From positions 18,347,542 to 18,411,541 of the forward strand of contig NC_057924.1 in NCBI RefSeq assembly GCF_018873765.1: 64,000 nt of DNA, read 5' to 3'. This DNA is from Telopea speciosissima. Taxonomy: Eukaryota; Streptophyta; Magnoliopsida; Proteales; Proteaceae. Below, one piece after another: positions 1-64,000 of the stretch (positions are counted from its first letter, which is position 1; each line of letters starts with the position of its first letter). Both the position numbers and the translations under genes were made by a program. The notes under the pieces were generated by a model that worked only from the letters and a program-made list of their open reading frames with translations, was not told the origin of the DNA and did not search any database.

Positions 1-784
1 AATATTAAAACATAGTTCCAATAACAGGATTGGGATCAGGTTAGATAAGTTTAGCTATTAGGAAAAAATCCTGTGTGGTATCCTAATCTGCGGTGCATTG
101 TAGTACGGGCTTAAGAGCTGGACACGTGGAAGATGCCACATCCAATTGTGCCGAGCTCAAGAAGAAAAAAAAAGAGAAAAAAAAAACTGCTTTCCATCAA
201 GTTCGCACCGTTGGATGATGCTTCCTCCACAAGTCGAGCTCTCAAGGTCGCACGGAGTGCACCACCAAATGCCCGATGCAGAGGATTTTAATCCGTTTAA
301 TTAAGCTTGGTAAATATACATGTTGGGGTACGATGTCTTGTATTTTGGTGCTTGTATAACTAGGCTGATTCCAAAGGGCCGTTAAGAGATCCAGAGGAAT
401 AGGTGGGTCTCGCGTGTTTATCTTCGTTACTAGAGTTAACGAATTGGTAGGTCCATGGTTGGGGTTCGGGGGCGGTAGGCCCCAAAAATAATTATTTTAG
501 GGTTATATCGGTATTCCGGTAAATTACTTATGGGAAAGATCCCGATGACGCCAGTGTTTGGGCTGAAACTACATGGCCCCATTGTAGCACCACCTTCTAA
601 AAAGTCCTAAATATATCCCCCTATTTGACAAAATTTCCTATTCGACCACCCTCCTTCATCCAAAACTGCACTCGGTGTCGAAAGGAACCCTCTCTCATCA
701 CTTATAGGGTTTCGCTATAAATTTATAGTGATGTTTCTTACTCTTTAATTAATATGAGAGAGGCGTGAAGTCAAGCGACTATAG
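1..784. other. No gene recognised
   Basis: Nothing here could be assigned to a gene. Reading frames are short on both strands and no domain, tRNA or clear repeat unit was found. It is probably degenerate repeat or intergenic DNA beyond the end of the adjoining Copia fragments. Confidence 0.4.
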
Positions 785-905
785 CCCTATTCTTCATTGA
801 TGGTAAAGTGTGGACGTAGGTAATATTACTGAACCACAAAAATCCTTGTGATCGTCGTGTGATTGTTTGTTTATGATTTCCATTTTCTTCTACATCATTT
901 TTTGT
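785..905 (+). repeat. Copia LTR R/U5-like fragment
   Basis: The stretch GTGTGGACGTAGGTAAT...TGAACCAC followed by AAATCCTTGTGATCGTCGTGTGATTG has the layout of the R/U5 part of many plant Copia LTRs. The same pattern occurs near the end of the complete LTR at 5530-6493 (GTGGATGTAGGC...TGAACCACGTAAATC). No LTR end or internal region was found next to it, so it is a remnant. Family membership is inferred from this shared pattern only. Confidence 0.4.
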
Positions 906-1592
906 TAATGTTTTTCTAAAATACATTGATAGGATGCTAGTGCAGCTCTTAAGCTGCATGACATGAGGTGGAATAAAATGCTCATCGTCATTGATCCTTC
1001 TTTCACTTGCTTTTTTACCAGGTCTGATAGGTCGGTCGCCCAGTAGCCGCTCCGCTATGGAGCTACATGTACACCGCCACGTCGAAACTCTCTTTTGAAA
1101 GTGAGATCACTACCGGCTTGTTGAAGAAGCCCTTCAGGCTCCCTAAATGCAGCCGTGATCTTATATACGATACCATCAGACGCACCTTGGTACATCCATC
1201 CGCCAATCAAGGCTAGTGGAGCGAAGGAGCAAGAAAGAAGAAACTCCCTGAGCTCCTAGCGCGCCAGAACAACAAAGACAAGGCTTCTTATGCCCAATGG
1301 AGAGTCAGGTGTGCGCAACAACTTTCGCGCGAGGCGTCATTGCTTGTTGGGGGCAAAATGGAAGACCAAATAGAATGCCATGGCTGTTGCGATATGTTTT
1401 TAATATGTTATCTACCTAAAGACAACCTGTGAGTCATGTTTTAGTATGAAAAGTTGAGAGTGAAGATGTATTAGTAATTGTTTACATTCTATAATTAAGG
1501 ATAGTGGAAGAATATTATAAGTTGTACATAAAAAGTGGGGCATTCCATAAACGTGTAATTTCTTTAGGTTCGTCGGTGCTTTGTCGATTACC
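906..1592. other. Unassigned, one coding-like stretch
   Basis: No gene identified. Around 1068-1210 (+) a frame without stops reads YTATSKLSFESEITTGLLKK and continues to a stop near 1217; around 1245-1370 another open stretch contains ASYAQWRVRCAQQLSREASL. The composition looks coding-like, but I recognise no family and see no splice sites or start that would make a gene model. Confidence 0.3.
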
Positions 1593-1830
1593 TGTTGTAA
1601 TAGCCTAAAAATTGTTAGGGTTTAGGGTTTAAGCACAATGTTGCTTAAAGCAATACACCATGCATATCAACCTTGGAATAAACATGTTGCTGCCTCCAGT
1701 TAGTATCTATAGGAAAGACTAGGGTTTTAGGTTAGATGGGTTCTATCCAGTGGGGCCCACCACAGCTTGATTCCTTATTCAAGTAAACTTATATTAAAAC
1801 ATATATTAGAGTTATAGAATATACCCAACA
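1593..1830 (-). repeat. 3' LTR of a minus-strand Copia fragment
   Basis: Read on the minus strand, a purine-rich tract (AGGAGGAGAT, complement of 1831-1840) is followed at once by TGTTGGGTATATTC, the normal arrangement of polypurine tract and 3' LTR start. The inner edge at 1830 is therefore firm. The outer edge at 1593 is a guess: it is where CAACA, the inverted partner of TGTTG, occurs. No target-site duplication could be tested because the 5' end of this element is gone. Confidence 0.5.
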
Positions 1831-3540
1831 ATCTCCTCCTATGTTCTACATATAGTCGGCACCAAGAATAGATAAACATTGTTCAAACGCAATATTGTAC
1901 CAAATAAACAGAATGTTTAAAACTTTAACGGATCATAAAGTAAACTTCAAGAAATAGAACCTTTGAGTTTTAGATCGAATCTAAACCCAAACAACAAGAA
2001 ATTCCACATGCAGGTGAAAAGTTAAAAGAAAAAAATCCTTGCAATCCTTAATGACTTTACTCATCAAGTAAGTCATCATCATCGAGTTCCATATTTAAAC
2101 GTTCTCCTCCATCTTCGTCATCCTCTGTAATTTATCAAAAATGAATTTCATAAGAAAAATGAATTCAATTATTTGCATAAAATATAAGAGTATCTAGTTC
2201 AACCAGAAGAACTTAGTACAATTCATATAATGGCAAAAAATGAATCAAAATTCAACAATAAGCATTATCATCAAGTTTTTATACAAGAACAAGACCCTAT
2301 ATAATCTCTTTCGGAAGGACCATATCATGTTTCCTTTGGAATATTATAATCATCATAGCAATCACATATGTTGTATCATTAAGTTTGGAATGACACATCA
2401 TACTATGAAGGATTGAAAGATAAGCAAACTATCAACAAAACATATCAAAATGATTTTCATATTTCTTTGTGGAATAACAAAATAAGGAAACGTCATACGA
2501 AATTTACTACACCATCAAATTTGGAATGGTTTCACAAACCTCCATACTTTGTAATCTTACCGATTATCGAAATATGTAAATTGTCACAAATGCTTATTAT
2601 GGCTAGATGAGATTGAATAATTCAAAATAACATAGGATTAGATTAAGACATGCCGAAAGGTCTTTAATCCCATTTCCCTGCAGATTTTGAATGTTCGATC
2701 TTTGTCCGATCCCTTTGTAAGAGCATCGCCATATTATCCTTCGATCGCACATTGATCAAAGTGATGATTCGTATTCGGTCGAGATAATTCAGCATGGCCT
2801 ATTTCAGCCTGATATGCCTCCTCTTTCCATTAAAGAGTGAGTTATTAACTATCATTTTCGTAGCTTGATTATCACAGAATAAAGATAGAGAGTTTAACTT
2901 CAAACTTCTCAATGGAATATCCCTAACCAGATCTTTGATCCACTCTACTTCATCTCCTGCAGAAGCTAGAGCAACAAGTTCCGATTTCATAGATGACAGA
3001 ACAATACAATTCTGTCTCTTGGATTTCCATGCAACAGTTGCTCCACCCATTGTAAATACATATCCACTGGTACATTTACTGTCTCCCAAATTTGAGCACC
3101 ACAATGCATCAGAATATATTTCTAAAATTGGAGGATGTCCAGTATAGTGTAAGACATACCTTAGAGTACCCTTAAGGTATCTCATAAGCCTCGTCAGAGC
3201 ATCCCAATGCTCTTTGTCAAGATTACTAGTGAATCGACTCAGTATGCCTACCGTAAAGGCTATGTCTGGTCTAGTATAACTCATTGCATACATGAGACTA
3301 CCAATCAGTTTAGAATAATCTAACTGATTCACAGTTTCACCTGTATTAGGTTTCAGCCGTTGGTTATAGTCATAAGGTGTCTCAATTAATTTGCAACTGT
3401 ATCCCCATTTAGAAAGTAGTTTCTCAATGTAATGAGTTTGGCTAAGACCGATCCCTTGCCAATCAAAACTTAATTTCATACCAATAATGGTGTCTACTAC
3501 ACCAAGATCTTTCATGTCGAATTCTTTAGACAAGGTTGCT
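1831..3540 (-). mobile_element. 5'-truncated Ty1/Copia element, 3' part
   Basis: From the right, this holds the end of a Copia polyprotein (reverse transcriptase connection and RNase H), about 800 bases of non-coding 3' sequence, and a polypurine tract that abuts the LTR ending at 1830. The sequence changes abruptly near 3540 into a different Copia element on the opposite strand, so RT fingers, integrase, protease, gag and the 5' LTR are missing. The junction is a break or an insertion boundary; no duplication was found there. Confidence 0.8.
2799..3533 (-). pseudogene. Copia RT C-terminus and RNase H
   Basis: The open frame begins SKEFDMKDLG, the standard Copia motif after the YVDD palm, and continues through GLSQTHYIEKLL, GSLMYAMSYTRPDIAFTVG, the RNase H block EIYSDALWCSNLGDSKCTSG and KSKRQNCIVLSS to SLFCDNQATKMI. 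The usual D-A-D-W of RNase H reads DALW and the usual S-T-E reads S-M-K-S-E, so key positions look altered. The sense continues past the stop toward about 2660 (ITLINVRSKDNMA). It is only about 245 residues of a polyprotein normally over 1,300 residues, so it is a dead fragment. Confidence 0.85.
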
Positions 3541-3699
3541 ACTATCGCAATAAAAGGTCAACAATCCCAAATGGCAACCACCACCCATTCTCCCTCACCT
3601 TCCACATACCTTACCATGCCCAACCCTCCTTACTACCCACACCCCAACCCCAACTATACTACCCTCAACCCCATTATACCCTCCAACCACCAATCTTCA

Positions 3700-4960
3700 C
3701 GGCCTTTCCCATTGGCTTCTCGACACTAGGGCGACTAATCATGCGACACCTGATCTACAGTCGATCTCTTCATATGCATCGTACAATGGTAATTGTGGTT
3801 TGATAGTTGGTGATGGTAACTCTATCCCGATCTCACATATTGGTACCTCTTCTATTTCTTCTCCTACTCATTCTTTATCTCTTTCTGATGTTTTACATGT
3901 CCCTTCCCTCACTAGTTCTTTACTTTCCGTTCATAAGTTTGCTTTTGACAACAATGTATTTTTTGAATTTCATGCTTCCCATTTCAATGTGAAGGACCCG
4001 ACGTCCAATTGAATTTTGCTTATGGGACCTAGCAAGGATGGTCTCTACTATCTACCCTTATTGCCGTTGCTCGGTCCCTCCACCAATCTTATGCAGATCT
4101 CCTCCTATGATCAATGGCACCAAAGACTTGGTCACCCTGATGACCGTTCACTTCGTCTCATGCTCCATGATGTCAAGCTTCCTCCATCTCCTCACTTATG
4201 TTTTTCTTGTCAAATAGGTCAATCATGCTGTTTGACCCTTCGTGAATCAAGTAGTCATAGTAGTTCTTCTTTGTTTTTAATATTTTAGTGACATTTGGAG
4301 ACCCTCTCCCACTATTTCTTTTCTTGGACATCGTTATTTCATTATTTTTGTGGATGATTTTACTAAGTATATTTGGTTTTATCATCTTAAGGTTAAGTCT
4401 GATGCTTTTTCTATCTTTAAATAATTTCAAGCCCTTGTTGAGTGTCAATTTTCTACAAAAATAAAAAATATCCAAACTGATTGGAGAGGGGAGTACAGCT
4501 CTCTCCACTCTTATTTTGCATCTCTTGGCATTCACCATCGTATTTCATGCCCTCATACTCATGAGCAACAGGGCACCATTGAAAGGCGTAATCACCATAT
4601 TGCTGAGACCGGGCTCACTTTCTTGGCTCCAAGCTCTGTGCCTCATGCTTACTGGGATCATGCCTTTGAAACAACAATTGACCTAATCAATCAGATGCCT
4701 ACTCCCATTATTGGCAACATCTCCCTCAACCAACTTCCTGTACTGGGGCATATTAGCCTCCACTCTTTGGAGATTACAGTTTCCTGTTCTCATTAAATTG
4801 CTAGCTCTTCTCTTTAACATCCAAGGTCCTTTCACCACTAATGTCTCACCACTTCTACTACCTTTTGTCCGAGAGTTTCAAGCACAAAAAGCATTGGATT
4901 GGAAGATTCATAAAATCCATGCCTTTAAAGCTAACCTTCTACAGCAACAGAAAGCTTCTC
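3700..4960 (+). pseudogene. Copia protease-integrase remnant
   Basis: The frame reads HWLLDTRATNHATPDLQS, the Copia protease site in which the glycine of D-T-G has become arginine. It then gives SLSDVLHVPSLTSSLLSVHK and the zinc-binding integrase N-terminus (WHQRLGHPDDRSL near 4115, CFSC near 4200). The integrase core follows: SFLGHRYFIIFVDDFTKYIW near 4320, a D-R-G-E-like QTDWRGEYSS near 4477 and the glutamate block EQQGTIERRN near 4565. At least two stops (near 4010 and 4287) and further frame breaks separate the blocks. Past 4960 no RT can be followed. Confidence 0.75.
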
Positions 4961-5252
4961 CTGTGGATTAGAGGCTGTAGGTTTCCATCCTATTCAACAG
5001 ATTTCCCTACAGCTTCTTTAAAGGCAAGAAGAAATAGGCAAGGGGAACCACTTCCTGAATTGTGTATGAAGACAGTAGAAGGTATAGCATCAGATGGGAA
5101 AATTAAGTTATTAGCATGTCACAAGGCATGATATTACATCCAGAGTTGGCATTAGGAGTTGATTCCTAAAGGTACCCAAACAGATCCATTGTGAAGGCAT
5201 ATGTAGAATCCACAGATATCATAAAAATGCTCCATGTAAGGAAGTCAGAGAT

Positions 5253-5478
5253 GTGTCAGGTGAAGAATGCGACTGAAATGATGAGGTGTCGGTCATTCAA
5301 GGTACTAGCACTAGAGATGTGCAGGGTGAAGAATGGATCGAGGCAATGAGGGTTCTCCATTCAAGGGACTAGCACTAGAGATGTGCAAGGTAAAGAATGA
5401 GACCGGAATGATAGGTGTTCAACCATTCGAGGGACTAGCACTAGAGGTGTGCAGGGTGAAGAATGCGGTTGAATAAGT
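5253..5478 (+). repeat. 65-bp tandem repeat, about 3.4 units
   Basis: The anchor GTGCAGGGTGAAGAAT (GTGTCAGGTGAAGAAT in the first unit) recurs at 5253, 5319, 5383 and 5449, with TACTAGCACTAGAGAT closing each unit. Spacing is 66, 64 and 66 bases. The array lies between the coding remnant and the polypurine tract of the Copia element, a position where LTR retrotransposons often carry tandem repeats. The units differ at many sites, so the array is old. Confidence 0.8.
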
Positions 5479-5529
5479 TTTTTTTTAACAAGTCTTCAAG
5501 GTGGCTACGATAAAAGCCAAGGTGGAGAT

Positions 5530-6493
5530 TGTTGGGTTTGGTTGCTTTTATCTAGACCGGTTGAAGGTTCGGTTCAATGGTCTAGATGGGCTAATGGAGA
5601 AGCCAGAGAATTTGTTGGTGTTGGGCCATGATGGGTCCAAGTCCATGTGTGCAAGTGCCATATGAGTGGATCACTTGGGGATGTGTGTGTAGTGGATTTT
5701 CTCTACCATGAGAAGAAGAAAGAGAATGAGTGGATGCTTGCAAGGATGGGTCTTCCAAGTAAGTGCAAGAGGTGGAGTCTTCCAAGGAGGTGAAGTCTTC
5801 AAGTGGAGGAGTTGGGTCTTCAACTATGTTGGAACTTCCAAGAAAATGGAAGTGGTTTTGGTGGTTGAAGATATTATGCTTGGTGGAGTCTTCTAAGAGT
5901 CTCTTTGGAAGAAGTACGAGTGAGCTTTCTCTAAGGAGAGAGAAAGTCAAATCTTGTTGAACAAGCATTGAGAAGAGAGAAAATGAGTCTTGCTCAACAA
6001 GGTAGAAGAGGAGAGAGAGTTAGTGGGTTTTCTCTAAGGAGAGAGAAAACCACAAAGTTGTGATGAACCTTATAAAAGAGAAATGTCTCTTCCAAAGTGA
6101 GGCTAGTGTTGATCCAAGTGAGGAGCCAAAATGTGAGGATCCAAGTGAGGGTCCAAGAGGTACAATGTTGGTGCAACATGTGTACAAGGACTAAGCAAGG
6201 AGCCAAGGTAAAAGTGGGTTGAGTGAATGGGAGATGAGAGAAGGGTGTACATGAGTGCTTGGGTTTGGGTGTCAAATCACAAGGGTTGCACTATTGTCTC
6301 TTCTCTTGATTTATAGTGAAATTGGATCACACTCCGTGGATGTAGGCGGTTTTGCTGAACCACGTAAATCTCTCGTCTCTTGTGTGATTGTTTTATTTTT
6401 CTTTTCTTTTGTTTGTTCTAGTTGATCTTGCGCATACCGGTTTCGTGTGTTGCTCACATCGCAAAGAGAAGGTTGTTTTTCACAACCCCAACA
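5530..6493 (+). repeat. Copia 3' LTR, 964 bp
   Basis: The LTR starts TGTTGGGTTTGG directly after AGGTGGAGAT and ends ACAACCCCAACA, so it has inverted ends TGTTGGG/CCCAACA. Near 6310-6420 it carries the R/U5-like block GTGGATGTAGGC...TGAACCACGTAAATC. Several tracts around 5700-6240 repeat the motif AAGTGGAGTC/AGGAGAGAGAAA. No matching 5' LTR is in the window, so neither age nor target duplication can be read. Confidence 0.8.
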
Positions 6494-6600
6494 ATTAGGC
6501 CTCTAATGTTCCAAACAGCTAAATTAAGCATCTATTGTTTACTAATGCTAACACCACTCTTAGCAAAGTGACCCTCCTTCTTGACTAGGTCCTTTGTCCA
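6494..6600 (-). pseudogene. LINE ORF2 endonuclease start
   Basis: On the minus strand the sequence gives MLNLAVWNIRGL, the characteristic first residues of the endonuclease domain of plant L1-type LINE ORF2, preceded by GHFAKSGVSISKQ. It is cut off immediately by the Copia LTR ending at 6493. Only about a dozen residues of the domain remain, so the family call rests on the WNIRGL motif. Confidence 0.5.
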
Positions 6601-6642
6601 CTTCACCAGACGCCGATCTTCAAGGCTCTAAACGAGCGCCAC

Positions 6643-6681
6643 AATTATCAGGGCCATGCTCTACCACTGAGCTAATAGCCC
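6643..6681 (-). tRNA. Chloroplast-type tRNA-Ile(GAU) 5' half, not functional
   Basis: The minus strand from 6681 reads GGGCTATTAGCTCAGTGG, then TAGAGC and CCCTGATAATT. This matches the acceptor strand, D-arm and anticodon stem, including GAT, of chloroplast trnI-GAU up to the point where its group II intron begins. The D-stem to anticodon part differs from the usual GCGCGCC (here ATGGC). The sequence after the anticodon does not continue as intron or 3' exon; it runs into LINE-like sequence. I read it as a plastid-derived or tRNA-derived half copied into a nuclear repeat. Confidence 0.45.
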
Positions 6682-8332
6682 GCCATGCGAGCCTCCCACT
6701 GGGGGCCCACTATGCAAAAAAATTCTCTTATTTTCAATCTATTCTGCCCATATTCTGCTCTATCAATGTTGGACTGTTAGCATGGTTCTGCAGCCTTGTA
6801 TACTTCTAGATTTCATCTAGAACTCTAAACTATATTATAAGTATCAACACTTAATGCAACAGTTTGGCTATTAAAGTCACAAGCTCACAGAAGTGATGAT
6901 CATGCAACAATCCATATAGCCCATTATCCAATACTTCATGAATGTACAACGCATTTCAAAGTTGAAATGATGAAAAAGAAACTAGCTACCCTTTATTAAG
7001 CCTGAAAATCATATGTGTGATGTATTTACCAAATATATCAGTTTTCGTAATGTGTTCCAAGCTAGACATGAGTGAAATACACGGTTCTCTTTAATATGTG
7101 AAATGATGGCATATTCTAATATTGTACCACAAGGGTATTTCTTTCATTCAACTTGCATATTAACATAACAGGAAGGGAGGAAATCGGACAGACTGTATCT
7201 CTACTGTTTTTTCTTTTCCTTATATCACATTTTTCTCTTCTCTTCTTCTTCTTTTATCTTCTCCTTTTCTATACGTTCATAAACAAGATTGCACATAAGA
7301 ATTACAGAGAGTCCATATAATACCCATGGGAACATTTCTAATTCACATTTAGGTCATTGAATACAGAAATTGAGGAGTTTCTATCATATTTCTTTAAAAC
7401 TAATGTGAATTTTTTGTTATTTTCTATGTTTTTCATGCAAGAGTTCTTACATTGCTGGGCCATATACCTGATGACCCCAATCTAAATATAGTTCATTTAC
7501 CCAGAGTGTCCATCCCCTTGGCTAGAATGGATGAAATCCTAACAAATAAATCTAGGTGACACCACCGGATACAAGGTATCTAACAGTTGAGTACAAAGGA
7601 ATTTCTAATTTGTTTGAGAATTTCAACAAGAACCGAGGAATGTGCTTAGCCAACTTAGCACCCTCATGAGGAAACACAGCAATAGCCCAAGTCAAGCTCA
7701 CCTAGGCTGTTCTATACAACCATGTGAAAAAATTTAACAAGAAGGCTGTCGTCTAACCAACTCTAAGACTCTGATGACTATTTTTCCTGATTCATGGAAC
7801 AACTGTGCAGCCTCTTACCCATCAAATTACATTTCATCCATCCCCAATATGAAGTGATCCTCCATGGCAACTTAAGTTCTGAACTTCCAGAGGAATCTCT
7901 ATGACATTGCAAATCCTGAAAAACACAAAATACTACCCAATCCCATGCCAATGGTTACATCTTCCTTTAACAATCTAATATACATAGAACAGGGAAAAGG
8001 CTGTATAAAAGGGGAACCACCCATTGAAGTAGCCTTCCTAGAAGTAGCAATAGTCCCAAAACTCAACCGTGTAACTAATATCCAGATGAAAAATCATCGG
8101 AATAGACACAAATTGCAAAAGAACTCTCAACATATTTCCCTTTTACACAACTACTCCAAATTCTAGGTTGGGGAAAAAAATTGACAATGGGTACAAGCAA
8201 TAAGTACGAGCAGAAGCAGGCAACAGAACCTTAAGTGTTCCACGGACAAGATAAATTCTGATAGTAGCCATAAGAGCATAACAACAGTTTAAACATATGT
8301 GGAGAGCAAGAAATCAAGAGTGAAAAAGAAAC
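6682..8332. other. Intron or intergenic DNA, no exon seen
   Basis: This follows exon 3 of the helicase gene on the minus strand and could be its third intron or flanking DNA. I looked on the minus strand for the next conserved helicase block (AVAARVAEEMG-like, then GYTIRFED-like) and did not find it. Pyrimidine-rich tracts occur at 7200-7270. Only short frames without recognisable domains are present. Confidence 0.4.
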
Positions 8333-8884
8333 CTGGACAGCCAACCGTCTTGGCTGTGTGCAAGCGATAACTCTTCCACCCTCAGCCCAACCTGCTTCTT
8401 TTAGGAACTGAAATATGTCAAAAGCAAAAATGAGGCAACAACCCTTCAGTATACCGTAGAATGCTTGGAATTGGGATAACAAAAAATGCACCAAAACAAA
8501 GGGGAAAAAAAAGGGACCTGAGGAATCTGAGTGGTTTTACCACTACCGGTCTCGCCAACAATAATGGTGGTGGCGTGAGTCTCAACCAGATAGAGAATGG
8601 CAGTACGGTATTTAAAGACTGGGAGCCTCTGCCTCTGCTTCTCGATGCTCGAATAACCGAATCTGTGAGTAAAAATTCTCGAAGAGACGATGAAATGGAT
8701 AGAATAAGGAGGGGGAAAAAACTATCAAAGAAGCAAAATAGGTCAATGATAAGAGGATAAAGGAAGAAATGAACAGGGGGTACCCGGAGGAGGTGGAGGA
8801 AGAGGTAGCGTAGAAGAGAACTCCGCCTTCTTCATCGTCGATAAGGCGAGGCCTATCGGAACCAGGCTTCCAGAACTGAGCCAT
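8333..8884 (-). CDS. DEAH-box RNA helicase (DHX35/DEAH9 type), first three exons
   Basis: Three exons with GT-AG borders join in frame. Exon 1 is 8884-8784 (MAQFWKPGSDRPRLIDDEEG...), exon 2 is 8662-8518 (IEKQRQRLPVFKYR, then Walker A VGETGSGKTTQIPQ) and exon 3 is 8407-8333 (FLKEAGWAEGGRVIACTQPR, then RLAVQ, motif Ia). Together they give 107 residues without a stop. The N-terminus and motif order match plant homologues of human DHX35 (Arabidopsis At4g18465 from memory), nuclear ATP-dependent RNA helicases linked to the spliceosome and normally about 700 residues long. The DEAH box, motif III and the C-terminal domains are not in the window. The gene either continues left of base 1 through a TE-filled intron or is a 5' fragment. 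The start is chosen because MAQFWKPG is the family N-terminus. Confidence 0.85.
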
Positions 8885-8984
8885 CCCTCGCAGTCTCACG
8901 CTTTCTTCGTGTGTATCCGTGTGCAAGGATTTGGAGGGAACATATGAGTTTTACTGTATGTGTATATTCTGTAAATCTGCCAGG

Positions 8985-9400
8985 CATGGTGTCGGTATCG
9001 GCCGCTTTGGCCGATATTGATAGCTGGCCGATTCTGTGTGGAACGATTCTTAGCAAGATTAAATTTGTCTCAAAAATTAAATTTTTTTAGGGAGAGGGTT
9101 CTCCACCTGGCAGCGTGGCCCTTGCGCCAATGCAGGCCAATCACAACATGCGCAAGAGCATTAACAAGAGCGATATTTTTAGCATTCACAGGGATGAGGC
9201 AATCATTTTGTCTCCCTTTGTGTCTAAGCGCAAACGCCACACTGTCAAGCAAGGTTCTTTTGCCCTTTTTCTTTTTATTAAGAATGAAGGCAAAACTATC
9301 TGATACGACCCAATACGGTTGCTACATATTGGTATCAATATCGACTGAAACTGATACAGATATTGATACTTATATTTAAAACCATGCTCAGAAATAGGAC
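8985..9400. repeat. Dispersed GATATTGATATCGG-rich repeat
   Basis: The ends at 8985-9030 (GTCGGTATCGGCCGCTTTGG, then CCGATATTGATA) and 9300-9385 (GATACGACCCAATACGG, TATTGGTATCAATATCGA) are variants of a motif common in plant non-autonomous repeats. A second cluster lies at 51140-51375. Between them sits a copy of the CTGG-GTGGCCC-TGCGCCA repeat at 9089-9280. No firm ends or target duplication were identified. Confidence 0.4.
9089..9280 (+). repeat. Dispersed repeat, copy A
   Basis: The blocks CACCTGGCAGCGTGGCCC, TTGCGCCAATGCAGGCCAAT, GTGTCTAAGCGCAAACGCC and TCAAGCAAGGTTCTTTTGCC correspond in order to blocks of the copy at 9440-9625. It has no coding capacity. It looks like a short non-autonomous element or part of one; the class is unknown. 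Confidence 0.5.
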
Positions 9401-9439
9401 GTTTCAACATAGAAGTAGGGTGTGAGGAGCCGAGGTTAG

Positions 9440-9625
9440 GAGTCTCATTATTTTTATGGACAAGTGATCGCTGCCTGGTTGTGTAGCCCCTGCACCAGCG
9501 CGAGGGCCAATGAGATACGAATGAGAATTCTTATTTAAGTAGGGGTTGTGCAGTAATTTCATGCACTCCTATGTCTTGGCGTAGGAGCCACGCGATTAAG
9601 CAACGTTCTTTTTCCCTTAGAAACA
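9440..9625 (+). repeat. Dispersed repeat, copy B
   Basis: The blocks TGCCTGGTTGTGTAGCCCCT, GCACCAGCGCGAGGGCCAAT, ATGTCTTGGCGTAGGAGCC and TTAAGCAACGTTCTTTTTCC align with copy A at 9089-9280. A third, more distant relative lies at 10305-10425 (GCGCAGCTTGCGCTCAGACT, then CCCATGTGTCTGGGCACAAC). The spread of divergent copies within 1.3 kb suggests repeated insertion of one family. Confidence 0.5.
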
Positions 9626-9637
9626 TAGTCCAATGTA

Positions 9638-9985
9638 ATTGATTGGGTGTTGATCGAACTCCCACAGACAAAGATTCTACTTTGAGGACCCAAATTGATT
9701 GAGAGAATCTGCCAAGAATTTGGGGTTTATGGAGGTCCAAACTACCTATTTAGGACAAGGAGAGTAACGCAATTGATTGGGCGTCAATTGAACTCCCTAA
9801 AAGAATATCTCATTTCGAGGGCCTAGATTGGCCGATAGGATCTGACAGGAATTTGAGGGTTCTAAAGGTCAAAACCAGCTTTTTAGGTCAAGGTCCAATG
9901 TAGCTGATTGGGCGTCAATTGGACTCCCACAGAATAAATTATATTTTGAGGGTCCATATTGGTCAACGTAATCTGTCAAACTCAA
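9638..9985 (+). repeat. About 132-bp tandem repeat, 2.6 units
   Basis: The anchor ATTGATTGGG or GCTGATTGGG occurs at 9638, 9772 and 9903, each followed by TGATCGAACTCC or CAATTGAACTCC, a TTTGAGGxCC block, AATCTG-C-AGAATTTG and a lysine/proline-like AGGTCAAA block. Periods are 134 and 131 bases and the third unit is cut short. Divergence between units is clear by eye. No reading frame crosses the array. Confidence 0.75.
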
Positions 9986-10304
9986 AGCACGTAGGATGAT
10001 GTGTCTCACTCCCTGGGGGTTAAGGCACAACAGGGAGCACCCTCGTCGAAGAGAAACTTTTTTAATTCTATTCATAGATATTTTGCCATTACAACAACGT
10101 GAAAATGAAATATTCTATGCTATTTATGGAAATCCTAGCATCATAACAGATATTTTAAATTATTTACAAAAATCCTAACATTATAGCAACGTAAAATGTA
10201 ATACTCAAAGCGTGTATATGGATATTTTATAAAGAAAAAAATGAAAAGGGATTTTATGAAATATTTAACTAATTCAAGTTACTTAATAAAATAAAGGGAT
10301 GATG

Positions 10305-10425
10305 TTCTCTATGCCGCAGCGCAGCTTGCGCTCAGACTCATGAACCTACCATTCAGGGGGGCAGGGTGGTCATTTCACCTACCCCCATGTGTCTGGGCAC
10401 AACCTGCGCCCTCGGCACAAAGAAC
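10305..10425 (+). repeat. Dispersed repeat, distant copy C
   Basis: It contains GCGCAGCTTGCGCTCAGACT, GGCAGGGTGGTCATTTCACC and CCCATGTGTCTGGGCACAAC with an AAAGAACATTT end. This has the same block layout as the repeats at 9089-9280 and 9440-9625 but is more diverged. Confidence 0.35.
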
Positions 10426-10429
10426 ATTT

Positions 10430-12800
10430 GGCCTAAAATAAAATAAGGGAGGAGAGAAAAAATATATATTTTTGGCCCAAATAAGGAGTGCAGACTAGTT
10501 CTGCAGAGTACCCAAGCCCTCTTGAATTCCCGAACAAAATTCTAAGATCCCATAGGGGGTTTCATCTTTTTCCCAATTTTTCGAAAATTTCTCTTTCTCT
10601 CTCTCTCTCTTCTTTTCTATGGATTATTCCAGTTTTTTCTTTCTTCTTTTATTTGAATGATGGATGGTATTTATAGGCGTAGAATGCATTTTGGTGCACG
10701 TTAGTGTGCGTAAATGCACGTTTGCAAAGTGTGGCGGCGCATGTTAGCCTTCTAGCTTGTGGCCTACACACTTTAGCATTGTGTGCCAATGCATGTTAGC
10801 ATACGCTAGTGCATGGTCTGTGAGGCGCATTTTAGCAATATGCACCGATTATGCAAAGATCCGACCGTCAAATTCTAACATGGAGATCCGGCCATTAGAT
10901 TCCAGTATTCAATATATCGTTAGAAAGGTTTTTCCGTGTACTATCCAATGATGCAAAGATTGACAGGAACACCGCCAAAACTATGCTCAAAGAGGGGGTT
11001 CCCAAAAATCTTAATTTGCATAAAATAATGGCCAAATGATATCGTCTTTGCACCAGAGCCTAAACGTGCTCTTTAAATGATGAAATGAAAGACCAAAACC
11101 AACATTGTTGGAGAAAGTAAACAATACTTCCTGGATTAAACTGAGATCAAGCTTCACCAATCAACAATTATACCATGGACAAACCAGTCATTTATTTGTT
11201 GTTTGATATTTGGGAGAGATGTTAGACTCAATTCCCCATTGTCTAGAGTGTCCTAAAGGTTGACAAATTTTAGTGTCTAAAGGGGGTTGTGGCGCCAGTG
11301 GCTTGCCACATGGCAACCCCTGGTTGGCCTAGTTTGCTTAGAAATGCTAATTTTGGCCAAAAAATCCAAAAGACTGTAGACATTGAATTTTGTCACCACC
11401 CGACAATGATGACAACCAAACATGTACAGATGACGTCTTTCTCATATCACCCAAAACCTGTAAAAACACCCACAAAATGATCAGGTATCACCGGAAGACT
11501 AGACAAAGCCAAACAGAGCCAACCGAGGGCTAGTGGCGACATCGCCAAGAGTCCGACAGCACCTTCCAAGCTCCGACGGCGCTGACCAAAGCTTGGGTGG
11601 CACAACTGAGGGCTTTAAAGGCGTCACCGAACACCGGGGACCCAACACACACAAAAATCCTGGACAGTGATTTTACAAATGTCCATCCAGTCAGTGGAAG
11701 ACATTTGGAAGCTTTTATCTCGGTGGCTAAGATTTCGAGGAATGAATCAAAGAATCCACACACAGGGGCATGCCAATCATACAACCGCACACGGTTGAAT
11801 TCGGTTGCTCCACAATGAGCATCTGGCCCACAAGTGCATAACCAAATATTTATGGACCAGACACTACTAAACTATTACTATGGAATGACCATCTTCCTCT
11901 GTATTTGGGTGTTGTTTCTTTCGTGCTATGTATTACATACAACGCTTGTGTAAAATTTATACACCTTCTATTTTGACAGACTAAACAATGTTTTGTTCTT
12001 AACTAAGTGAATTGATATTTTGGAGTAAGGGTCCTTTTGTATTTGGTTGTTAAAAGGCCCCATAAATTGTCTCAGCTGTTCAGTGCATCAAACTTTTCCC
12101 AATATATTATTACCAAACAAGAAAAAAAAGTTAAATATAATACATGTTTTCTGTATTTAATTAAAAAAACATATAAAAAGCACACAAAAAATGGCAGATA
12201 GTGGATTAAGAGAAATTATTTCTTTGTCAGTGATGAGATCTTCTGCCTAGTGGGTTATGGCTGGTTGAGACTTATTTACTTAATTGGCATAACAATTTCG
12301 TGTGACTATTTGACCATGTACACTTCCTATTTAACCGGGAATGGAAGAGATGAACTGAAAAAGTGCACAAGATTGCAAGCTGAGATGATTTCTTCAAACT
12401 GCTCTCATTTTCATTCTTTCCTACCTTTGACAATATCTTATCCACCTGGGGAAAATTAGCAATAAATTAAAGAGTTGTATATCTTATTTTTTAAGAATAT
12501 TTTAGAAAATTTGATCCAGTGGCAACATTTCATAGAACTAGGTGAACCGAAATTTATCATGAAAATTTATTCCCTTTTAAATAAAGAATAAAACATCAAG
12601 CTTCAAGACTAACAAGTATAATTTTTTTTGCGTAGAATTCATTTGAAGTGGCCTTAAACTTCTATCCTTAGGACACCCTACACCAACTTTGAAACTACAA
12701 AATTCAGGTCAACAACAAAGTATTTAAAGTGATCAAGGAAATCTCAGTTTTCTTTGAACTTTTCCTCGGAAATGATGGTTTTGTGTTAAGTTACTTGGGG
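10430..12800. other. No gene recognised
   Basis: There are only short frames without domains. At 10690-10850 there is a cryptically repetitive stretch rich in alternating purine-pyrimidine words such as GCATGTTAGC, GTGCACG and TGCATG. Positions 12240-12460 hold one longer frame (GYGWLRLIYLIGITISCDYL...) that I cannot assign. The base CTTAG at 12801-12805 is the left target duplication of the Tat element. Confidence 0.4.
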
Positions 12801-12805
12801 CTTAG
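12801..12805. repeat. Target-site duplication CTTAG, left copy
   Basis: CTTAG lies directly before TGATGAGTC (left LTR) and again at 25300-25304 directly after CAACA (right LTR). A 5-bp duplication is what Ty3/Gypsy integrases produce. It identifies the outer LTRs as the true ends of one insertion. Confidence 0.85.
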
Positions 12806-13675
12806 TGATGAGTCATGGATCTACCAAGCCAACCAGAGGTAACCATGTGGATGTGCTGAGACCAAACCCCAGAACCGAGCCGATCCCCCCAAGGTCGAGC
12901 CAAACCGGTCACCTGAAGAAAGGAAGCACTTCATTTCGTGCCAGGCCGAACACCGGGGCCGAACACTTAGCCTGCCGAGAACTGGGCCGAGCACCCGGTG
13001 CGCGGTGCAACACCTAGCGTAGGGCAAGGAAGTGATCTCCTCATCATGGCCAAATTCCATGGCCGAGGCGCAGGCTTGCCGAGCCCACTCAAGTCGGCCA
13101 TACGCAGAACACCATGGCTCGGCCGAGCTTCCGCGCATCCGAAGAAAAGTCCGTGCCACATGCGCAGAGGCCGAGGCCGAGCATTGAGGCCACAGCCGCC
13201 CAGGGCTGAGCACTGAGGCCACGGCCACCCGAGGTCGAGCCCTCCACAGAAGCTACCATAACGCCCCACCGGGGATCACGGTGCCACAACAGCACAACCC
13301 GAGAATCACGAGATAAGGATCGAACCACGATCCCACGAGATTCCGAATCGCTCTCCAATAAGGACTCTTACCTTAGTGAGAGTCTTACCCCGAAAATAAC
13401 TCTCCACTCCGCCCCGCGCGGAAGAGCCCTACCAACAGGGGACTCCTACCATACAAGGACTCCTCCAACCGGCTCACCTCATTCAATAAAATACTCAGGT
13501 ATGGAGCTCAAACGCTCATCTCGATTTTCACTAAGCTATTACGTTGTTGCACTGGAGACCTGACTTGAGCGTCGAAGAGTCCTAGGCCGAAGCCACACCG
13601 GCTCTCTTGCGCTCGCTTGATTTTTACAGGCTCATCCGTGGGTGAACATGGCGACGGAGGTTTTCACACGCAACA
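12806..13675 (+). repeat. Tat element 5' LTR, 870 bp
   Basis: Starts TGATGAGTCATGGATC and ends TTTTCACACGCAACA. It contains two copies of a 29-bp subrepeat (GAGCATTGAGGCCAC...) at about 13180-13240, and the block TACCTTAGTGAGAGTCTTAC followed by CTCCACTCCGCCCCGCGCGG. ATTCAATAAAATACTCAGG near 13480 is the decayed counterpart of the TATA-like CTATAAATACTC of the 3' LTR copies (24220, 25110). The short GC-rich frames on both strands of the LTR are not genes. Confidence 0.9.
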
Positions 13676-13746
13676 GATTTGACACCGTCTGTGGGATCGA
13701 CGTCAACTAGTCATCGTCGTTCCTGCCAATCCAAGGAGCGAAGATA
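13676..13746 (+). promoter_or_regulatory. Leader after 5' LTR, probable primer-binding region
   Basis: Directly after the LTR comes GATTTGACACCGTCTGTGGG. This corresponds to the TTTGGCGCCGTCTGTGGGA leader common in plant Tat elements, where reverse transcription is primed. I did not match it to a particular tRNA; the GGCGCC core has become GACACC here. Confidence 0.5.
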
Positions 13747-15900
13747 ATGGTGGTGCAAACAAGATCAGGACAGCACGGCTTTGCCTCGCTCGGAGATGAG
13801 CCGCAACCTGATAGGCAAGAGAGCCATTCACCACCCCCTGAAACGTCACGGCAAGGCACGATCAGGAGACCCCCGCGAGGGGGAGGAGCGCAGCCTAGCG
13901 TGGGAATGGCAGATGTGTGTTGGACATGACGACAGAAGGGCGGCCAAGGGACGATCCGAACCATCCAAGGCAAAATTTGCCGCCGCCACCACCCATGCCG
14001 AGAAATTTGGATCCGGAAGCTCCGGCGAACAATCGACAATTCATGGACGTTTAGCTTCAACTGCTGCATACCAATGAGATGCTGCGAACTTTAATGGGAC
14101 AGATGGCCCAGGGTGGGTTACTGGGCCAGCCGCCAGTTCCACCCCCCTTGGCACCAGTACTCATCGAGGGAAACTTGCAGCAGAATGGTGGCTGACGTCG
14201 GCCTGAGCTGAGCCGAGCTGAGCTGAGCCGAGGGGAGTCATCTCATCCACCCCGTCAAAAAACTCCTCCCCCGTGTCCTAACAGGAGCGCTCGACGGGAT
14301 GAGCAGGAGCATCGTCGGAGCCAGAGGGCCCTGTGAGAGATCGAACCAGCCACGTCGATAGCGAGAAGATCGGTATTTTTTTGTCGACTCAAAGAGGACG
14401 GGCAGCCGAGAGGACACTGAGAACAAGGGGACGGGCCAAATGGGCGAAGTGTTACGAGGTAAGGAGAAAGATCTTGCCATAGCCCCCAGCGTTGAAACCC
14501 GCTTCTCCAAGAAGAGCAACAGAGAAGCCCCCGCGGGTCTAACTTCCAAGTGGAAAGAGGAACAAGAAGGGGTGAGGCTGACCGAGCCGACCAGAATGGT
14601 CGACCTTAACGGGACGACCGAGCGAACTGATTTTGACCTGAGGGGTAAAATGGTAGACCTCGGCCTACTAAAGAAGATAACTCACACCGAGCTGACGAGC
14701 CGAATGGCTGAGCACCCGAAACCTAGCTGGAAAGGAGATTGCGAGAATTGGCTGAACAGGTTGAGGGGTTGAAGAAACAGGTGACACCGGATGCCTACTC
14801 ACTGACAGACGGTAGCCTTATCCTCCCGAGAGCATGACTGCACCATTACCGATCGGGTTCAAGCAGCCTCCCTTCGACCAATATGATGAAACCACGGACC
14901 CAACGGACCACATCAATTACTTCAACGCGATGATGACCATGTATGGGGGATCGAAATCGTCTCTTACCAAGCTTTCCATTTGTCTCTCAAGGGCACGGCG
15001 ACCTCATGGTTCTCCTGGTTGCCGCCGTACTCCATAACAAGCTTTGCTCAGCTCTGCTGAGCTTTTATCATGCGCTTCTAGAGTAGCATGAAGCACAAGA
15101 CGATGAAGGTCAACCTCCTTAGCATGAAGCAAGTGCCTGATGAGTCAATCCGAGCGTTCATCTTGCTTTTCAACAAAGAGTCCTTAGACATCAAGGATTT
15201 GGATGAGGCCACGACCCATACTGCGATGAGCAACGAACTCACTGACATGGACCTCATCAAGGACTTGGTCCGAAAGCCGACCAAAAACATGGTTGAGCTC
15301 TTAGAGAGGTGCAACGAGTTTGCAAATATGGCGGAGGTGCTCTAAACCCAGAAGGGGAACGAAGGCAGTGCCGAGAAGAAAAGGCCGACGACTAATGACC
15401 GCAAAGATGAAAAGCAGCCCAAGACTGACCACCGAGCTCAGGGCCCCGATTACACCCCACTCAATACCTCACGTAAGGAGATTTTGACGCAAATACAGGA
15501 TGGTAGGTACATCCGTTGACTCCGATCGATGCAAGCCTGGGTCATTCCGAAATCCCAATAAGTATTGTCAATTCCACAAGGACACCGGTCACGGCACCGA
15601 GGATTGTTATCAACTGAAAAGATAAATTGAAGAACTGATAAAGGCAAGGCACCTGAAGCGATATGTCAAAGGAAGCCGAGAAGAATGTGGGGGTTGGCGA
15701 CCCGAGGATAGCGATAGGAGAAAGGTCGAGCCAAGGATAGATGGCAGAAGGGCCGAACACAACGAGCCCAAGGACGGAACCGAAAGGAAAGATGATGGAT
15801 TCGGGTAGAGCAATGACAAGGGGGCCCCCATATACACCATCCTTGGGGGCCCCGGACAAGAGTCCACATGAAAGGCCAAGGCGAATGCGCAGTTCGTTGG
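13747..15900 (+). pseudogene. Tat gag remnant
   Basis: A possible start at 13747 (MVVQTRSGQHGFASLGDE) is followed by a proline/arginine-rich stretch and, after frame changes, by recognisable gag blocks. These are WKGDCENWLNRLRG near 14730, IGFKQPPFDQYDETTDPTDH near 14845, the capsid-like blocks FSWLPPYSITSFAQ near 15015 and MKVNLLSMKQVPDESIRAFI near 15103, and the zinc-knuckle-like [17 protein letters not shown] near 15570. Stops fall at about 14772, 15058, 15343 and 15519 among others. The protein would coat element RNA in cytoplasmic particles; as it stands it cannot be made whole. Confidence 0.8.
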
Positions 15901-15910
15901 GGTCGCGGAG

Positions 15911-16231
15911 ATGCCGAGCAAAAGGTCAAAGTCCGAAGCAACAATCTCCTTCACCAAGGCCGACCTTGAAGGAATAAGTTTGCCTCACGATGATGCTTTG
16001 GTGGTGCAGGTGGAAATTGCGAGGAGACCCGTTCATCGGGTATTGGTCGACACGAGCTCATCAGTGGACCTTGTGTCGCTAGACGCGTACCGATTATTTG
16101 GCTTTGGCGATGATGCACTCAAGCCAAAAGGAACTTCCCTCCATGGGTTCTCGGGGGCCGCTGCCACAATCAAGGGCTCAATTAACCTAGTAGTCACGTT
16201 CGAACAAGCTCCATGTCAAGCGACGATCTAA
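15911..16231 (+). pseudogene. Tat aspartic protease remnant
   Basis: The frame contains VEIARRPVHRVLVDTSSSVD, the retropepsin active-site region, followed by LFGFGDDALKPKGTSLHGFS and GSINLVVTFEQAPC. The catalytic triad is normally D-T/S-G; here it reads D-T-S, so the glycine is lost. A stop at 16229-16231 separates it from the continuation (FMVVRSMVAFNAILGRP-like words in another frame). The family processes the gag-pol polyprotein by self-cleavage. Confidence 0.75.
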
Positions 16232-16510
16232 GTCAAATTCATGGTAGTACGGTCGATGGTGGCTTTCAATGCCATACTCGGCCGCCCATTGCTGATCTCT
16301 CTCTAAGCCATAATCTCACCAATGCATTTAAAGATGAAGTTCCCCACGGAGAATGGCATCGGAGAAATTCAAGGTGGTCAAAAGAAAGCCCGGGAGTGCT
16401 ACGCTGCCTTCGTCAAGCAAAACAAGGGGAATGTCCGAGGAATGGCAATGTGCGTCGAGCACCTCCCTGAAGACTAGAGGGATGAGCTCAATGAAAGGCG
16501 CAGAAGACCC

Positions 16511-18000
16511 ATGGAAGACCTCATCCCATTCTCCCTCAGCGATGAAGATCCAACGAAGATAGTACAACTCGGATTATTACAGAGCGAAGAACAAAGGAAT
16601 CGGCTCGAAAACTTCTTGAAGGTGAATGGTGACGTCTTCGCCTGGTCAGCCGCCGATATGCCGGGCATACCGAGGCACATAGCTGAGCACCAACTCCATA
16701 TGGATCCGAGCCAAAAGTCGATCCAACAAAAGAGAAGGAACTACGCCCTCGATCGACAACTTACGATCAGGGAGGAAGTGGAAAAGCTCCAACGATCAGG
16801 GTTCTTCCAGGAAGAAAAGTTCCCGACTTAGTTGGCGAACGTCGTCATAGTTCCCAAGCCAAATGGGAAGTGGAGGATGTGCATTGACTATACTGACCTC
16901 AACAAGGCGTGCCCGAAAGATGAGTACCCACTGCCTTGGATCGATCTATTGATAGACGCTACTGCCGGGCACGAGATGCTGAGCTTTATGGATGCATACT
17001 TCGGCTATAATCAAATTCTAATGCACGAAGAGGACGAGTCCTACACGGCTTTCCGAATCAACCAAGAAAATTTTTGCTATAAAGTTATACCGTTCGGATT
17101 GAAGAACGTCAGAGTAACGTACCAGCGGTTAGTGAATCACATATTTCGTGAACAATTCGATAGAAACATGGAAGTTTACGTCGACGACATCCTATTGAAG
17201 AGGTTGAAGCCGAGCATCATTTGGCCGACCTAGAAGAGGCCTTAGGCATGCTGAGGAAGAATCAAATGAAGTTGAACCTCGTAAGGTGTACTTTCGGTGT
17301 AACCTCAAGGAAATTCCTTGGTTTCATGGTCTCCATACGAGGTATCGAGGTCAACCCGACAAAGATCAAAGCAATTCAAGAGATGAGCCCTCCAAGGACA
17401 ATCCGAGAAGTACAAAGGCTGAACAGAAGAGTAGCGGCGCTAGCATGGTTCATGTCAAAATCAGGTGACAAGTGTCTCACATTCTTCAAAACTTTGAAGA
17501 ACATTCGAAGCCCGAAGGATTTCAAATGGACCAACGAGTGCCAACAAGCTTTTGAAGACCTGAAGAAGTACTTGGAGAATCCGCCTCTACTCTCCCAACC
17601 CAAGCCTAAAGAAGAACTTCAAATTTACCTCGCCGTGACCCCGGTCGCAGTCAGCGAGGCACTGGTCAGGGAGGAGGGCCGAGCATAAAAGCCCATATAC
17701 TACATTAGTCATGTTCTCATCAATGCCGAGACTAGATACTCCAAGTTTGAGAAGGTAGCATTTGCCCTCGTCATGGCCGCAAGGAAGCTGAGGCCGTATT
17801 TTTAAGCTCATCCAATCACGGTGTTAACCAATCAACCCCTCAAGAAGATACTACACAAGCCAGATGTGTCGGGTTAGTTGATCGCGTGGGCAGTAGAGCT
17901 AAGAGAGTATGACATAAGCTACCAGCCGAGGATGGCGATAAAGGGACAAACCCTGGCGGATTTCTTAGCGGAATGCATTATACCCGACCCCGAGGTGCAG
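16511..18000 (+). pseudogene. Tat reverse transcriptase and RNase H
   Basis: Successive blocks are DVFAWSAADMPGIPRHIAEH, VVIVPKPNGKWRMCIDYTDL, NKACPKDEYPLPWIDLLIDA, FMDAYFGYNQILMHEEDESY, the palm YVDDILLK at about 17176-17200, and FLGFMVSIRGIEVNPTKIKA. The RNase H side follows (PLLSQPKPKEELQIYLAVTP, ALVREEGRA, RYSKFEKVAFALVMAARKLR). In-frame stops occur at 16829 (TAG) and 17686, and there is a frame shift just after YVDD near 17200. The active-site aspartates of RT are kept. The connection then leads into the second RNase H. Confidence 0.9.
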
Positions 18001-18039
18001 GATGCTGAATCAACGATAGAGGCTGAGGTTGAGCCCGAA

Positions 18040-18440
18040 GCCGAACATTCGTGGGTCATGAATGTTGATGGTTCGAGCAATTTCGACGGATGTGGAGTGG
18101 GCTTGATGTTGGTTAGCCTCGAGTGTTTCTGCATCCAATACGTCCTAAGATTCAAGTTCCCACCCTCAAACAATGAGGTCGAATACGAAGCCCTCCTAGC
18201 CGGGCTCCGAGTCAGCAAAGCCATAGGGGTCAATCGACTAAAAGTACGGAGCGACTCGCAACTTGTCATCAACTAAGTCAACGGCGAGTATGAAGCAAAG
18301 GATGAAAGAATGGCAGCATACCTGAGCCGAGCCCGAGCAATGATCTCAGAGCTCGAGCACTTTGAAATGATCTGAGTACCGAGGCAAGAAAATGTTGTGG
18401 CTGACTCCCTCTCACGGTTGGCCGAGGCCAACCTACCAAA
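18040..18440 (+). pseudogene. Second (archaeal-type) RNase H
   Basis: WVMNVDGSSNFDGCGVGLML starts a second RNase H fold, with EYEALLAGLRVSKAIGVNRL, the aspartate block KVRSDSQLVIN and, after a TAA at 18274, VNGEYEAKDERMAAYLSRAR and VADSLSRLAEANLP. A second RNase H after the normal one is a diagnostic trait of Tat-clade elements. Stops at about 18274 and 18373 break it. Confidence 0.85.
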
Positions 18441-18479
18441 TTTGAGCTGATCTGTATACATAGAGATTCTTGAGAAGCA

Positions 18480-19770
18480 GTCCCTATAGGAAGAAAGTGT
18501 GAAGCACATAGAGGAAGACGGGCAGACCTGGATGGACCCGATCGTCAACTACTTGGAAAATGATCAACTCCCAGAGAATCGAGACGAAGCAAGGAAAGTC
18601 AAGATTCGAGCAACAAAGTATACAATGATCTACGGAGTATTATACAAGAGAGCTATCTCGGCTCCTCTCCTTCGATGCCTCGGACCGAAAGAGGCCGAGA
18701 GTGCCTTGGCCAAAGTGCACGAAGGAATATGCGGGAGCCACATGGGTGGCTGAGCATTAGCATACAAGATACTTTGGCAAGGTTTCTATTGGCCGAGAAT
18801 GCAAGAAGAGGCCATGAAGTACGTCAAGACGTGCGAGAAGTGCCAGTTGTTCGCATCAATTCTGAGCCTACCTGCAACAAAGCTGAACTCGATGTTGAGC
18901 CCGATCCCTTTCGCCATGTGGGGGATGGATATTCTTGGAGACTTTACCCCGGCATCCGAAAATCGAAAGTACTTGGTTGTTGCCATCGACTACTTCACTA
19001 AGTGGGTCGAGGCCGAACCCCTGGCCACCATCACCAAGAAGAACATGGAGAAGTTCTTCCAAGACAAGGTCATCTATCGGTTCGGGCTACCCAAAGTGCT
19101 CATCATGGACAATGGTGCGCAATTCAACAATCAAAGCTTCTGAGAGTTCTGTAAGCACTTTTACATAGATTTTTGCCCAGTGTCAGTCGCTCATCCGCAA
19201 GCTAATGGATAAGTAGAGGTGTCGAACCGAACACTGCTATCGGGGATCAAGAGAAGATTGGATGAGGCCAAAGTAAGGTGAGTGGAAGAACTCCCGAACG
19301 TCCTGTGGGCCTATCAGATGATAGTAAGAACACCCATGGGAGAAAGCCCGTTTTGGCTAGCATACGGCACTTAAGCCCTCACCCCGGTGGAGGTTAAGGC
19401 CTCATCGCATCGAGTGCTCAACTTTGACGAGAAGACATATGAAGACGGACTCAGGGCCAATCTTGATTTCCTTGATGAAGTCCGAGAGAATGCTTTGCTT
19501 CGGAACACAACTTACCAACAGAAGATGGCAAAGTACTACAACTCGAGAGTAAAGGAGCGGCATTTTTGCCAAGGAGACGTCATCCTCAGAAAGCTCAGCG
19601 CGTCCCAGCCAAAACAGCAAAGAAAGTTAGCGCCAAATTGGGAAGGACCGTATATAGTCTCCAAGAAAATTCGCCCAGGGACATATCGCTTGCAGACTTT
19701 GGGGGGCATGAAGATACCGAGGCCTTGGAACTCGGAAAATTTGAAGAAATTTTTTCAATTAGTATTTTGT
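18480..19770 (+). pseudogene. Tat integrase
   Basis: The zinc-binding part (AKVHEGICGSHMGG, then ALAYKILWQGFYWPRMQEEA and CEKCQLFA) is followed by the catalytic core: WGMDILGDFTPASENRKYLV (first D), LIMDNGAQFNN (second D) and HPQANGxVEVSNRTLL (E). The C-terminal region AKYYNSRVKERHFCQGDVIL, KLAPNWEGPYIVSKKIRPGT, then YRLQTLGG resembles the usual GPY/F module. Stops occur at 18751, 19141, 19210, 19279 and 19372. The D-D-E residues themselves are still present. Confidence 0.9.
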
Positions 19771-19911
19771 TCAGTTCGGCACAGTCCGAACTCCTATGTT
19801 CTCGGCCTCAACCTCAACTTTGTATGGTCCAGCTCGGACGTTCCTTCCAGTTTGAAAGTCAATAAATTAAGATTCTCCTCCATTCTATAGTTTGTTTCGA
19901 GTAAAAAACAT

Positions 19912-20275
19912 GCCGAGTCATAAGACCAGTCCTTATAGACTGGCCGACGTTGAAGGCCGACCCTCATAGGTCGGCAGCCGAGTCATAAGACCAGTCCTTA
20001 TAGACTGGTCGATGTTGAAGACCGACCCTTATATTTTGGCAGCCAAGTCGTAAGACCAGTCCTCATAGACTGGCCGACGCTAAAGACCGATCCTTGCAGA
20101 TCGGCAACTAAGTCATAAGACCAATCCTTATAGGTTGGCCGATGACGAAGACCGACCCGCATAGGTTGGCAACGAAGTCATAAGACCAATCCTCATAAGT
20201 TGGCCGACGCCAAAGACTGATCCTCATAGATCGGCGATCAAGTCATAAGACCGCCCCTTATAGGCTGGCGAGTTG
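19912..20275 (+). repeat. 65-bp tandem array, 5.6 units
   Basis: Units start at 19912, 19977, 20042, 20107, 20172 and 20237, exactly 65 bases apart, each beginning GCCGAGTCATAAGACC or a close variant. Each unit contains two imperfect dyads, GACCAGTCC...GGTTGG/ACTGG-like and CCGACC...GGTCGG-like. The array starts about 150 bases after the end of the integrase, where Tat-clade elements typically carry tandem repeats. The exact period with clear base divergence indicates expansion in the element before or after insertion. Confidence 0.9.
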
Positions 20276-20831
20276 ACGAGGCTAATTCTTGCCAGGGCCG
20301 AGCCGAACAAAGGCTAAAACCAAGCAAAAAACCTCCAAGTCAAGGAGCTCAGCCAAGCCAACAACTCGGTTACATGGCCCAACATGCTAGCCGACCCGAC
20401 CTGGAAGCTAAAACTAACGAACGGGTCAAAGGATCGGGACAGTCGAGAGCTCGGCCACGGTCCTCCTTTGCATGCTACTGCCAGATAGCAAGGCTGATCC
20501 GACAGCTAGGGACAAAATCGTTAAGAATTACCAAGTCCTTGACCTCTGCTGAATGGACGAGCTGACCGTTCGGTCTCGACGCTCGGGCAAATAGAATAAC
20601 ATTGACAAAAAATAAAAAGGATTACTGAGCTCAAACACTTAGATAAATTTGGAGAAAAAAGATGTTCCATTCATTCTAGGCCGATGGCTCGGCGCGGTAC
20701 AAAAAGGAGCCATTCGGCTTGGTACATACAAAAGGAAAAAAGAAAGGAGGAAGAAAAATTGTCAAAACCCCGAGCACGGGGACATGTACATCAAAAAAAA
20801 ATAAAACAAAAAGAAGAAGAAAAAGGGTCAT
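20276..20831 (+). other. Tat untranslated spacer
   Basis: GC-rich sequence between the 65-bp array and the 3' end of the antisense gene. It holds only short frames, and the A-rich tract at 20740-20830 may be the antisense gene's 3' untranslated side. No further domain seen. Confidence 0.4.
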
Positions 20832-23171
20832 TTAGGGGGTGGTCTCCTCGGCACGGTCCTTGGCGACATCCTCGGTAATGCCCTCAGTGGTATGCTCAGT
20901 GGGAGGGTCCTTGGGGTCCTCGGTGGAGATGGAGGGATCGGCCAATGGAGTGACTTCGGCCAGCAGGGTTTGCACAACCTTGACCCCTTCCTCGTCTCCT
21001 AACTCTTCGACCATAGTGGCCGCATCATCTTCGAACGGAGAGAGGTTGGGGTAGACGGTTCGGAGCTCAACCAACAATCGGCTCGGCCCCCGTCATACCC
21101 AGACTCGTACGAGGGCATTCACAGACTATGGCAAAGCTCCTCGTACTCCTTGGATGCGAGGTACTCACTCACGACCTCGGCTCGGACGCATTCCAGCTCA
21201 GCCTCGGCCTTCTTTTTATCTTGGTTGAGCGGACCCCTCAAGACCTCATCCTCCTCCTCGTGCTTCGCCGCCGTAGTCTTAAGGCCCTTGATCTCGGCCT
21301 CGACAGTCACAAGCTTCTCTGCGGTCTTGTGACTAGCCACGACAGCCGCGCGAGCCTCCTTATTGGCCTGATCACGCTGGATTTTAAGGGAGGCGTTCGT
21401 GGTTAGAAGTCGCTCCAACCGACGAAGGGTCTCGACCGCCTTTGAAAACCCCTGAAAAAGCCATCCGAGCATAAGAAGACCTGAGCCCGAAAAGTAGTAT
21501 TACTCAGAGGAAGCCGAGCAGAAACTCACCATGGTAAAGTCTTGGAAGAGTGTGGAGAGGATCTCCAGATCGGTCAGCCCCTCCAGCATGTCCATGTCCG
21601 CTGGGAGTTGGCCTGCTTCGAGCCACTTCTTAGTGTGTGCGGCAGAAGTTAGAGCCGAGTCCCCTAGGAACAACCGCTAGCTCAGTTGGACCAGGATGTT
21701 GCTGGCCGAGACCCTCCCTAAGGCCAGCCGAGCAATCTCCAGAGGCGAGGTGACCCCAGGGGGGTTGCCGCTCGTGAGGTTAATGGAGATCTTGGACCGT
21801 TTCAAATCCCTCGACGGGCTCATCTCGCCTTTCTCCCGTTGACCCTTCCCTTTCCTCGACGGGCTTATCAGGGCCTTGCCCTTCCCGGCCTCAAGGTCGA
21901 CCACTGTGTCCTTCAGGGTCTGCAAAACGGCCTTGCCCTTCACCAATTTGGAGGACTCGGCTCGGGATTTCTTCTCGGCGGCCTTCCTCCTCCGCTCCTC
22001 ATGAAGCTCAGCTCAGAGCCGAGCCTGTTCCATCTGAGGGATGTTGCCAACCACTGCCAAAACAAAGAAAGAAGTCAGAGTATGATAAAGGAAAAAACAC
22101 AAGTAGTAAGCTTGGCTCAGAGTTCCTACCCCGGGTTAGATTCCACCTCTGCAAGAACTCCTTGTTCACGAGCTACTGGACGTTGAAGGGCGGGTGTTAA
22201 CGAATCAGCTCGAGCGAGGTCAGCTCATTCTCATTCAGAGGCACTACCCTATTGACATAGCTCAGTTTTACTTCCTTCCACTCGGTTCGGAAGGGGCAGT
22301 CAGGGATGGAGGCAAAGAAGAACTGAGGCTTCCAATGCTTATTGGTGGTCGATACCCCGACCAGGAACTTATGGCTGCTTAGGGCCGAACCCTTCTTGGT
22401 TCAGCGGGTAAAGTAATACCACCCCTTCTCCAAAGACTTCCTCAGAAAATAGAGTCGAGAGAAGAGGGCCACGCTCGTGGCTCGGCCCATCTTGGAGAAG
22501 AAGACATGGAAGCCGTACAGTAGCAACCACGCATTCGGCGTCGGCTGACCAAGAGAGAGGTGAAAGTGGTCCAAGATTTGGTCCACCAGTTTGAGCACTG
22601 GGAACCTAAGAGCTTACTTAAATGTAATCTCATACAAGGCCACCTCGCCAGGCTGAATGAAGCAGGCCATCTCCCCGAGGTTGGGGACTCGGAGCTCGAT
22701 GTCCTCGGGTATGGCATATGTAGCCCTCAGGAGTTGGAGATCGACCTCGGTGACCATGCTCTCCACTGTCCCGATGCGTCCCTCTTTCGACTCGGGAATG
22801 TTAGTGGTGGATTGGACCGAGCTAACCCCATCTTCAGAAGATCGCTCTTCGCCTGACTCTTCATCGTCTGTTGAGGACAATCTCGAGCTCTCATCTCGAT
22901 CTTCAGGAATTGGCTGGGCCCCATGGCCGGACTCCAGGGGCAGGAGGACCTCGGTAACATCAGCTTGGCGGGGCTCTAATGCAGCGGGCTCGTTAGAGGT
23001 CGAGCCCAACAAGTCTATGGTGGGAGAACGAGCAATGAGCTCTTGGCTCAGACCCACACCCTCACCCACTCTGGCGAGTGCTTCGCCCTTGTGACTACTA
23101 TCGACTGACATATGGGGCAGAGAGGACTTACTAGTTGAAGAAGCTTCAAAGATGAACCAAACACGAAGCAA
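20832..23171 (-). pseudogene. Antisense Tat gene, Transposase_28-like, with two introns
   Basis: Running opposite to gag-pol, three exons can be read. Exon 1 is about 23171-22130, exon 2 is 22053-21530 and exon 3 is 21451-20832. The introns 22129-22054 (76 bp) and 21529-21452 (78 bp) have GTAGG...GCAG and GTGAGT...TTCAG ends. Exon 1 carries an acidic, serine-rich part and then ELRVPNLGEMACFIQPGEVA and PTPNAWLLLYGFHVFFSKMG, which match what I know of the plant 'putative gypsy-type transposon' family (Transposase_28). Exon 3 is a coiled coil (LERLLTTNASLKIQRDQANK...). Stops near 22615, 22399, 22199 and 21677 break it. The function of this family is unknown. Confidence 0.75.
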
Positions 23172-23523
23172 GCTAGAAGATTGAAGGCGCCGAGCACTTG
23201 ATGAGCTGAGAACTCTGAGCTAGCCGAGCACTTCAAGATTTGAAACAGTAAAGAATAAGAGAAGAAGGGTCACCTATTTATAGCCTCCGAGTCACCGAGA
23301 TCTAACGGTTGAGAAGAACTCAGCAAAATTCAACGGTCCAGATCAAAAGACGATTCGAATTCCAGAGCGCCATAATGGCGATGAGTGATGTGGCACTGAC
23401 ACCCCAACTATCAATTTGTACAACATCAAATCGCCAAAGAGAAAGAGCTCAGACTTGACCTAGGGGGAGAACAGTCGACGAGCGAAGAGATTATACTCAT
23501 CAAGGACGAGCCGACTCTTGATG

Positions 23524-23536
23524 AGTGGGGGGCCTG
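23524..23536 (+). promoter_or_regulatory. Tat polypurine tract
   Basis: GAGTGGGGGGCCT lies immediately before the LTR start at 23537 and would prime plus-strand DNA synthesis. A second copy of its core, TGGGGGGCCT, lies immediately before the LTR that starts at 24386. Confidence 0.7.
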
Positions 23537-24375
23537 TGATGAGTCATGGATCTCCCAAGCCAACCAAAGGTCACCACGTGGATGTGTTGAGACCAAACCC
23601 CATAATCGAACCGATCCCCCAAGGCCGAGCCAAACCGGTCATCCAAAGAAAGGAAGCACTTCATTTCGTGCCTGGCCGAACACCGGGGCCGAACACTTAG
23701 CCTGCTGAGATCTAGGCCGAGCACCCAGTGCACGGCGCAACACCGAGCGTAGGGCAAGGAAGTGATCTCCCCAGCATGGCCAAATTCCATGGTCGAGGCA
23801 TAGGCCTGTCAAGCCTAGAGCCGAACCCACTCAAGTCGGCCATACGCAGAACACCATGGCTCGGTCGAGCTTCCATGCGGCAGAAGAAACGTCGGTGCCA
23901 CATGCGCTGAGGCCGAGCACTCAGGCCACGGCCACCCAGGACCGAGCACTGAGGCCACGGTCGCCAGAGGTCGAGGCCTCCACAGAAGCTACCATAACGC
24001 CCCACCAGGGATAACGGTGCCACGACAGCACAACCCGAGAATCACGGGATAAGGATCGAGCCACTATCCCATAAGATTCTGAATTGCTCTCCAATAAGGA
24101 CTCTTACCTTAGTGAGAGTCTGACCCCAAAAATAACTCTCCACTCCGCCCCGCGCAGAAGAGCCCTACCAACAGGGGACTCTTACCATACAAGGACTCCT
24201 CCAACCGCCTCACCTCATTCTATAAATACTCAGGTATGGAGCTTAAACGCTCATCTCACTTTTCACTAAGCTGTTATGCTGTTACACTGGAGACCTGACT
24301 TGAGCGTCGGAGAGTCCTAGGCCAGAGCCACACCGGCTCTCTTACGCTCACTCGGTTTTTTACAGGCTCATCCAT
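23537..24375 (+). repeat. Inner 3' LTR copy, end missing
   Basis: Starts TGATGAGTCATGGATC exactly like the other two LTRs and runs the whole LTR length up to ACAGGCTCATCCATGG. There it passes straight into a second polypurine tract and another LTR. The final 30 or so bases seen in the complete LTRs (GGTGAAC...GAGGTTTTCACACGCAACA) are missing. It has two 29-bp subrepeats. Confidence 0.9.
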
Positions 24376-24385
24376 GGGGGGCCTA

Positions 24386-25299
24386 TGATGAGTCATGGAT
24401 CTCCCAAGCCAACCAGAGGTCGCCACGTGGATGTGCTGAGACCCAACCCCAGAACCTAGCCAATCCCCCCAAGGTCTAGCCAAACCAGTCACCCGAAGAA
24501 AGGAAGCACTTCATTTCGTGCCTGGCCGAACACTTAGCCTGCCAAGAACTGGGCCGAGTACCTGGTGCGCGGTGCAACACCAAGCATAGGGCAAGGAAGT
24601 AATCTTCCCAGCATGGCCAAATTCCATGGCCGAGGCGCAGGCCTGCCGAGCCCACTCAAGTCAGCCATACCCAGAATACCATGGCTCGGCCGAGCTTTCG
24701 CGCGACTGAAGAAACATCTGTACCACATGCACCAAGGCCGAGGCTGAGCAATGAGGCCACGACCGCCCGAGGCCGAGCACCTAGGCCACTCCCGCCCTAG
24801 GCCGAGCACTGAGGCCACTGTCGCTTAGGGCCGAGCACTGAGGCCACGGCCACCCGAGGTCGTGCCCTCCACAGAAGCTACCATAACGCCCCACTGGGGA
24901 TCACGGTGCCACGACAACACAACCCAAGAATCACGGGATAAGGATCGAGCCACGATCCCACGAGATTTCGAATCGCTATCCAATAAGGACTCTTACCTTA
25001 GTGAGAGTTTGACCCTGAAAATAACTCTCCACTCTGCCCCGCGCGGAAGAGCCCTACCAACAGGGGACTCTTACCATACACGGACTCCTCCAACCGCATC
25101 ACCTCATTCTATAAATACTCAGGTATGGAGCTCAAACGCTCATCTCGCTTTTCACTAAGCTGTTACACTATTGCACTGGAGACCTAACTTGAGCGTCGGA
25201 GAGTCCTAGGCCGGAGCCACACCGGCTCTCTTGTGCTCGCTCGATTTTTGCAGGCTCATCCGTGGGTGAACCGGGTAATGGAGGTTTTCACAAGCAACA
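24386..25299 (+). repeat. Outer 3' LTR, 914 bp
   Basis: Starts TGATGAGTCATGGATC and ends TTTTCACAAGCAACA, then the target duplication CTTAG at 25300-25304. It carries four copies of the 29-bp GAGCAxTGAGGCCAC subrepeat (about 24745-24862) where the other two LTRs have two. A 15-bp segment near 24530 (CACCGGGGCCGAA in the others) is missing. Confidence 0.9.
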
Positions 25300-25304
25300 C
25301 TTAG

Positions 25305-26728
25305 CATTGACCTTAGCAGTTAGAGAGGTCTTTATTGATGTTTCACTATCCTCAAGAAGTGAACAGACAAATGTGGAATAATTAGTCGATTGTTGTGTCA
25401 TGGAGTTCTAATATTTTTTCTTGGTGGGTGAGATTTGCTATAGAGTTCTAATATTTGAGATGCATCGTTTATACATTTTAAGTGCTTTTAGTTTCCAAGA
25501 GAATCCTTATCAATGAAAATATAAGTTCCCTTGTTTTATTATGAAGAATTACAGTTTGTTCCACATAAGCATGCTTGCTTAGTCTTTAGAATGCCATTTT
25601 TACCTTGATAAAGAAATTATGGACTTAAAATAAGAGTTCAATGACAGATTATATTGAAAGAAGTTGAAACAAGATTGTTTTATACCCCATTAGTGGTTGG
25701 AAACCACCAATTATTCATTGATATGTTTTGCTCCAAATGTTCCATGAACTTATAGAGTTTCACAGCCACACGCTTGCAAAGAATGATAGTGGCATAATAC
25801 ACTGTAACCACTAAATACTGACTGCAACTTTACAATGGATAAAACATCTGTTTGTTGGAAACAATCTTCCTAAATATACATATCATTATATATGTAATTA
25901 AGAAGTTAGATTACTTAACTTAATATAGACAGACCGAGATCAATGACGCCAATCTCAAGCACCATATAACGCGTCATAAGCCTGAAAAACATGAAGAAAA
26001 TAGAAGAAACGGTGGGGTTGAGTTGTGACAAAAGTCACTCTCCTTAAGACTGTAGACGCCTCCTATGGTGCAACTAGGTCCTTGTGAATCAGCCTCCAAG
26101 ATAAAATAGCGCTCCGATTAAAGCTATCTAATAATGATTCCCTTCAAATACTAGGCTACTAAGGGCACGGAGAGTTGCACTTAATTGGATATAAACAACA
26201 GAGAAACAAAGCCGAGAGAAAAAACAAAAGAAGTTTTCTAAAAAATTATTAGAGAAATGGGCAATACTCTTCTCTTTATATAAGAGAAGAAAAGGCACCC
26301 CTAAAGGGTGTCTCCGAAGGATATGCCCATAAAACATTCCTTTTCGCATAAGACTTGTTTGTTGACCATTCAAACAAGTCTTCTAATAGGTACACCCATT
26401 GGTCATTTAGGTGTCTATTAGGAAGCGGCAAAACCCTCTAATAAACCTTTTAATAAAGAATAAAAATATTTTGAATCAAATATTTTAAATGAATTTAAAA
26501 TTCCAACACTGTCCCTTCCCATATGAAGTTTCTAGCATTTAAGAAACAAGGAAACTCACTTTCTAGTGAAACTTCTTTAATTGTCTTTTTCACTTGCATG
26601 ATTTCACCTTGAATAGAGTCGATGAACCTTCATGACACTTCTTTAATTGATTTGTTCACTTGCATGATACCACCCTGAACAGAGTATAGCCCCTTACAAA
26701 CCTTCTCAATGAAGTTTCCATCAGTCCA
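25305..26728. other. No gene recognised
   Basis: AT-rich DNA to the right of the Tat element. It holds only short frames; the one at 26128-26373 (minus) has no recognisable domain. The sequence CACCCCTAAAGGGTGTCTCC near 26296 contains a short dyad. Nothing else could be supported. Confidence 0.4.
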
Positions 26729-26743
26729 ATCTTGTGCTCAAGT
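26729..26743. repeat. 15-bp direct repeat, left copy
   Basis: ATCTTGTGCTCAAGT here and at 28352-28366 flanks the Mutator-like element together with A tracts (26749-26760 and 28344-28350). At 15 bases it is longer than the 9-11 usual for Mutator-like elements. Confidence 0.8.
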
Positions 26744-26760
26744 CTTACAAAAAAAAAAAA

Positions 26761-28343
26761 GGATAATTTACTTATACCACCCCTGAGGTTTGACGAAAGG
26801 ATAATATTACCCCTCGGTTTTGAAAAATTATGCATACCCCCCTGAGGTTTGCAAACAGTAACAAATAAGCCCATTCTGTCAGTTCATGACTAACAGTGTT
26901 AAAAATAAGAGGTGAATTGACAAAATTACCCTTGCAAGAAAAGACAAAAAGAAAAAGAAAAAAAAAAAAAAAAAAAAAAAAAACAAAAAAAACAAAACCC
27001 CACAACTCATCTTCCCCAAATCGATTGGTGAAGATGAGTTGCAGGTATCCCAGATAACCTAGATGCCAAAAGCCCTGAAATCCATAACGCCTTTCACGGC
27101 TTTGAAGTAAAAGAAGGGTTTGTGAGCCATAATATAGTACGGTGAACACCCCGTGGAGAAGGAAAACTGTCTCTGTCAACCCATTCATCTTTCCCCAATT
27201 TTTTGCGAAGAAGAGATCAGAAACAGGAGATCGTGAAGCGGTTTTCTCCATCAATCTGTTCGTCTTTTCTTTGCATAGAAGATTTTTTTGCTTAGAGGAG
27301 ATCCGCACAGGAGATAGTTTATCGATTTGGCTAGATCTCGGCGTGGATGAGCTTTGTTTCTTGGGATTCTATGTCGTATGCAAACTCTGATCAACCCTAG
27401 AAGTTTTTCGAAGAGAGTTTTTCTGATTATATATATCTTTTTCCACCGACGATTTTCGTTCGATCTGTTCATCGGAGTCAATATCGACGTGTTGCTGCGG
27501 TTTCTGTCTCCGAGAAGTATTGGACGTCATTGTACTTTTTTCTTCAATTGTTGTTGGAAAATTGAAAAAGAAAAAGGATCAGAAGAAAATATTGATGTTA
27601 ATACTTGTACTTGTCTCTCAAAATTTGAATGAAATATTCTTTTCTCTGTGCGATTTCTTCTTTTGAGTATTTAGAATTGACAACAGGAATTTAGAGAAAC
27701 TATCAAACGAAGAAATATTAATAGAATCAAATATGGCTGGTGCGTATTACAAGTTTAAGAGTGAAAGAGATTATTCTTGGATTCCCATATTAGGGAATTT
27801 CATATTTATTGCGGATTTAAAGTCTGCAATATTTGAATCCAATCGTTTGGCATGGAGGAATTTTGTTCTCATTCTCGAAAACCCCAACGATAACGAAGGT
27901 TTGCGCTTTCTTTTTGCTAAAATATGTTGATTAATTTATACATTTGATCTTCTAGTATTTATGGAGTATATAGGTTCTACACTGGTGATGTTTATGCAGG
28001 AATGATGTTGAACGAAGGTAGGTCTTCTGATGTCCACCGGCGACATCACCATCATTCCCTTGCTTTGAGTCAGTGAGTAAATTGCAAGAGTTTCAGGCTG
28101 CAACTCATCTTTCCAAGTCGATTTGGGGAAGATGAGTTGCAGGTTTTTTTTTCTTCTTTTCTTTTATTACAAGGGTAATTTTGTCAGTTCACCTCTTATT
28201 TTTAACACTGTTAATCATGAATTGACGGAATGAGTTTATTTGTTATTGTTTGCAAACCTTAGGGGGGCACACAAAATTTTTCAAAACTGGGAGATAAAAT
28301 TATCTTTTCGTCAAACCTCAGGGGTGGTATGTGTAAATTACCC
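26761..28343 (+). mobile_element. Mutator-like (Pack-MULE) element carrying a DWNN gene 5' end
   Basis: The left end GGATAATTTACTTATACCAC (then CCCTGAGGTTTGACG) is the inverted complement of the right end (CCTCAGGGGTGGTATGTG, then TAAATTACCC). Inverted similarity continues inward for about 180 bases (AAATTACCCTTGCAAG against ACAAGGGTAATTT). A further inverted pair lies at 27003-27045 and 28098-28143 (GAAGATGAGTTGCAGG). Between the ends is 1.1 kb of host-like gene sequence and no transposase. Long inverted ends with a gene fragment are the signature of Pack-MULEs. The terminal consensus is shared with the element at 53309-55028. Confidence 0.75.
27733..27898 (+). pseudogene. DWNN-domain (RBBP6/PQT3-like) exon 1 fragment
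   Basis: The frame MAGAYYKFKSERDYSWIPIL...ADLKSAIFESNRLAWRNFVL runs to NPNDNEG and ends at a good donor (AACGAAG/GTTTGC). It matches the start of the DWNN domain, a ubiquitin-like fold at the N-terminus of RBBP6-type proteins; in plants these include PARAQUAT TOLERANCE 3, a nuclear E3 ubiquitin ligase. Only about 55 of the roughly 75 DWNN residues are present, and the RING finger and zinc knuckle are absent. About 550 bases upstream look like the parent gene's 5' untranslated region. It lies inside the Mutator-like element, so it is a captured 5' end. Confidence 0.75.
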
Positions 28344-28351
28344 AAAAAAAT

Positions 28352-28366
28352 ATCTTGTGCTCAAGT
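28352..28366. repeat. 15-bp direct repeat, right copy
   Basis: ATCTTGTGCTCAAGT, identical to 26729-26743, placed just after the A tract that follows the right inverted end. Confidence 0.8.
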
Positions 28367-28798
28367 TCTTCAATGACCTGACCTGTTCATGGAAACTAGA
28401 GTTAGTATGAAAGGTAGTTTAGTTATTTGTATTACACACAGTTAACCCTGTTAGTGTTTGGGCCAGATTTGATATTCTAGTATTGGAATTGTATTTAAAT
28501 AATGGGATAACTCAGCGGGTGGCGCCGATAATTACCCCCAAAAAAAAAAAAAAACTCATGGATCGGGGACAAATCGACTTCTTATTCGGATTAGAATCTG
28601 CTATTCCGATCGTAATCCGATTTTCACGACCTTTTTTACATGTCCCATTAAAACGCATTTATATATGTCGAACTGGAGTCGGATACTCTATTCAATTTTA
28701 GGAAGGGTCAGGCACTCAGGCGTGGTTCTGATCTAGTCTAAGAACCCAAATTGTGTAGATCTCGTTCTGGAAGGTCGGAGCCGAAAAAAGGCATAAAG
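28367..28798 (+). promoter_or_regulatory. Probable promoter and 5' UTR of the 946-aa gene
   Basis: This is the whole gap between the Mutator-like element and the first upstream ATG. It holds no long frame. A TATA-like TATTTAAATAATGG lies near 28491 and a poly-A run at 28541-28554. If transcription starts in this interval, the Mutator-like insertion sits within a few hundred bases of it. Confidence 0.4.
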
Positions 28799-28897
28799 AT
28801 GCCCAGGAAGAAGCTCAAAAGGACTCGATCGCAGAAACAAGCCAAAGTTTTGAAGCAGGAGAAAGAGGAGGAGGAGCAACTGCTTCAAAGGGCCTAA
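28799..28897 (+). CDS. Upstream ORF, 32 codons, highly basic
   Basis: ATG at 28799 opens MPRKKLKRTRSQKQAKVLKQ and ends EEEEQLLQRA at TAA 28895-28897, one base before the ATG of the long gene at 28899 and in a different frame. The peptide begins with a basic cluster resembling a nuclear localisation signal and then becomes acidic, similar in style to the protein that follows. It may be a regulatory upstream ORF that allows reinitiation, or the real N-terminus of the same protein separated by a frameshift. The sequence alone does not decide. Confidence 0.5.
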   Translation: MPRKKLKRTRSQKQAKVLKQEKEEEEQLLQRA

Positions 28898-28898
28898 A

Positions 28899-31739
28899 AT
28901 GGTGGAAGAGGAACAGCCATCTGAGCCATCTGGTCCAGCGCAGCAGGACCAAAACGCAGAAGACCAAATCCCTGAGTCCATGGAAGGAGATCAGCCATCT
29001 CAGACACCTAAAGACCAAAATACAGAAGATCAAAGCCCTACGTTAGTGGAAGAAAAAGAAGAAGATCAAAATCCCGAATTGGTGTTGGTGGAAGAGGAAC
29101 AGCAAAACCCTAAGTTGGTGGAAGAAAAAGAAGATCAGCAAAACCCCGAATTGGTGTTGATGGAAGAGGAACAGAAAAACCCTAAGTTGGTGGAAGAAAA
29201 AGAAGAAGATCAAAACGCCGAATTGGTGTTGGTGGAAGAAAAAGAAGAAGATCATAACCCCGAATTGGTGTTGGTGGAAGAAAAAGAAGAAGATCATAAC
29301 CCCGAATTGGTGTTGGTGGAAGAGGAACTTCAAAACCCTACGTTAGTGGAAGAAGAAGAACATCAAAACCCCAAATTGGTATTGGTGGAAGGGGAACTGC
29401 AAAACCCTACGTTACTGGAGGAGGAAGAAGATCAAAACCCCAAATTGGTGTTGGTGGACGAGGAACCGCAAAACCCTACTTTAGTGGAAGAAGAAGAAGA
29501 AGATCAAAACTCTAAATTGGTGTTGGTGGAAGAGGAACCGCCACCGCCACCTCAGGATCAGCGTCATGATGAGGATGGAACTCATGACGTAGAAAACCAG
29601 CCCCGAGAAGCTGAGGCGTCGGAAGGAATTCGTGGTCTAGAAAACCAGTCCGAGGAAATTACAGCTCATCCGGAAGTAGAAAAAGTAGATGAAGAAGAGC
29701 TACAGCAGCTGCAACCACAGGATGAACAAGAACAAAAACAAAATCTCGAAGAAGAGGAACAGCAACAATATCTGCACCAAGAGGAGGATAATGAACCAGA
29801 ACCAGAAGGTATGACCCTTTCTCCTACGCTCCCTCCTCCTCCTGTGCACGAAATTACTCTTTATGACATACTCCCGGACAATCCCCCACACAATGCTCCG
29901 AACGTCTCTCGGAAAGCCCCCAAGAGGAAGAAATCCCTTAACCAGCGGCAACGTGCTGCTCTTGAGAAGAAACTTCAAGCTGTTAAGGAAAATTTACAGC
30001 CAATTCCTTTCATCCCCAGTAAAACCCTAGATTTCACCAAGCACGAGAAGCTTCTTAAGCGCCTAGGGTTGTGGGACTTTGCCCATCTGGAGTTTGATCG
30101 GGAGATCCGAACAGATCTTCTAGCTCAGTTGATCGTCAATTTCAACCCTCAATTACGTTGCAGCTATGTGAACGATTTCCGGGTCATGGTCAATCGAGCT
30201 GATCTCGGTCGAGCCCTGAAACTACCCTCAAAGAAAGATAAGATTAATCAGTCGGAGACTGCGGATTCTGATGTTGAGAAGTATCCTGAAGAATTTGTTG
30301 GTTTTATGGAGGATTTTGTCTCACATTGGTTTTTTCTCCATGAGGATACCTGGATATTGCCGAATGAGATTGTGGCATGGTGTAAGCTTATCAGAGATGG
30401 GCACCCAGAGAAGGTCGACTGGCCTGGATTGATCTGGTTTATGGTAGAGAAGGAACTCATGCAGTCACCGCATTTGGGCTCTTGTTACTATGCATCGCAC
30501 TTGCAGTGCTTGATCAAGGCTCAGCATGCGGATCTGCTTAAAGAAGAACCTGCAATAGATGTTTATATGAAGGAGGAAGAGGATGCTGACATTAAGGAAA
30601 CCAATTTGGAGGATTTCCAGAGAGAAGAAATGGAGTCGCAGCAGATTGAATTGAGTCTAGGACATGTCAAAACTGACTGTGAGCAGGTTAGAGATGAGGA
30701 TGATGTTATGGACTTCCAGGATTGCAAGGATGATGAACCTGGACTTTGGCGTCTGGATGGTAGGAACAGTGTTGGTGAGAATTTCTTGCAGCGTTGTAAT
30801 CTAAACGAAGTGGGGGGTTTGGAGAGTGAACATGAAAGGAAAGAAGTGAATGAAGAAGAACAGTATGATCTTTCGTCAAAACCTACTAGTCTGGAGCGGT
30901 TATCCTCTACCGAGCTGATTCAAGCTATGGGAGCTGCAAACATTTCGTTCAATACGCCTGCTCACCTTTTTAGTCACTCTTCTGAGGAACTTCTAACTTC
31001 AAGAATGGATGACCATATGAATGAAGTTGGTCCATCTACGTTTGTCAATGGGTGCAAGAGAGAGCTAGATCTTGACGATGATGTCAATCATCACTCTTTT
31101 AATGATCAACACAAAAGGATGAGAAGTGATGGTTCATGGGACCAAAAGGAATTGGACTTTGATTTGTGCATGGAACAGGTGCAAAGTTGGATGGGTAAAG
31201 CTAGACTGATGTATGAAGCAAAAGAACAGGGGATGATGAATTCTCATTTAAATCAGCAGGCCTTAATCTCTGAGCTGCAGCAGCAGAATAAAATCATTGA
31301 AGCTTTGCATAGATCAAGATCTGAAGAGGAGCAGAAAAGACGACAGGAGAGTTATAGGCTTGAGCATGAAATCTACGTCATGAGCAATTTGTTAAATGGT
31401 TATAAGGAGGCTTTGAAGGAAACCCGGCGGGCATTCTCTGAATATAGACAACGTTATCCACAGCCTGATGAGCCACTTTACAAGGATGTTGCTGGGCCTG
31501 GTGGTGTTGTTCTTAGCATCATGGAACTGGAAAAACAACGCAAGGAGCGAGAGGAAGAACTTAGGGCTACACACTTCATGATTGAAGAACAGATGAGAGA
31601 ATTTGAACAAAGGTGGTTGGGGAAGTTGGACTTCCATCTAAAAGAGGTACTTTTGCTGGGTAGTAGGCTGTTGGATTTGGAGAATGGAACAAAACTTCTT
31701 AAAGAATCTTTTGTAAAGCGTGAAGTTTCACAAACTTGA
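28899..31739 (+). CDS. Conserved-looking plant protein, acidic repeats and coiled coil, 946 aa
   Basis: One uninterrupted exon of 946 codons starts at AAAATGG, a favourable context. Residues about 1-300 are extremely acidic and contain about eleven repeats of the type QNPxLVLVEEE (nt 29060-29540). A basic stretch (KRKKSLNQRQRAALEKKLQA, about residue 344) precedes a well-structured block of about 180 residues starting PFIPSKTLDFTKHEKLLKRL and including LRCSYVNDFRVMVNRADLGR and HWFFLHEDTWILPNEIVAW. Residues about 748-946 are coiled coil (QVQSWMGKARLMYEAKEQGM ... KQRKEREEELRATHFMIEEQ). I do not recognise a named domain. The basic cluster and acidic region suggest a nuclear or chromatin-associated protein, which is inference. 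It is the only long intact host frame in the window. Confidence 0.85.
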   Translation: MVEEEQPSEPSGPAQQDQNAEDQIPESMEGDQPSQTPKDQNTEDQSPTLVEEKEEDQNPELVLVEEEQQNPKLVEEKEDQQNPELVLMEEEQKNPKLVEEKEEDQNAELVLVEEKEEDHNPELVLVEEKEEDHNPELVLVEEELQNPTLVEEEEHQNPKLVLVEGELQNPTLLEEEEDQNPKLVLVDEEPQNPTLVEEEEEDQNSKLVLVEEEPPPPPQDQRHDEDGTHDVENQPREAEASEGIRGLENQSEEITAHPEVEKVDEEELQQLQPQDEQEQKQNLEEEEQQQYLHQEEDNEPEPEGMTLSPTLPPPPVHEITLYDILPDNPPHNAPNVSRKAPKRKKSLNQRQRAALEKKLQAVKENLQPIPFIPSKTLDFTKHEKLLKRLGLWDFAHLEFDREIRTDLLAQLIVNFNPQLRCSYVNDFRVMVNRADLGRALKLPSKKDKINQSETADSDVEKYPEEFVGFMEDFVSHWFFLHEDTWILPNEIVAWCKLIRDGHPEKVDWPGLIWFMVEKELMQSPHLGSCYYASHLQCLIKAQHADLLKEEPAIDVYMKEEEDADIKETNLEDFQREEMESQQIELSLGHVKTDCEQVRDEDDVMDFQDCKDDEPGLWRLDGRNSVGENFLQRCNLNEVGGLESEHERKEVNEEEQYDLSSKPTSLERLSSTELIQAMGAANISFNTPAHLFSHSSEELLTSRMDDHMNEVGPSTFVNGCKRELDLDDDVNHHSFNDQHKRMRSDGSWDQKELDFDLCMEQVQSWMGKARLMYEAKEQGMMNSHLNQQALISELQQQNKIIEALHRSRSEEEQKRRQESYRLEHEIYVMSNLLNGYKEALKETRRAFSEYRQRYPQPDEPLYKDVAGPGGVVLSIMELEKQRKEREEELRATHFMIEEQMREFEQRWLGKLDFHLKEVLLLGSRLLDLENGTKLLKESFVKREVSQT
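29060..29540 (+). repeat. Coding tandem repeat, acidic (about 11 units)
   Basis: Units of 36-48 bases reading variants of CAAAACCCxAAATTGGTGTT followed by GGTGGAAGAGGAA encode (Q/H)NPxLVLVEEE or KLVEEKEED. Length and order differ between units but no frame is broken. The minus-strand frame across it (FFFFHQHQFG repeats) is only a shadow. Such arrays change length easily. Confidence 0.85.
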
Positions 31740-31949
31740 ACATTTCTTTCATTCGGTTGTAAACAGCAGTACGTACCTAATCTTTCTTGTGATATTATAC
31801 CCTCTGGGTGATAATAGAAACTAAAGCTGTGTAAGTTGTCATAATTTTATTGGTAGTTTTCTCTCCATTATGATGCTGAGTTAATGTTTCCAACTTAATG
31901 AATGTACAGTGATTGTTGCATGTGTTATAAAAGAAACTGTTGCTTATGA
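31740..31949 (+). promoter_or_regulatory. 3' UTR / downstream region of the 946-aa gene
   Basis: AT-rich sequence after the TGA at 31737-31739. It contains TTAATGAATGTACAGTG near 31896, similar to plant far-upstream poly(A) signals, and a TTTTATTTTATG tract after it. The polyadenylation site cannot be fixed. Confidence 0.35.
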
Positions 31950-32165
31950 TTTCAGATTCTCTCTGCTTTTATTTTATGTTTGAAAGACACTTAGAAATGT
32001 TGCAATTTGATATTATCGTCCCCTTTCTTGTTACAGTGGGGAAGACCTAATCTATACTTGGAGACCCAGAAATTATAGTTATATGTGATATTGATCTCTC
32101 CTATAGCTCCTCTATCTTTTGAAAATACTTCTTTACTGACTGTTATTAGCTTGCTGTGTCACACT
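31950..32165 (+). repeat. Direct repeat flanking the retrotransposon nest, left copy
   Basis: TTTCAGATTCTCTCTGCTTT followed by TATTTTATGTTTG, GACACTTAGAAATGTTGCAA and GAAGACCTAATCTATACTT recurs in the same order and strand at 38867-39090. The copies differ at roughly one site in ten. They bracket the nested retrotransposons at 32166-38866, but are far too long to be target duplications. Confidence 0.85.
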
Positions 32166-33316
32166 GTTCAGTTGACACTCCATTGAGTTCACTTTTTCAG
32201 TCAGACTCTTGACCATATCAATTAATTGTTGTATGGGTGCTTGGTCACCTGTAGGGTTAGTACTTGGAGTAGTCATAGCTCTGATACCAATTTGATGGCG
32301 GTTTGAAAGGATAACCTCCCAGACAGTATCCCAAACTAACCATACTCAGACAATCAACCCAGAGATTAACGAAAATTCCAACCTTCTAAGATGAACGTTA
32401 AACTCAAGGAATCAATAAACAATAGATATATTTAGTACCCTTGAAAAGATGGAACTGATGGGGCAGATTGAGAAGAATTAGACAAACCCTGAATCTGATT
32501 GTGAGTTTCAGCAAATAGAGTTTCTGAAATCAAGTCAAATCCACAAACAAGATTAGGCTAAGACTTTGGTCGAGTATCAAACTAGGTAGTATCAGTTAAT
32601 TCCCCAAACCTGGTCCAATTCTGATGGACAGATTTAAAGTAATCAAAAGGAAATCAAATCTGGGTACGGAGATTTCCTGTAGATCCAAATCCACAGGTCA
32701 GAAACTCGCTAAACCCTGGTTGAGTCCCTCTCTTGGGGGTGACTGAATAAACCCCAAAGTGTATCCAGATCTGATGGCTAGATCAAGGAGCGGTTTGATA
32801 TAGAAAACACGCTGAAAACAATGCTAAAACAGGGGAACCGCAGGGTTTTAAAACAGTGGTTAATGGCTCTGAAATTAATAGGAAATACCTACCAATAGCA
32901 ATAACCAAATCTGGAGATGAAAACCCAACAAATCTGAGATTTAAACTGAGAGCAGAAGTGTAATCAATAAAAAGGGAGGATCAATACCTGAATCGATTAA
33001 AAACAGAGTAAAAGAATAGATACAAGATACATATTGTTACCAACAACGAGGATCAGCTTCCCACTGTCCATAGCTTCTCACCTGAGACTGAATCGCAATG
33101 CTCCATTGAATCAACTTTATTAATCTTCAATCGTGTGTAGCCAATGGCTAGTACATTCCATTTAAAGAGAAACCTAAAACTAATCTTAACCTGACTAGGA
33201 AAGTAATTCTTATTTCTAAGTAACATAAAGAGTCATAATAAAAGAAGGAATTCTAATCCTAAAAGGAAGCCCACACGCAGGTGAGAGTTCACTTAAAAGA
33301 AGATACTTAAATTAAA
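32166..33316 (-). mobile_element. LTR-retrotransposon leader (minus), LTR part plus gag start
   Basis: On the minus strand TGGTATCAGAGC (complement of 32278-32289), a primer-binding site for initiator tRNA-Met, is followed at once by a reading frame starting MTTPSTNPTGDQAP and continuing QQLIDMVKSLTEKVNSMECQ to about 32166. This looks like the start of a gag. The DNA to the right (from about 32296) would be the 5' LTR, read leftward. It is interrupted at 33316 by the Copia element and resumes at 38723-38866. The rest of gag, pol and the other LTR are absent. Confidence 0.55.
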
Positions 33317-33321
33317 TAAAG

Positions 33322-33534
33322 TGTTGAATAATGTAAACCAGAATACTGTGGGGGTATTCTGGTCTTTTTGGTGTTTATTGTTATGTTTTTAAGTGTTTTA
33401 TGTGCTGCCTAGCTATGTCGGCTATGGCAGGGGTATTTTTGTCATGTGAATGTAATTTTTAAAGCTATAAATAATAGGCTTGGCTGATCACAATCGATCA
33501 TTCAAGCATTCTCCAATTTCTGGTTTTGATAACA
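33322..33534 (+). repeat. Copia 5' LTR, 213 bp
   Basis: TGTTGAATAATG...TTTTGATAACA. It contains a perfect 9-bp hairpin, CCAGAATAC at 33338-33346 and GTATTCTGG at 33354-33362, and a TATA-like CTATAAATAATAGG near 33465, which should drive element transcription. Confidence 0.95.
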
Positions 33535-33548
33535 TGGTATCAGAGCAG
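33535..33548 (+). promoter_or_regulatory. Primer-binding site, tRNA-iMet
   Basis: TGGTATCAGAGCAG begins at the base after the LTR and is complementary to the 3' end of plant initiator tRNA-Met, the usual primer for Copia reverse transcription. Confidence 0.9.
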
Positions 33549-34134
33549 TCTTCTCTGATCTAGGGTTTTTCAAAGCTTCCCCCCCCCCCCCCCCAATTGT
33601 TCTTCTCTTCCATCTTCTCCATCGATTTCTTCTCTTTCTCTTCTTTCCCTTTCCTTGGTTCTCTCCATCCTTCAAGGGCAGCACTAATGAGGTGATCCTA
33701 TTATGGTCTAAGTGCTGCCCTCCATCACACCTCAAATTTAATGCCCTAAATACAAGTTCACAATAGCTGCTGTGTTTTTTTCTTTCTGCGATTTTTGGAC
33801 TGCTCCTATTTTTTGGAGATCGACCCTATTGACATGGAAGGTTGATTGTTCACTTTGGAGCACCACCGGCAGGCCTTTGGACAACATCTATCACACCTGA
33901 ATTATCACAAACTGAAGCCCTCAAGTTCCAGCCCCTCTTTTCCCTTTGTCGATCTCAAAAACCCTGACACCTTATCGATTTTGGCTTTCTGGGCTGCTGT
34001 TTGAGGAGATTTTTTGAGGGTTAATTTCCTGATTATACTGCTGCACTCGACCTTTCTTTCAGCCCCAACTGCTGCAGTTTTTTTAAGATCTGATTTTTTC
34101 CAATTTCAAGGATCGATTTCTGCCTGGCTGAAAT

Positions 34135-34950
34135 ATGAGTGACTTAGAGATAACTTTGGCTACTTCTGGAGGAGATCAGACAAGGATTGATTTTCTTCCC
34201 TATGTTGCTGCCATTAAGCTTGATGGCACAAACTATTTAATTTGGGCCAGATCATTATCCTTGACCGTGGCTGGTAGGAGACTCATTGGCCATCTTACTG
34301 GCACCACCAAACAGCCTACTGAAGAAGGTGCTGCTCGTACTAAATGGACTGCCGATGATGCAATGGTGATGTCCTTTGTTCTGAACTCCATGACCACTGA
34401 CCTCTATAGTCAGTATCTTCTCCTTGACACTGCTACTCAGATATGGACTGCTGTCAAGGGTACTTATGGTCGTTCAGGGAGTGGTGCTCAGGTTTATGAG
34501 ATCAGGAAAACACTTCAAAATACTACTCAGAAGGAGATGACTGTCACTAAGTATTATGCTGCCCTCAAGTGTTTATGGCAGCAATTGGATCACTATGCTC
34601 GGTTTCAGCCTACTACTACTGCTGATGTTGCTGCCTACCACACCTATGTAGATCAGTTTCAGGTCTATGATTTTCTGGTTGGCCTCAATGATTAGTATGA
34701 TCCTATTTGGGTGCAGATTCTTGGTCGGGGTCCTTTCCCCACTTTAGAGGAAACCTTTTCTTATGTGCATAGTGAAGAGACATGGAGGGCTGCTATGATG
34801 ATTACTCCTAAAGTTGAAAGATCAGCCTTACAGGCTGCTGGCTCCACCCCTGATAATTCTCTTGACAGTGTTGCTGCTACTGCTATAACTAAAGAGCCTG
34901 TGAAGTGTGATCATTGCCACAAATCATATCACACTAAGGCTCAGTGTTGG
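34135..34950 (+). pseudogene. Copia gag (UBN2-type capsid)
   Basis: ATG at 34135 opens MSDLEITLATSGGDQTRIDF, then LDGTNYLIWARSLSLTVAGR, IWTAVKGTYGRSGSGAQVYE and LWQQLDHYARFQPTTTADVA, the capsid-like UBN2 order. A TAG at 34693-34695 interrupts LVGLND*YDPIWVQILGRGP. The zinc knuckle is CDHCHKSYHTKAQCW near 34907. The start is the first ATG after a 600-base leader and gives the usual gag N-terminus. Confidence 0.85.
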
Positions 34951-36430
34951 AAACTACATGGGAAGCCTGCTGATTTTGAAGCCAAACATGGTCGTGCTAA
35001 GCCTAAAAACAAAGCCAATCACACTGAAAGTGTAGCTTCAGCTCCTACTACTGACATTAGTTTCTCCCAGGAAGAACTTCAAGCTCTCCGGCGTCTGTTG
35101 AACACATCCGCTGCCCCTACTACATCTGCTGCCAATTTAGGTTCCTTCTTTGCCCGTACAGGTATTTCCTTTGCTGGTCATTGTGCATCAGTAGTTTCCA
35201 CTCCTTGGATTATAGACTCCGGTGCTACTGATCACATGACAAGTTCCTCCAGTCTTTTTAACACATATTTTCCTGCTTCTGGTAAGGACAAAGTTAAAAT
35301 TGCTGATGGGTCCCTCTCCTCCATATCCGGGAAAGGTTCCATTGGCTGTTCCCCTTCTCTTACATTGCCATCTGTGTTGCATATTCCCAAGTTTACCACT
35401 AATCTTTTCTCCATTAGCAGTATCTCCAAATCTCTAAATTGTAAAGTGACTTTTTTTCCCATTCATTTTGTTTTTCAGGATCTAGACTCAGGGAAGACGA
35501 TTGGATCGGGTAAAGTGCATGGCGGATTGTACCTGCTTGATGGAGACCCTACATCTACCCAGGCTTTACCTTTTAGGCTCTGTTCCCCAGCATCCTTCTC
35601 TTCTGAACTACACATATGGCACTCTCGATTAGGACATCCACCTTTAGGTACTTTATCTACTTTATTTCCAGCATTAAGTAATAATTGTAATAAGGAAGAA
35701 TTTTTTTGTGAGCCTTGTGTCTTGGCTAAACAGACACGTTCCAATTATCCAATTTCTAATAAAAGGTCATCTTCCTTATTTCATGTTGTTCATACTGATG
35801 TGTGGGGTCTTAGTAGAAAAGTTTCTTTTTTGGGTCATCGGTGGTATGTAACCTTTATTGACTGCTATTCTAGGTTCACTTGGTTATACCTTATGCACAC
35901 CAAAAATGAAGTATTTTCTTGTTTTCAGCACTTTGACTAGCTGGTTAAAACTCAATTTAATACCACTATTCAGATTTTGAGGAGTGATAATGGGATAGAG
36001 TAGATGGAAGGTCAGTTTCAAAAATACCTGGTTGCCCATGGCATCCTCCATCAGACCAGCTGTGTTGATACTCCAGCCCAAAATGGTGTGGCTGAGAGAA
36101 AAAACCGCCACCTCTTGGAGGTAGCTAGAGCTCTCCTGTTTGCTCGCAATGTCCCTTCCGTTTATTGAGGGGATGTTGTCCTTACTGCAGCCTATTTAAT
36201 TAATAGGCTGCCCAGTCGGGTCTTTAGCTCTAGACCCCTTGTTGAGCTATTATTTGGCTCTTCCTCCTTTATAGTTCCCCCTAAGGTTTTTGGCTGCGTT
36301 TGTTATGCCAGGGATACAAGGTCCCCTGGTAAACTTGACCCACGTAGTCTCCGCTGCATTTTCTTAGGGTACTCTGCTACACAAAAGGGGTACAAGTGCT
36401 ATTACCCTCCATCTCGCCAGACTTTTGTCA
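34951..36430 (+). pseudogene. Copia protease and integrase
   Basis: The protease site is intact: WIIDSGATDHMTSSSSL near 35206. The integrase zinc-binding motif follows (HIWHSRLGHPPLGTLS near 35617, CEPCVLAKQTRS near 35710). The core blocks are DVWGLSRKVSFLGHRWYVTF, IDCYSRFTWLY, LRSDNGIE, and NGVAERKNRHLLEVARALLF. Stops: TAG at 35938, TAG at 36001-36003, TGA at 36166-36168 (at a conserved tryptophan position). The D-D-E catalytic residues can all be seen. Confidence 0.9.
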
Positions 36431-38495
36431 GCATGGATGTCGTGTTTCATGAGAGTGTTTCATACTATGTGTCCCCACCTCTGCAGGGAGAGAGTGTTAG
36501 TGAAGATGTGCTGACTATAGACTCTCGTCCTCCACTCCAGTCTGTTTACCATGAGTCTGAACCAGTTCGGCCTACTCCCAGTACTTCCCCTGAGACTGCT
36601 TCTAGTACCCCCCTTGAGTCAAGGGGGAGATTCCTATGCAGGGGGAGCAAACTACTCCAGTCTAGACTCCTGTCCAGAGGATTATTAGTGAATTTCAGAG
36701 GAGGATTGATGCTAGTAACATGAAGACCTATGCAAGGAAACATAAGCAGATTCAATCAACTGTTGCTCCAATACCCATCCAATTGCTGAACCTGGATCCA
36801 GAACCTGCCTCTCCACCTGGTACTGTTCCTTCTCCTGAGTTACCTATTGCTCTTCGCAAAGGTGTCAGGACTTGCACTCAGCATCCCATATCTCATGTTG
36901 TTTTTTATGACTCCCTTTCCCTATCATTTCGTGCTTTTGTTTCTTCTCTTTCTTCTGTTCGTATTCCTAACAATTGGCAGGAAGCTCTATTAAATGGAAA
37001 GTGAAAGGCAGCCATGATGGAAGAAATGGAGGCTTTGAAGAAAAATAACACATGGGAGCTTGTGGTTCTTCCACCTGGGAAGAAAACCGTTGGATGCAGA
37101 TGGGTGTTCGTGGTGAAACAGAAGGGGGATGGCACTGTGGATAGGTATAAGGCACGGCTCGTGGCCAAGGGGTTCACTCAGACATACGGCATTGATTACC
37201 AGGAAACCTTTGCACCTATTGCGAAGTTAAATACTGTTCGTGTGTTGTTATCATGTGCAATCAACCTTGGATGGGATTTGCAGCAGCTAGATGTAAAAAA
37301 TGCCTTCCTAAATGGAGCACTGGAGGAGGAGGTGTATATGGACATTCCACCAGGGTTCTCTTGTGACAGGAATAAAGGAAAAGTGTATAGGCTGAAGCGT
37401 GCACTGTATGGGCTGAAGCAGTCACCTCGAGCGTGGTTTGGTCGATTCCACAAGGCTATGATTTCTGTGGGCTATAAGTAGAGTAATGCTGATCACGTAC
37501 TCTTTATCAAGAGGGTTGGTGAAAAACTCACTGTTCTTATAGTCTACGTTGATGACATAGTGGTTATTGGCAATGATGGTGATGAGATCAGACGGTTGAA
37601 GACCTTCCTTGGCCAAGAATTTGAGATTAAGGATCTAGGGAAATTAAGATACTTTCTTGGGATTGAAGTGGCTAGATCTTCTAAAGGCATATTTCTCTCC
37701 CAAAGAAAGTATGTCCTAGACTTATTGGCTGAAACAGGGTTGTTAGGCTGCCATCCTTCAGATACTCCTATGGATCCTACTGTTCGGCTCAAGGAAAATG
37801 AGGGTGAGCCTGTTGATAAAGGCCGATACCAAAGACTTGTAGGGAACTAGGGCAGCTGTCTTTCACACACTCGTCCTGACATTGTTGTTGCCGTAAGTGC
37901 TGTGAGTCAGTTTATGCATGATCCCTACACTTCTCATATGGAGGCTGTTCTTCGTATTTTGCACTATTTGAAGTCAGCTCCTGGAAAAGGAATTCTTTTG
38001 TCTGCACATGGTCACCTACGGATAGAGGCATACACCGATGCTGATTGGGCTGGTTCTGCAGATCGCAAGTCAATTTCTGGGTATTGCTCTTTTGTAGGTA
38101 GAAATCTTGTCACATGGCGTAGCAAGAAGCAAAATGTAGTTGCTCGTTCTAGTGCCGAAGTTGAGTTTCGAGCTATGGTACAAGGTATTGTGAGTTACTT
38201 TGGCTTAAAGGTTTGCTACAAGATCTTGGTGTTTCTATTCGCCTTCCTATGATGTTTTAATGTGACAACAAGGCTGCGATCAGCATAGCACACAACCCAG
38301 TACAGCATGATCGTACCAAACATGTTGAGGTGGATAGGCATTTCATCAAGGAGAAGTTAGAAGATGGGCAGATGTGTATTCCCTTTGTGACCTCTGCTGA
38401 TCAGCTTGCTGATGTCTTCACCAAGGGGCTGCCTAGAAAGTTATTTCATCCTAATCTAGTCAAGTTGGGCATGATCGACATCTTTGCTCCAACTT
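36431..38495 (+). pseudogene. Copia reverse transcriptase and RNase H
   Basis: After a linker with TAG at 36663-36665 and a frame shift near 36600, RT reads WELVVLPPGKKTVGCRWVFV, KARLVAKGFTQTYGIDYQET, QLDVKNAFLNGALEEEVYMD, LYGLKQSPRAWFGRFHKAM and the palm VYVDDIVVIGNDGDEIRR near 37545. RNase H reads YTDADWAGSADRKSISGYCS near 38031 and CDNKAAISIAHNP near 38260. Stops: TGA 37002-37004, TAG 37479-37481, TAG 37848-37850, TAA near 38257, plus a one-base loss near 38190. Catalytic aspartates remain. Confidence 0.9.
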
Positions 38496-38717
38496 GAGGG
38501 GGAGTGTTGAATAATGTAAACCAGAATACTGTGGGGGTATTCTGGTCTTTTTGGTGTTTATTGTTATGTTTTTAAGTGTTTTATGTGCTGCCTAGCTATG
38601 TCGGCTATGGCAGGGGTATTTTTGTCATGTGAATGTAATTTTTAAAGCTATAAATAATAGGCTTGGCTGATCACAATCGATCATTCAAGCATTCTCCAAT
38701 TTCTGGTTTTGATAACA
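38496..38717 (+). repeat. Polypurine tract and Copia 3' LTR
   Basis: GAGGGGGAG at 38496-38504 is followed by the 213-bp LTR at 38505-38717, with no difference from the 5' LTR seen by eye, and then TAAAG at 38718-38722. Confidence 0.95.
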
Positions 38718-38866
38718 TAAAGACTATTAAATAACTAAGCCCATGACTGGGCTTGGACTAAGTGCACACATTGGGTATACTTAGCCACCATTGAGCTGGA
38801 CCTGGTTCTCTTCTTTGTTCCTGCTTCACTGTTTCTTATGACTACTTAGGTTGGTTAGTTGAGGTT

Positions 38867-39090
38867 TCAGATTCTCTCTGCTTTTATTTTATGTTTGTTG
38901 ACACTTAGAAATGTTGCAATTTGATATTATCTTCCTCTTCTTTATCAAATGTTACAGTTGGGAAGACCTAATCTATACTTCCTTGGAGACCCCAAAAATT
39001 ATAGTTAAATATGAGATGTTGATCTCTCGTGTAGTTCCATCTATCTTTTGAAAATACTTGGATCACAGATCTCTCCTGTAGTTACATCTA
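38867..39090 (+). repeat. Direct repeat flanking the nest, right copy
   Basis: Same blocks as 31950-32165 (TTTCAGATTCTCTCTGC, GACACTTAGAAATGTTGC, GAAGACCTAATCTATACTT, ATCTTTTGAAAATACTT), with small insertions. Part of it (TCTCTCxTGTAGTTxCATCTATCTTT-like) is repeated once more within 39024-39115. Confidence 0.85.
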
Positions 39091-40089
39091 TCTTTGGAAA
39101 ATACTTGGATCAACAGCTCTGGTTGACTAATTAGTATTAGCTGTCACAGCACTCTTGATTCCCCATTTAGTCAGAATATCTTGATTTTTAATCTAATCAT
39201 TGTATCAGAAGAACCAACTCAGAATTATGTTTCCAGCAGAAACTGTTACTTCAAGTATACAGGTAAATGTAAAGTATTAAGTAATGAGAGGATGTAGTTC
39301 AATGTGGTTTTTGTGCTGATGTGAAGTCACACCCTCTCGGTTTGTCTCATCAGACCGGGAACCTTGGCCTAAACATTGCTGATACGATGGCCATTAATGG
39401 CATGCAAGTTGCATTCCCACTTTAACACTGTGAACCTTGTCTAAACACAACTTTTTTTCCAGAGTGGAGTAAAAATTGATTAGACCTCTCTCTTTACTGG
39501 CATGGTTCCTCGTAGGACTTGGTCTTAGTGTAGAGTAGCTATATACTAGATGGATACTATCCCCTCCCCCCCCCCCCTTTCCCTTTTTTTTTTTCCTTCA
39601 ATTTTCTGCTCTCCCATGCTTTCCATTTGTTCTTTAAGGGGGAAATAGGTTTTGTCGCCGTATAATGCGAGGGAAGGGTGGTATCTACAAAATCATATTT
39701 TGCTTGTAGTTGTCTGTTCACAATCTATTGGAAAATTGATCGTTCGATCTTGAATTTGTGATATACTAGTTGAGCAATTTTGATATCCGTAACCTACAAC
39801 ATTTGAATTACTCAAAGGAACAAGATTAGTCGGTTAATATCAGTTATTCTTCCTTTCCCCCCCTTTTTTTTTGTGGTGGGGGGGTTGGTGGTGGTGTGTG
39901 GTGTTGTTATGGTTGGGTTAGGGAATTTTGTTTTGATATGTTACAGCTTAATAACTTGGATTTCATGTGGGTCAATTATACTTTTGATTTTGTGTCAACT
40001 CATTGGGGTTCTTCCATTCATATTAATTCTGGTCCCATAGATACTGGAGTTTAGTAGTTATATATGAACTTCATTAATATCTCTAGATA
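39091..40089. other. No gene recognised
   Basis: AT-rich sequence with homopolymer tracts (C-run near 39562-39576, T-run after it; G-rich tract near 39880). No frame with a domain, no repeat boundary. Confidence 0.4.
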
Positions 40090-40315
40090 CATTTTTTTAA
40101 AGACAAACGGATTCTTTCAAGTCGAACTGAAGAAGAGAAGTCAGAAGACAGCAGAGCAACATGGATCAGCAGAGGGCTTTGCAAAGCACTTAAACAATTT
40201 TCTTTTGTGGGATCCATGTTGCCGACCCCATTACGTTGGGATAAGGCTGAGTTGTTTGTTGTTGTTGTAACCCCATTAAATTGGGGTAAGGCTGAGTTGT
40301 TTGTTGTTGTAACGT
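40090..40315 (+). repeat. SINE/LINE 3' tail with (GTT)n, duplicated
   Basis: ATCCATGTTGCCGACCCCAT, then GTTGGGATAAGGCTGAGTTG and a GTT repeat, is the common 3' tail of plant SINE/LINE retroposons. A second, shorter tail (ACCCCATTAAATTGGGG, TAAGGCTGAGTTGTTTGTTG) follows directly, giving a tandem tail. The body upstream (about 40110-40200) has no frame. Confidence 0.5.
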
Positions 40316-40319
40316 ATCC

Positions 40320-42435
40320 TTAATTACTTGAAGGAGAATTTACAATACAAGGCCTAGCAGCCAAGCTACAATCAGAAACTAAATGAGAAGAAATAAAAGG
40401 AGGGGGGAAATGGGAATATGAACCCAGATTACAAAAAGCCAGTGGTTACAATCAAATATAGCTAATGCATCAGCAACAAAATTGCCTTAAATTGCCTTCT
40501 TTGAATACATGATGGATGATCACGACATCAAACTTCTGAACAAGATTGAGACAATCGGAAAATTATCTCCTGCAATGATATGAGATCTTCGCCATGGAGC
40601 TTCAACGACACTGTCGAGAACGTTGATGATCAAAAGATTGTCACTTTCCAGCATAAATGCTGATGACCTTTACTTGCGGTGATGCATATAAAGCTTGCCG
40701 AATAGCCAAAACCTCAGCAACATAAGCGTAAGTAATTCTCACAAAATCTGCAAAACCTGATATGAAGACCTCTCCGATACCTACAGGGCCTGGAACGCTG
40801 AAACAAGAACCATCATCCACGATAGATTTAATGAACTGAGGAGGTTGCCACGAAACAAAAATAATGCCTGTCCTTTTCTTTAATTGTTTTGTCTTTAGAG
40901 AAGTAAATCAATAGCTAATTTCTTGATTTAGTAAGCTATGGAATTTGGATGATGTTTTTACTGCTCTGGATAGAGCTTTGAGAAAGGATAGCTATATGGA
41001 CCAACAAGTGCTGGCTGTAATGGAGTCCAAACTAAAGCTGCAAATCGGCATTTGAGAAAAATATGATTTGAATCTTCAAAGTTAGAAGAACAAAGAGGAC
41101 AAATTGTTAGAAAACTAAACCCCCATAAATTAAGAAAGGCCAGCATGAGGAATTCGATCTGACCAGTAGAAGTTTCCATAAAAAGAGCCTCACTTTTGGA
41201 GCAGACAGATTGAATATGTCATATATGATGCCAGATAAGGTTGATAGGAGATTCAGAACCATCCAATGACAACAGATACGCGGAAGATACAAAAAAAGGG
41301 AACCATTACAGGTTAGATGCCAAATGATAATATCTTCTTCTTGAGAGAAAGTTATGGGGATGGAAAAGATTGCTGTTACTACTTCAGCTGGTCACTGAAA
41401 TCGAAAATCTTTTTTCCAAATGTATGATTAATTCATGGTTGATAAGATCTGCAACCGTTGAGGGAGCACTTAGAGGAAGGGGAAATGGGGCTTGGATGGG
41501 AGGGAAATTGGGAATCCTTGGATCAGTCCATGGATCAACAGAATGTCCATGACCAATACGCATGAATAACCTTAACAAGTTTCTAGAGCGAAAAATCGAT
41601 TTGTATCCCTAAGAACCAGTAGTAGGTCAAGAAGCATGAAGAAAAGAGGTATTCAGAAAATATTTGTTCTTCATAATGCAACTCCAAAGACTGTTGAGAG
41701 GATAGAAGTTCCCATGCTCTTTTCTGCCAAAAGAGCCGAATTCATATGGGATGGTAATTTTAAATTCAGTCCTGAAGTCTTATTGCCACTAGACCAGAAA
41801 AACCTTTGGGAGATATTATCCAATTCTTTGTGCATAAAAGCTCGTAATTGAAAGCAAGACATATGATATACAAGTTAAGAAGATAGAGTTGATCGAATGA
41901 GGGTATGCTTGCCTAAGAAAGGAAGATTTCCAAGTGCGAAGCTTCTAATTGACTCTACCTGTAAGATTTTGACATTGAGAGTGATTCAATTGTCGACCAA
42001 GAAATGGAATCCCCAAATAATGATCAAGGTGGAGAGTGGCGAGATGTGAAATCTCTTGAATAATAATCCCTTAGTCGAAGAAGGGACATTCAGATTAAAT
42101 TGTGCTTTGATTTTGGAGATGTTGAGAGCTTGACCTAAAAGAAGACAATACGTATTTAAGACGGTCTGAAACTAACATTCTGGTGAGGTGTCCCGGCCAA
42201 ACAATGTAATGTCATCTGTAAAGGCCATATGCTTAAGAGCTTTACAAACTCTAGCTGAGTGGATATGATTTATTTTCTTTTGGTGAAGGGCGATATCCAA
42301 ATTACAAGATAAAAGCTCCGCACAAAGAACAAAAAGATAGGATGAAAATGGATCACCTTGATGGAACGGAGGCCCTGAGAAGGGAAAAAATATGGCAAAA
42401 GGGAGCCATTTAATAAAATTACCATCTCAGGATGT
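40320..42435 (-). pseudogene. 5'-truncated LINE: RT, zf-RVT and RNase H
   Basis: Read leftward, RT begins near 42435 (PPFHQGDPFSSYLFVLCAEL), with the palm HMAFTDDITLF near 42230. It continues through ELDNISQRFFWSSGNK near 41830 and the C-terminal zinc-binding domain (LSAPKVRLFLWKLL near 41190, CPLCSSNFEDSNHIFLKC near 41100). An RNase H domain follows (DDGSCFSVPGPVGIGE near 40815, AEVLAIRQALYAS near 40700). Many stops and frame changes separate the blocks. The left end near 40320-40400 looks like a LINE 3' UTR. The endonuclease and ORF1 are absent, as expected from 5' truncation during target-primed reverse transcription. Confidence 0.85.
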
Positions 42436-43715
42436 TTATACTTGCACCGAGGGTGTCTATGCTCTATTTAGGCTGAGGTGTCTTGGTAATTTGTGAATTT
42501 TGAATAGGGCTTAAGCCATGTCCCTGCTCAATGCAGTTCAAGTTTAAGGCTTAATAATTTCTTTGGGTCGGTCCAAGTTGCACATTGGGGTGCTTCCTTT
42601 TCTTTCTTCTTCTTGCTCTTCCTCTTTTATCCTCTTTCTTTCTTCTTCTTCTTTCTCTAGAGCCACCTCGATTCGAGATGTAAGAACTTTCTTCCTAGCC
42701 TAGCCAGCTCATGCATCTCCCTTCCTCTCCATGGCATGGTCAGGACCAATCAGGGTTAGCCTGATCAGGGTTGGAATTTTATGGCTCTGAGTTAGGGCTG
42801 GACCGGCCCTGGGCCTGGGCCCAGCTAAGGGGACTCAGGGTTGGACTGGGGTTTTAAAAGGCCCGGCCCAACCCGACCTTATTGCAGACCTTGTTGCACA
42901 CATAACCACACCACACTACATCAACTTGGAGGTGCTTGCAACAATAATGATGGCGTAGTGGACATTGAAGTTAAAATATTTATACACATGCAGATCAAAT
43001 CTCCATTTTCCATAGAAGAAATCAACTCAAATTGTAGTTGTAGGGGAATACTGGTTCAATACTTTAGTCTTTTTTTGAAAGATTATGCTATTGAATCTAC
43101 AGTTTGGAATTCCGTACTAACCAAAATTAAGACTCCAGAAAACCATTGATTTCTCAATAAAAATCATAGATTTGCTTTTTCATCTTTCTTTGTACGTGTT
43201 GGTGTTTTACTCAATGCTGTGGCGACATGCTTGTTTATATATCGTAAACTAAGGTGTTATATTATGGTGTGCCCACCATGGAAAATGTAGTGTTTAACTC
43301 TTTCATCCTTAACAGGTTACTATTAGAACACCAACTACTGCAAATCTAGACGCATATGATCTACTGGAAGAAAAAACTCTAAATTCAAGCCCAATAGATT
43401 CCTTGGAAGTTCATCTCATAATGAGCTTTTTTCATCCTCTTTTGTAGACCTTACTCTTCTTGTGCTGTAAGGTGTGGAAAGCAGAAAGGAGCAAAACACG
43501 CTGAAATCGGTGGAACTATATTGAACCTAAGCTGATTGCTGAAATTGGCAATGAAAACCAGTAGAATTGGATGACTTTCACTATGCTATAATAGAAGGGG
43601 GTCCATCACTGAGGTGTTGATGAATCAAAAGATGGAATATTGAACAAAAGCGACCATCAGTGAATGCTTCGACACATCAAAGCAAAACGAAAATAGGAAG
43701 AGGGGAAGGATTGAA
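42436..43715. other. No gene recognised
   Basis: Contains pyrimidine tracts (42598-42660) and a GGCC-rich stretch (42780-42880; GGCCCTGGGCCTGGGCCCAG) typical of dispersed plant repeats. The frame at 42841-43149 has no known domain. GTGGG at 43716-43720 is the left target duplication of the next Copia element. Confidence 0.4.
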
Positions 43716-43720
43716 GTGGG

Positions 43721-44137
43721 TGTTAGTTTTAACAATCATTCATATAATAACATGATCACTTTAATCTTCACATGGCTAGAATACAACAACAATGATAACA
43801 ATAGAAGGTGGAACAATGCTCATACCTGTTCCTCTCATTTGTAGAAGATCCAAACTTTAATAATAGATCTCCAAAAGATCAACCCTCCTTTTGGTTAAGA
43901 GTCACATGCTCTATCACGCCCTAGATGACTCCCGTCTTTTCCAAAACAATGATCTGTCTGTAACTCCTTGAATAAAGTTACAAAAATGAATTGGGTGACG
44001 GTGGGGACCTAGGGTTACTATAAATAAACCCCAGACCTAATCCATCCCCACAATGGACGGTCTGGATTAAATCTCCTTTAAGTGATTAATATGGACCCAA
44101 TAAATCAAATCATAATAATTGGACCCAAAACCCAACA
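43721..44137 (-). repeat. Copia 3' LTR, 417 bp
   Basis: On the minus strand TGTTGGGTTTTGGGTCC ... GAATGATTGTTAAAACTAACA. Compared with the other LTR it keeps an extra 28-bp segment at 44006-44033 bounded by GACCTA direct repeats. Confidence 0.9.
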
Positions 44138-44639
44138 ATTTCCCACTTAGGCCAAATTATTATAACTATCTCTTTAATGGCATAGACCATAATAAATCCC
44201 CATATTGTTCCATCACTTATAACATCTTTGATATGACTAATAAGCTGCTCACATCGAATACTAGCAGAAAATATGCCTCAATAAACGGCATACCATTATC
44301 TGACTATCACAAATGCATCCAACTCATAAATTCGAATTACTTTGGAATATAGGCAAGGTAACGTACACAATTTGTGATCACATGTAATGTTTTTTCCTTA
44401 CAGGTCCATTCTTGATCGAAGATCAGATTATCTTGAAAACCTTATAGATACTGAACTTTGATATCAGACTTTGGCATACTGCCCATGGCTAACCGCCATA
44501 AACTTTGGCTAAATACCACCCATAAACCATGATATGTTAGAAACAAACAATTCACTCAAAGACCAGCAATCATATAAATAATCAATTGAATAGCCAATAC
44601 AGAGTAAAAATAAAACAGCTCAAACTGAGTCATAAATAA

Positions 44640-45150
44640 AGCTCAAATCATGGGTACAAAACTCCCACTAAAAAAAATACATCAAAAGAGTCTACAACAC
44701 CCATACTAGACACATCTCTCCTGAAGACTCCCACAGTAAGAGCCTTGGTGAGCGGATCAACCACCATCTTTTCTGTAAAGATATGCTCAACCTCAACCTC
44801 TTTGCTACAAATCTTCTCCCTGACAAGAAGATACTTGATCTCAATATACTTTGAGCTACTTGTCTTCTTGTTGTTCTTGGAGAAGCAAACCGCCGAGGTG
44901 TTATCACACCACAATCTCAAAGGCCTGGAGATCGAATCGACAACTTTTAGCTTAGAAATGAAATTCCTCAACCACACAGCTTGCTTTGTTGCTTCAAAAA
45001 ATATCACAAACTCAGTCTGCATGGTGGATGAAGCAATGATGGTATGCTTGACACTCTTCCAAGAAATAGCTCCACCTCGAGATTCTCACTCCTGCTAAAA
45101 ACCAGCTTGAAGTCCTTTGTCCTCTACAAGTAACACACCACCTTCTTGGC
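44640..45150 (-). pseudogene. Copia RNase H
   Basis: The minus frame reads QTEFVIFFEATKQAVWLRNF, RPLRLWCDNTSAVCFSKNNK, KTSSSKYIEIKYLLVREKIC and VEHIFTEKMVVDPLTKAL, the end of a Copia RNase H and the conserved polyprotein tail. The N-terminal YTDADWAG part between 45022 and 45157 is damaged. Confidence 0.85.
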
Positions 45151-45156
45151 AGCAGT

Positions 45157-46375
45157 CTAGTGTGCCAATTCTGCATCTGACTGGAACCTCACAAGAACAC
45201 TAACTGCAAAAGCAATATCTGGATGGGTGCAGACCTGTGTATACATTAAACTCCCGACAGCAGAAGCATAAGGCTTATCCTTTATGGAGTTCCTCTCAAC
45301 ATCATTCCTCAGACACTGTCCTTTATTCAACTTGTCCCCTTTACTAATGGGTGCATCAATCTTTGAGCACTGGGATATGTTGAATCTCTTCAGAACTCTA
45401 TCAATGTATGCACACTGGGACAGATCGAGAAGTCCTCGCCATCTGTCGAGATTAATCTCAATCCCAAGAACATAAGTACTCTCACCCATGTCCTTCATCT
45501 CAAAGTTTTCTGAAAGAAAGCGTTTAGTCTCCAAGAGCAGCGTCATATCACTGCTTGTCAGTAGGATGTCATCAACATATAGCACTAGGAAGATAAACCT
45601 GCTACTCCCACTGACCTTCAGATAGATGCAATTATCAATGACATTTTCAGTAAAACCAAAAGATGATACAACCTCATCGAACTTCAAGTACCATTGTCTG
45701 GAAGATTATTTCAATCCATAGAGAGACTTCTTCACTCTACACACTATGTGTTCCTTCCCATCTTCTTCAAAGCCTTCTGATTGCCTCATATAGACTTCCT
45801 CAACTAGAACCCCATTCAGAAAAGCAGTCTTTACATCTATTTGATGTAACTCAAGGTCAAAGTGAGCTATAATGGCCATAATGATTCTGAATGAATCCTT
45901 CGAAGAAACAGGAGAAAAGGTTTCCTTGTAGTCAATGTCTTCTCTCTGAGGGGAACCTTTCGCTATTAGTCTAGCTTTGTAGCGTTCCACCTTCCCCTGA
46001 GAGTAAATTTTGATTTTGAAAAATCCACTTTGATGCAATAGCCTTGCATCCTTGAGGAATCTTAACCAATTCCCAAACACAATTTCTCTGCATGGACAAC
46101 AACTCATCCTTAATAGCTTCTAACCATTTGTTAGAGTGTCTATGGTTGGTTACCTGAAGAAAAGTAACTGGGTCTTCCTCTTGTCCAATATCAAACTCGC
46201 GTTCATTCAGATAACTAACATAATCTGAATGCAAGGTAGACTTGCAGCCTCTGGTAGATCTCCTCAAAGGCTCAGTATCAGCAGCGGAATCAATAGGAAC
46301 ATGTGCCTCAGCCTTTGAATCTACAATAATCTCTCCAATGGGCAAACTATCAACTACAGGAATGGTGTCATCCAC
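45157..46375 (-). pseudogene. Copia reverse transcriptase
   Basis: Blocks run WLEAIKDELLSMQRNCVWEL near 46120, KARLIAKGSPQREDIDYKET near 45980, QIDVKTAFLNGVLVEEVYMR near 45840, KKSLYGLK near 45715, then the palm LVLYVDDILLTSSDMTLLLE near 45590, MKDMGESTYVLGIEINLDRW, and VGSLMYTQVCTHPDIAFAVS near 45250. A TAA-type break near 45703 and a frame change near 46020 interrupt it. The YVDD motif is intact. Confidence 0.88.
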
Positions 46376-46619
46376 AATTTCCTCTACGATCCTTCAACAG
46401 GTAAAATAGTGCTAACAGGTCTCGAAAACTAGGTTGCGAGGAACAGACATCTCACCCTCACACTCAAAAAACTTTGCATGGGTAGTCTCAACAATTCTAT
46501 TTCCTGAGCCTGGATTGTAGAACCTGTAACCTTGGATCTCTCCAGATACCCCACAAAATAATAACTCACTGTCTTAGGGTAAAAAACCTTCTCATGAGGG
46601 TTAAAGAGCCTGGCTTCTG

Positions 46620-46890
46620 CTTGACATCCCTAGACACGAAGATGTTTAAGGCTAGGTTTTCTCCCAGTCCAGAGTTCAAATGGGGTATTCCTGACTGACT
46701 TTCTTGGTACTCTATTGAAAATATGAGTGGTAGTTTTAAGTGCCTCACCCCATAGAAACTTCAGCAAACTAGAATTGCTCATTATTGACCTTACCATGTC
46801 CTTCAACGTTCTATTTCTTCTTTTGGCAATCCCTTTTTGCTGTGGAGTCCCAGGCATAAAATACTGTGGAGCAATCCCATGCTCTTGTAA
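46620..46890 (-). pseudogene. Copia integrase, distal part
   Basis: From the Harbinger boundary leftward: QEHGIAPQYFMPGTPQQKGI, AKRRNRTLKDMVRSIMSNSS, KTTTHIFNRVPRKSVRNTPF, ELWTGRKPSLKHLRV. The catalytic-glutamate region reads GIAKRRNRTL where NGVAERRNRTL is usual, so E seems replaced by K. It joins directly to the proximal integrase part ending at 57055 when the Harbinger is removed. Confidence 0.88.
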
Positions 46891-46920
46891 GAGCCCGTTT
46901 GGTAACACTTTTGTTTCTTG
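46891..46920 (+). repeat. Harbinger left terminal inverted repeat
   Basis: GAGCCCGTTTGGTAACACTT, then TTGTTTCTTG. It matches the complement of the right end at about 25 of 27 positions. Confidence 0.9.
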
Positions 46921-47535
46921 TTTTTGGCGTTTTTCTGTGCTAGTAACGGAATCTACCGTTTGGGTGCACCGGTTTGTTTTTATGTGCCAGTGAAACAAAC
47001 CGGCCAAAAAAAACATAAAAAACTCCTATTGACAAAACAAGGAAAACCTTGTTTCTTCACTTTTGAAACAGTTTGGTTGAAACAAAAAAAAAAAAAGAGG
47101 TTAGGGATAGTTGTGCCTGATAAAAAAGAGGTCTCCACTTCTCACTCTCACATCTCCATTGAACTTGGGTAAGCCCAAAACTTCATCTTCTTCTCCTCCT
47201 TCCTCTGTTCATCATCTTCTTCTTCCTCTGCCCTAACCTATTTTTTTTCTTGCTGATTTGTGAGATCTAACCTCTACCCTTTGATTTTGTAGAAATCCCA
47301 TAGATCGTAAGCCCTAACTTCATCTTCTTCATCTTTTGTTTTCGTCTTCCTCTGCTACAGATTAAATCACCAGGTATGTCTTTGTCTCTTTGTTTATTTT
47401 TTTTTTGTCCATCTATTATTTTTTGGATTTCTGTATGTGCTTGAAATCTAAAAAACCCAATACTCGACGGACGACAAAACATTGCTGGCGATCCAAATGA
47501 CGTCCATCATCACCCAAAATGATGTTTTCAAACTC
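46921..47535 (+). other. Harbinger left subterminal region
   Basis: Non-coding, with homopolymer tracts (A-run 47081-47095, T-run 47396-47407) and pyrimidine-rich stretches at 47185-47350. Frames on the minus strand at 47416-47535 continue the P450 frame but no longer match that family. Confidence 0.5.
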
Positions 47536-47604
47536 GATTCTGAAAACCCCAAAATTCCTGAGGTTTCTGGTAGAGAACTCGAAACTCGCAATCTTCCTCT
47601 GTTG

Positions 47605-50020
47605 ACACTGATGAGCACATTTATGTGTGACATAAAACATATCTTTTACCACATTGGACAGAGTTACTTTGGTGCTTTCTTGTGCTTTTCAGGTTTTGGG
47701 CTATTCTGGACTATCGGGAGCTGCATGTCCAAAGTTTCACGTAAAGTTGCCATTTTTCATTCCATGGTTGTAAAGAGGACTAAATTTGGAGCAAGTTGGA
47801 CGTGACGGAACGTAAATACGCATTCGTCTAGGCCATCGTACAGTTGATTATTCTTTTCAGCCCAAGAAAGGATAATGGGTCAAAAAAGGAGCTGTAGTGC
47901 AAGCCCATAGTCAGTCTACCACTGCCCAAGGACATTTTTGACATTATAGAAGATATTTTTAAGCAATGGTGGAGATCTACTGCAAGTACAAGGCTGTTTC
48001 AATAATTTTGCATTCTTGAAGAGAGAGAAGGACTGCTACCCACATGGAGGGACCCACACTGCCATTAGATTCCATTAATTTTGAAGGCCCACAAGGTATC
48101 CACGATTTTTATGGGCTACATTTAATGCCCCATGATTTTTAGAGGACACATTGGGGATTTTGTTATTTGATTGAGTGGAATCCTAGTCATCACTATCCTA
48201 GTCATCGCTCTCTCTCTCTCCTCCAACTTTTCAAGGGTATTCCTGAAATTTCACTTGGGATAGATTTATTTTGAAAGATATTTTCTCATCTATAGAAGGT
48301 TGAAAAATCAAAGATGCTTTGATTTTATTGCTCTGGAGAAGATATTTACCAAGAAAAGGAAGCACAAGTTAGAATTAGAAATTTACTTTTCTAGAAATAG
48401 AAGGTTTATGTAAACAATATTCTCTTCTTCTCTTCTTTCTATTTTTTTGCTTTTTCTGAGGAGCCAAGGCAATGTAAAGGAGGAAGGAGAAGAAAATATT
48501 CTCTTTTCTTAGGAAATATTTCTCCTACACTTCCCTCTTCTCTCTTCTCCCCTTTCCCCTATAAATACCCCCTACCTCTCTTGTAAAGTTTGCTCATTCA
48601 CTTAGTGAAATTTCTTCTCTTCTTCTCCTTCTAATTTGTGATTTTTGGCTTTTCTAAGTTCTAGTTTGTTTTTATTTTTATTTTGATTTAATGGTTATAA
48701 TAGGTTTAGTTTATGCTTTAATTTCAATTTAAGTCTTTAATTGGGTTGTAATTTCTTAATTCTAGTTTAGGTTTTAAGCCTTCTAGTCTAAATTCTTAAG
48801 TTGATGACAAGACTTGAAGATTTAGAAGAGGAGGCCATGGTAAGTTTATGCAAGTATTCAAGCTTTTCAATTACATTCATTCAAGCACATCTAGGTTTTA
48901 CTATCTAAACTCTCAACCTCATTCTCCATCTCCTCTATCTCTCTCTATCTTCTTCTTCTTCTCCATCTATTTCTTTTATTTTAATTTTATATGATTGTGA
49001 TTTGTGGATGCATTTTTATTTTCTTATTTCTTTTTATGTGGTTAGTATGTGTGGCTGCATTTTTATTCCTTTCAATTCGCTTTAGTTTGATAGGTTAGAT
49101 GCTCATGTGTTAGGACGCCAATTTAATCCCTTAATTTTGTTAGATGCTTATGAGTTAGGATGCATTGATTTTTGTTAGTATAATTAGTTTAATTTAACAC
49201 TTTAATTTGGTTTACTTTGCATTATTTTTAAGTTAGTTAAATAGAGTGGCGTATATCTCCTCGTGTTCGACCCGTAGTTACGATTGACCCGTACGCTTGC
49301 GGTTTTATTTTAACTCAAATAAGTTTTTAGCACCGTTGCCGGGGAGATTATTGTCCATTTTATTTATCTGATTTTTAAGTAGTTCAAAGTGTTTTAGTTT
49401 ATTATTTTCTCTTCTTTTTTTGAAAAAAAAAAAAAAAATTTTAAAAACCTCTTTTTATTTGTCTTCTGTTTCAAATAGTATGCGCCCAATCTAAAGTCCT
49501 TCATATGCTTCAACCCTCCATCTTTTGGTGTCCTTCGTAGGATTAAGTTATCTATGATGCTACATCTTGACTTGGTTGGGTGGATTGGCATGTGACTTAT
49601 TTTTGGAGGTGACCACTCTTGATAACAGGAAAGCAACACAGTGAGAGCGTTGGAAACATAAACGTATAGTAGACCTCCACTCTACATCAAAATCCATTTG
49701 GAGTCGACCGTAGGTGGCTATAAAAGACTATATGGGTTCTCTTGTTGTCAACCTATATGGCATCCTTACAGCTTTTGAACCATTATTTCGATTTTTGAGG
49801 GATAGATGCACTATCTACCTTGGGCTCCCTCTTGTTTTTAGTACTTTTTCTTAAGTCTTTTATTTTTCTTCAATTTTTCTAAAGGAGACCTCATATCTGT
49901 TTAGGTGGCTACGGTGTGGACTCGTGATTCATATAATCGTCTTATTAGAATACCACCTTCTCCATTATTCTTAACCCCACCTTTGAACATGGGTGACCAA
50001 CAACCCAAGACCCATTTATC
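47605..50020 (+). mobile_element. Athila/Tat-type LTR retrotransposon, 5' fragment
   Basis: An LTR of about 1.7 kb (about 47605-49317) starts near TGATGAGCACATTTATGTGTG and has a TATA-like CCCTATAAATACCCCC near 48558. It is followed by AGCACCGTTGCCGGGGAG at 49329, close to TGGCGCCGTTGCCGGGGA, the tRNA-Asp primer-binding site of Athila-type Gypsy elements. About 700 bases of leader follow, ending near a gag-like MGDQQPKTH (49989), where the P450 sequence resumes. No pol or 3' LTR is present, so it is truncated, or a short non-autonomous form. Confidence 0.7.
49327..49345 (+). promoter_or_regulatory. Primer-binding site, tRNA-Asp type
   Basis: TTAGCACCGTTGCCGGGGA lies 9 bases after the presumed LTR end (CTCA, 49317). 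Its core CCGTTGCCGGGGA is complementary to the 3' part of plant tRNA-Asp, as in Athila-type elements. Confidence 0.7.
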
Positions 50021-50441
50021 GCCATTAATATTAAAGATACCATGACCAAATAGATCTTCTAAGATTTCATAGTTTTGGAATCCCTTGCTGTATTTTTCAA
50101 AGTTGGTTTTGAGTAATGTGTTTGACGTTTCGAGGGTTTATTGTGAAGAGGTCACTTTTGGATGGACCGAGGAGACGAAAGGTTTTATATTTGAGGGCAG
50201 CATCGGTGTAGTGATCGTAGACTTTGTTGAAACAGAGTAGCGAGTGGAAGACAGTGCCCATTACAGGAGCATACTGAGGGTGCTTCAGTGATTTACCCAT
50301 GAAGATTCTTAGTAGCAGAACACAAAAGCATATGAGAACAAAGCAGAATGAAGCCATTGCAGCACTCATCACTGTTGCAGATAATAACTCCATCTTTGCA
50401 AGTAACTGATAGAGGAAAATTTCATAAATGGTAGGGAGCAA

Positions 50442-51618
50442 GGGAGAAATTCATGACATCAGTTAAACACATCTTTTGAATCATGGATTAGAATTAAGCC
50501 TTAAAGGCACAACGTGAAGAAAAAAAAATCCATTCCACTCTATAGGCACTGACTAATTGTCTTTAAAGGATATAAAATAAGATCTGAAAAATAAAGAATT
50601 GAAACCGTACTGTACAGAATACAATATATATTTTCAATACCAATATTGTACCAATTCGGTATTTGTTTTGGTATGATATGTATTTGGTTTTGAAAACAGT
50701 TTTTATTAGATGAGAAGGTCTAATCTATTGTAAAAGGAATCGTGAGTTTCAGCCTTAAAAGCAGTTGCTATGCCACTGTCGACTACAACTACCGGTACCA
50801 AGAACGATGGTGGCCAACATATGCTTCTTCAGTTGTGGTTTGTGTGATTACACTTTCATAAAAAAAATAGGCTTCTTCATTGGGATATTTGGAGAGAGAA
50901 AAACACAAATCAATCATTGTATCATCATAATTTTGGTCTTATTATGTTTGTACTTTTCTTTTGTTGACATCCAAACATAACTTTAAAGTATCTGGTTGGC
51001 AAGAGAGTGTGAGGGTGTATGACAATGAGATTTTCTTATTTATTTTTTTGATGATTGGCTGTAAGAGAAAATGTGCAGCAATTTTGCACTTTTCTTATAG
51101 TCAAAAGAAAGCCCACGAACTATAAGAGGCCCAATGGTCACCTCTGATCATGGTTTTAGGAATTGGTATTGAGGAGGGTATCGGTCTCTGTCAATACCGC
51201 TCCCAATCGGACCGTATTGGCTGAGAATCAGCCTGCAAGGCTTGTAAATATCATTTTTTTTTGGGGTATTGGATCTAGTATCGATTCTGATTGAACCCCA
51301 AGTATCAGCCCATACCAGTTCGCATGATGTGATCCAAATCGAATCGAATCGGCCAATCCGATTGTGTCTCCCTCCTATGAAATGTCATATCTGTCCTTCT
51401 ATTATGGGAGGAGACAGATAGAAGAATATGAAATCACCCAATCGGTTGATTGTGTTGTAACGGATCTTTGTTTTTAAAGATTGCTCATGAATTCTTTGTT
51501 GAACTGAGTCTGGATTCTCCTGTTGGCTTGTAAACCATTTCTTACTGATTTTGACCTTAATTTGGTATGATAGTACCTATGAAGAATACAATGTGAACAT
51601 TTTTTATATACAGGACAT
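50442..51618 (+). other. Harbinger internal spacer with dispersed repeat
   Basis: No coding exon seen. At 51140-51375 there is a copy of the CGATTCGGATCGG/GGTATCGG type repeat (GGTATTGAGGAGGGTATCGG, AATCGAATCGAATCGGCC) related to the cluster at 8985-9400. Confidence 0.5.
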
Positions 51619-52615
51619 ATGGCTAGTAGTAGCATTGACAATGTCAAATGGACACAAGTTGAGTTAAATTTTTTTATTGAATTCATGATTGATAATGTGA
51701 AACGCAGGAATAAGACTGCTAGTACGTCCAACAAAACTGATTGGAATGACATTAAATCCGGTATGGAGAATTATCTGGGACGTGCCATTTCGAAGGAACA
51801 ATTACGTAATAAGATTTATAAGCTGCGGATAGAATACAGTAACTTCAAAAAGCTACTGGATACAATGGGTTTTGGGTGGAATTCTATGACAAGGATAGCC
51901 ACAGTTGATGATGAGTCAGTCTGGGATAGAGCAATACAGGTAAACATATATAGACATTATTTATGAAAAGTTTAGATATAAATAATCATCTACAGCATTA
52001 ATTAATTATAATTTTTTATGTAATTAATCTTATTATTGTTATTATATTTTTCAGTCAAATCCAATATGGTCTAAATTTAAGAAAAATGGATTATCCTATT
52101 GGCCAGAGTTGTGTATCATCTTTGGAGACTCGTATGCGCTAGGGAACATACGATCGTGCAACACCGATCCTATTATTGACATGACAGAGGGTAATGAAGA
52201 TAATATAGATAGAGTGTATACACCTCCCCCCACTGAGAGATTCCATGATGATATAGATGGTTTTGAGGAAAACGAGAACTCGAACAAAAGACCCCGTGAT
52301 AGTACACTGCCAGCCCGTAGAAAAAAGAGTCTAACTAGAGATGCAGTAACTTCATTGAACCAACTTGGTAGATATATGAATTGGAAAATGGAGAAAGCGA
52401 CGAGTACTTTTGCCACATCTCCAATTCGAGGTGCTCGTGCTACATCAGAATATAGTGCTAGTGCTTGTCAAGCTATACTGGACAGCATTGATGATGCTCC
52501 TAAGGACCAGTATGTGAAGGCTATTGATCGTATGTGTGTTGATCCAGTATGGAGGGAGATTTTTATTACAGATAAATCTGAAAAAAGGGCTTGGATACTT
52601 GATGGTTTAAAGTAG
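51619..52615 (+). CDS. Harbinger ORF1, Myb/SANT-like DNA-binding protein
   Basis: Two exons, 51619-51939 and 52055-52615, are joined by an intron with ACAG/GTAAAC and TTTTTCAG borders and give 293 residues without a stop. Residues about 9-105 form a Myb/SANT-like domain (WTQVELNFFIEFMIDNVKRR, TDWNDIKSGMENYLGRAISK, EQLRNKIYKLRIEYSNFKKL, SVWDRAIQ, then NPIWSKFKKNGLSYWPELCI). The middle is acidic with a basic SNKRPRD...ARRKKSL patch, a likely nuclear signal. The tail, VKAIDRMCVDPVWREIFI, is typical of the family. In PIF/Harbinger elements this protein helps the transposase enter the nucleus and bind ends. It is the only intact TE frame in the window. Confidence 0.85.
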
Positions 52616-53308
52616 TGCCTGTAGCTTTGCAGATGATGTTTTATTTGATACTATTTGAACAAGTGTATTTGTCTTTTTAATTTTTTTATTTCGTACTTGG
52701 ATTTATGTTTGAATGTTGAGATTGTTTAAGTTTTACTATATAGTCAATATCTTCAGATAATTTAGATGATTCATCCAGTGATGAAGATATCGTACTTTTT
52801 CATACAATTCCGTTGTTGAGTATGTTGATTCGTGATAGGGAACCTTGTAGAACTAGTATATACCAAGGCTCTGTGTTTGTTAATGAGATGTTGAATGGGC
52901 ACCCAACCATATGTTATGAAGAATTTAGGATGGAGAAGCATGTTTTTGAAAACCTATGTTCATGGGTGACTCATAGGGGTTGATTGGAGGACACACGTTA
53001 TGTACGTGTTGATGAACAAATTGCAATGTTCCTTTGGATGGTTGGTAAAGGTGCAAGCAATAGGGATGTATAGAATAAGTTTCAATACTCGGGAGAAACA
53101 ATTAACCGTATTTTCTAAAATGTATTGGTTGTGATGCGGAACTTAGCTAAGGAGAAGATCAAACCATCAAATTTCAATCGAGTATCCAAAGAGATTGACC
53201 AGAATCCCAAATACTATCTGTACTTTAAGGTAAACTTGGATAGTATATATATGCTCAAATCCCAGACACTGTCAATTATATTCATATGCAACTTCTTTTT
53301 TTTTTTTT

Positions 53309-53601
53309 GGGTTTTTTACAATTACCACCCCAAAATCTTTACTATCTACTATTACCCCCCCAAAAACTTTCAAACAACTGTTACCCCCCTCTGTTGCATA
53401 CTAATAACTAACTGACCCCCACCGTTACATTTCTGTAACGGAGAGGGTTAGTCGTGACAGTGTGCCGTTGTCACGAATTTTTTAGGACCAAAATAACCTT
53501 TTGGGGTTTTGGGGTGGTAATTGTAAAAAAAAAAAAAAAAAACCCATCACCGTCCCTTCTCCTCCTCTTTCTCGTCCTTCTTCTTCTTCTTCCTCCTCTG
53601 C
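53309..53601 (+). repeat. Left inverted end of the MYB-carrying element
   Basis: The outer 235 bases are themselves nearly palindromic at their edges: GGGTTTTTTACAATTACCAC at 53309 and GGGGTGGTAATTGTAAAAAA at about 53510. So each arm looks like a miniature element with its own inverted ends. Confidence 0.8.
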
Positions 53602-54012
53602 ATAAAACCAGTTTCATTGGATCAAATTCTTTCTAGAACAACCTTTACAGAAATCAAATAACAAAAATATGGAAAGAGAAATCTCTCTCCCTCTCCCTCT
53701 CGTTTAAATGATGAGATTTCGTTTAATTTCTTTTAACTCTCATGAAAAAGTAGACCTACCTACCAAATCCCATTCAGCATTGAGCATCTCTTTTCTGATC
53801 CTATCTTGTAACTACTCGTCTTCCTCACTAAGTCGGTCAAATGCCCACGAAAGGGTTCGACTCAATTGGTACTCAAGAGTTTCTTCCTCATATAAATCCT
53901 CTCGTTCCTTTGTTCCAGTACTCCTTTCCATAAATCCTCTCTCTCTCTAATTAAAAGGGCACAAAACACATAAAAGAAGCAGCAGCAGAACACATAGAAG
54001 AGAGATAGACAG
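53602..54012 (+). promoter_or_regulatory. Captured MYB promoter side / 5' UTR
   Basis: Between the inverted arm and the MYB start are CT-rich tracts (CTCTCTCCCTCTCCCTCTCG near 53682, CTCTCTCTCTAATTAAAAGG near 53938) and AGAAGAGAGATAGACAG just before ATG. This looks like a plant gene 5' untranslated region. No certain TATA box. Confidence 0.4.
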
Positions 54013-54588
54013 ATGGGTCGTTCTCTTTGCTGTGAGAAAGCCCACACCAACAAAGGTGCATGGACCAAAGAAGAAGATCAGCGCCTCATCAACTACAACA
54101 GAGCCCATGGCGAGGGCTGCTGGAGATCTCTCCCCAGAGCCGCAGGTAACCCATTTAGGATTAACCTAACCCAAATCAGCCAAGCTAGAGAAAACCCATC
54201 GTTACTTCCTCTCTAACTCTCTTTCTCTCCATTTATGTGTGTGTTTCAGGTTTGCTGCGTTGTGGAAAGAGTTGCAGATTAAGATGGATAAATTACCTGA
54301 GGCCTGATGGATAAATTACCTGAGGCCTGATCTCAAAAGAGGCAATTTTACTGAAGAAGAAGACGAGCTCATCATCAAACTCCATAGTTTACTTGGAAAC
54401 AAGTAAGCCCCCTTCTCTTTCCTTCTCATCAATTCTTTTCGATTACACATTTAATTGAGAATCTGAAAGCACTTCCAGTATGAACTCATTTGGGACTTTT
54501 TTCAAATATTTAGATGGTCTCTAATTGCTGGTAGATTACCCGGAAGAACGGACAATGAAATCAAGAACTATTGGAATACCCACATCAG
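54013..54588 (+). pseudogene. R2R3-MYB transcription factor fragment, subgroup-4-like
   Basis: Three exons with GT-AG introns. 54013-54145 reads [40 protein letters not shown], then PRAAG. 54250-54402 reads [20 protein letters not shown] and [20 protein letters not shown]. From 54514 to about 54588 it reads [20 protein letters not shown], then NTHIR. Intron positions are the standard ones of R2R3-MYBs and the conserved tryptophans of R2 and R3 are present. Exon 2 holds a perfect 23-bp tandem duplication (54284-54306, 54307-54329) that shifts the frame and creates a stop. The sequence leaves the MYB after HIR, just short of the C-terminal regulatory region. The best match from memory is MYB4/MYB308-type repressors of phenylpropanoid genes. 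Confidence 0.88.
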
Positions 54589-54724
54589 GGTACTCCAGAC
54601 GCCACTTATATGGGTGAGAATTTAATTGGGTTTTTCAAATGGGCCTGAAAAAAACCTGAATTTTCTATCGGTCCAAGGTTTTTGATTTTGGTTTGATGGC
54701 AGCCACATTTTGGGGTTGGGGTTG

Positions 54725-55028
54725 CAGAGGAGGAAGAAGAGGAAGAAGAAGAAGAAGAAGGAGAAGGAGGAGGAGAAGGGACGGTGATGGGTTTTTTTTT
54801 TTTTTTTTTTTTACAATTATCACCCCAAAAGGGTATTTTGGTCTTAAAAAATCCGTGACAACGGCAAACTGTCACGACTAACCCTCTCCGTTACGAAAAT
54901 GTAACGGTGGGGGTCAGTTTGTTATTAGTATGCAACAGAGGGGGGTAACAGTTATTTGAAAGTTTTTGGGGGGGGGGGGGGGTAATAGTAGATAATAAAG
55001 ATTTTGGGGTGGTAATTATAAAAAACCC
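54725..55028 (-). repeat. Right inverted end of the MYB-carrying element
   Basis: Inverted partner of 53309-53601, with CT-rich inner part (GAGGAGGAAGAAGAGG complement), the GTGACAACGGCAAACTGTCA block and a long G run at 54968-54981. It ends AAAAAACCC and then the T run. Confidence 0.8.
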
Positions 55029-55858
55029 TTTTTTTTTTTCACTTTTTCATTTTGCTTCTGTCTTAGGATTGCATTGGTGCCATAGATGGTACTCACATTC
55101 ATGCGATAGTCCCATGGGGAGATCAAATCCGATATAGAAATCGGAAGGGGATTACTACACAAAATGTGATGTGTGTATGCACTTTTGACATGCGATTCAC
55201 ATTTGTGTATACGGGCTGAGAAGGAAGTGCGAATGATTGCAGAGTCTTTGAAGCAGCAAGGAGTAATCCAGATTTGAGATTTTCTCATCCGCCTCCAAGT
55301 ATTTTTGGGAACCATTTCAGTCATACACAATATATTTGTGTATGTTGTGTAATAATGTAAATACTTCTACTTGTAGGAAAATATTATGTTGTCGATTCCG
55401 GATATGCAAGTCAAACTGGATATCTCATACCATTTAGAGGTGAGAGGTACGATCTACCAGACTACAGAGAGAACAGGAGAAAACCAACAACAGCAAATGA
55501 ATTATTCAATTATAGACATTCATCTCTTAGGAATGTCATTGAACGTACATTTGGAGTATTGAAGAATAAATTCAAGTTGTTAAGACAAATGAATGGTTAC
55601 TCCTTGCAAGACCAAGCTCACATTGTGCTAGCATGTTGTGGACTTCATAACTTCATCAGAGATGAGCATATTGCAGATGAAGATTTAATGAGATTAAGTG
55701 ATGACCTAGCAGAGGTAGATCCTGATGAACTTAACCCCGTTCATAAAGACTATGTCCCTTCAGTATCACAGATAAGTTAGCGTTATTGGGCTAGAGAGAT
55801 TAATGAAACTAGGATTCGAATTGCTAATGTACTGGCAAGGGAAGTTGGAATGTCATAG

Positions 55859-56208
55859 TTAGTAGATAGATGATTGTCTTATGTAATAGGGAGTTTAACA
55901 ATTCTTTCTATGATTGTGATCATTTTTTTTTATATATTATTTTATCTTAATCATGAGAGTTTATTTTTCATTTCAATATTAACTTGGGAGTTTATTTTAT
56001 CAATTCAATATGCTGTATTTATTTTTAATATTATATAGTTTATTTTAACATGATACAAAATATACAGATAACTTCTAAAGTGCCATCACACGCATTAACA
56101 AAATGCGAAATATACAGTAATGATTGTGTTATTTATAAAATAAAGCAAGGGAAGAATATGGGAATGGACTTTTTCAAATGTCCAAGGCACTGTGATTTTT
56201 TCATGTAG
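55859..56208 (+). other. Harbinger spacer
   Basis: AT-rich non-coding DNA after the transposase. It may include the transposase 3' UTR (TTTTATCTTAATCATGAG near 55940). An ATG at 56157 opens GMDFFKCPRHCDFFM and meets TAG at 56206, directly before the next exon. Confidence 0.4.
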
Positions 56209-56658
56209 GTTGAACAACTAAGATTTTTTAAATGTGGAGAATATCAATGTAAGGTTCGAACTGTGAAAATAATTTCAAATAATGGACGATGGTTTTGGTG
56301 TTACCCTAAATTGGATGGGGTAATGTTTATTGCCCTTCTTAATAAGTAAATTTCATTATTCTACTTACATATATATTCAACTATGTTAATCATGTTTAAT
56401 TTTTCAATAGGCTAACAACCGTGGGTGTGGTATGTACGCATGGATAGACGAGACAACACCTAGCTCTTCCATACAACATACTCCTCCTACGTCACCATGT
56501 TCGAAAACATCAACATCTACGCTTCCTTCTCCTGCATCATATTATATGAAATGATATTTTGAAGGTAAAATTAAAGGGACAGAGGATCATATGAAGAGCT
56601 TGAAAGATGTTCTCAGTGCAATGAAGAAATTGGAGTTAAACGAGAAAGAAGATTGATG
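56209..56658 (+). pseudogene. GRF-type zinc-finger frame
   Basis: Exon 56209-56319 reads VEQLRFFKCGEYQCKVRTVK, IISNNGRWFWCYPKLDG. After an intron ending TTTTTCAATAG, exon 56411 onward reads ANNRGCGMYAWIDETTPSSS. The pattern C-G...RTVK...N-GRWFWCYP...G-CG-F-W is the GRF zinc finger (zf-GRF), a small nucleic-acid-binding module. A TGA at 56552 is followed in the same frame by YFEGKIKGTEDHMKSLKDVL and AMKKLELNEKED to a stop near 56656. It has the transposase's strand and lies between it and the right inverted end. It may be a third Harbinger protein or a captured exon. Confidence 0.65.
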
Positions 56659-57021
56659 CAATTCATATGATTTTGTAATAAATTAAAAATACTGTTTGAG
56701 GATTTAGAAGATTGTAGTTTTAAAAATGATATTTTTTTTCTTAGGCTTTAAATTTTTATGTGTAATGCATCTTCAGATATTGTCATCATGGTGAATGTTT
56801 TCATTTTAATTTTAAATAAGTTTAATCAAGTAATGACATTTCTATAATAATTCATTAATTTAGTAAAAAGTATTTCAAAGCAGATTTTACCAAATGAATT
56901 TGTGTTGTTTTTCTGTTCTATAAACGTTTTTGGAATAAGTTTACCAAACACCATTTTAGAGTCCAGAAACATATTTTCAGCACAGAAATAGAAAAAAATG
57001 ATAAAGATAAAAAACATTTGT

Positions 57022-57051
57022 TCTGGAACAGAAGTGTTACCAAACGTGCTC
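57022..57051 (-). repeat. Harbinger right terminal inverted repeat
   Basis: The complement reads GAGCACGTTTGGTAACACTT, then CTGTTCCAGA. TAA follows at 57052-57054. Confidence 0.9.
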
Positions 57052-57054
57052 TAA

Positions 57055-57840
57055 GAACTTGGTAAAAGGCCCAAGGTATTGATTAACATCACCACTTTTT
57101 CCATAATACTCTCCACCCTTATCAAATCTGACAGACTTTATATTTTTATAATGAAAAACTTTCACCTCAGCCTTAAAGAATTTAAAGGCATCCAGGGCAC
57201 TTGACTTATCACGCAGCAGAAAAATATACCCATTATGCGACCAGTCATCAATGAAGGTGATAAAGTACTACTGATTTTCAAGTATTGGAGTTGGAAAGGT
57301 TCCACATATGGATAAGGTCCAAAACTCAATCACACCGGGAAGCATCCTTCTTCCTGGAAATAGTCATATTCCCTTTGATGTAGTCAATACATATACTCAT
57401 GTCCTTAAAGTCAAGGTTATTCAGTATTCCTTCCTGTACTAGCCTGTCCATTCTCTTCCTAGCAATGTGACCTAGCCTCTTATGCTAAAGCAAAGAGGAC
57501 TTCTCATTAAATTGAAGGCGTTTCACTCCAATATTCATAATCATAGAAGAAGCTAAATTTAGTCAGTAGAGACCCTCAGACACATAACCACATCCAAGAT
57601 AAACAAAATTATAAAGTAATGTGAAGCCATTCTTATTGAAATTAGCAAAATAGCCATCCATAGTCAATCTAGATACTGAAACCAAGTTCTCCTCATTGAG
57701 GGAATGAAAACTACATTCTTCAAATCAATAAAATGTTCAGAATTAAAAAGCAGTTTAATAATTTCTATGGCTTCCACATCCACTTACGCTCCATTTCCCA
57801 CGAACATGCTCACCTCACCCTTGCTTAACACCCTCCTGTT
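57055..57840 (-). pseudogene. Copia integrase, proximal part
   Basis: Minus-strand frames give HKRLGHIARKRMDRLVQEGI near 57480 (zinc-binding H-H), LNNLDFKDMSICIDYIKGNM, and the core YFITFIDDWSHNGYIFLLRD near 57265 with SVRFDKGGEYYGKSGDVNQY near 57125 (second D), then LGPFTKFL at the Harbinger insertion. Stops and shifts separate the parts. The remaining third of the core lies at 46890-46620. Confidence 0.85.
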
Positions 57841-58821
57841 TAGAAACCTTTGCAAGAATGAATGACGTGAACAGATGAGCCAGAGTCCAACCACCAAGAA
57901 TCCAATGATGCATCAATAAAAAAAGATTTAAAACAAATATAAGAGAGATCCATACCTGTGCCCTTCTTCTTCTCTAAGAAGTTCTTTCTCTTGTAACAAT
58001 CCTTCTTCATGTGCCCTTTCATCTTACACCAGAAGCACTCAACATTCTTGAAATTCTTTTACCTTATATTTTCTGTCTTTCACTTACCTGCCTGATGAGT
58101 CTTCTCCTTAGCATAAGGAGTATATCTGCTCTTCTTTGAGAACCTTCTGCCATTTCTGTGGGATCCCTTTGAAGATGCACCCTTATGATGATGGATGAAA
58201 TGAGCACATTTTTTACTTTATTCCTGTTAATCATCCCTTCCTCCAGAGTTACTACTTTAATCATCTCATCAAGATCCCATTTGTTTTGCAAAGCATTATA
58301 ACTAGAGCGGAGTGACTTATATGCTTCAGAGAGTGTTTCAAAGCCAGTGTCACCAGGAAATCATTATTGAACTTGATATCTAGTCCCCTGATCTTATTTC
58401 CTAGAGAAATCATTTCAAGAATATGCTCCCCGGCACTGTCATTACCATCAAACTTGGAAGAGGTCAGCTTGCTTATTGAATCCCCTGCCTGAGCTTTCTT
58501 TGAAGAATCAAATTTAGCCCTGATGGCCTGTAAATACTCCGTGGCAGTTTCAGGAATATCAACACTGTTCTTGATTGTCTCAGTCAGTGCACTCTTGATT
58601 ACTACTATAGATTTTCTATTAGAAGTTTCTCTAGAAGCATGTTCATTTTTCTCAGGTGAAGTGCTGGAAGCAATCAGGTCTGTAGGTTTCTTTTCCTTAA
58701 GACAGAGATCCAAGTCCTTGAGGCATAAGTAAACTTTCATTTATTCTAACCATCTCTTGAAGTTATCACCAGTCAGTAAGGGCATATCTAAAACACCAGT
58801 ACTATAGGATTTGGAAGACAT
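57841..58821 (-). pseudogene. Copia gag and protease
   Basis: The start at 58821 gives MSSKSYSTGVLDMPLLTGDN, FKRWLE, then a TAA, then MKVYLCLKDLDLCLKEKKPT and EYLQAIRAKFDSSKKAQAGD, HILEMISLGNKIRGLDIKFN, a UBN2-type capsid. The zinc knuckle CFWCKMKGHMKKDC is at about 58035-57994 and the protease WLDSGSSVHV at about 57880 has an intact D-S-G. Several frame changes occur between them. Confidence 0.85.
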
Positions 58822-60640
58822 CTTGGTTGATAAAATTATCTAATTAATTACTAGTGTTTATCAAACAAAAAGGATAATAATAACTTAGTATTTAATTAAT
58901 ACCAAATTCCATGCTAGTTATAAGAAGACAAACTAGCTGATAAATAAGAGTTATAACTATGTCCACATTTCTAACCTATGGGTCTTGAAATGTTATGATT
59001 CTCTCAAAACTTTGATGACATCACCTTTGGTTGATCAACCACCTACTTGTAAATCCTGCTTCATAACCTTGATGACATCACCTTTGGGTGATCAATCATC
59101 TACTTTGCAAAACTGCTGGACAACTCTAACCTTAAGAGGGACCACCGCCTTTGAGTGACTAGTCACTTTTAAGATTAGGGTTTTTCCTACCTTGTATGCA
59201 TTTAACTTACTTTGATGACATCACCTTTAGGTAATCAACCATCTACTGTGCTGCCCTTATTTTAAACCATGGATCATATGTGTTACAGTCGAAATGGACC
59301 TTACCACTTTGGTGGGTTTAGTCTTATTCTACCATAAGCTAATATGACCCTATAAACCGTAGCTAAATGGGGAATTTACATTCAGTATAAAAGAATTTAT
59401 AATTTTAACCATGCACACATTCAGTTTTGTACTCCACACTACGTATCATATTAGCCTAGCTACTGTTCTATGCTCATTAATGTTAAAGAAATAACCCAAA
59501 ACAGACATTAAAGTACTAGAAATGACACAAAATCATCGATTTAGAGCAAAATTGAAACAAAAACGATGCTTTTATAGTCCCAAAACAGAAAAACCAAAAC
59601 AGTTCTGGAATATTTTTCTGTTTTGGAAAAGAAATATGCTTCGAAACAAAAACTGAAATAATGAAACTGAAATCAGTATATAAACTAAACCAAACTGGTT
59701 TTTATTTCTATTTTTTTTTTATTATTCAAACTTGACCATCGCTAGTCAACAGTCGAAGATGCTGCCGCCGGCAACAGATTCTGGTGGATCATCGACAGAC
59801 CCGATGGGTCAAACTTTCGGGTCATAGATCGGGTATTCGGGTTAACAGGTCGGGTCATTGGGTTGGTGGGGCATTGATTGAACCGAGTCAAAATAGGATT
59901 GTCTTTGAACCGGTTCAATTAGACCATCCTGGACCGAACCACTTGGGTTCAAATATTGGGTCATCCAAACCAGCATGACCCGGTTCAGTTTTGAGCAAGT
60001 CAAAAAGACCGTTTCAAAAACCCCCTTTTTTAGTTTTTATTTTTTAAATAACAAACATTTAGAATATTCCTTGGAATATTCAATCTTCTTCAACAAATAA
60101 ACTCACAACTCATAACTCTTTATCGTTTTGTTAGAAATAAGCCACAAACAACAGCAACTGTGGTGACGTGTACCAAGCCATCGTCGGCCACGCAACTACC
60201 CGATGAAAAACCAACGAACTCTGAAGACCTTTCTGGCCATCTAATGCCTAGAACATCCCTCTCCGGTCGGCTAAGAATCCAAAACGGCCTTTGTTTTTTT
60301 TTTTTTAAAAACTGTTATAACCGACGATTACCTTGTTCACTGCAGGCCTTGCCATTTCGAAGACCAATTACTAGCCGAAAAATCCCACCTATCGATCGAA
60401 CCTTCTTTCATATTTATTTATTTATTTTATTTTTAATACTTCTGGTTTGTAGCGGTATCGGCTCAAACTCTTTTTTTTTTTTTAATTTTAAAAACTTTTA
60501 AAATACTGAGACTCTAAGAGAGAAATCAGCTTTAGAAAAATAACTTAATGGATTCAAATCAAACATTGGTTTCAAATCCAAATCAAACTATTATCAACGA
60601 TTCAACAAAAGTAAAAAATACATCGATTCTAACATGTAAA
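58822..60640 (-). other. Copia leader, 1.8 kb
   Basis: Unusually long stretch between gag and the primer-binding site. It carries three copies of a TTTGATGACATCACCTTTGG-type repeat (near 59013, 59072 and 59218), a CGGGT-rich block at 59790-59990 and homopolymer runs near 60295 and 60470. No coding frame is convincing. Additional insertions may be hidden here. Confidence 0.5.
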
Positions 60641-60659
60641 GGTTTGGCTCTGATACCAT
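60641..60659 (-). promoter_or_regulatory. Primer-binding site, tRNA-iMet
   Basis: On the minus strand ...TTTAACA (LTR end) is followed by ATGGTATCAGAGCC (plus-strand GGCTCTGATACCAT at 60646-60659), complementary to initiator tRNA-Met. Confidence 0.85.
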
Positions 60660-61047
60660 TGTTAAATTTAACAATCATTCACATAATAATATGATCACTT
60701 TAATCTTCACATGGATAAAATACAGCAATGATAACAATAGAAAGTGGAACAATGTTCATACCTATTCCTCTCATTTGTAGAAGATTCGAGCATTAAGAAT
60801 AGATCTCCAAAGATCAACCCTCTTTCTAGTTAAGAGTCACACGCTTTATCACGCCCTAGATGACTCCTGTCTTTCTCAAAACAATGATATCCCTTTGTCA
60901 CTCCGTGAGTAAAGTTACAAAAATGAATTGGGTGACGGCAGGGACCTAATCCATTCCCACAATGGACGGTCTGGATTAAATTTCCTTTTAAGTGATTAAT
61001 ATGGGCCTAATAAATCAAGTCATAATAATTGGGCCCAAAATCCAACG
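60660..61047 (-). repeat. Copia 5' LTR, 388 bp
   Basis: Homologous to 43721-44137 over its whole length. It is shorter by 28 bp because the segment between two GACCTA repeats is missing (single GACCTA at 60943-60948), and its outermost base is G where A is expected. Right flank GTGGG at 61048-61052. Confidence 0.9.
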
Positions 61048-61052
61048 GTGGG

Positions 61053-62238
61053 AATCAACTTCTTCTTGCAATTAGCCTTCAAATAGTTATTCCACATGGG
61101 TCCTGTAGCTTTAATACTCTCTTGCTTAGGTTTGGAAGGATGCTAAAAAAACTTTTGTTCCTAGTGTTCCATATCTGCAAATAAGGGCATGCCCAATTTA
61201 ACATATATTCATTATGATTTCATACTTCCTTAAAGAGATCTAGTATTTAAGCAAAGGTAATCTATAAATATGGAAAGTTTAAGTGGCTTGTCTGAAAGTC
61301 AAACTGAGAACATGTCCATGGTTTTTCAGCATGGCTTCAGTTGAAAATTGCATGAACTATAGATACCAACATTGGATTCACATATAAGACATATACCATT
61401 GATTACTAGGTTCCTTTGTGCCAAAGATTCCATCATTGCTGTAGCATTAGGACAACATTTCAACAAGTGCTTCGGCTTTGGGTTGATTGGGAGCTTTTCA
61501 AATATCCTTCCATAGGTTCAGATTAGAAGACTTGGATCCATTAAGTTGAGAAGATTGAAGAGCAGAGTGAATAAACCAAATGATGATATATATTGTTCGC
61601 CTAATAAAGTTTTGAAGGTTAAAAAAAATCAATATTTAGAAAATAATTTTAAGAAGACTAAACAGATGATAATACAAGTACTGTAAGAATCCAATGTGAG
61701 CATTGTGTTCTATCTCTATCACATGTTTTCTTTTTATTTTATTTTATTAATAAGAACACAAAGTAAGGTCTATGGAGGTGTTGATAATTTCAGCCTTGAG
61801 AATCATCTATAGCCACATGAATCTTCATGAGTTATATTCATGTCTGTATCTATAGTGAAATCTCATATTGTTTGCACTTGAGCATATGGTAGGAATCTTC
61901 ATGAGTTATATCCATGACTGTATCTTTGGATTGTCAACTTACCCCTAGGACTTGAATGGATTCAATTCAGATAGACGTGCTATTTTGGAACATCATTGAT
62001 TTGTGTTCATGAACTCTTGATTGTTTCTTTTATGTTGAATGAAATTTTTATGATTTGATTCTGATCAATTATCCTGATTCATGAAGTCTGTTAACAACAC
62101 TCATATATCCTACTTTAGTTTGTGTAGAAAAGGCATTGGAATTTAATTTCATGTCCTAAATTGCTACTGTGAATGTCTCAGTATGGTTAGATGGTGATGC
62201 AAACCAACTATTTGTTATATTGTTTACATTAGTTAAAG
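61053..62238. other. No gene recognised
   Basis: On the minus strand 61150-61055 reads VPSKPKQESIKATGPMWNNY, LKANCKKKLIP, coding-like but not assignable; it would continue left of the Copia insertion. The repeat AATCTTCATGAGTTATATxCA occurs at 61820 and 61893. Nothing else supported. Confidence 0.35.
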
Positions 62239-64000
62239 ATGACCAATGTGGATGATGAAGATCTTCAGAATGACCCTAAGGTGGGCATGATTTTTAATAC
62301 AAATGATGAGGCATATCTTTTTTACAATGCCTATGGGGGAAGGATGAGTTTCAATATTAGGAAAGACAGACAAGTCAAAATTAACTTTGAGGAGGTTTTT
62401 TTATAATAAACAAGAAGTGAAGAAAAATGACTTACGAGTATCTGAAACAAAAATCCTCGAGAAGAAACAAAAATCAATTGTCTTACATGGATGAGAATTA
62501 GAATAATGGATAATAGACAATATTGGTGTCATGATTTTGTTGAAAATCATAATCACCCTCTTCACACACCGGCTATTTCATATATGATGAGGTCACAAAG
62601 AAAAATTTCAGATGAACATGTTTTTAAGATCGATTTGGCCGATGATTCTAGTCTTATACCTAAGGCTATATTTGATTACATGGGTAGGCAGGCAGGTGGT
62701 ATAAAAAACCTTGGGCACACCAAACAAGACCTAAAGAATTATCTCTGGACCAAATGACAACGAGACTTAGTTTACGATGAAGCGGAGAGTTTGTTAAGGT
62801 ACTTTGAGAAACAAATATGAGTAAATCCTTCTTTTTAAATCAATGCAGTTGGATAGTGAGGAACAGATTACAAATATATTTTAGGTTGATCTAAGGATGA
62901 TTATAGACTATGCATTGTTTGGTGATGTGGTTACGTTAAACACTAAATTTGGCATCAACAACGAATACATGCCATTTGGTGTATTTATTGAATTTAATCA
63001 TCATAGGGGAATTATAATATTTGGGGCTGCGTTATTATATGATGAGACTACTGATTCATTTAAGTGGTTGTTTGAGACATTCCTTGAAACACATGGACAT
63101 AAAAAATGATAACAAATTTTACTGACCAGGATGCTACAATGGGCAAGGCAATCCAAGAAGTGTTACCTGAAACATGGCATAGATTGTATACTTGGCACAA
63201 TATGCAGAATGAGATCAAACACCTAGGTCATTTGATGAGGGATGGTTCAAGGTCTTTAAGTGATTTCAAGGTTTGTATGTTCCAATACAATGATGAAGTA
63301 GAATTTGAAAAGACATGGGAGAAACAACGTATTGATTATGAAGTGAATGATGGTTCATGGTTAGATCGTATCTATGAGCTAAGACATAAATGGGCTAATA
63401 TAAGGAAAACACAACTTAGTGAAAGTTTAAATGAGAGTTTAAAGGGCTACCTAAGATCCAGTTTGGACATTCCTCAAATTTTTAAGTATTTTGAAAGGGT
63501 GGTAAATGACAAACGTCACAATGAGATGATGGCAGAATATGAGGTAATGAATAAAATTACAAAACCAAGGCATTACAGTCATCCACTACTTAAACAAGTA
63601 GCAGAAGTTTACACTCCTAAAATAACGTATTCCACAAGGAGTTCAACTAGGTTGGGGATTGCTACATAAAACTGAGAAATGAGAGAAGTGTCTTTCGTGA
63701 GTATGTAGTTGTCGTGGAGGATGTGGATGGGAAATTTAATGTCGTATGTAACCCATCTGAGCCTATGATTGTTTCCAGTTGTAGGAAATTTGAGATGTAT
63801 GGTGTTATATGTGCCAGGCTCTCAGAATTTTAGATGTACTAGATATCAAGTATATTCCTGCACCATATGTTTTGAGGGATGGACTAGGGCAGTGAGGAAT
63901 ATTGAGGTGAAGGACAATCAAGGGAAAATAGTTGAGGACGATGTTCAGTTGGATTATACACAACATTACAATGTTCTTTTTTCCTTTGTATGTTAAAATA
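62239..64000 (+). pseudogene. FAR1/FHY3-type (MULE-derived) gene, broken, runs off the window
   Basis: ATG at 62239 opens MTNVDDEDLQNDPKVGMIFN, EAYLFYNAYGGRMSFNIRKD (FAR1 DNA-binding domain). After shifts come WCHDFVENHNHPLHTP near 62521 and the MULE transposase domain MIIDYALFGDVVTLNTKFGI, YMPFGVFIEFNHHRGIIIFG, LLYDETTDSFKWLFETFLET near 62897-63105. FTDQDATMGKAIQEVLPETW and HRLYTWHNMQNEIKHLG follow. The SWIM-like zinc finger region is at about 63750-63830 (CRKFEMYGVICARLS). Stops and shifts occur near 62405, 62757, 63107, 63669 and 63830. The family descends from Mutator transposases and includes light-signalling transcription factors. It could be a FAR1-related gene or an old MULE; no inverted ends were seen. 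Confidence 0.85.

Follow-up and report, generated by a model that had tools for sequence, protein, structure and literature searches.

Gene capture by PIF elements was reported as early as 2008, for Pifvine-3 of grapevine (Benjak et al. 2008, PMC2528002; accessible text). According to the accessible part of a later paper (Gisby and Catoni 2022, PMC8903248), the Pack-PIFs of maize and rice consist of PIF ends that enclose pieces of host genes and occur in multiple copies, and Pack-TYPE elements as a whole are non-autonomous. The same paper proposes that capture takes place when two insertions close to each other mobilise as one unit, together with the DNA that separates them; the fusion proposal is repeated, with other routes allowed, in the accessible part of PMC13317346. 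A first-pass annotation of the DNA described here had called gene capture less well known for PIF/Harbinger elements, which is fair as a comparison but has to be set against the 2008 report (PMC2528002, accessible text). Here we describe a PIF/Harbinger element of Telopea that resembles the Pack-PIFs in having PIF ends around host gene pieces and in being multi-copy. It differs from Pifvine-3, as far as the accessible text on the latter goes, in its host and in that the parent gene, a shared frameshift, and alternative leaders and cargoes could be traced. Our literature search, in which coverage of subscription papers was mostly lacking, did not find this Harbinger family in Telopea. We consider it highly probable that the 5' part of a CYP704-like gene was captured once by a PIF/Harbinger element, decayed, and was brought by transposition to two copies, one of which received later inserts.

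The window, by which we mean the whole stretch of 64,000 nucleotides analysed, contains a 10.16-kb element that the sequence places at 46891-57051, bounded by inverted repeats and flanked by TAA duplications (Table 1). Its inverted arms, 31 nt long (46885-46915 and 57027-57057), are 87% complementary. Terminal inverted repeats with a 3-bp TWA duplication, a DDE_Tnp_4 transposase and a Myb/SANT-like ORF1 protein place the element in PIF/Harbinger, and both the sequence and the Pfam matches confirm the initial reading of a Harbinger with inverted ends, TAA duplications and its own ORF1 and transposase. Because the N-terminal part of the transposase has three in-frame stops, the copy as it stands lacks coding competence, judging by its sequence. 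When the genome (822,943,500 bases in 1287 contigs) was searched with the left 710 bp (46891-47600), at least 59 matches were obtained with 40 of 136 candidates scored, after which 20 stretches were taken for comparison; one relative, L011, aligns with the left region as far as 47458 at 80% identity. The left flank of the Harbinger resembles a retroelement integrase frame (rve_3, 3.1e-4, below the Pfam cut-off).

Table 1. Features of the Harbinger element and its inserts, in window positions (., no strand given)
Feature	Position	Strand	Evidence or remark
TAA target-site duplication	left 46888-46890, right 57052-57054	.	sequence
Left terminal inverted repeat and subterminal region	46891-47458	+	common to relatives
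Captured CYP704-like exon 1, distal part	47552-47606	-	98% over 55 bp to parent L030 1435-1489
Later insert, apparently from a retroelement, within captured P450 piece	~47607-50011	.	absent from sister
Captured CYP704-like proximal exon 1, start codon (50393) and ~440 bp upstream	50012-50834	-	parent L030 1491-2335
Leader up to putative ORF1 splice acceptor	50835-51598	.	51245-51598 shared with sister
ORF1 (Myb/SANT-like), two exons	51599-52615	+	PF12776, E=3.6e-14
Transposase, N-terminal part	52743-53302	+	three in-frame stops relative to sister frame
Nested Pack-MULE, ~290-bp inverted repeats, in T tract inside transposase region	53309-55028	+	sister site empty
R2R3-MYB exons 1-3 with introns, inside Pack-MULE	54013-54591	+	23-bp duplication in exon 2 breaks copy
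Transposase, C-terminal DDE part	55032-55780	+	PF13359 (DDE_Tnp_4), 5.4e-17 for 55361-55780
GRF zinc-finger block, family component	56062-56589	+	PF06839, E=5.2e-7
Right end and terminal inverted repeat	56785-57051	+	common to short relatives

A genome search with the P450 piece, in which all seven candidates were scored, returned the window, a sister copy in two pieces, and four CYP704-like places, three on contig 10 (one of them split in two pieces) and one on contig 11. The parent, L030 on contig 10, has an exon 1 with a long open frame, followed by further exons as far as GPRICLGK, which we take to be the haem-region motif; the first-pass annotation had proposed looking for a CYP704 parent in the host genome, and this CYP704-like gene answers to it. 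Alignment with L030 also corrects the extent of the captured piece, given at first as 50020-51618, to 47552-47606 plus 50012-50834. The larger segment is 88.0% identical to the parent over 851 aligned columns, with 387 of 439 positions identical in the upstream part, and lies antisense to ORF1. By itself the raw frame had no match in Pfam or the PDB; read through one frameshift, with an X placed at the insert, it matched PF00067 (E=4.2e-5; 22.9 bits against a cut-off of 22.8, and so barely over) and a plant P450 structure at 1e-5. Pfam gives P450, and CYP704 is the subfamily to which we presume that both the piece and its parent belong. In the insert that splits the piece (47607-50011), we take a motif near 49330-49344 to be primer-binding-site-like. 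A nested insert at 50496-51244 was considered and ruled out for its left part, since the parent aligns as far as 50834; the sister therefore lost the left part of this segment.

The sister copy (L009/L010, at 24.49 Mb on contig 9) has the same ends as the window element and is 94.6% and 93.1% identical to it in the P450 piece and about 92% in ORF1 and transposase. Apart from inserts, it aligns end to end (46890-47605, 50012-50305, 50366-50495, 51245-52741, 52743-53302 and 55029-57052), with a K2P divergence of 0.046-0.096 by segment. Neither the retroelement-derived insert nor the Pack-MULE is present in the sister, where both sites are empty, and it carries a 5-kb insert and a tandem duplication of its own. 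Because this second copy repeats ends, cargo and body together, at 91-96% identity by segment and between unalignable flanks, the element is not a chance pattern. The two copies share a contig, at a distance of 6 Mb from each other, as they might if a single locus had been duplicated along with its surroundings rather than transposed twice, but their flanks, compared over about 300 bp to either side, cannot be aligned and the target duplications differ (TAA in the window, TTA/TTA in the sister), which reduces the probability of such a duplication almost to nil. Two transpositions are thus the preferred reading. The check for further Harbinger copies with the same ends and the P450 piece, set out in the first-pass annotation, was therefore positive, and its proposal that the Harbinger had captured and mobilised the piece holds, as the sister shares both ends and cargo at another place.

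In a three-way comparison of window, sister and parent over 428 gap-free columns, the two Harbinger copies were alike and the parent different at 20 sites, private differences numbered 18 in the sister and 9 in the window, and all three differed at 2 sites. Both Harbinger P450 pieces also have the same one-base insertion relative to the parent. The shared sites and the shared insertion therefore argue for one capture, followed by decay and then by transposition. At nine of the 20 shared differences the Harbinger copies agree with a paralogue (the parent does so at five, and neither at six), so either the contig-10 gene has since changed or the source was a close relative that has been lost.

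It is conceivable that a small transposon, such as a Helitron or a MITE, delivered the P450 piece to an ancestral Harbinger that was thereafter a mere carrier. Nested inserts do occur in the window copy, the stretch next to the piece (50835-51598) is of unexplained origin, and in a relative on contig 95 an IDA-like cargo has a 9-bp direct repeat close to its two boundaries, 28 bp outside the left one; because of this repeat, it is possible that the contig-95 cargo was delivered by another element. A repeat of 9 bp is, however, within the random range, as 120 random pairs gave 9 bp at the 95% level (inverted matches only). Within 80 bp of the P450 boundaries there are no exact repeats, inverted or direct, of at least 8 bp, and in the genome search, with seven of seven candidates scored, the piece was confined to the two Harbingers and the CYP704-like places. 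We therefore regard delivery by a small transposon as very unlikely and favour capture by the Harbinger itself.

The MYB exons, by contrast with the P450 piece, came in with a nested Mutator-like element, as had been suggested: the sister site is empty, and other copies of the element have 9-bp duplications. With 40 of 83 candidates scored, it was found in at least 17 places at 92-100%, window included, one copy being identical to the window along the 641-bp query, and four further places at 80-81% cover the MYB exons and introns. Ten loci were compared, one of them the window; the other nine align solely inside the element bounds, and exact 9-bp duplications are present at four of these nine (L038, L040, L041 and L042). 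The insertion site in the window is a T run, which is compatible with a 9-bp duplication but non-diagnostic. Long inverted repeats (arms of about 290 bp), 9-bp target duplications at other copies and intron-bearing MYB exons make this 1.7-kb element like the Pack-MULEs named in the accessible text of PMC8903248, from which it differs in its host and in forming a uniform multi-copy set with an R2R3 domain. Judging by its short interior, it presumably lacks a transposase. The joined exons, with one copy of the 23-bp duplication omitted, match PF00249 at E=2.7e-37, and the predicted spliced frame is open across the R2R3 domain in six of the ten copies. Diversity over the ten copies is alike in exons (0.0062) and introns (0.0054), and protein-level constraint on the MYB cargo is unsupported.

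A search with the right half of the element (40 of 332 candidates scored) gave at least nine copies at 86-100% from the query's first base, in the transposase part. The GRF block, whose PF06839 match was obtained with its two exons joined, is present in six of these nine close right halves and, in the same search, in relatives at 79% and 73%. The copies on contig 95 and at 56.5 Mb on contig 3 lack exactly this block, and a copy at 5.13 Mb on contig 5 has a larger internal gap that spans it. On this distribution we reject GRF as a captured fragment, and the original view of it as a gene piece private to the window element is unsupported; from its occurrence in the relatives, we assign GRF to the Harbinger family as a component, whose distant ancestor may or may not have been captured.

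Seven copies at 89-100%, including the window, were found with ORF1 (all 35 candidates scored), along with two at 78-80% and weaker others. Only two of the seven carry the P450 piece and another two have a leader of a different kind, so the family as a whole does not share this capture. The latter two, on contig 95 (L047 with L048) and at 56.5 Mb on contig 3 (L049), align with both Harbinger ends, ORF1 and transposase, and have in common a 2.6-kb leader that is 92% identical between them. Their similarity to the window is confined to the first ~200 bp and then resumes at 51599, a junction that adjoins a putative acceptor-like motif, TATATACAG, where splicing would be predicted; the stretch 51245-51598 of the window leader has no match in either. 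About 1.1 kb of their leader matches places at 37.80 Mb on contig 5 (93%) and 0.637 Mb on contig 7 (87%), with 40 of 112 candidates scored. At the contig-7 place there is an open frame of 77 codons and, close to its end, the sequence PIPPSGPSKQHN, which departs by one residue from the IDA/IDL1 motif [P,L][V,I]PPS[A,G]PSKRHN as given in the accessible text of PMC4627355. A 49-bp deletion is common to the contig-5 place and the transposon copies, and the contig-5 place stays collinear with contig 7 beyond the left boundary of the capture, which suggests that the source of the IDA-like cargo was probably an already broken copy of the contig-5 type. At 14.32 Mb on contig 8, a leader of the contig-95 type is joined to a Harbinger right end, bringing the IDA-like cargo to at least three places.

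Twelve short relatives (1.8-9.2 kb) have in common about 200 bp of the left end and 200-550 bp of the right end. Their interiors are mostly dissimilar, but some pairs have more in common: L017 and L023, for example, are 87% identical over 2.1 kb, while two 0.8-kb stretches are shared by L015 and L018. None of the 12 had an ORF1 or transposase match by tblastn. Target duplications are TAA or TTA in nine, CAA in one, mismatched in one and not visible in one. Pfam searches with eight chosen frames, out of 41 from ten short relatives, gave one clear family, GT61, for a 160-codon frame in L025 on contig 7 (PF04577, 1.2e-12). The genome search with this fragment produced at least 162 matches, mostly to a repeated stretch in the query's first 70 bases; the 40 of 117 candidates scored included L025 itself, contig 10 at 38.76 Mb (99%), contig 4 at 19.65 Mb (95%) and contig 5 at 44.78 Mb (97%, in part). 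The fragment thus occurs in at least four Harbinger places, each no more than 1.3 kb from a Harbinger left end. A 97% match at 9.85 Mb on contig 10, with no Harbinger end among the left-end matches listed, is a candidate for the GT61 source, and a place at 59.76 Mb on contig 8 resembles the query at 84%.

Two leaders on the same body amount to a variable host-derived 5' region before ORF1, a Pifvine-3-like trait. In both leader types the captured host gene reads antisense, with its promoter side towards ORF1. The lineage might exchange its 5' leader, and captured host promoters could then drive ORF1, changing its expression and escaping silencing, although we think this unlikely. The promoter-swap reading has these two kinds of leader as its basis. 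In L025, which lacks ORF1, the GT61 frame is oriented opposite to the P450 and IDA-like cargoes and so lends no support to an orientation rule.

Two independent insertions share the P450 cargo, a parent gene is present in the genome, the two copies share changes relative to it, and the sites of the later inserts are empty in the sister. We propose that a PIF/Harbinger of the type with ORF1 and transposase acquired the 5' part of a host CYP704-like gene once, antisense, between its left end and ORF1. The cargo would then have decayed before the element transposed, giving the window copy and that on contig 9, and transposition may have been driven by a transposase from a relative. In the window copy only, a retroelement-derived segment would later have entered the P450 piece and the MYB-carrying Pack-MULE the transposase region. 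The capture step itself could have been the fusion of neighbouring insertions with the intervening host DNA, or template switching during gap repair. The left part of the contig-95 leader is like short family members at 84-86%, as fusion predicts, whereas the IDA-like cargo has its left boundary inside an A tract, where a template switch requires little homology; we hold template switching in place of fusion to be a plausible but tentative alternative, and the data are compatible with either. Against this scheme it may be noted that its capture step is known by inference and that it leaves the leader 50835-51598 unexplained.

The window element is best described as a Pifvine-3-like transduplicating PIF/Harbinger that has Pack-PIFs among its relatives. 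It carries a mobilised host gene fragment between family ends and in this works like a Pack-TYPE element. Pack-TYPE elements are described in the accessible text of PMC8903248 as non-autonomous; the window element retains ORF1 and transposase sequence, albeit broken, and so falls outside the definition. The short relatives are non-autonomous, and members such as L025 fit Pack-PIF directly (PMC8903248, accessible text). One PIF/Harbinger family has captured three host sequences, namely a P450, an IDA-like peptide gene and GT61, each of which is present in at least two copies and has relatives elsewhere in the genome, beyond the examples from grasses and grapevine. The capture resembles that of known gene-capturing transposons, and it is traced in unusual detail. 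The leader swap offers a testable idea on how such captures may persist.

We found host gene sequences in other Harbingers of the genome. A copy of a gene for an IDA-like signalling peptide, together with its upstream region, lies inside related full-type Harbingers on contigs C95 (L047) and C3:56.5 (L049); a genomic relative of this cargo on C7 has an open frame, and one on C5 has the same 49-bp deletion as the Harbinger copies. The short Harbinger L025 contains a GT61 glycosyltransferase fragment, which was found near Harbinger left ends in at least four places (best 40 of 117 candidates in a genome search).

The MYB-carrying Pack-MULE nested in the window Harbinger is present in at least 17 copies (L038–L046 included) at 92–100% identity (genome search, best 40 of 83 candidates). 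One of the other copies is identical to it across 641 bp, and the R2R3 domain frame is still open in six of the ten copies read.

The insert in the captured P450 piece is retroelement-like: it has one LTR-like part and a primer-site-like motif, and a short direct repeat, not a perfect one, borders it; no second LTR was seen. The sister Harbinger L009 has a 5-kb insert with frames of 400 and 230 codons that look, by impression, putatively hAT-like. Exon 1 of the CYP704-like gene L033 (C10) is interrupted by approximately 1.2 kb, which reads like putative non-LTR retroelement or RNase H frames.

Elsewhere in the window, a repeat of approximately 850–930 bp occurs in three copies (81–88% identity), two of them in tandem, and two 216-bp stretches show no difference. 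On C2, four right ends of the window-type Harbinger are spaced at 0.86–0.89 kb (best 40 of 332 candidates) and adjoin a fuller copy; they are perhaps the beginning of a tandem array.

Positions of the elements, inserts and repeats
Feature	Sequence	Position
850–930-bp repeat	window	12797-13675, 23526-25299
216-bp repeat	window	33320-33535, 38503-38718
Insert in P450 piece	window	47607-50011
Pack-MULE with MYB	window	53309-55028
Insert in sister Harbinger	L009	2929-7965
Short Harbinger	L025	298-3093
Harbinger right ends	C2 (host genome, G000)	16146272-16149566
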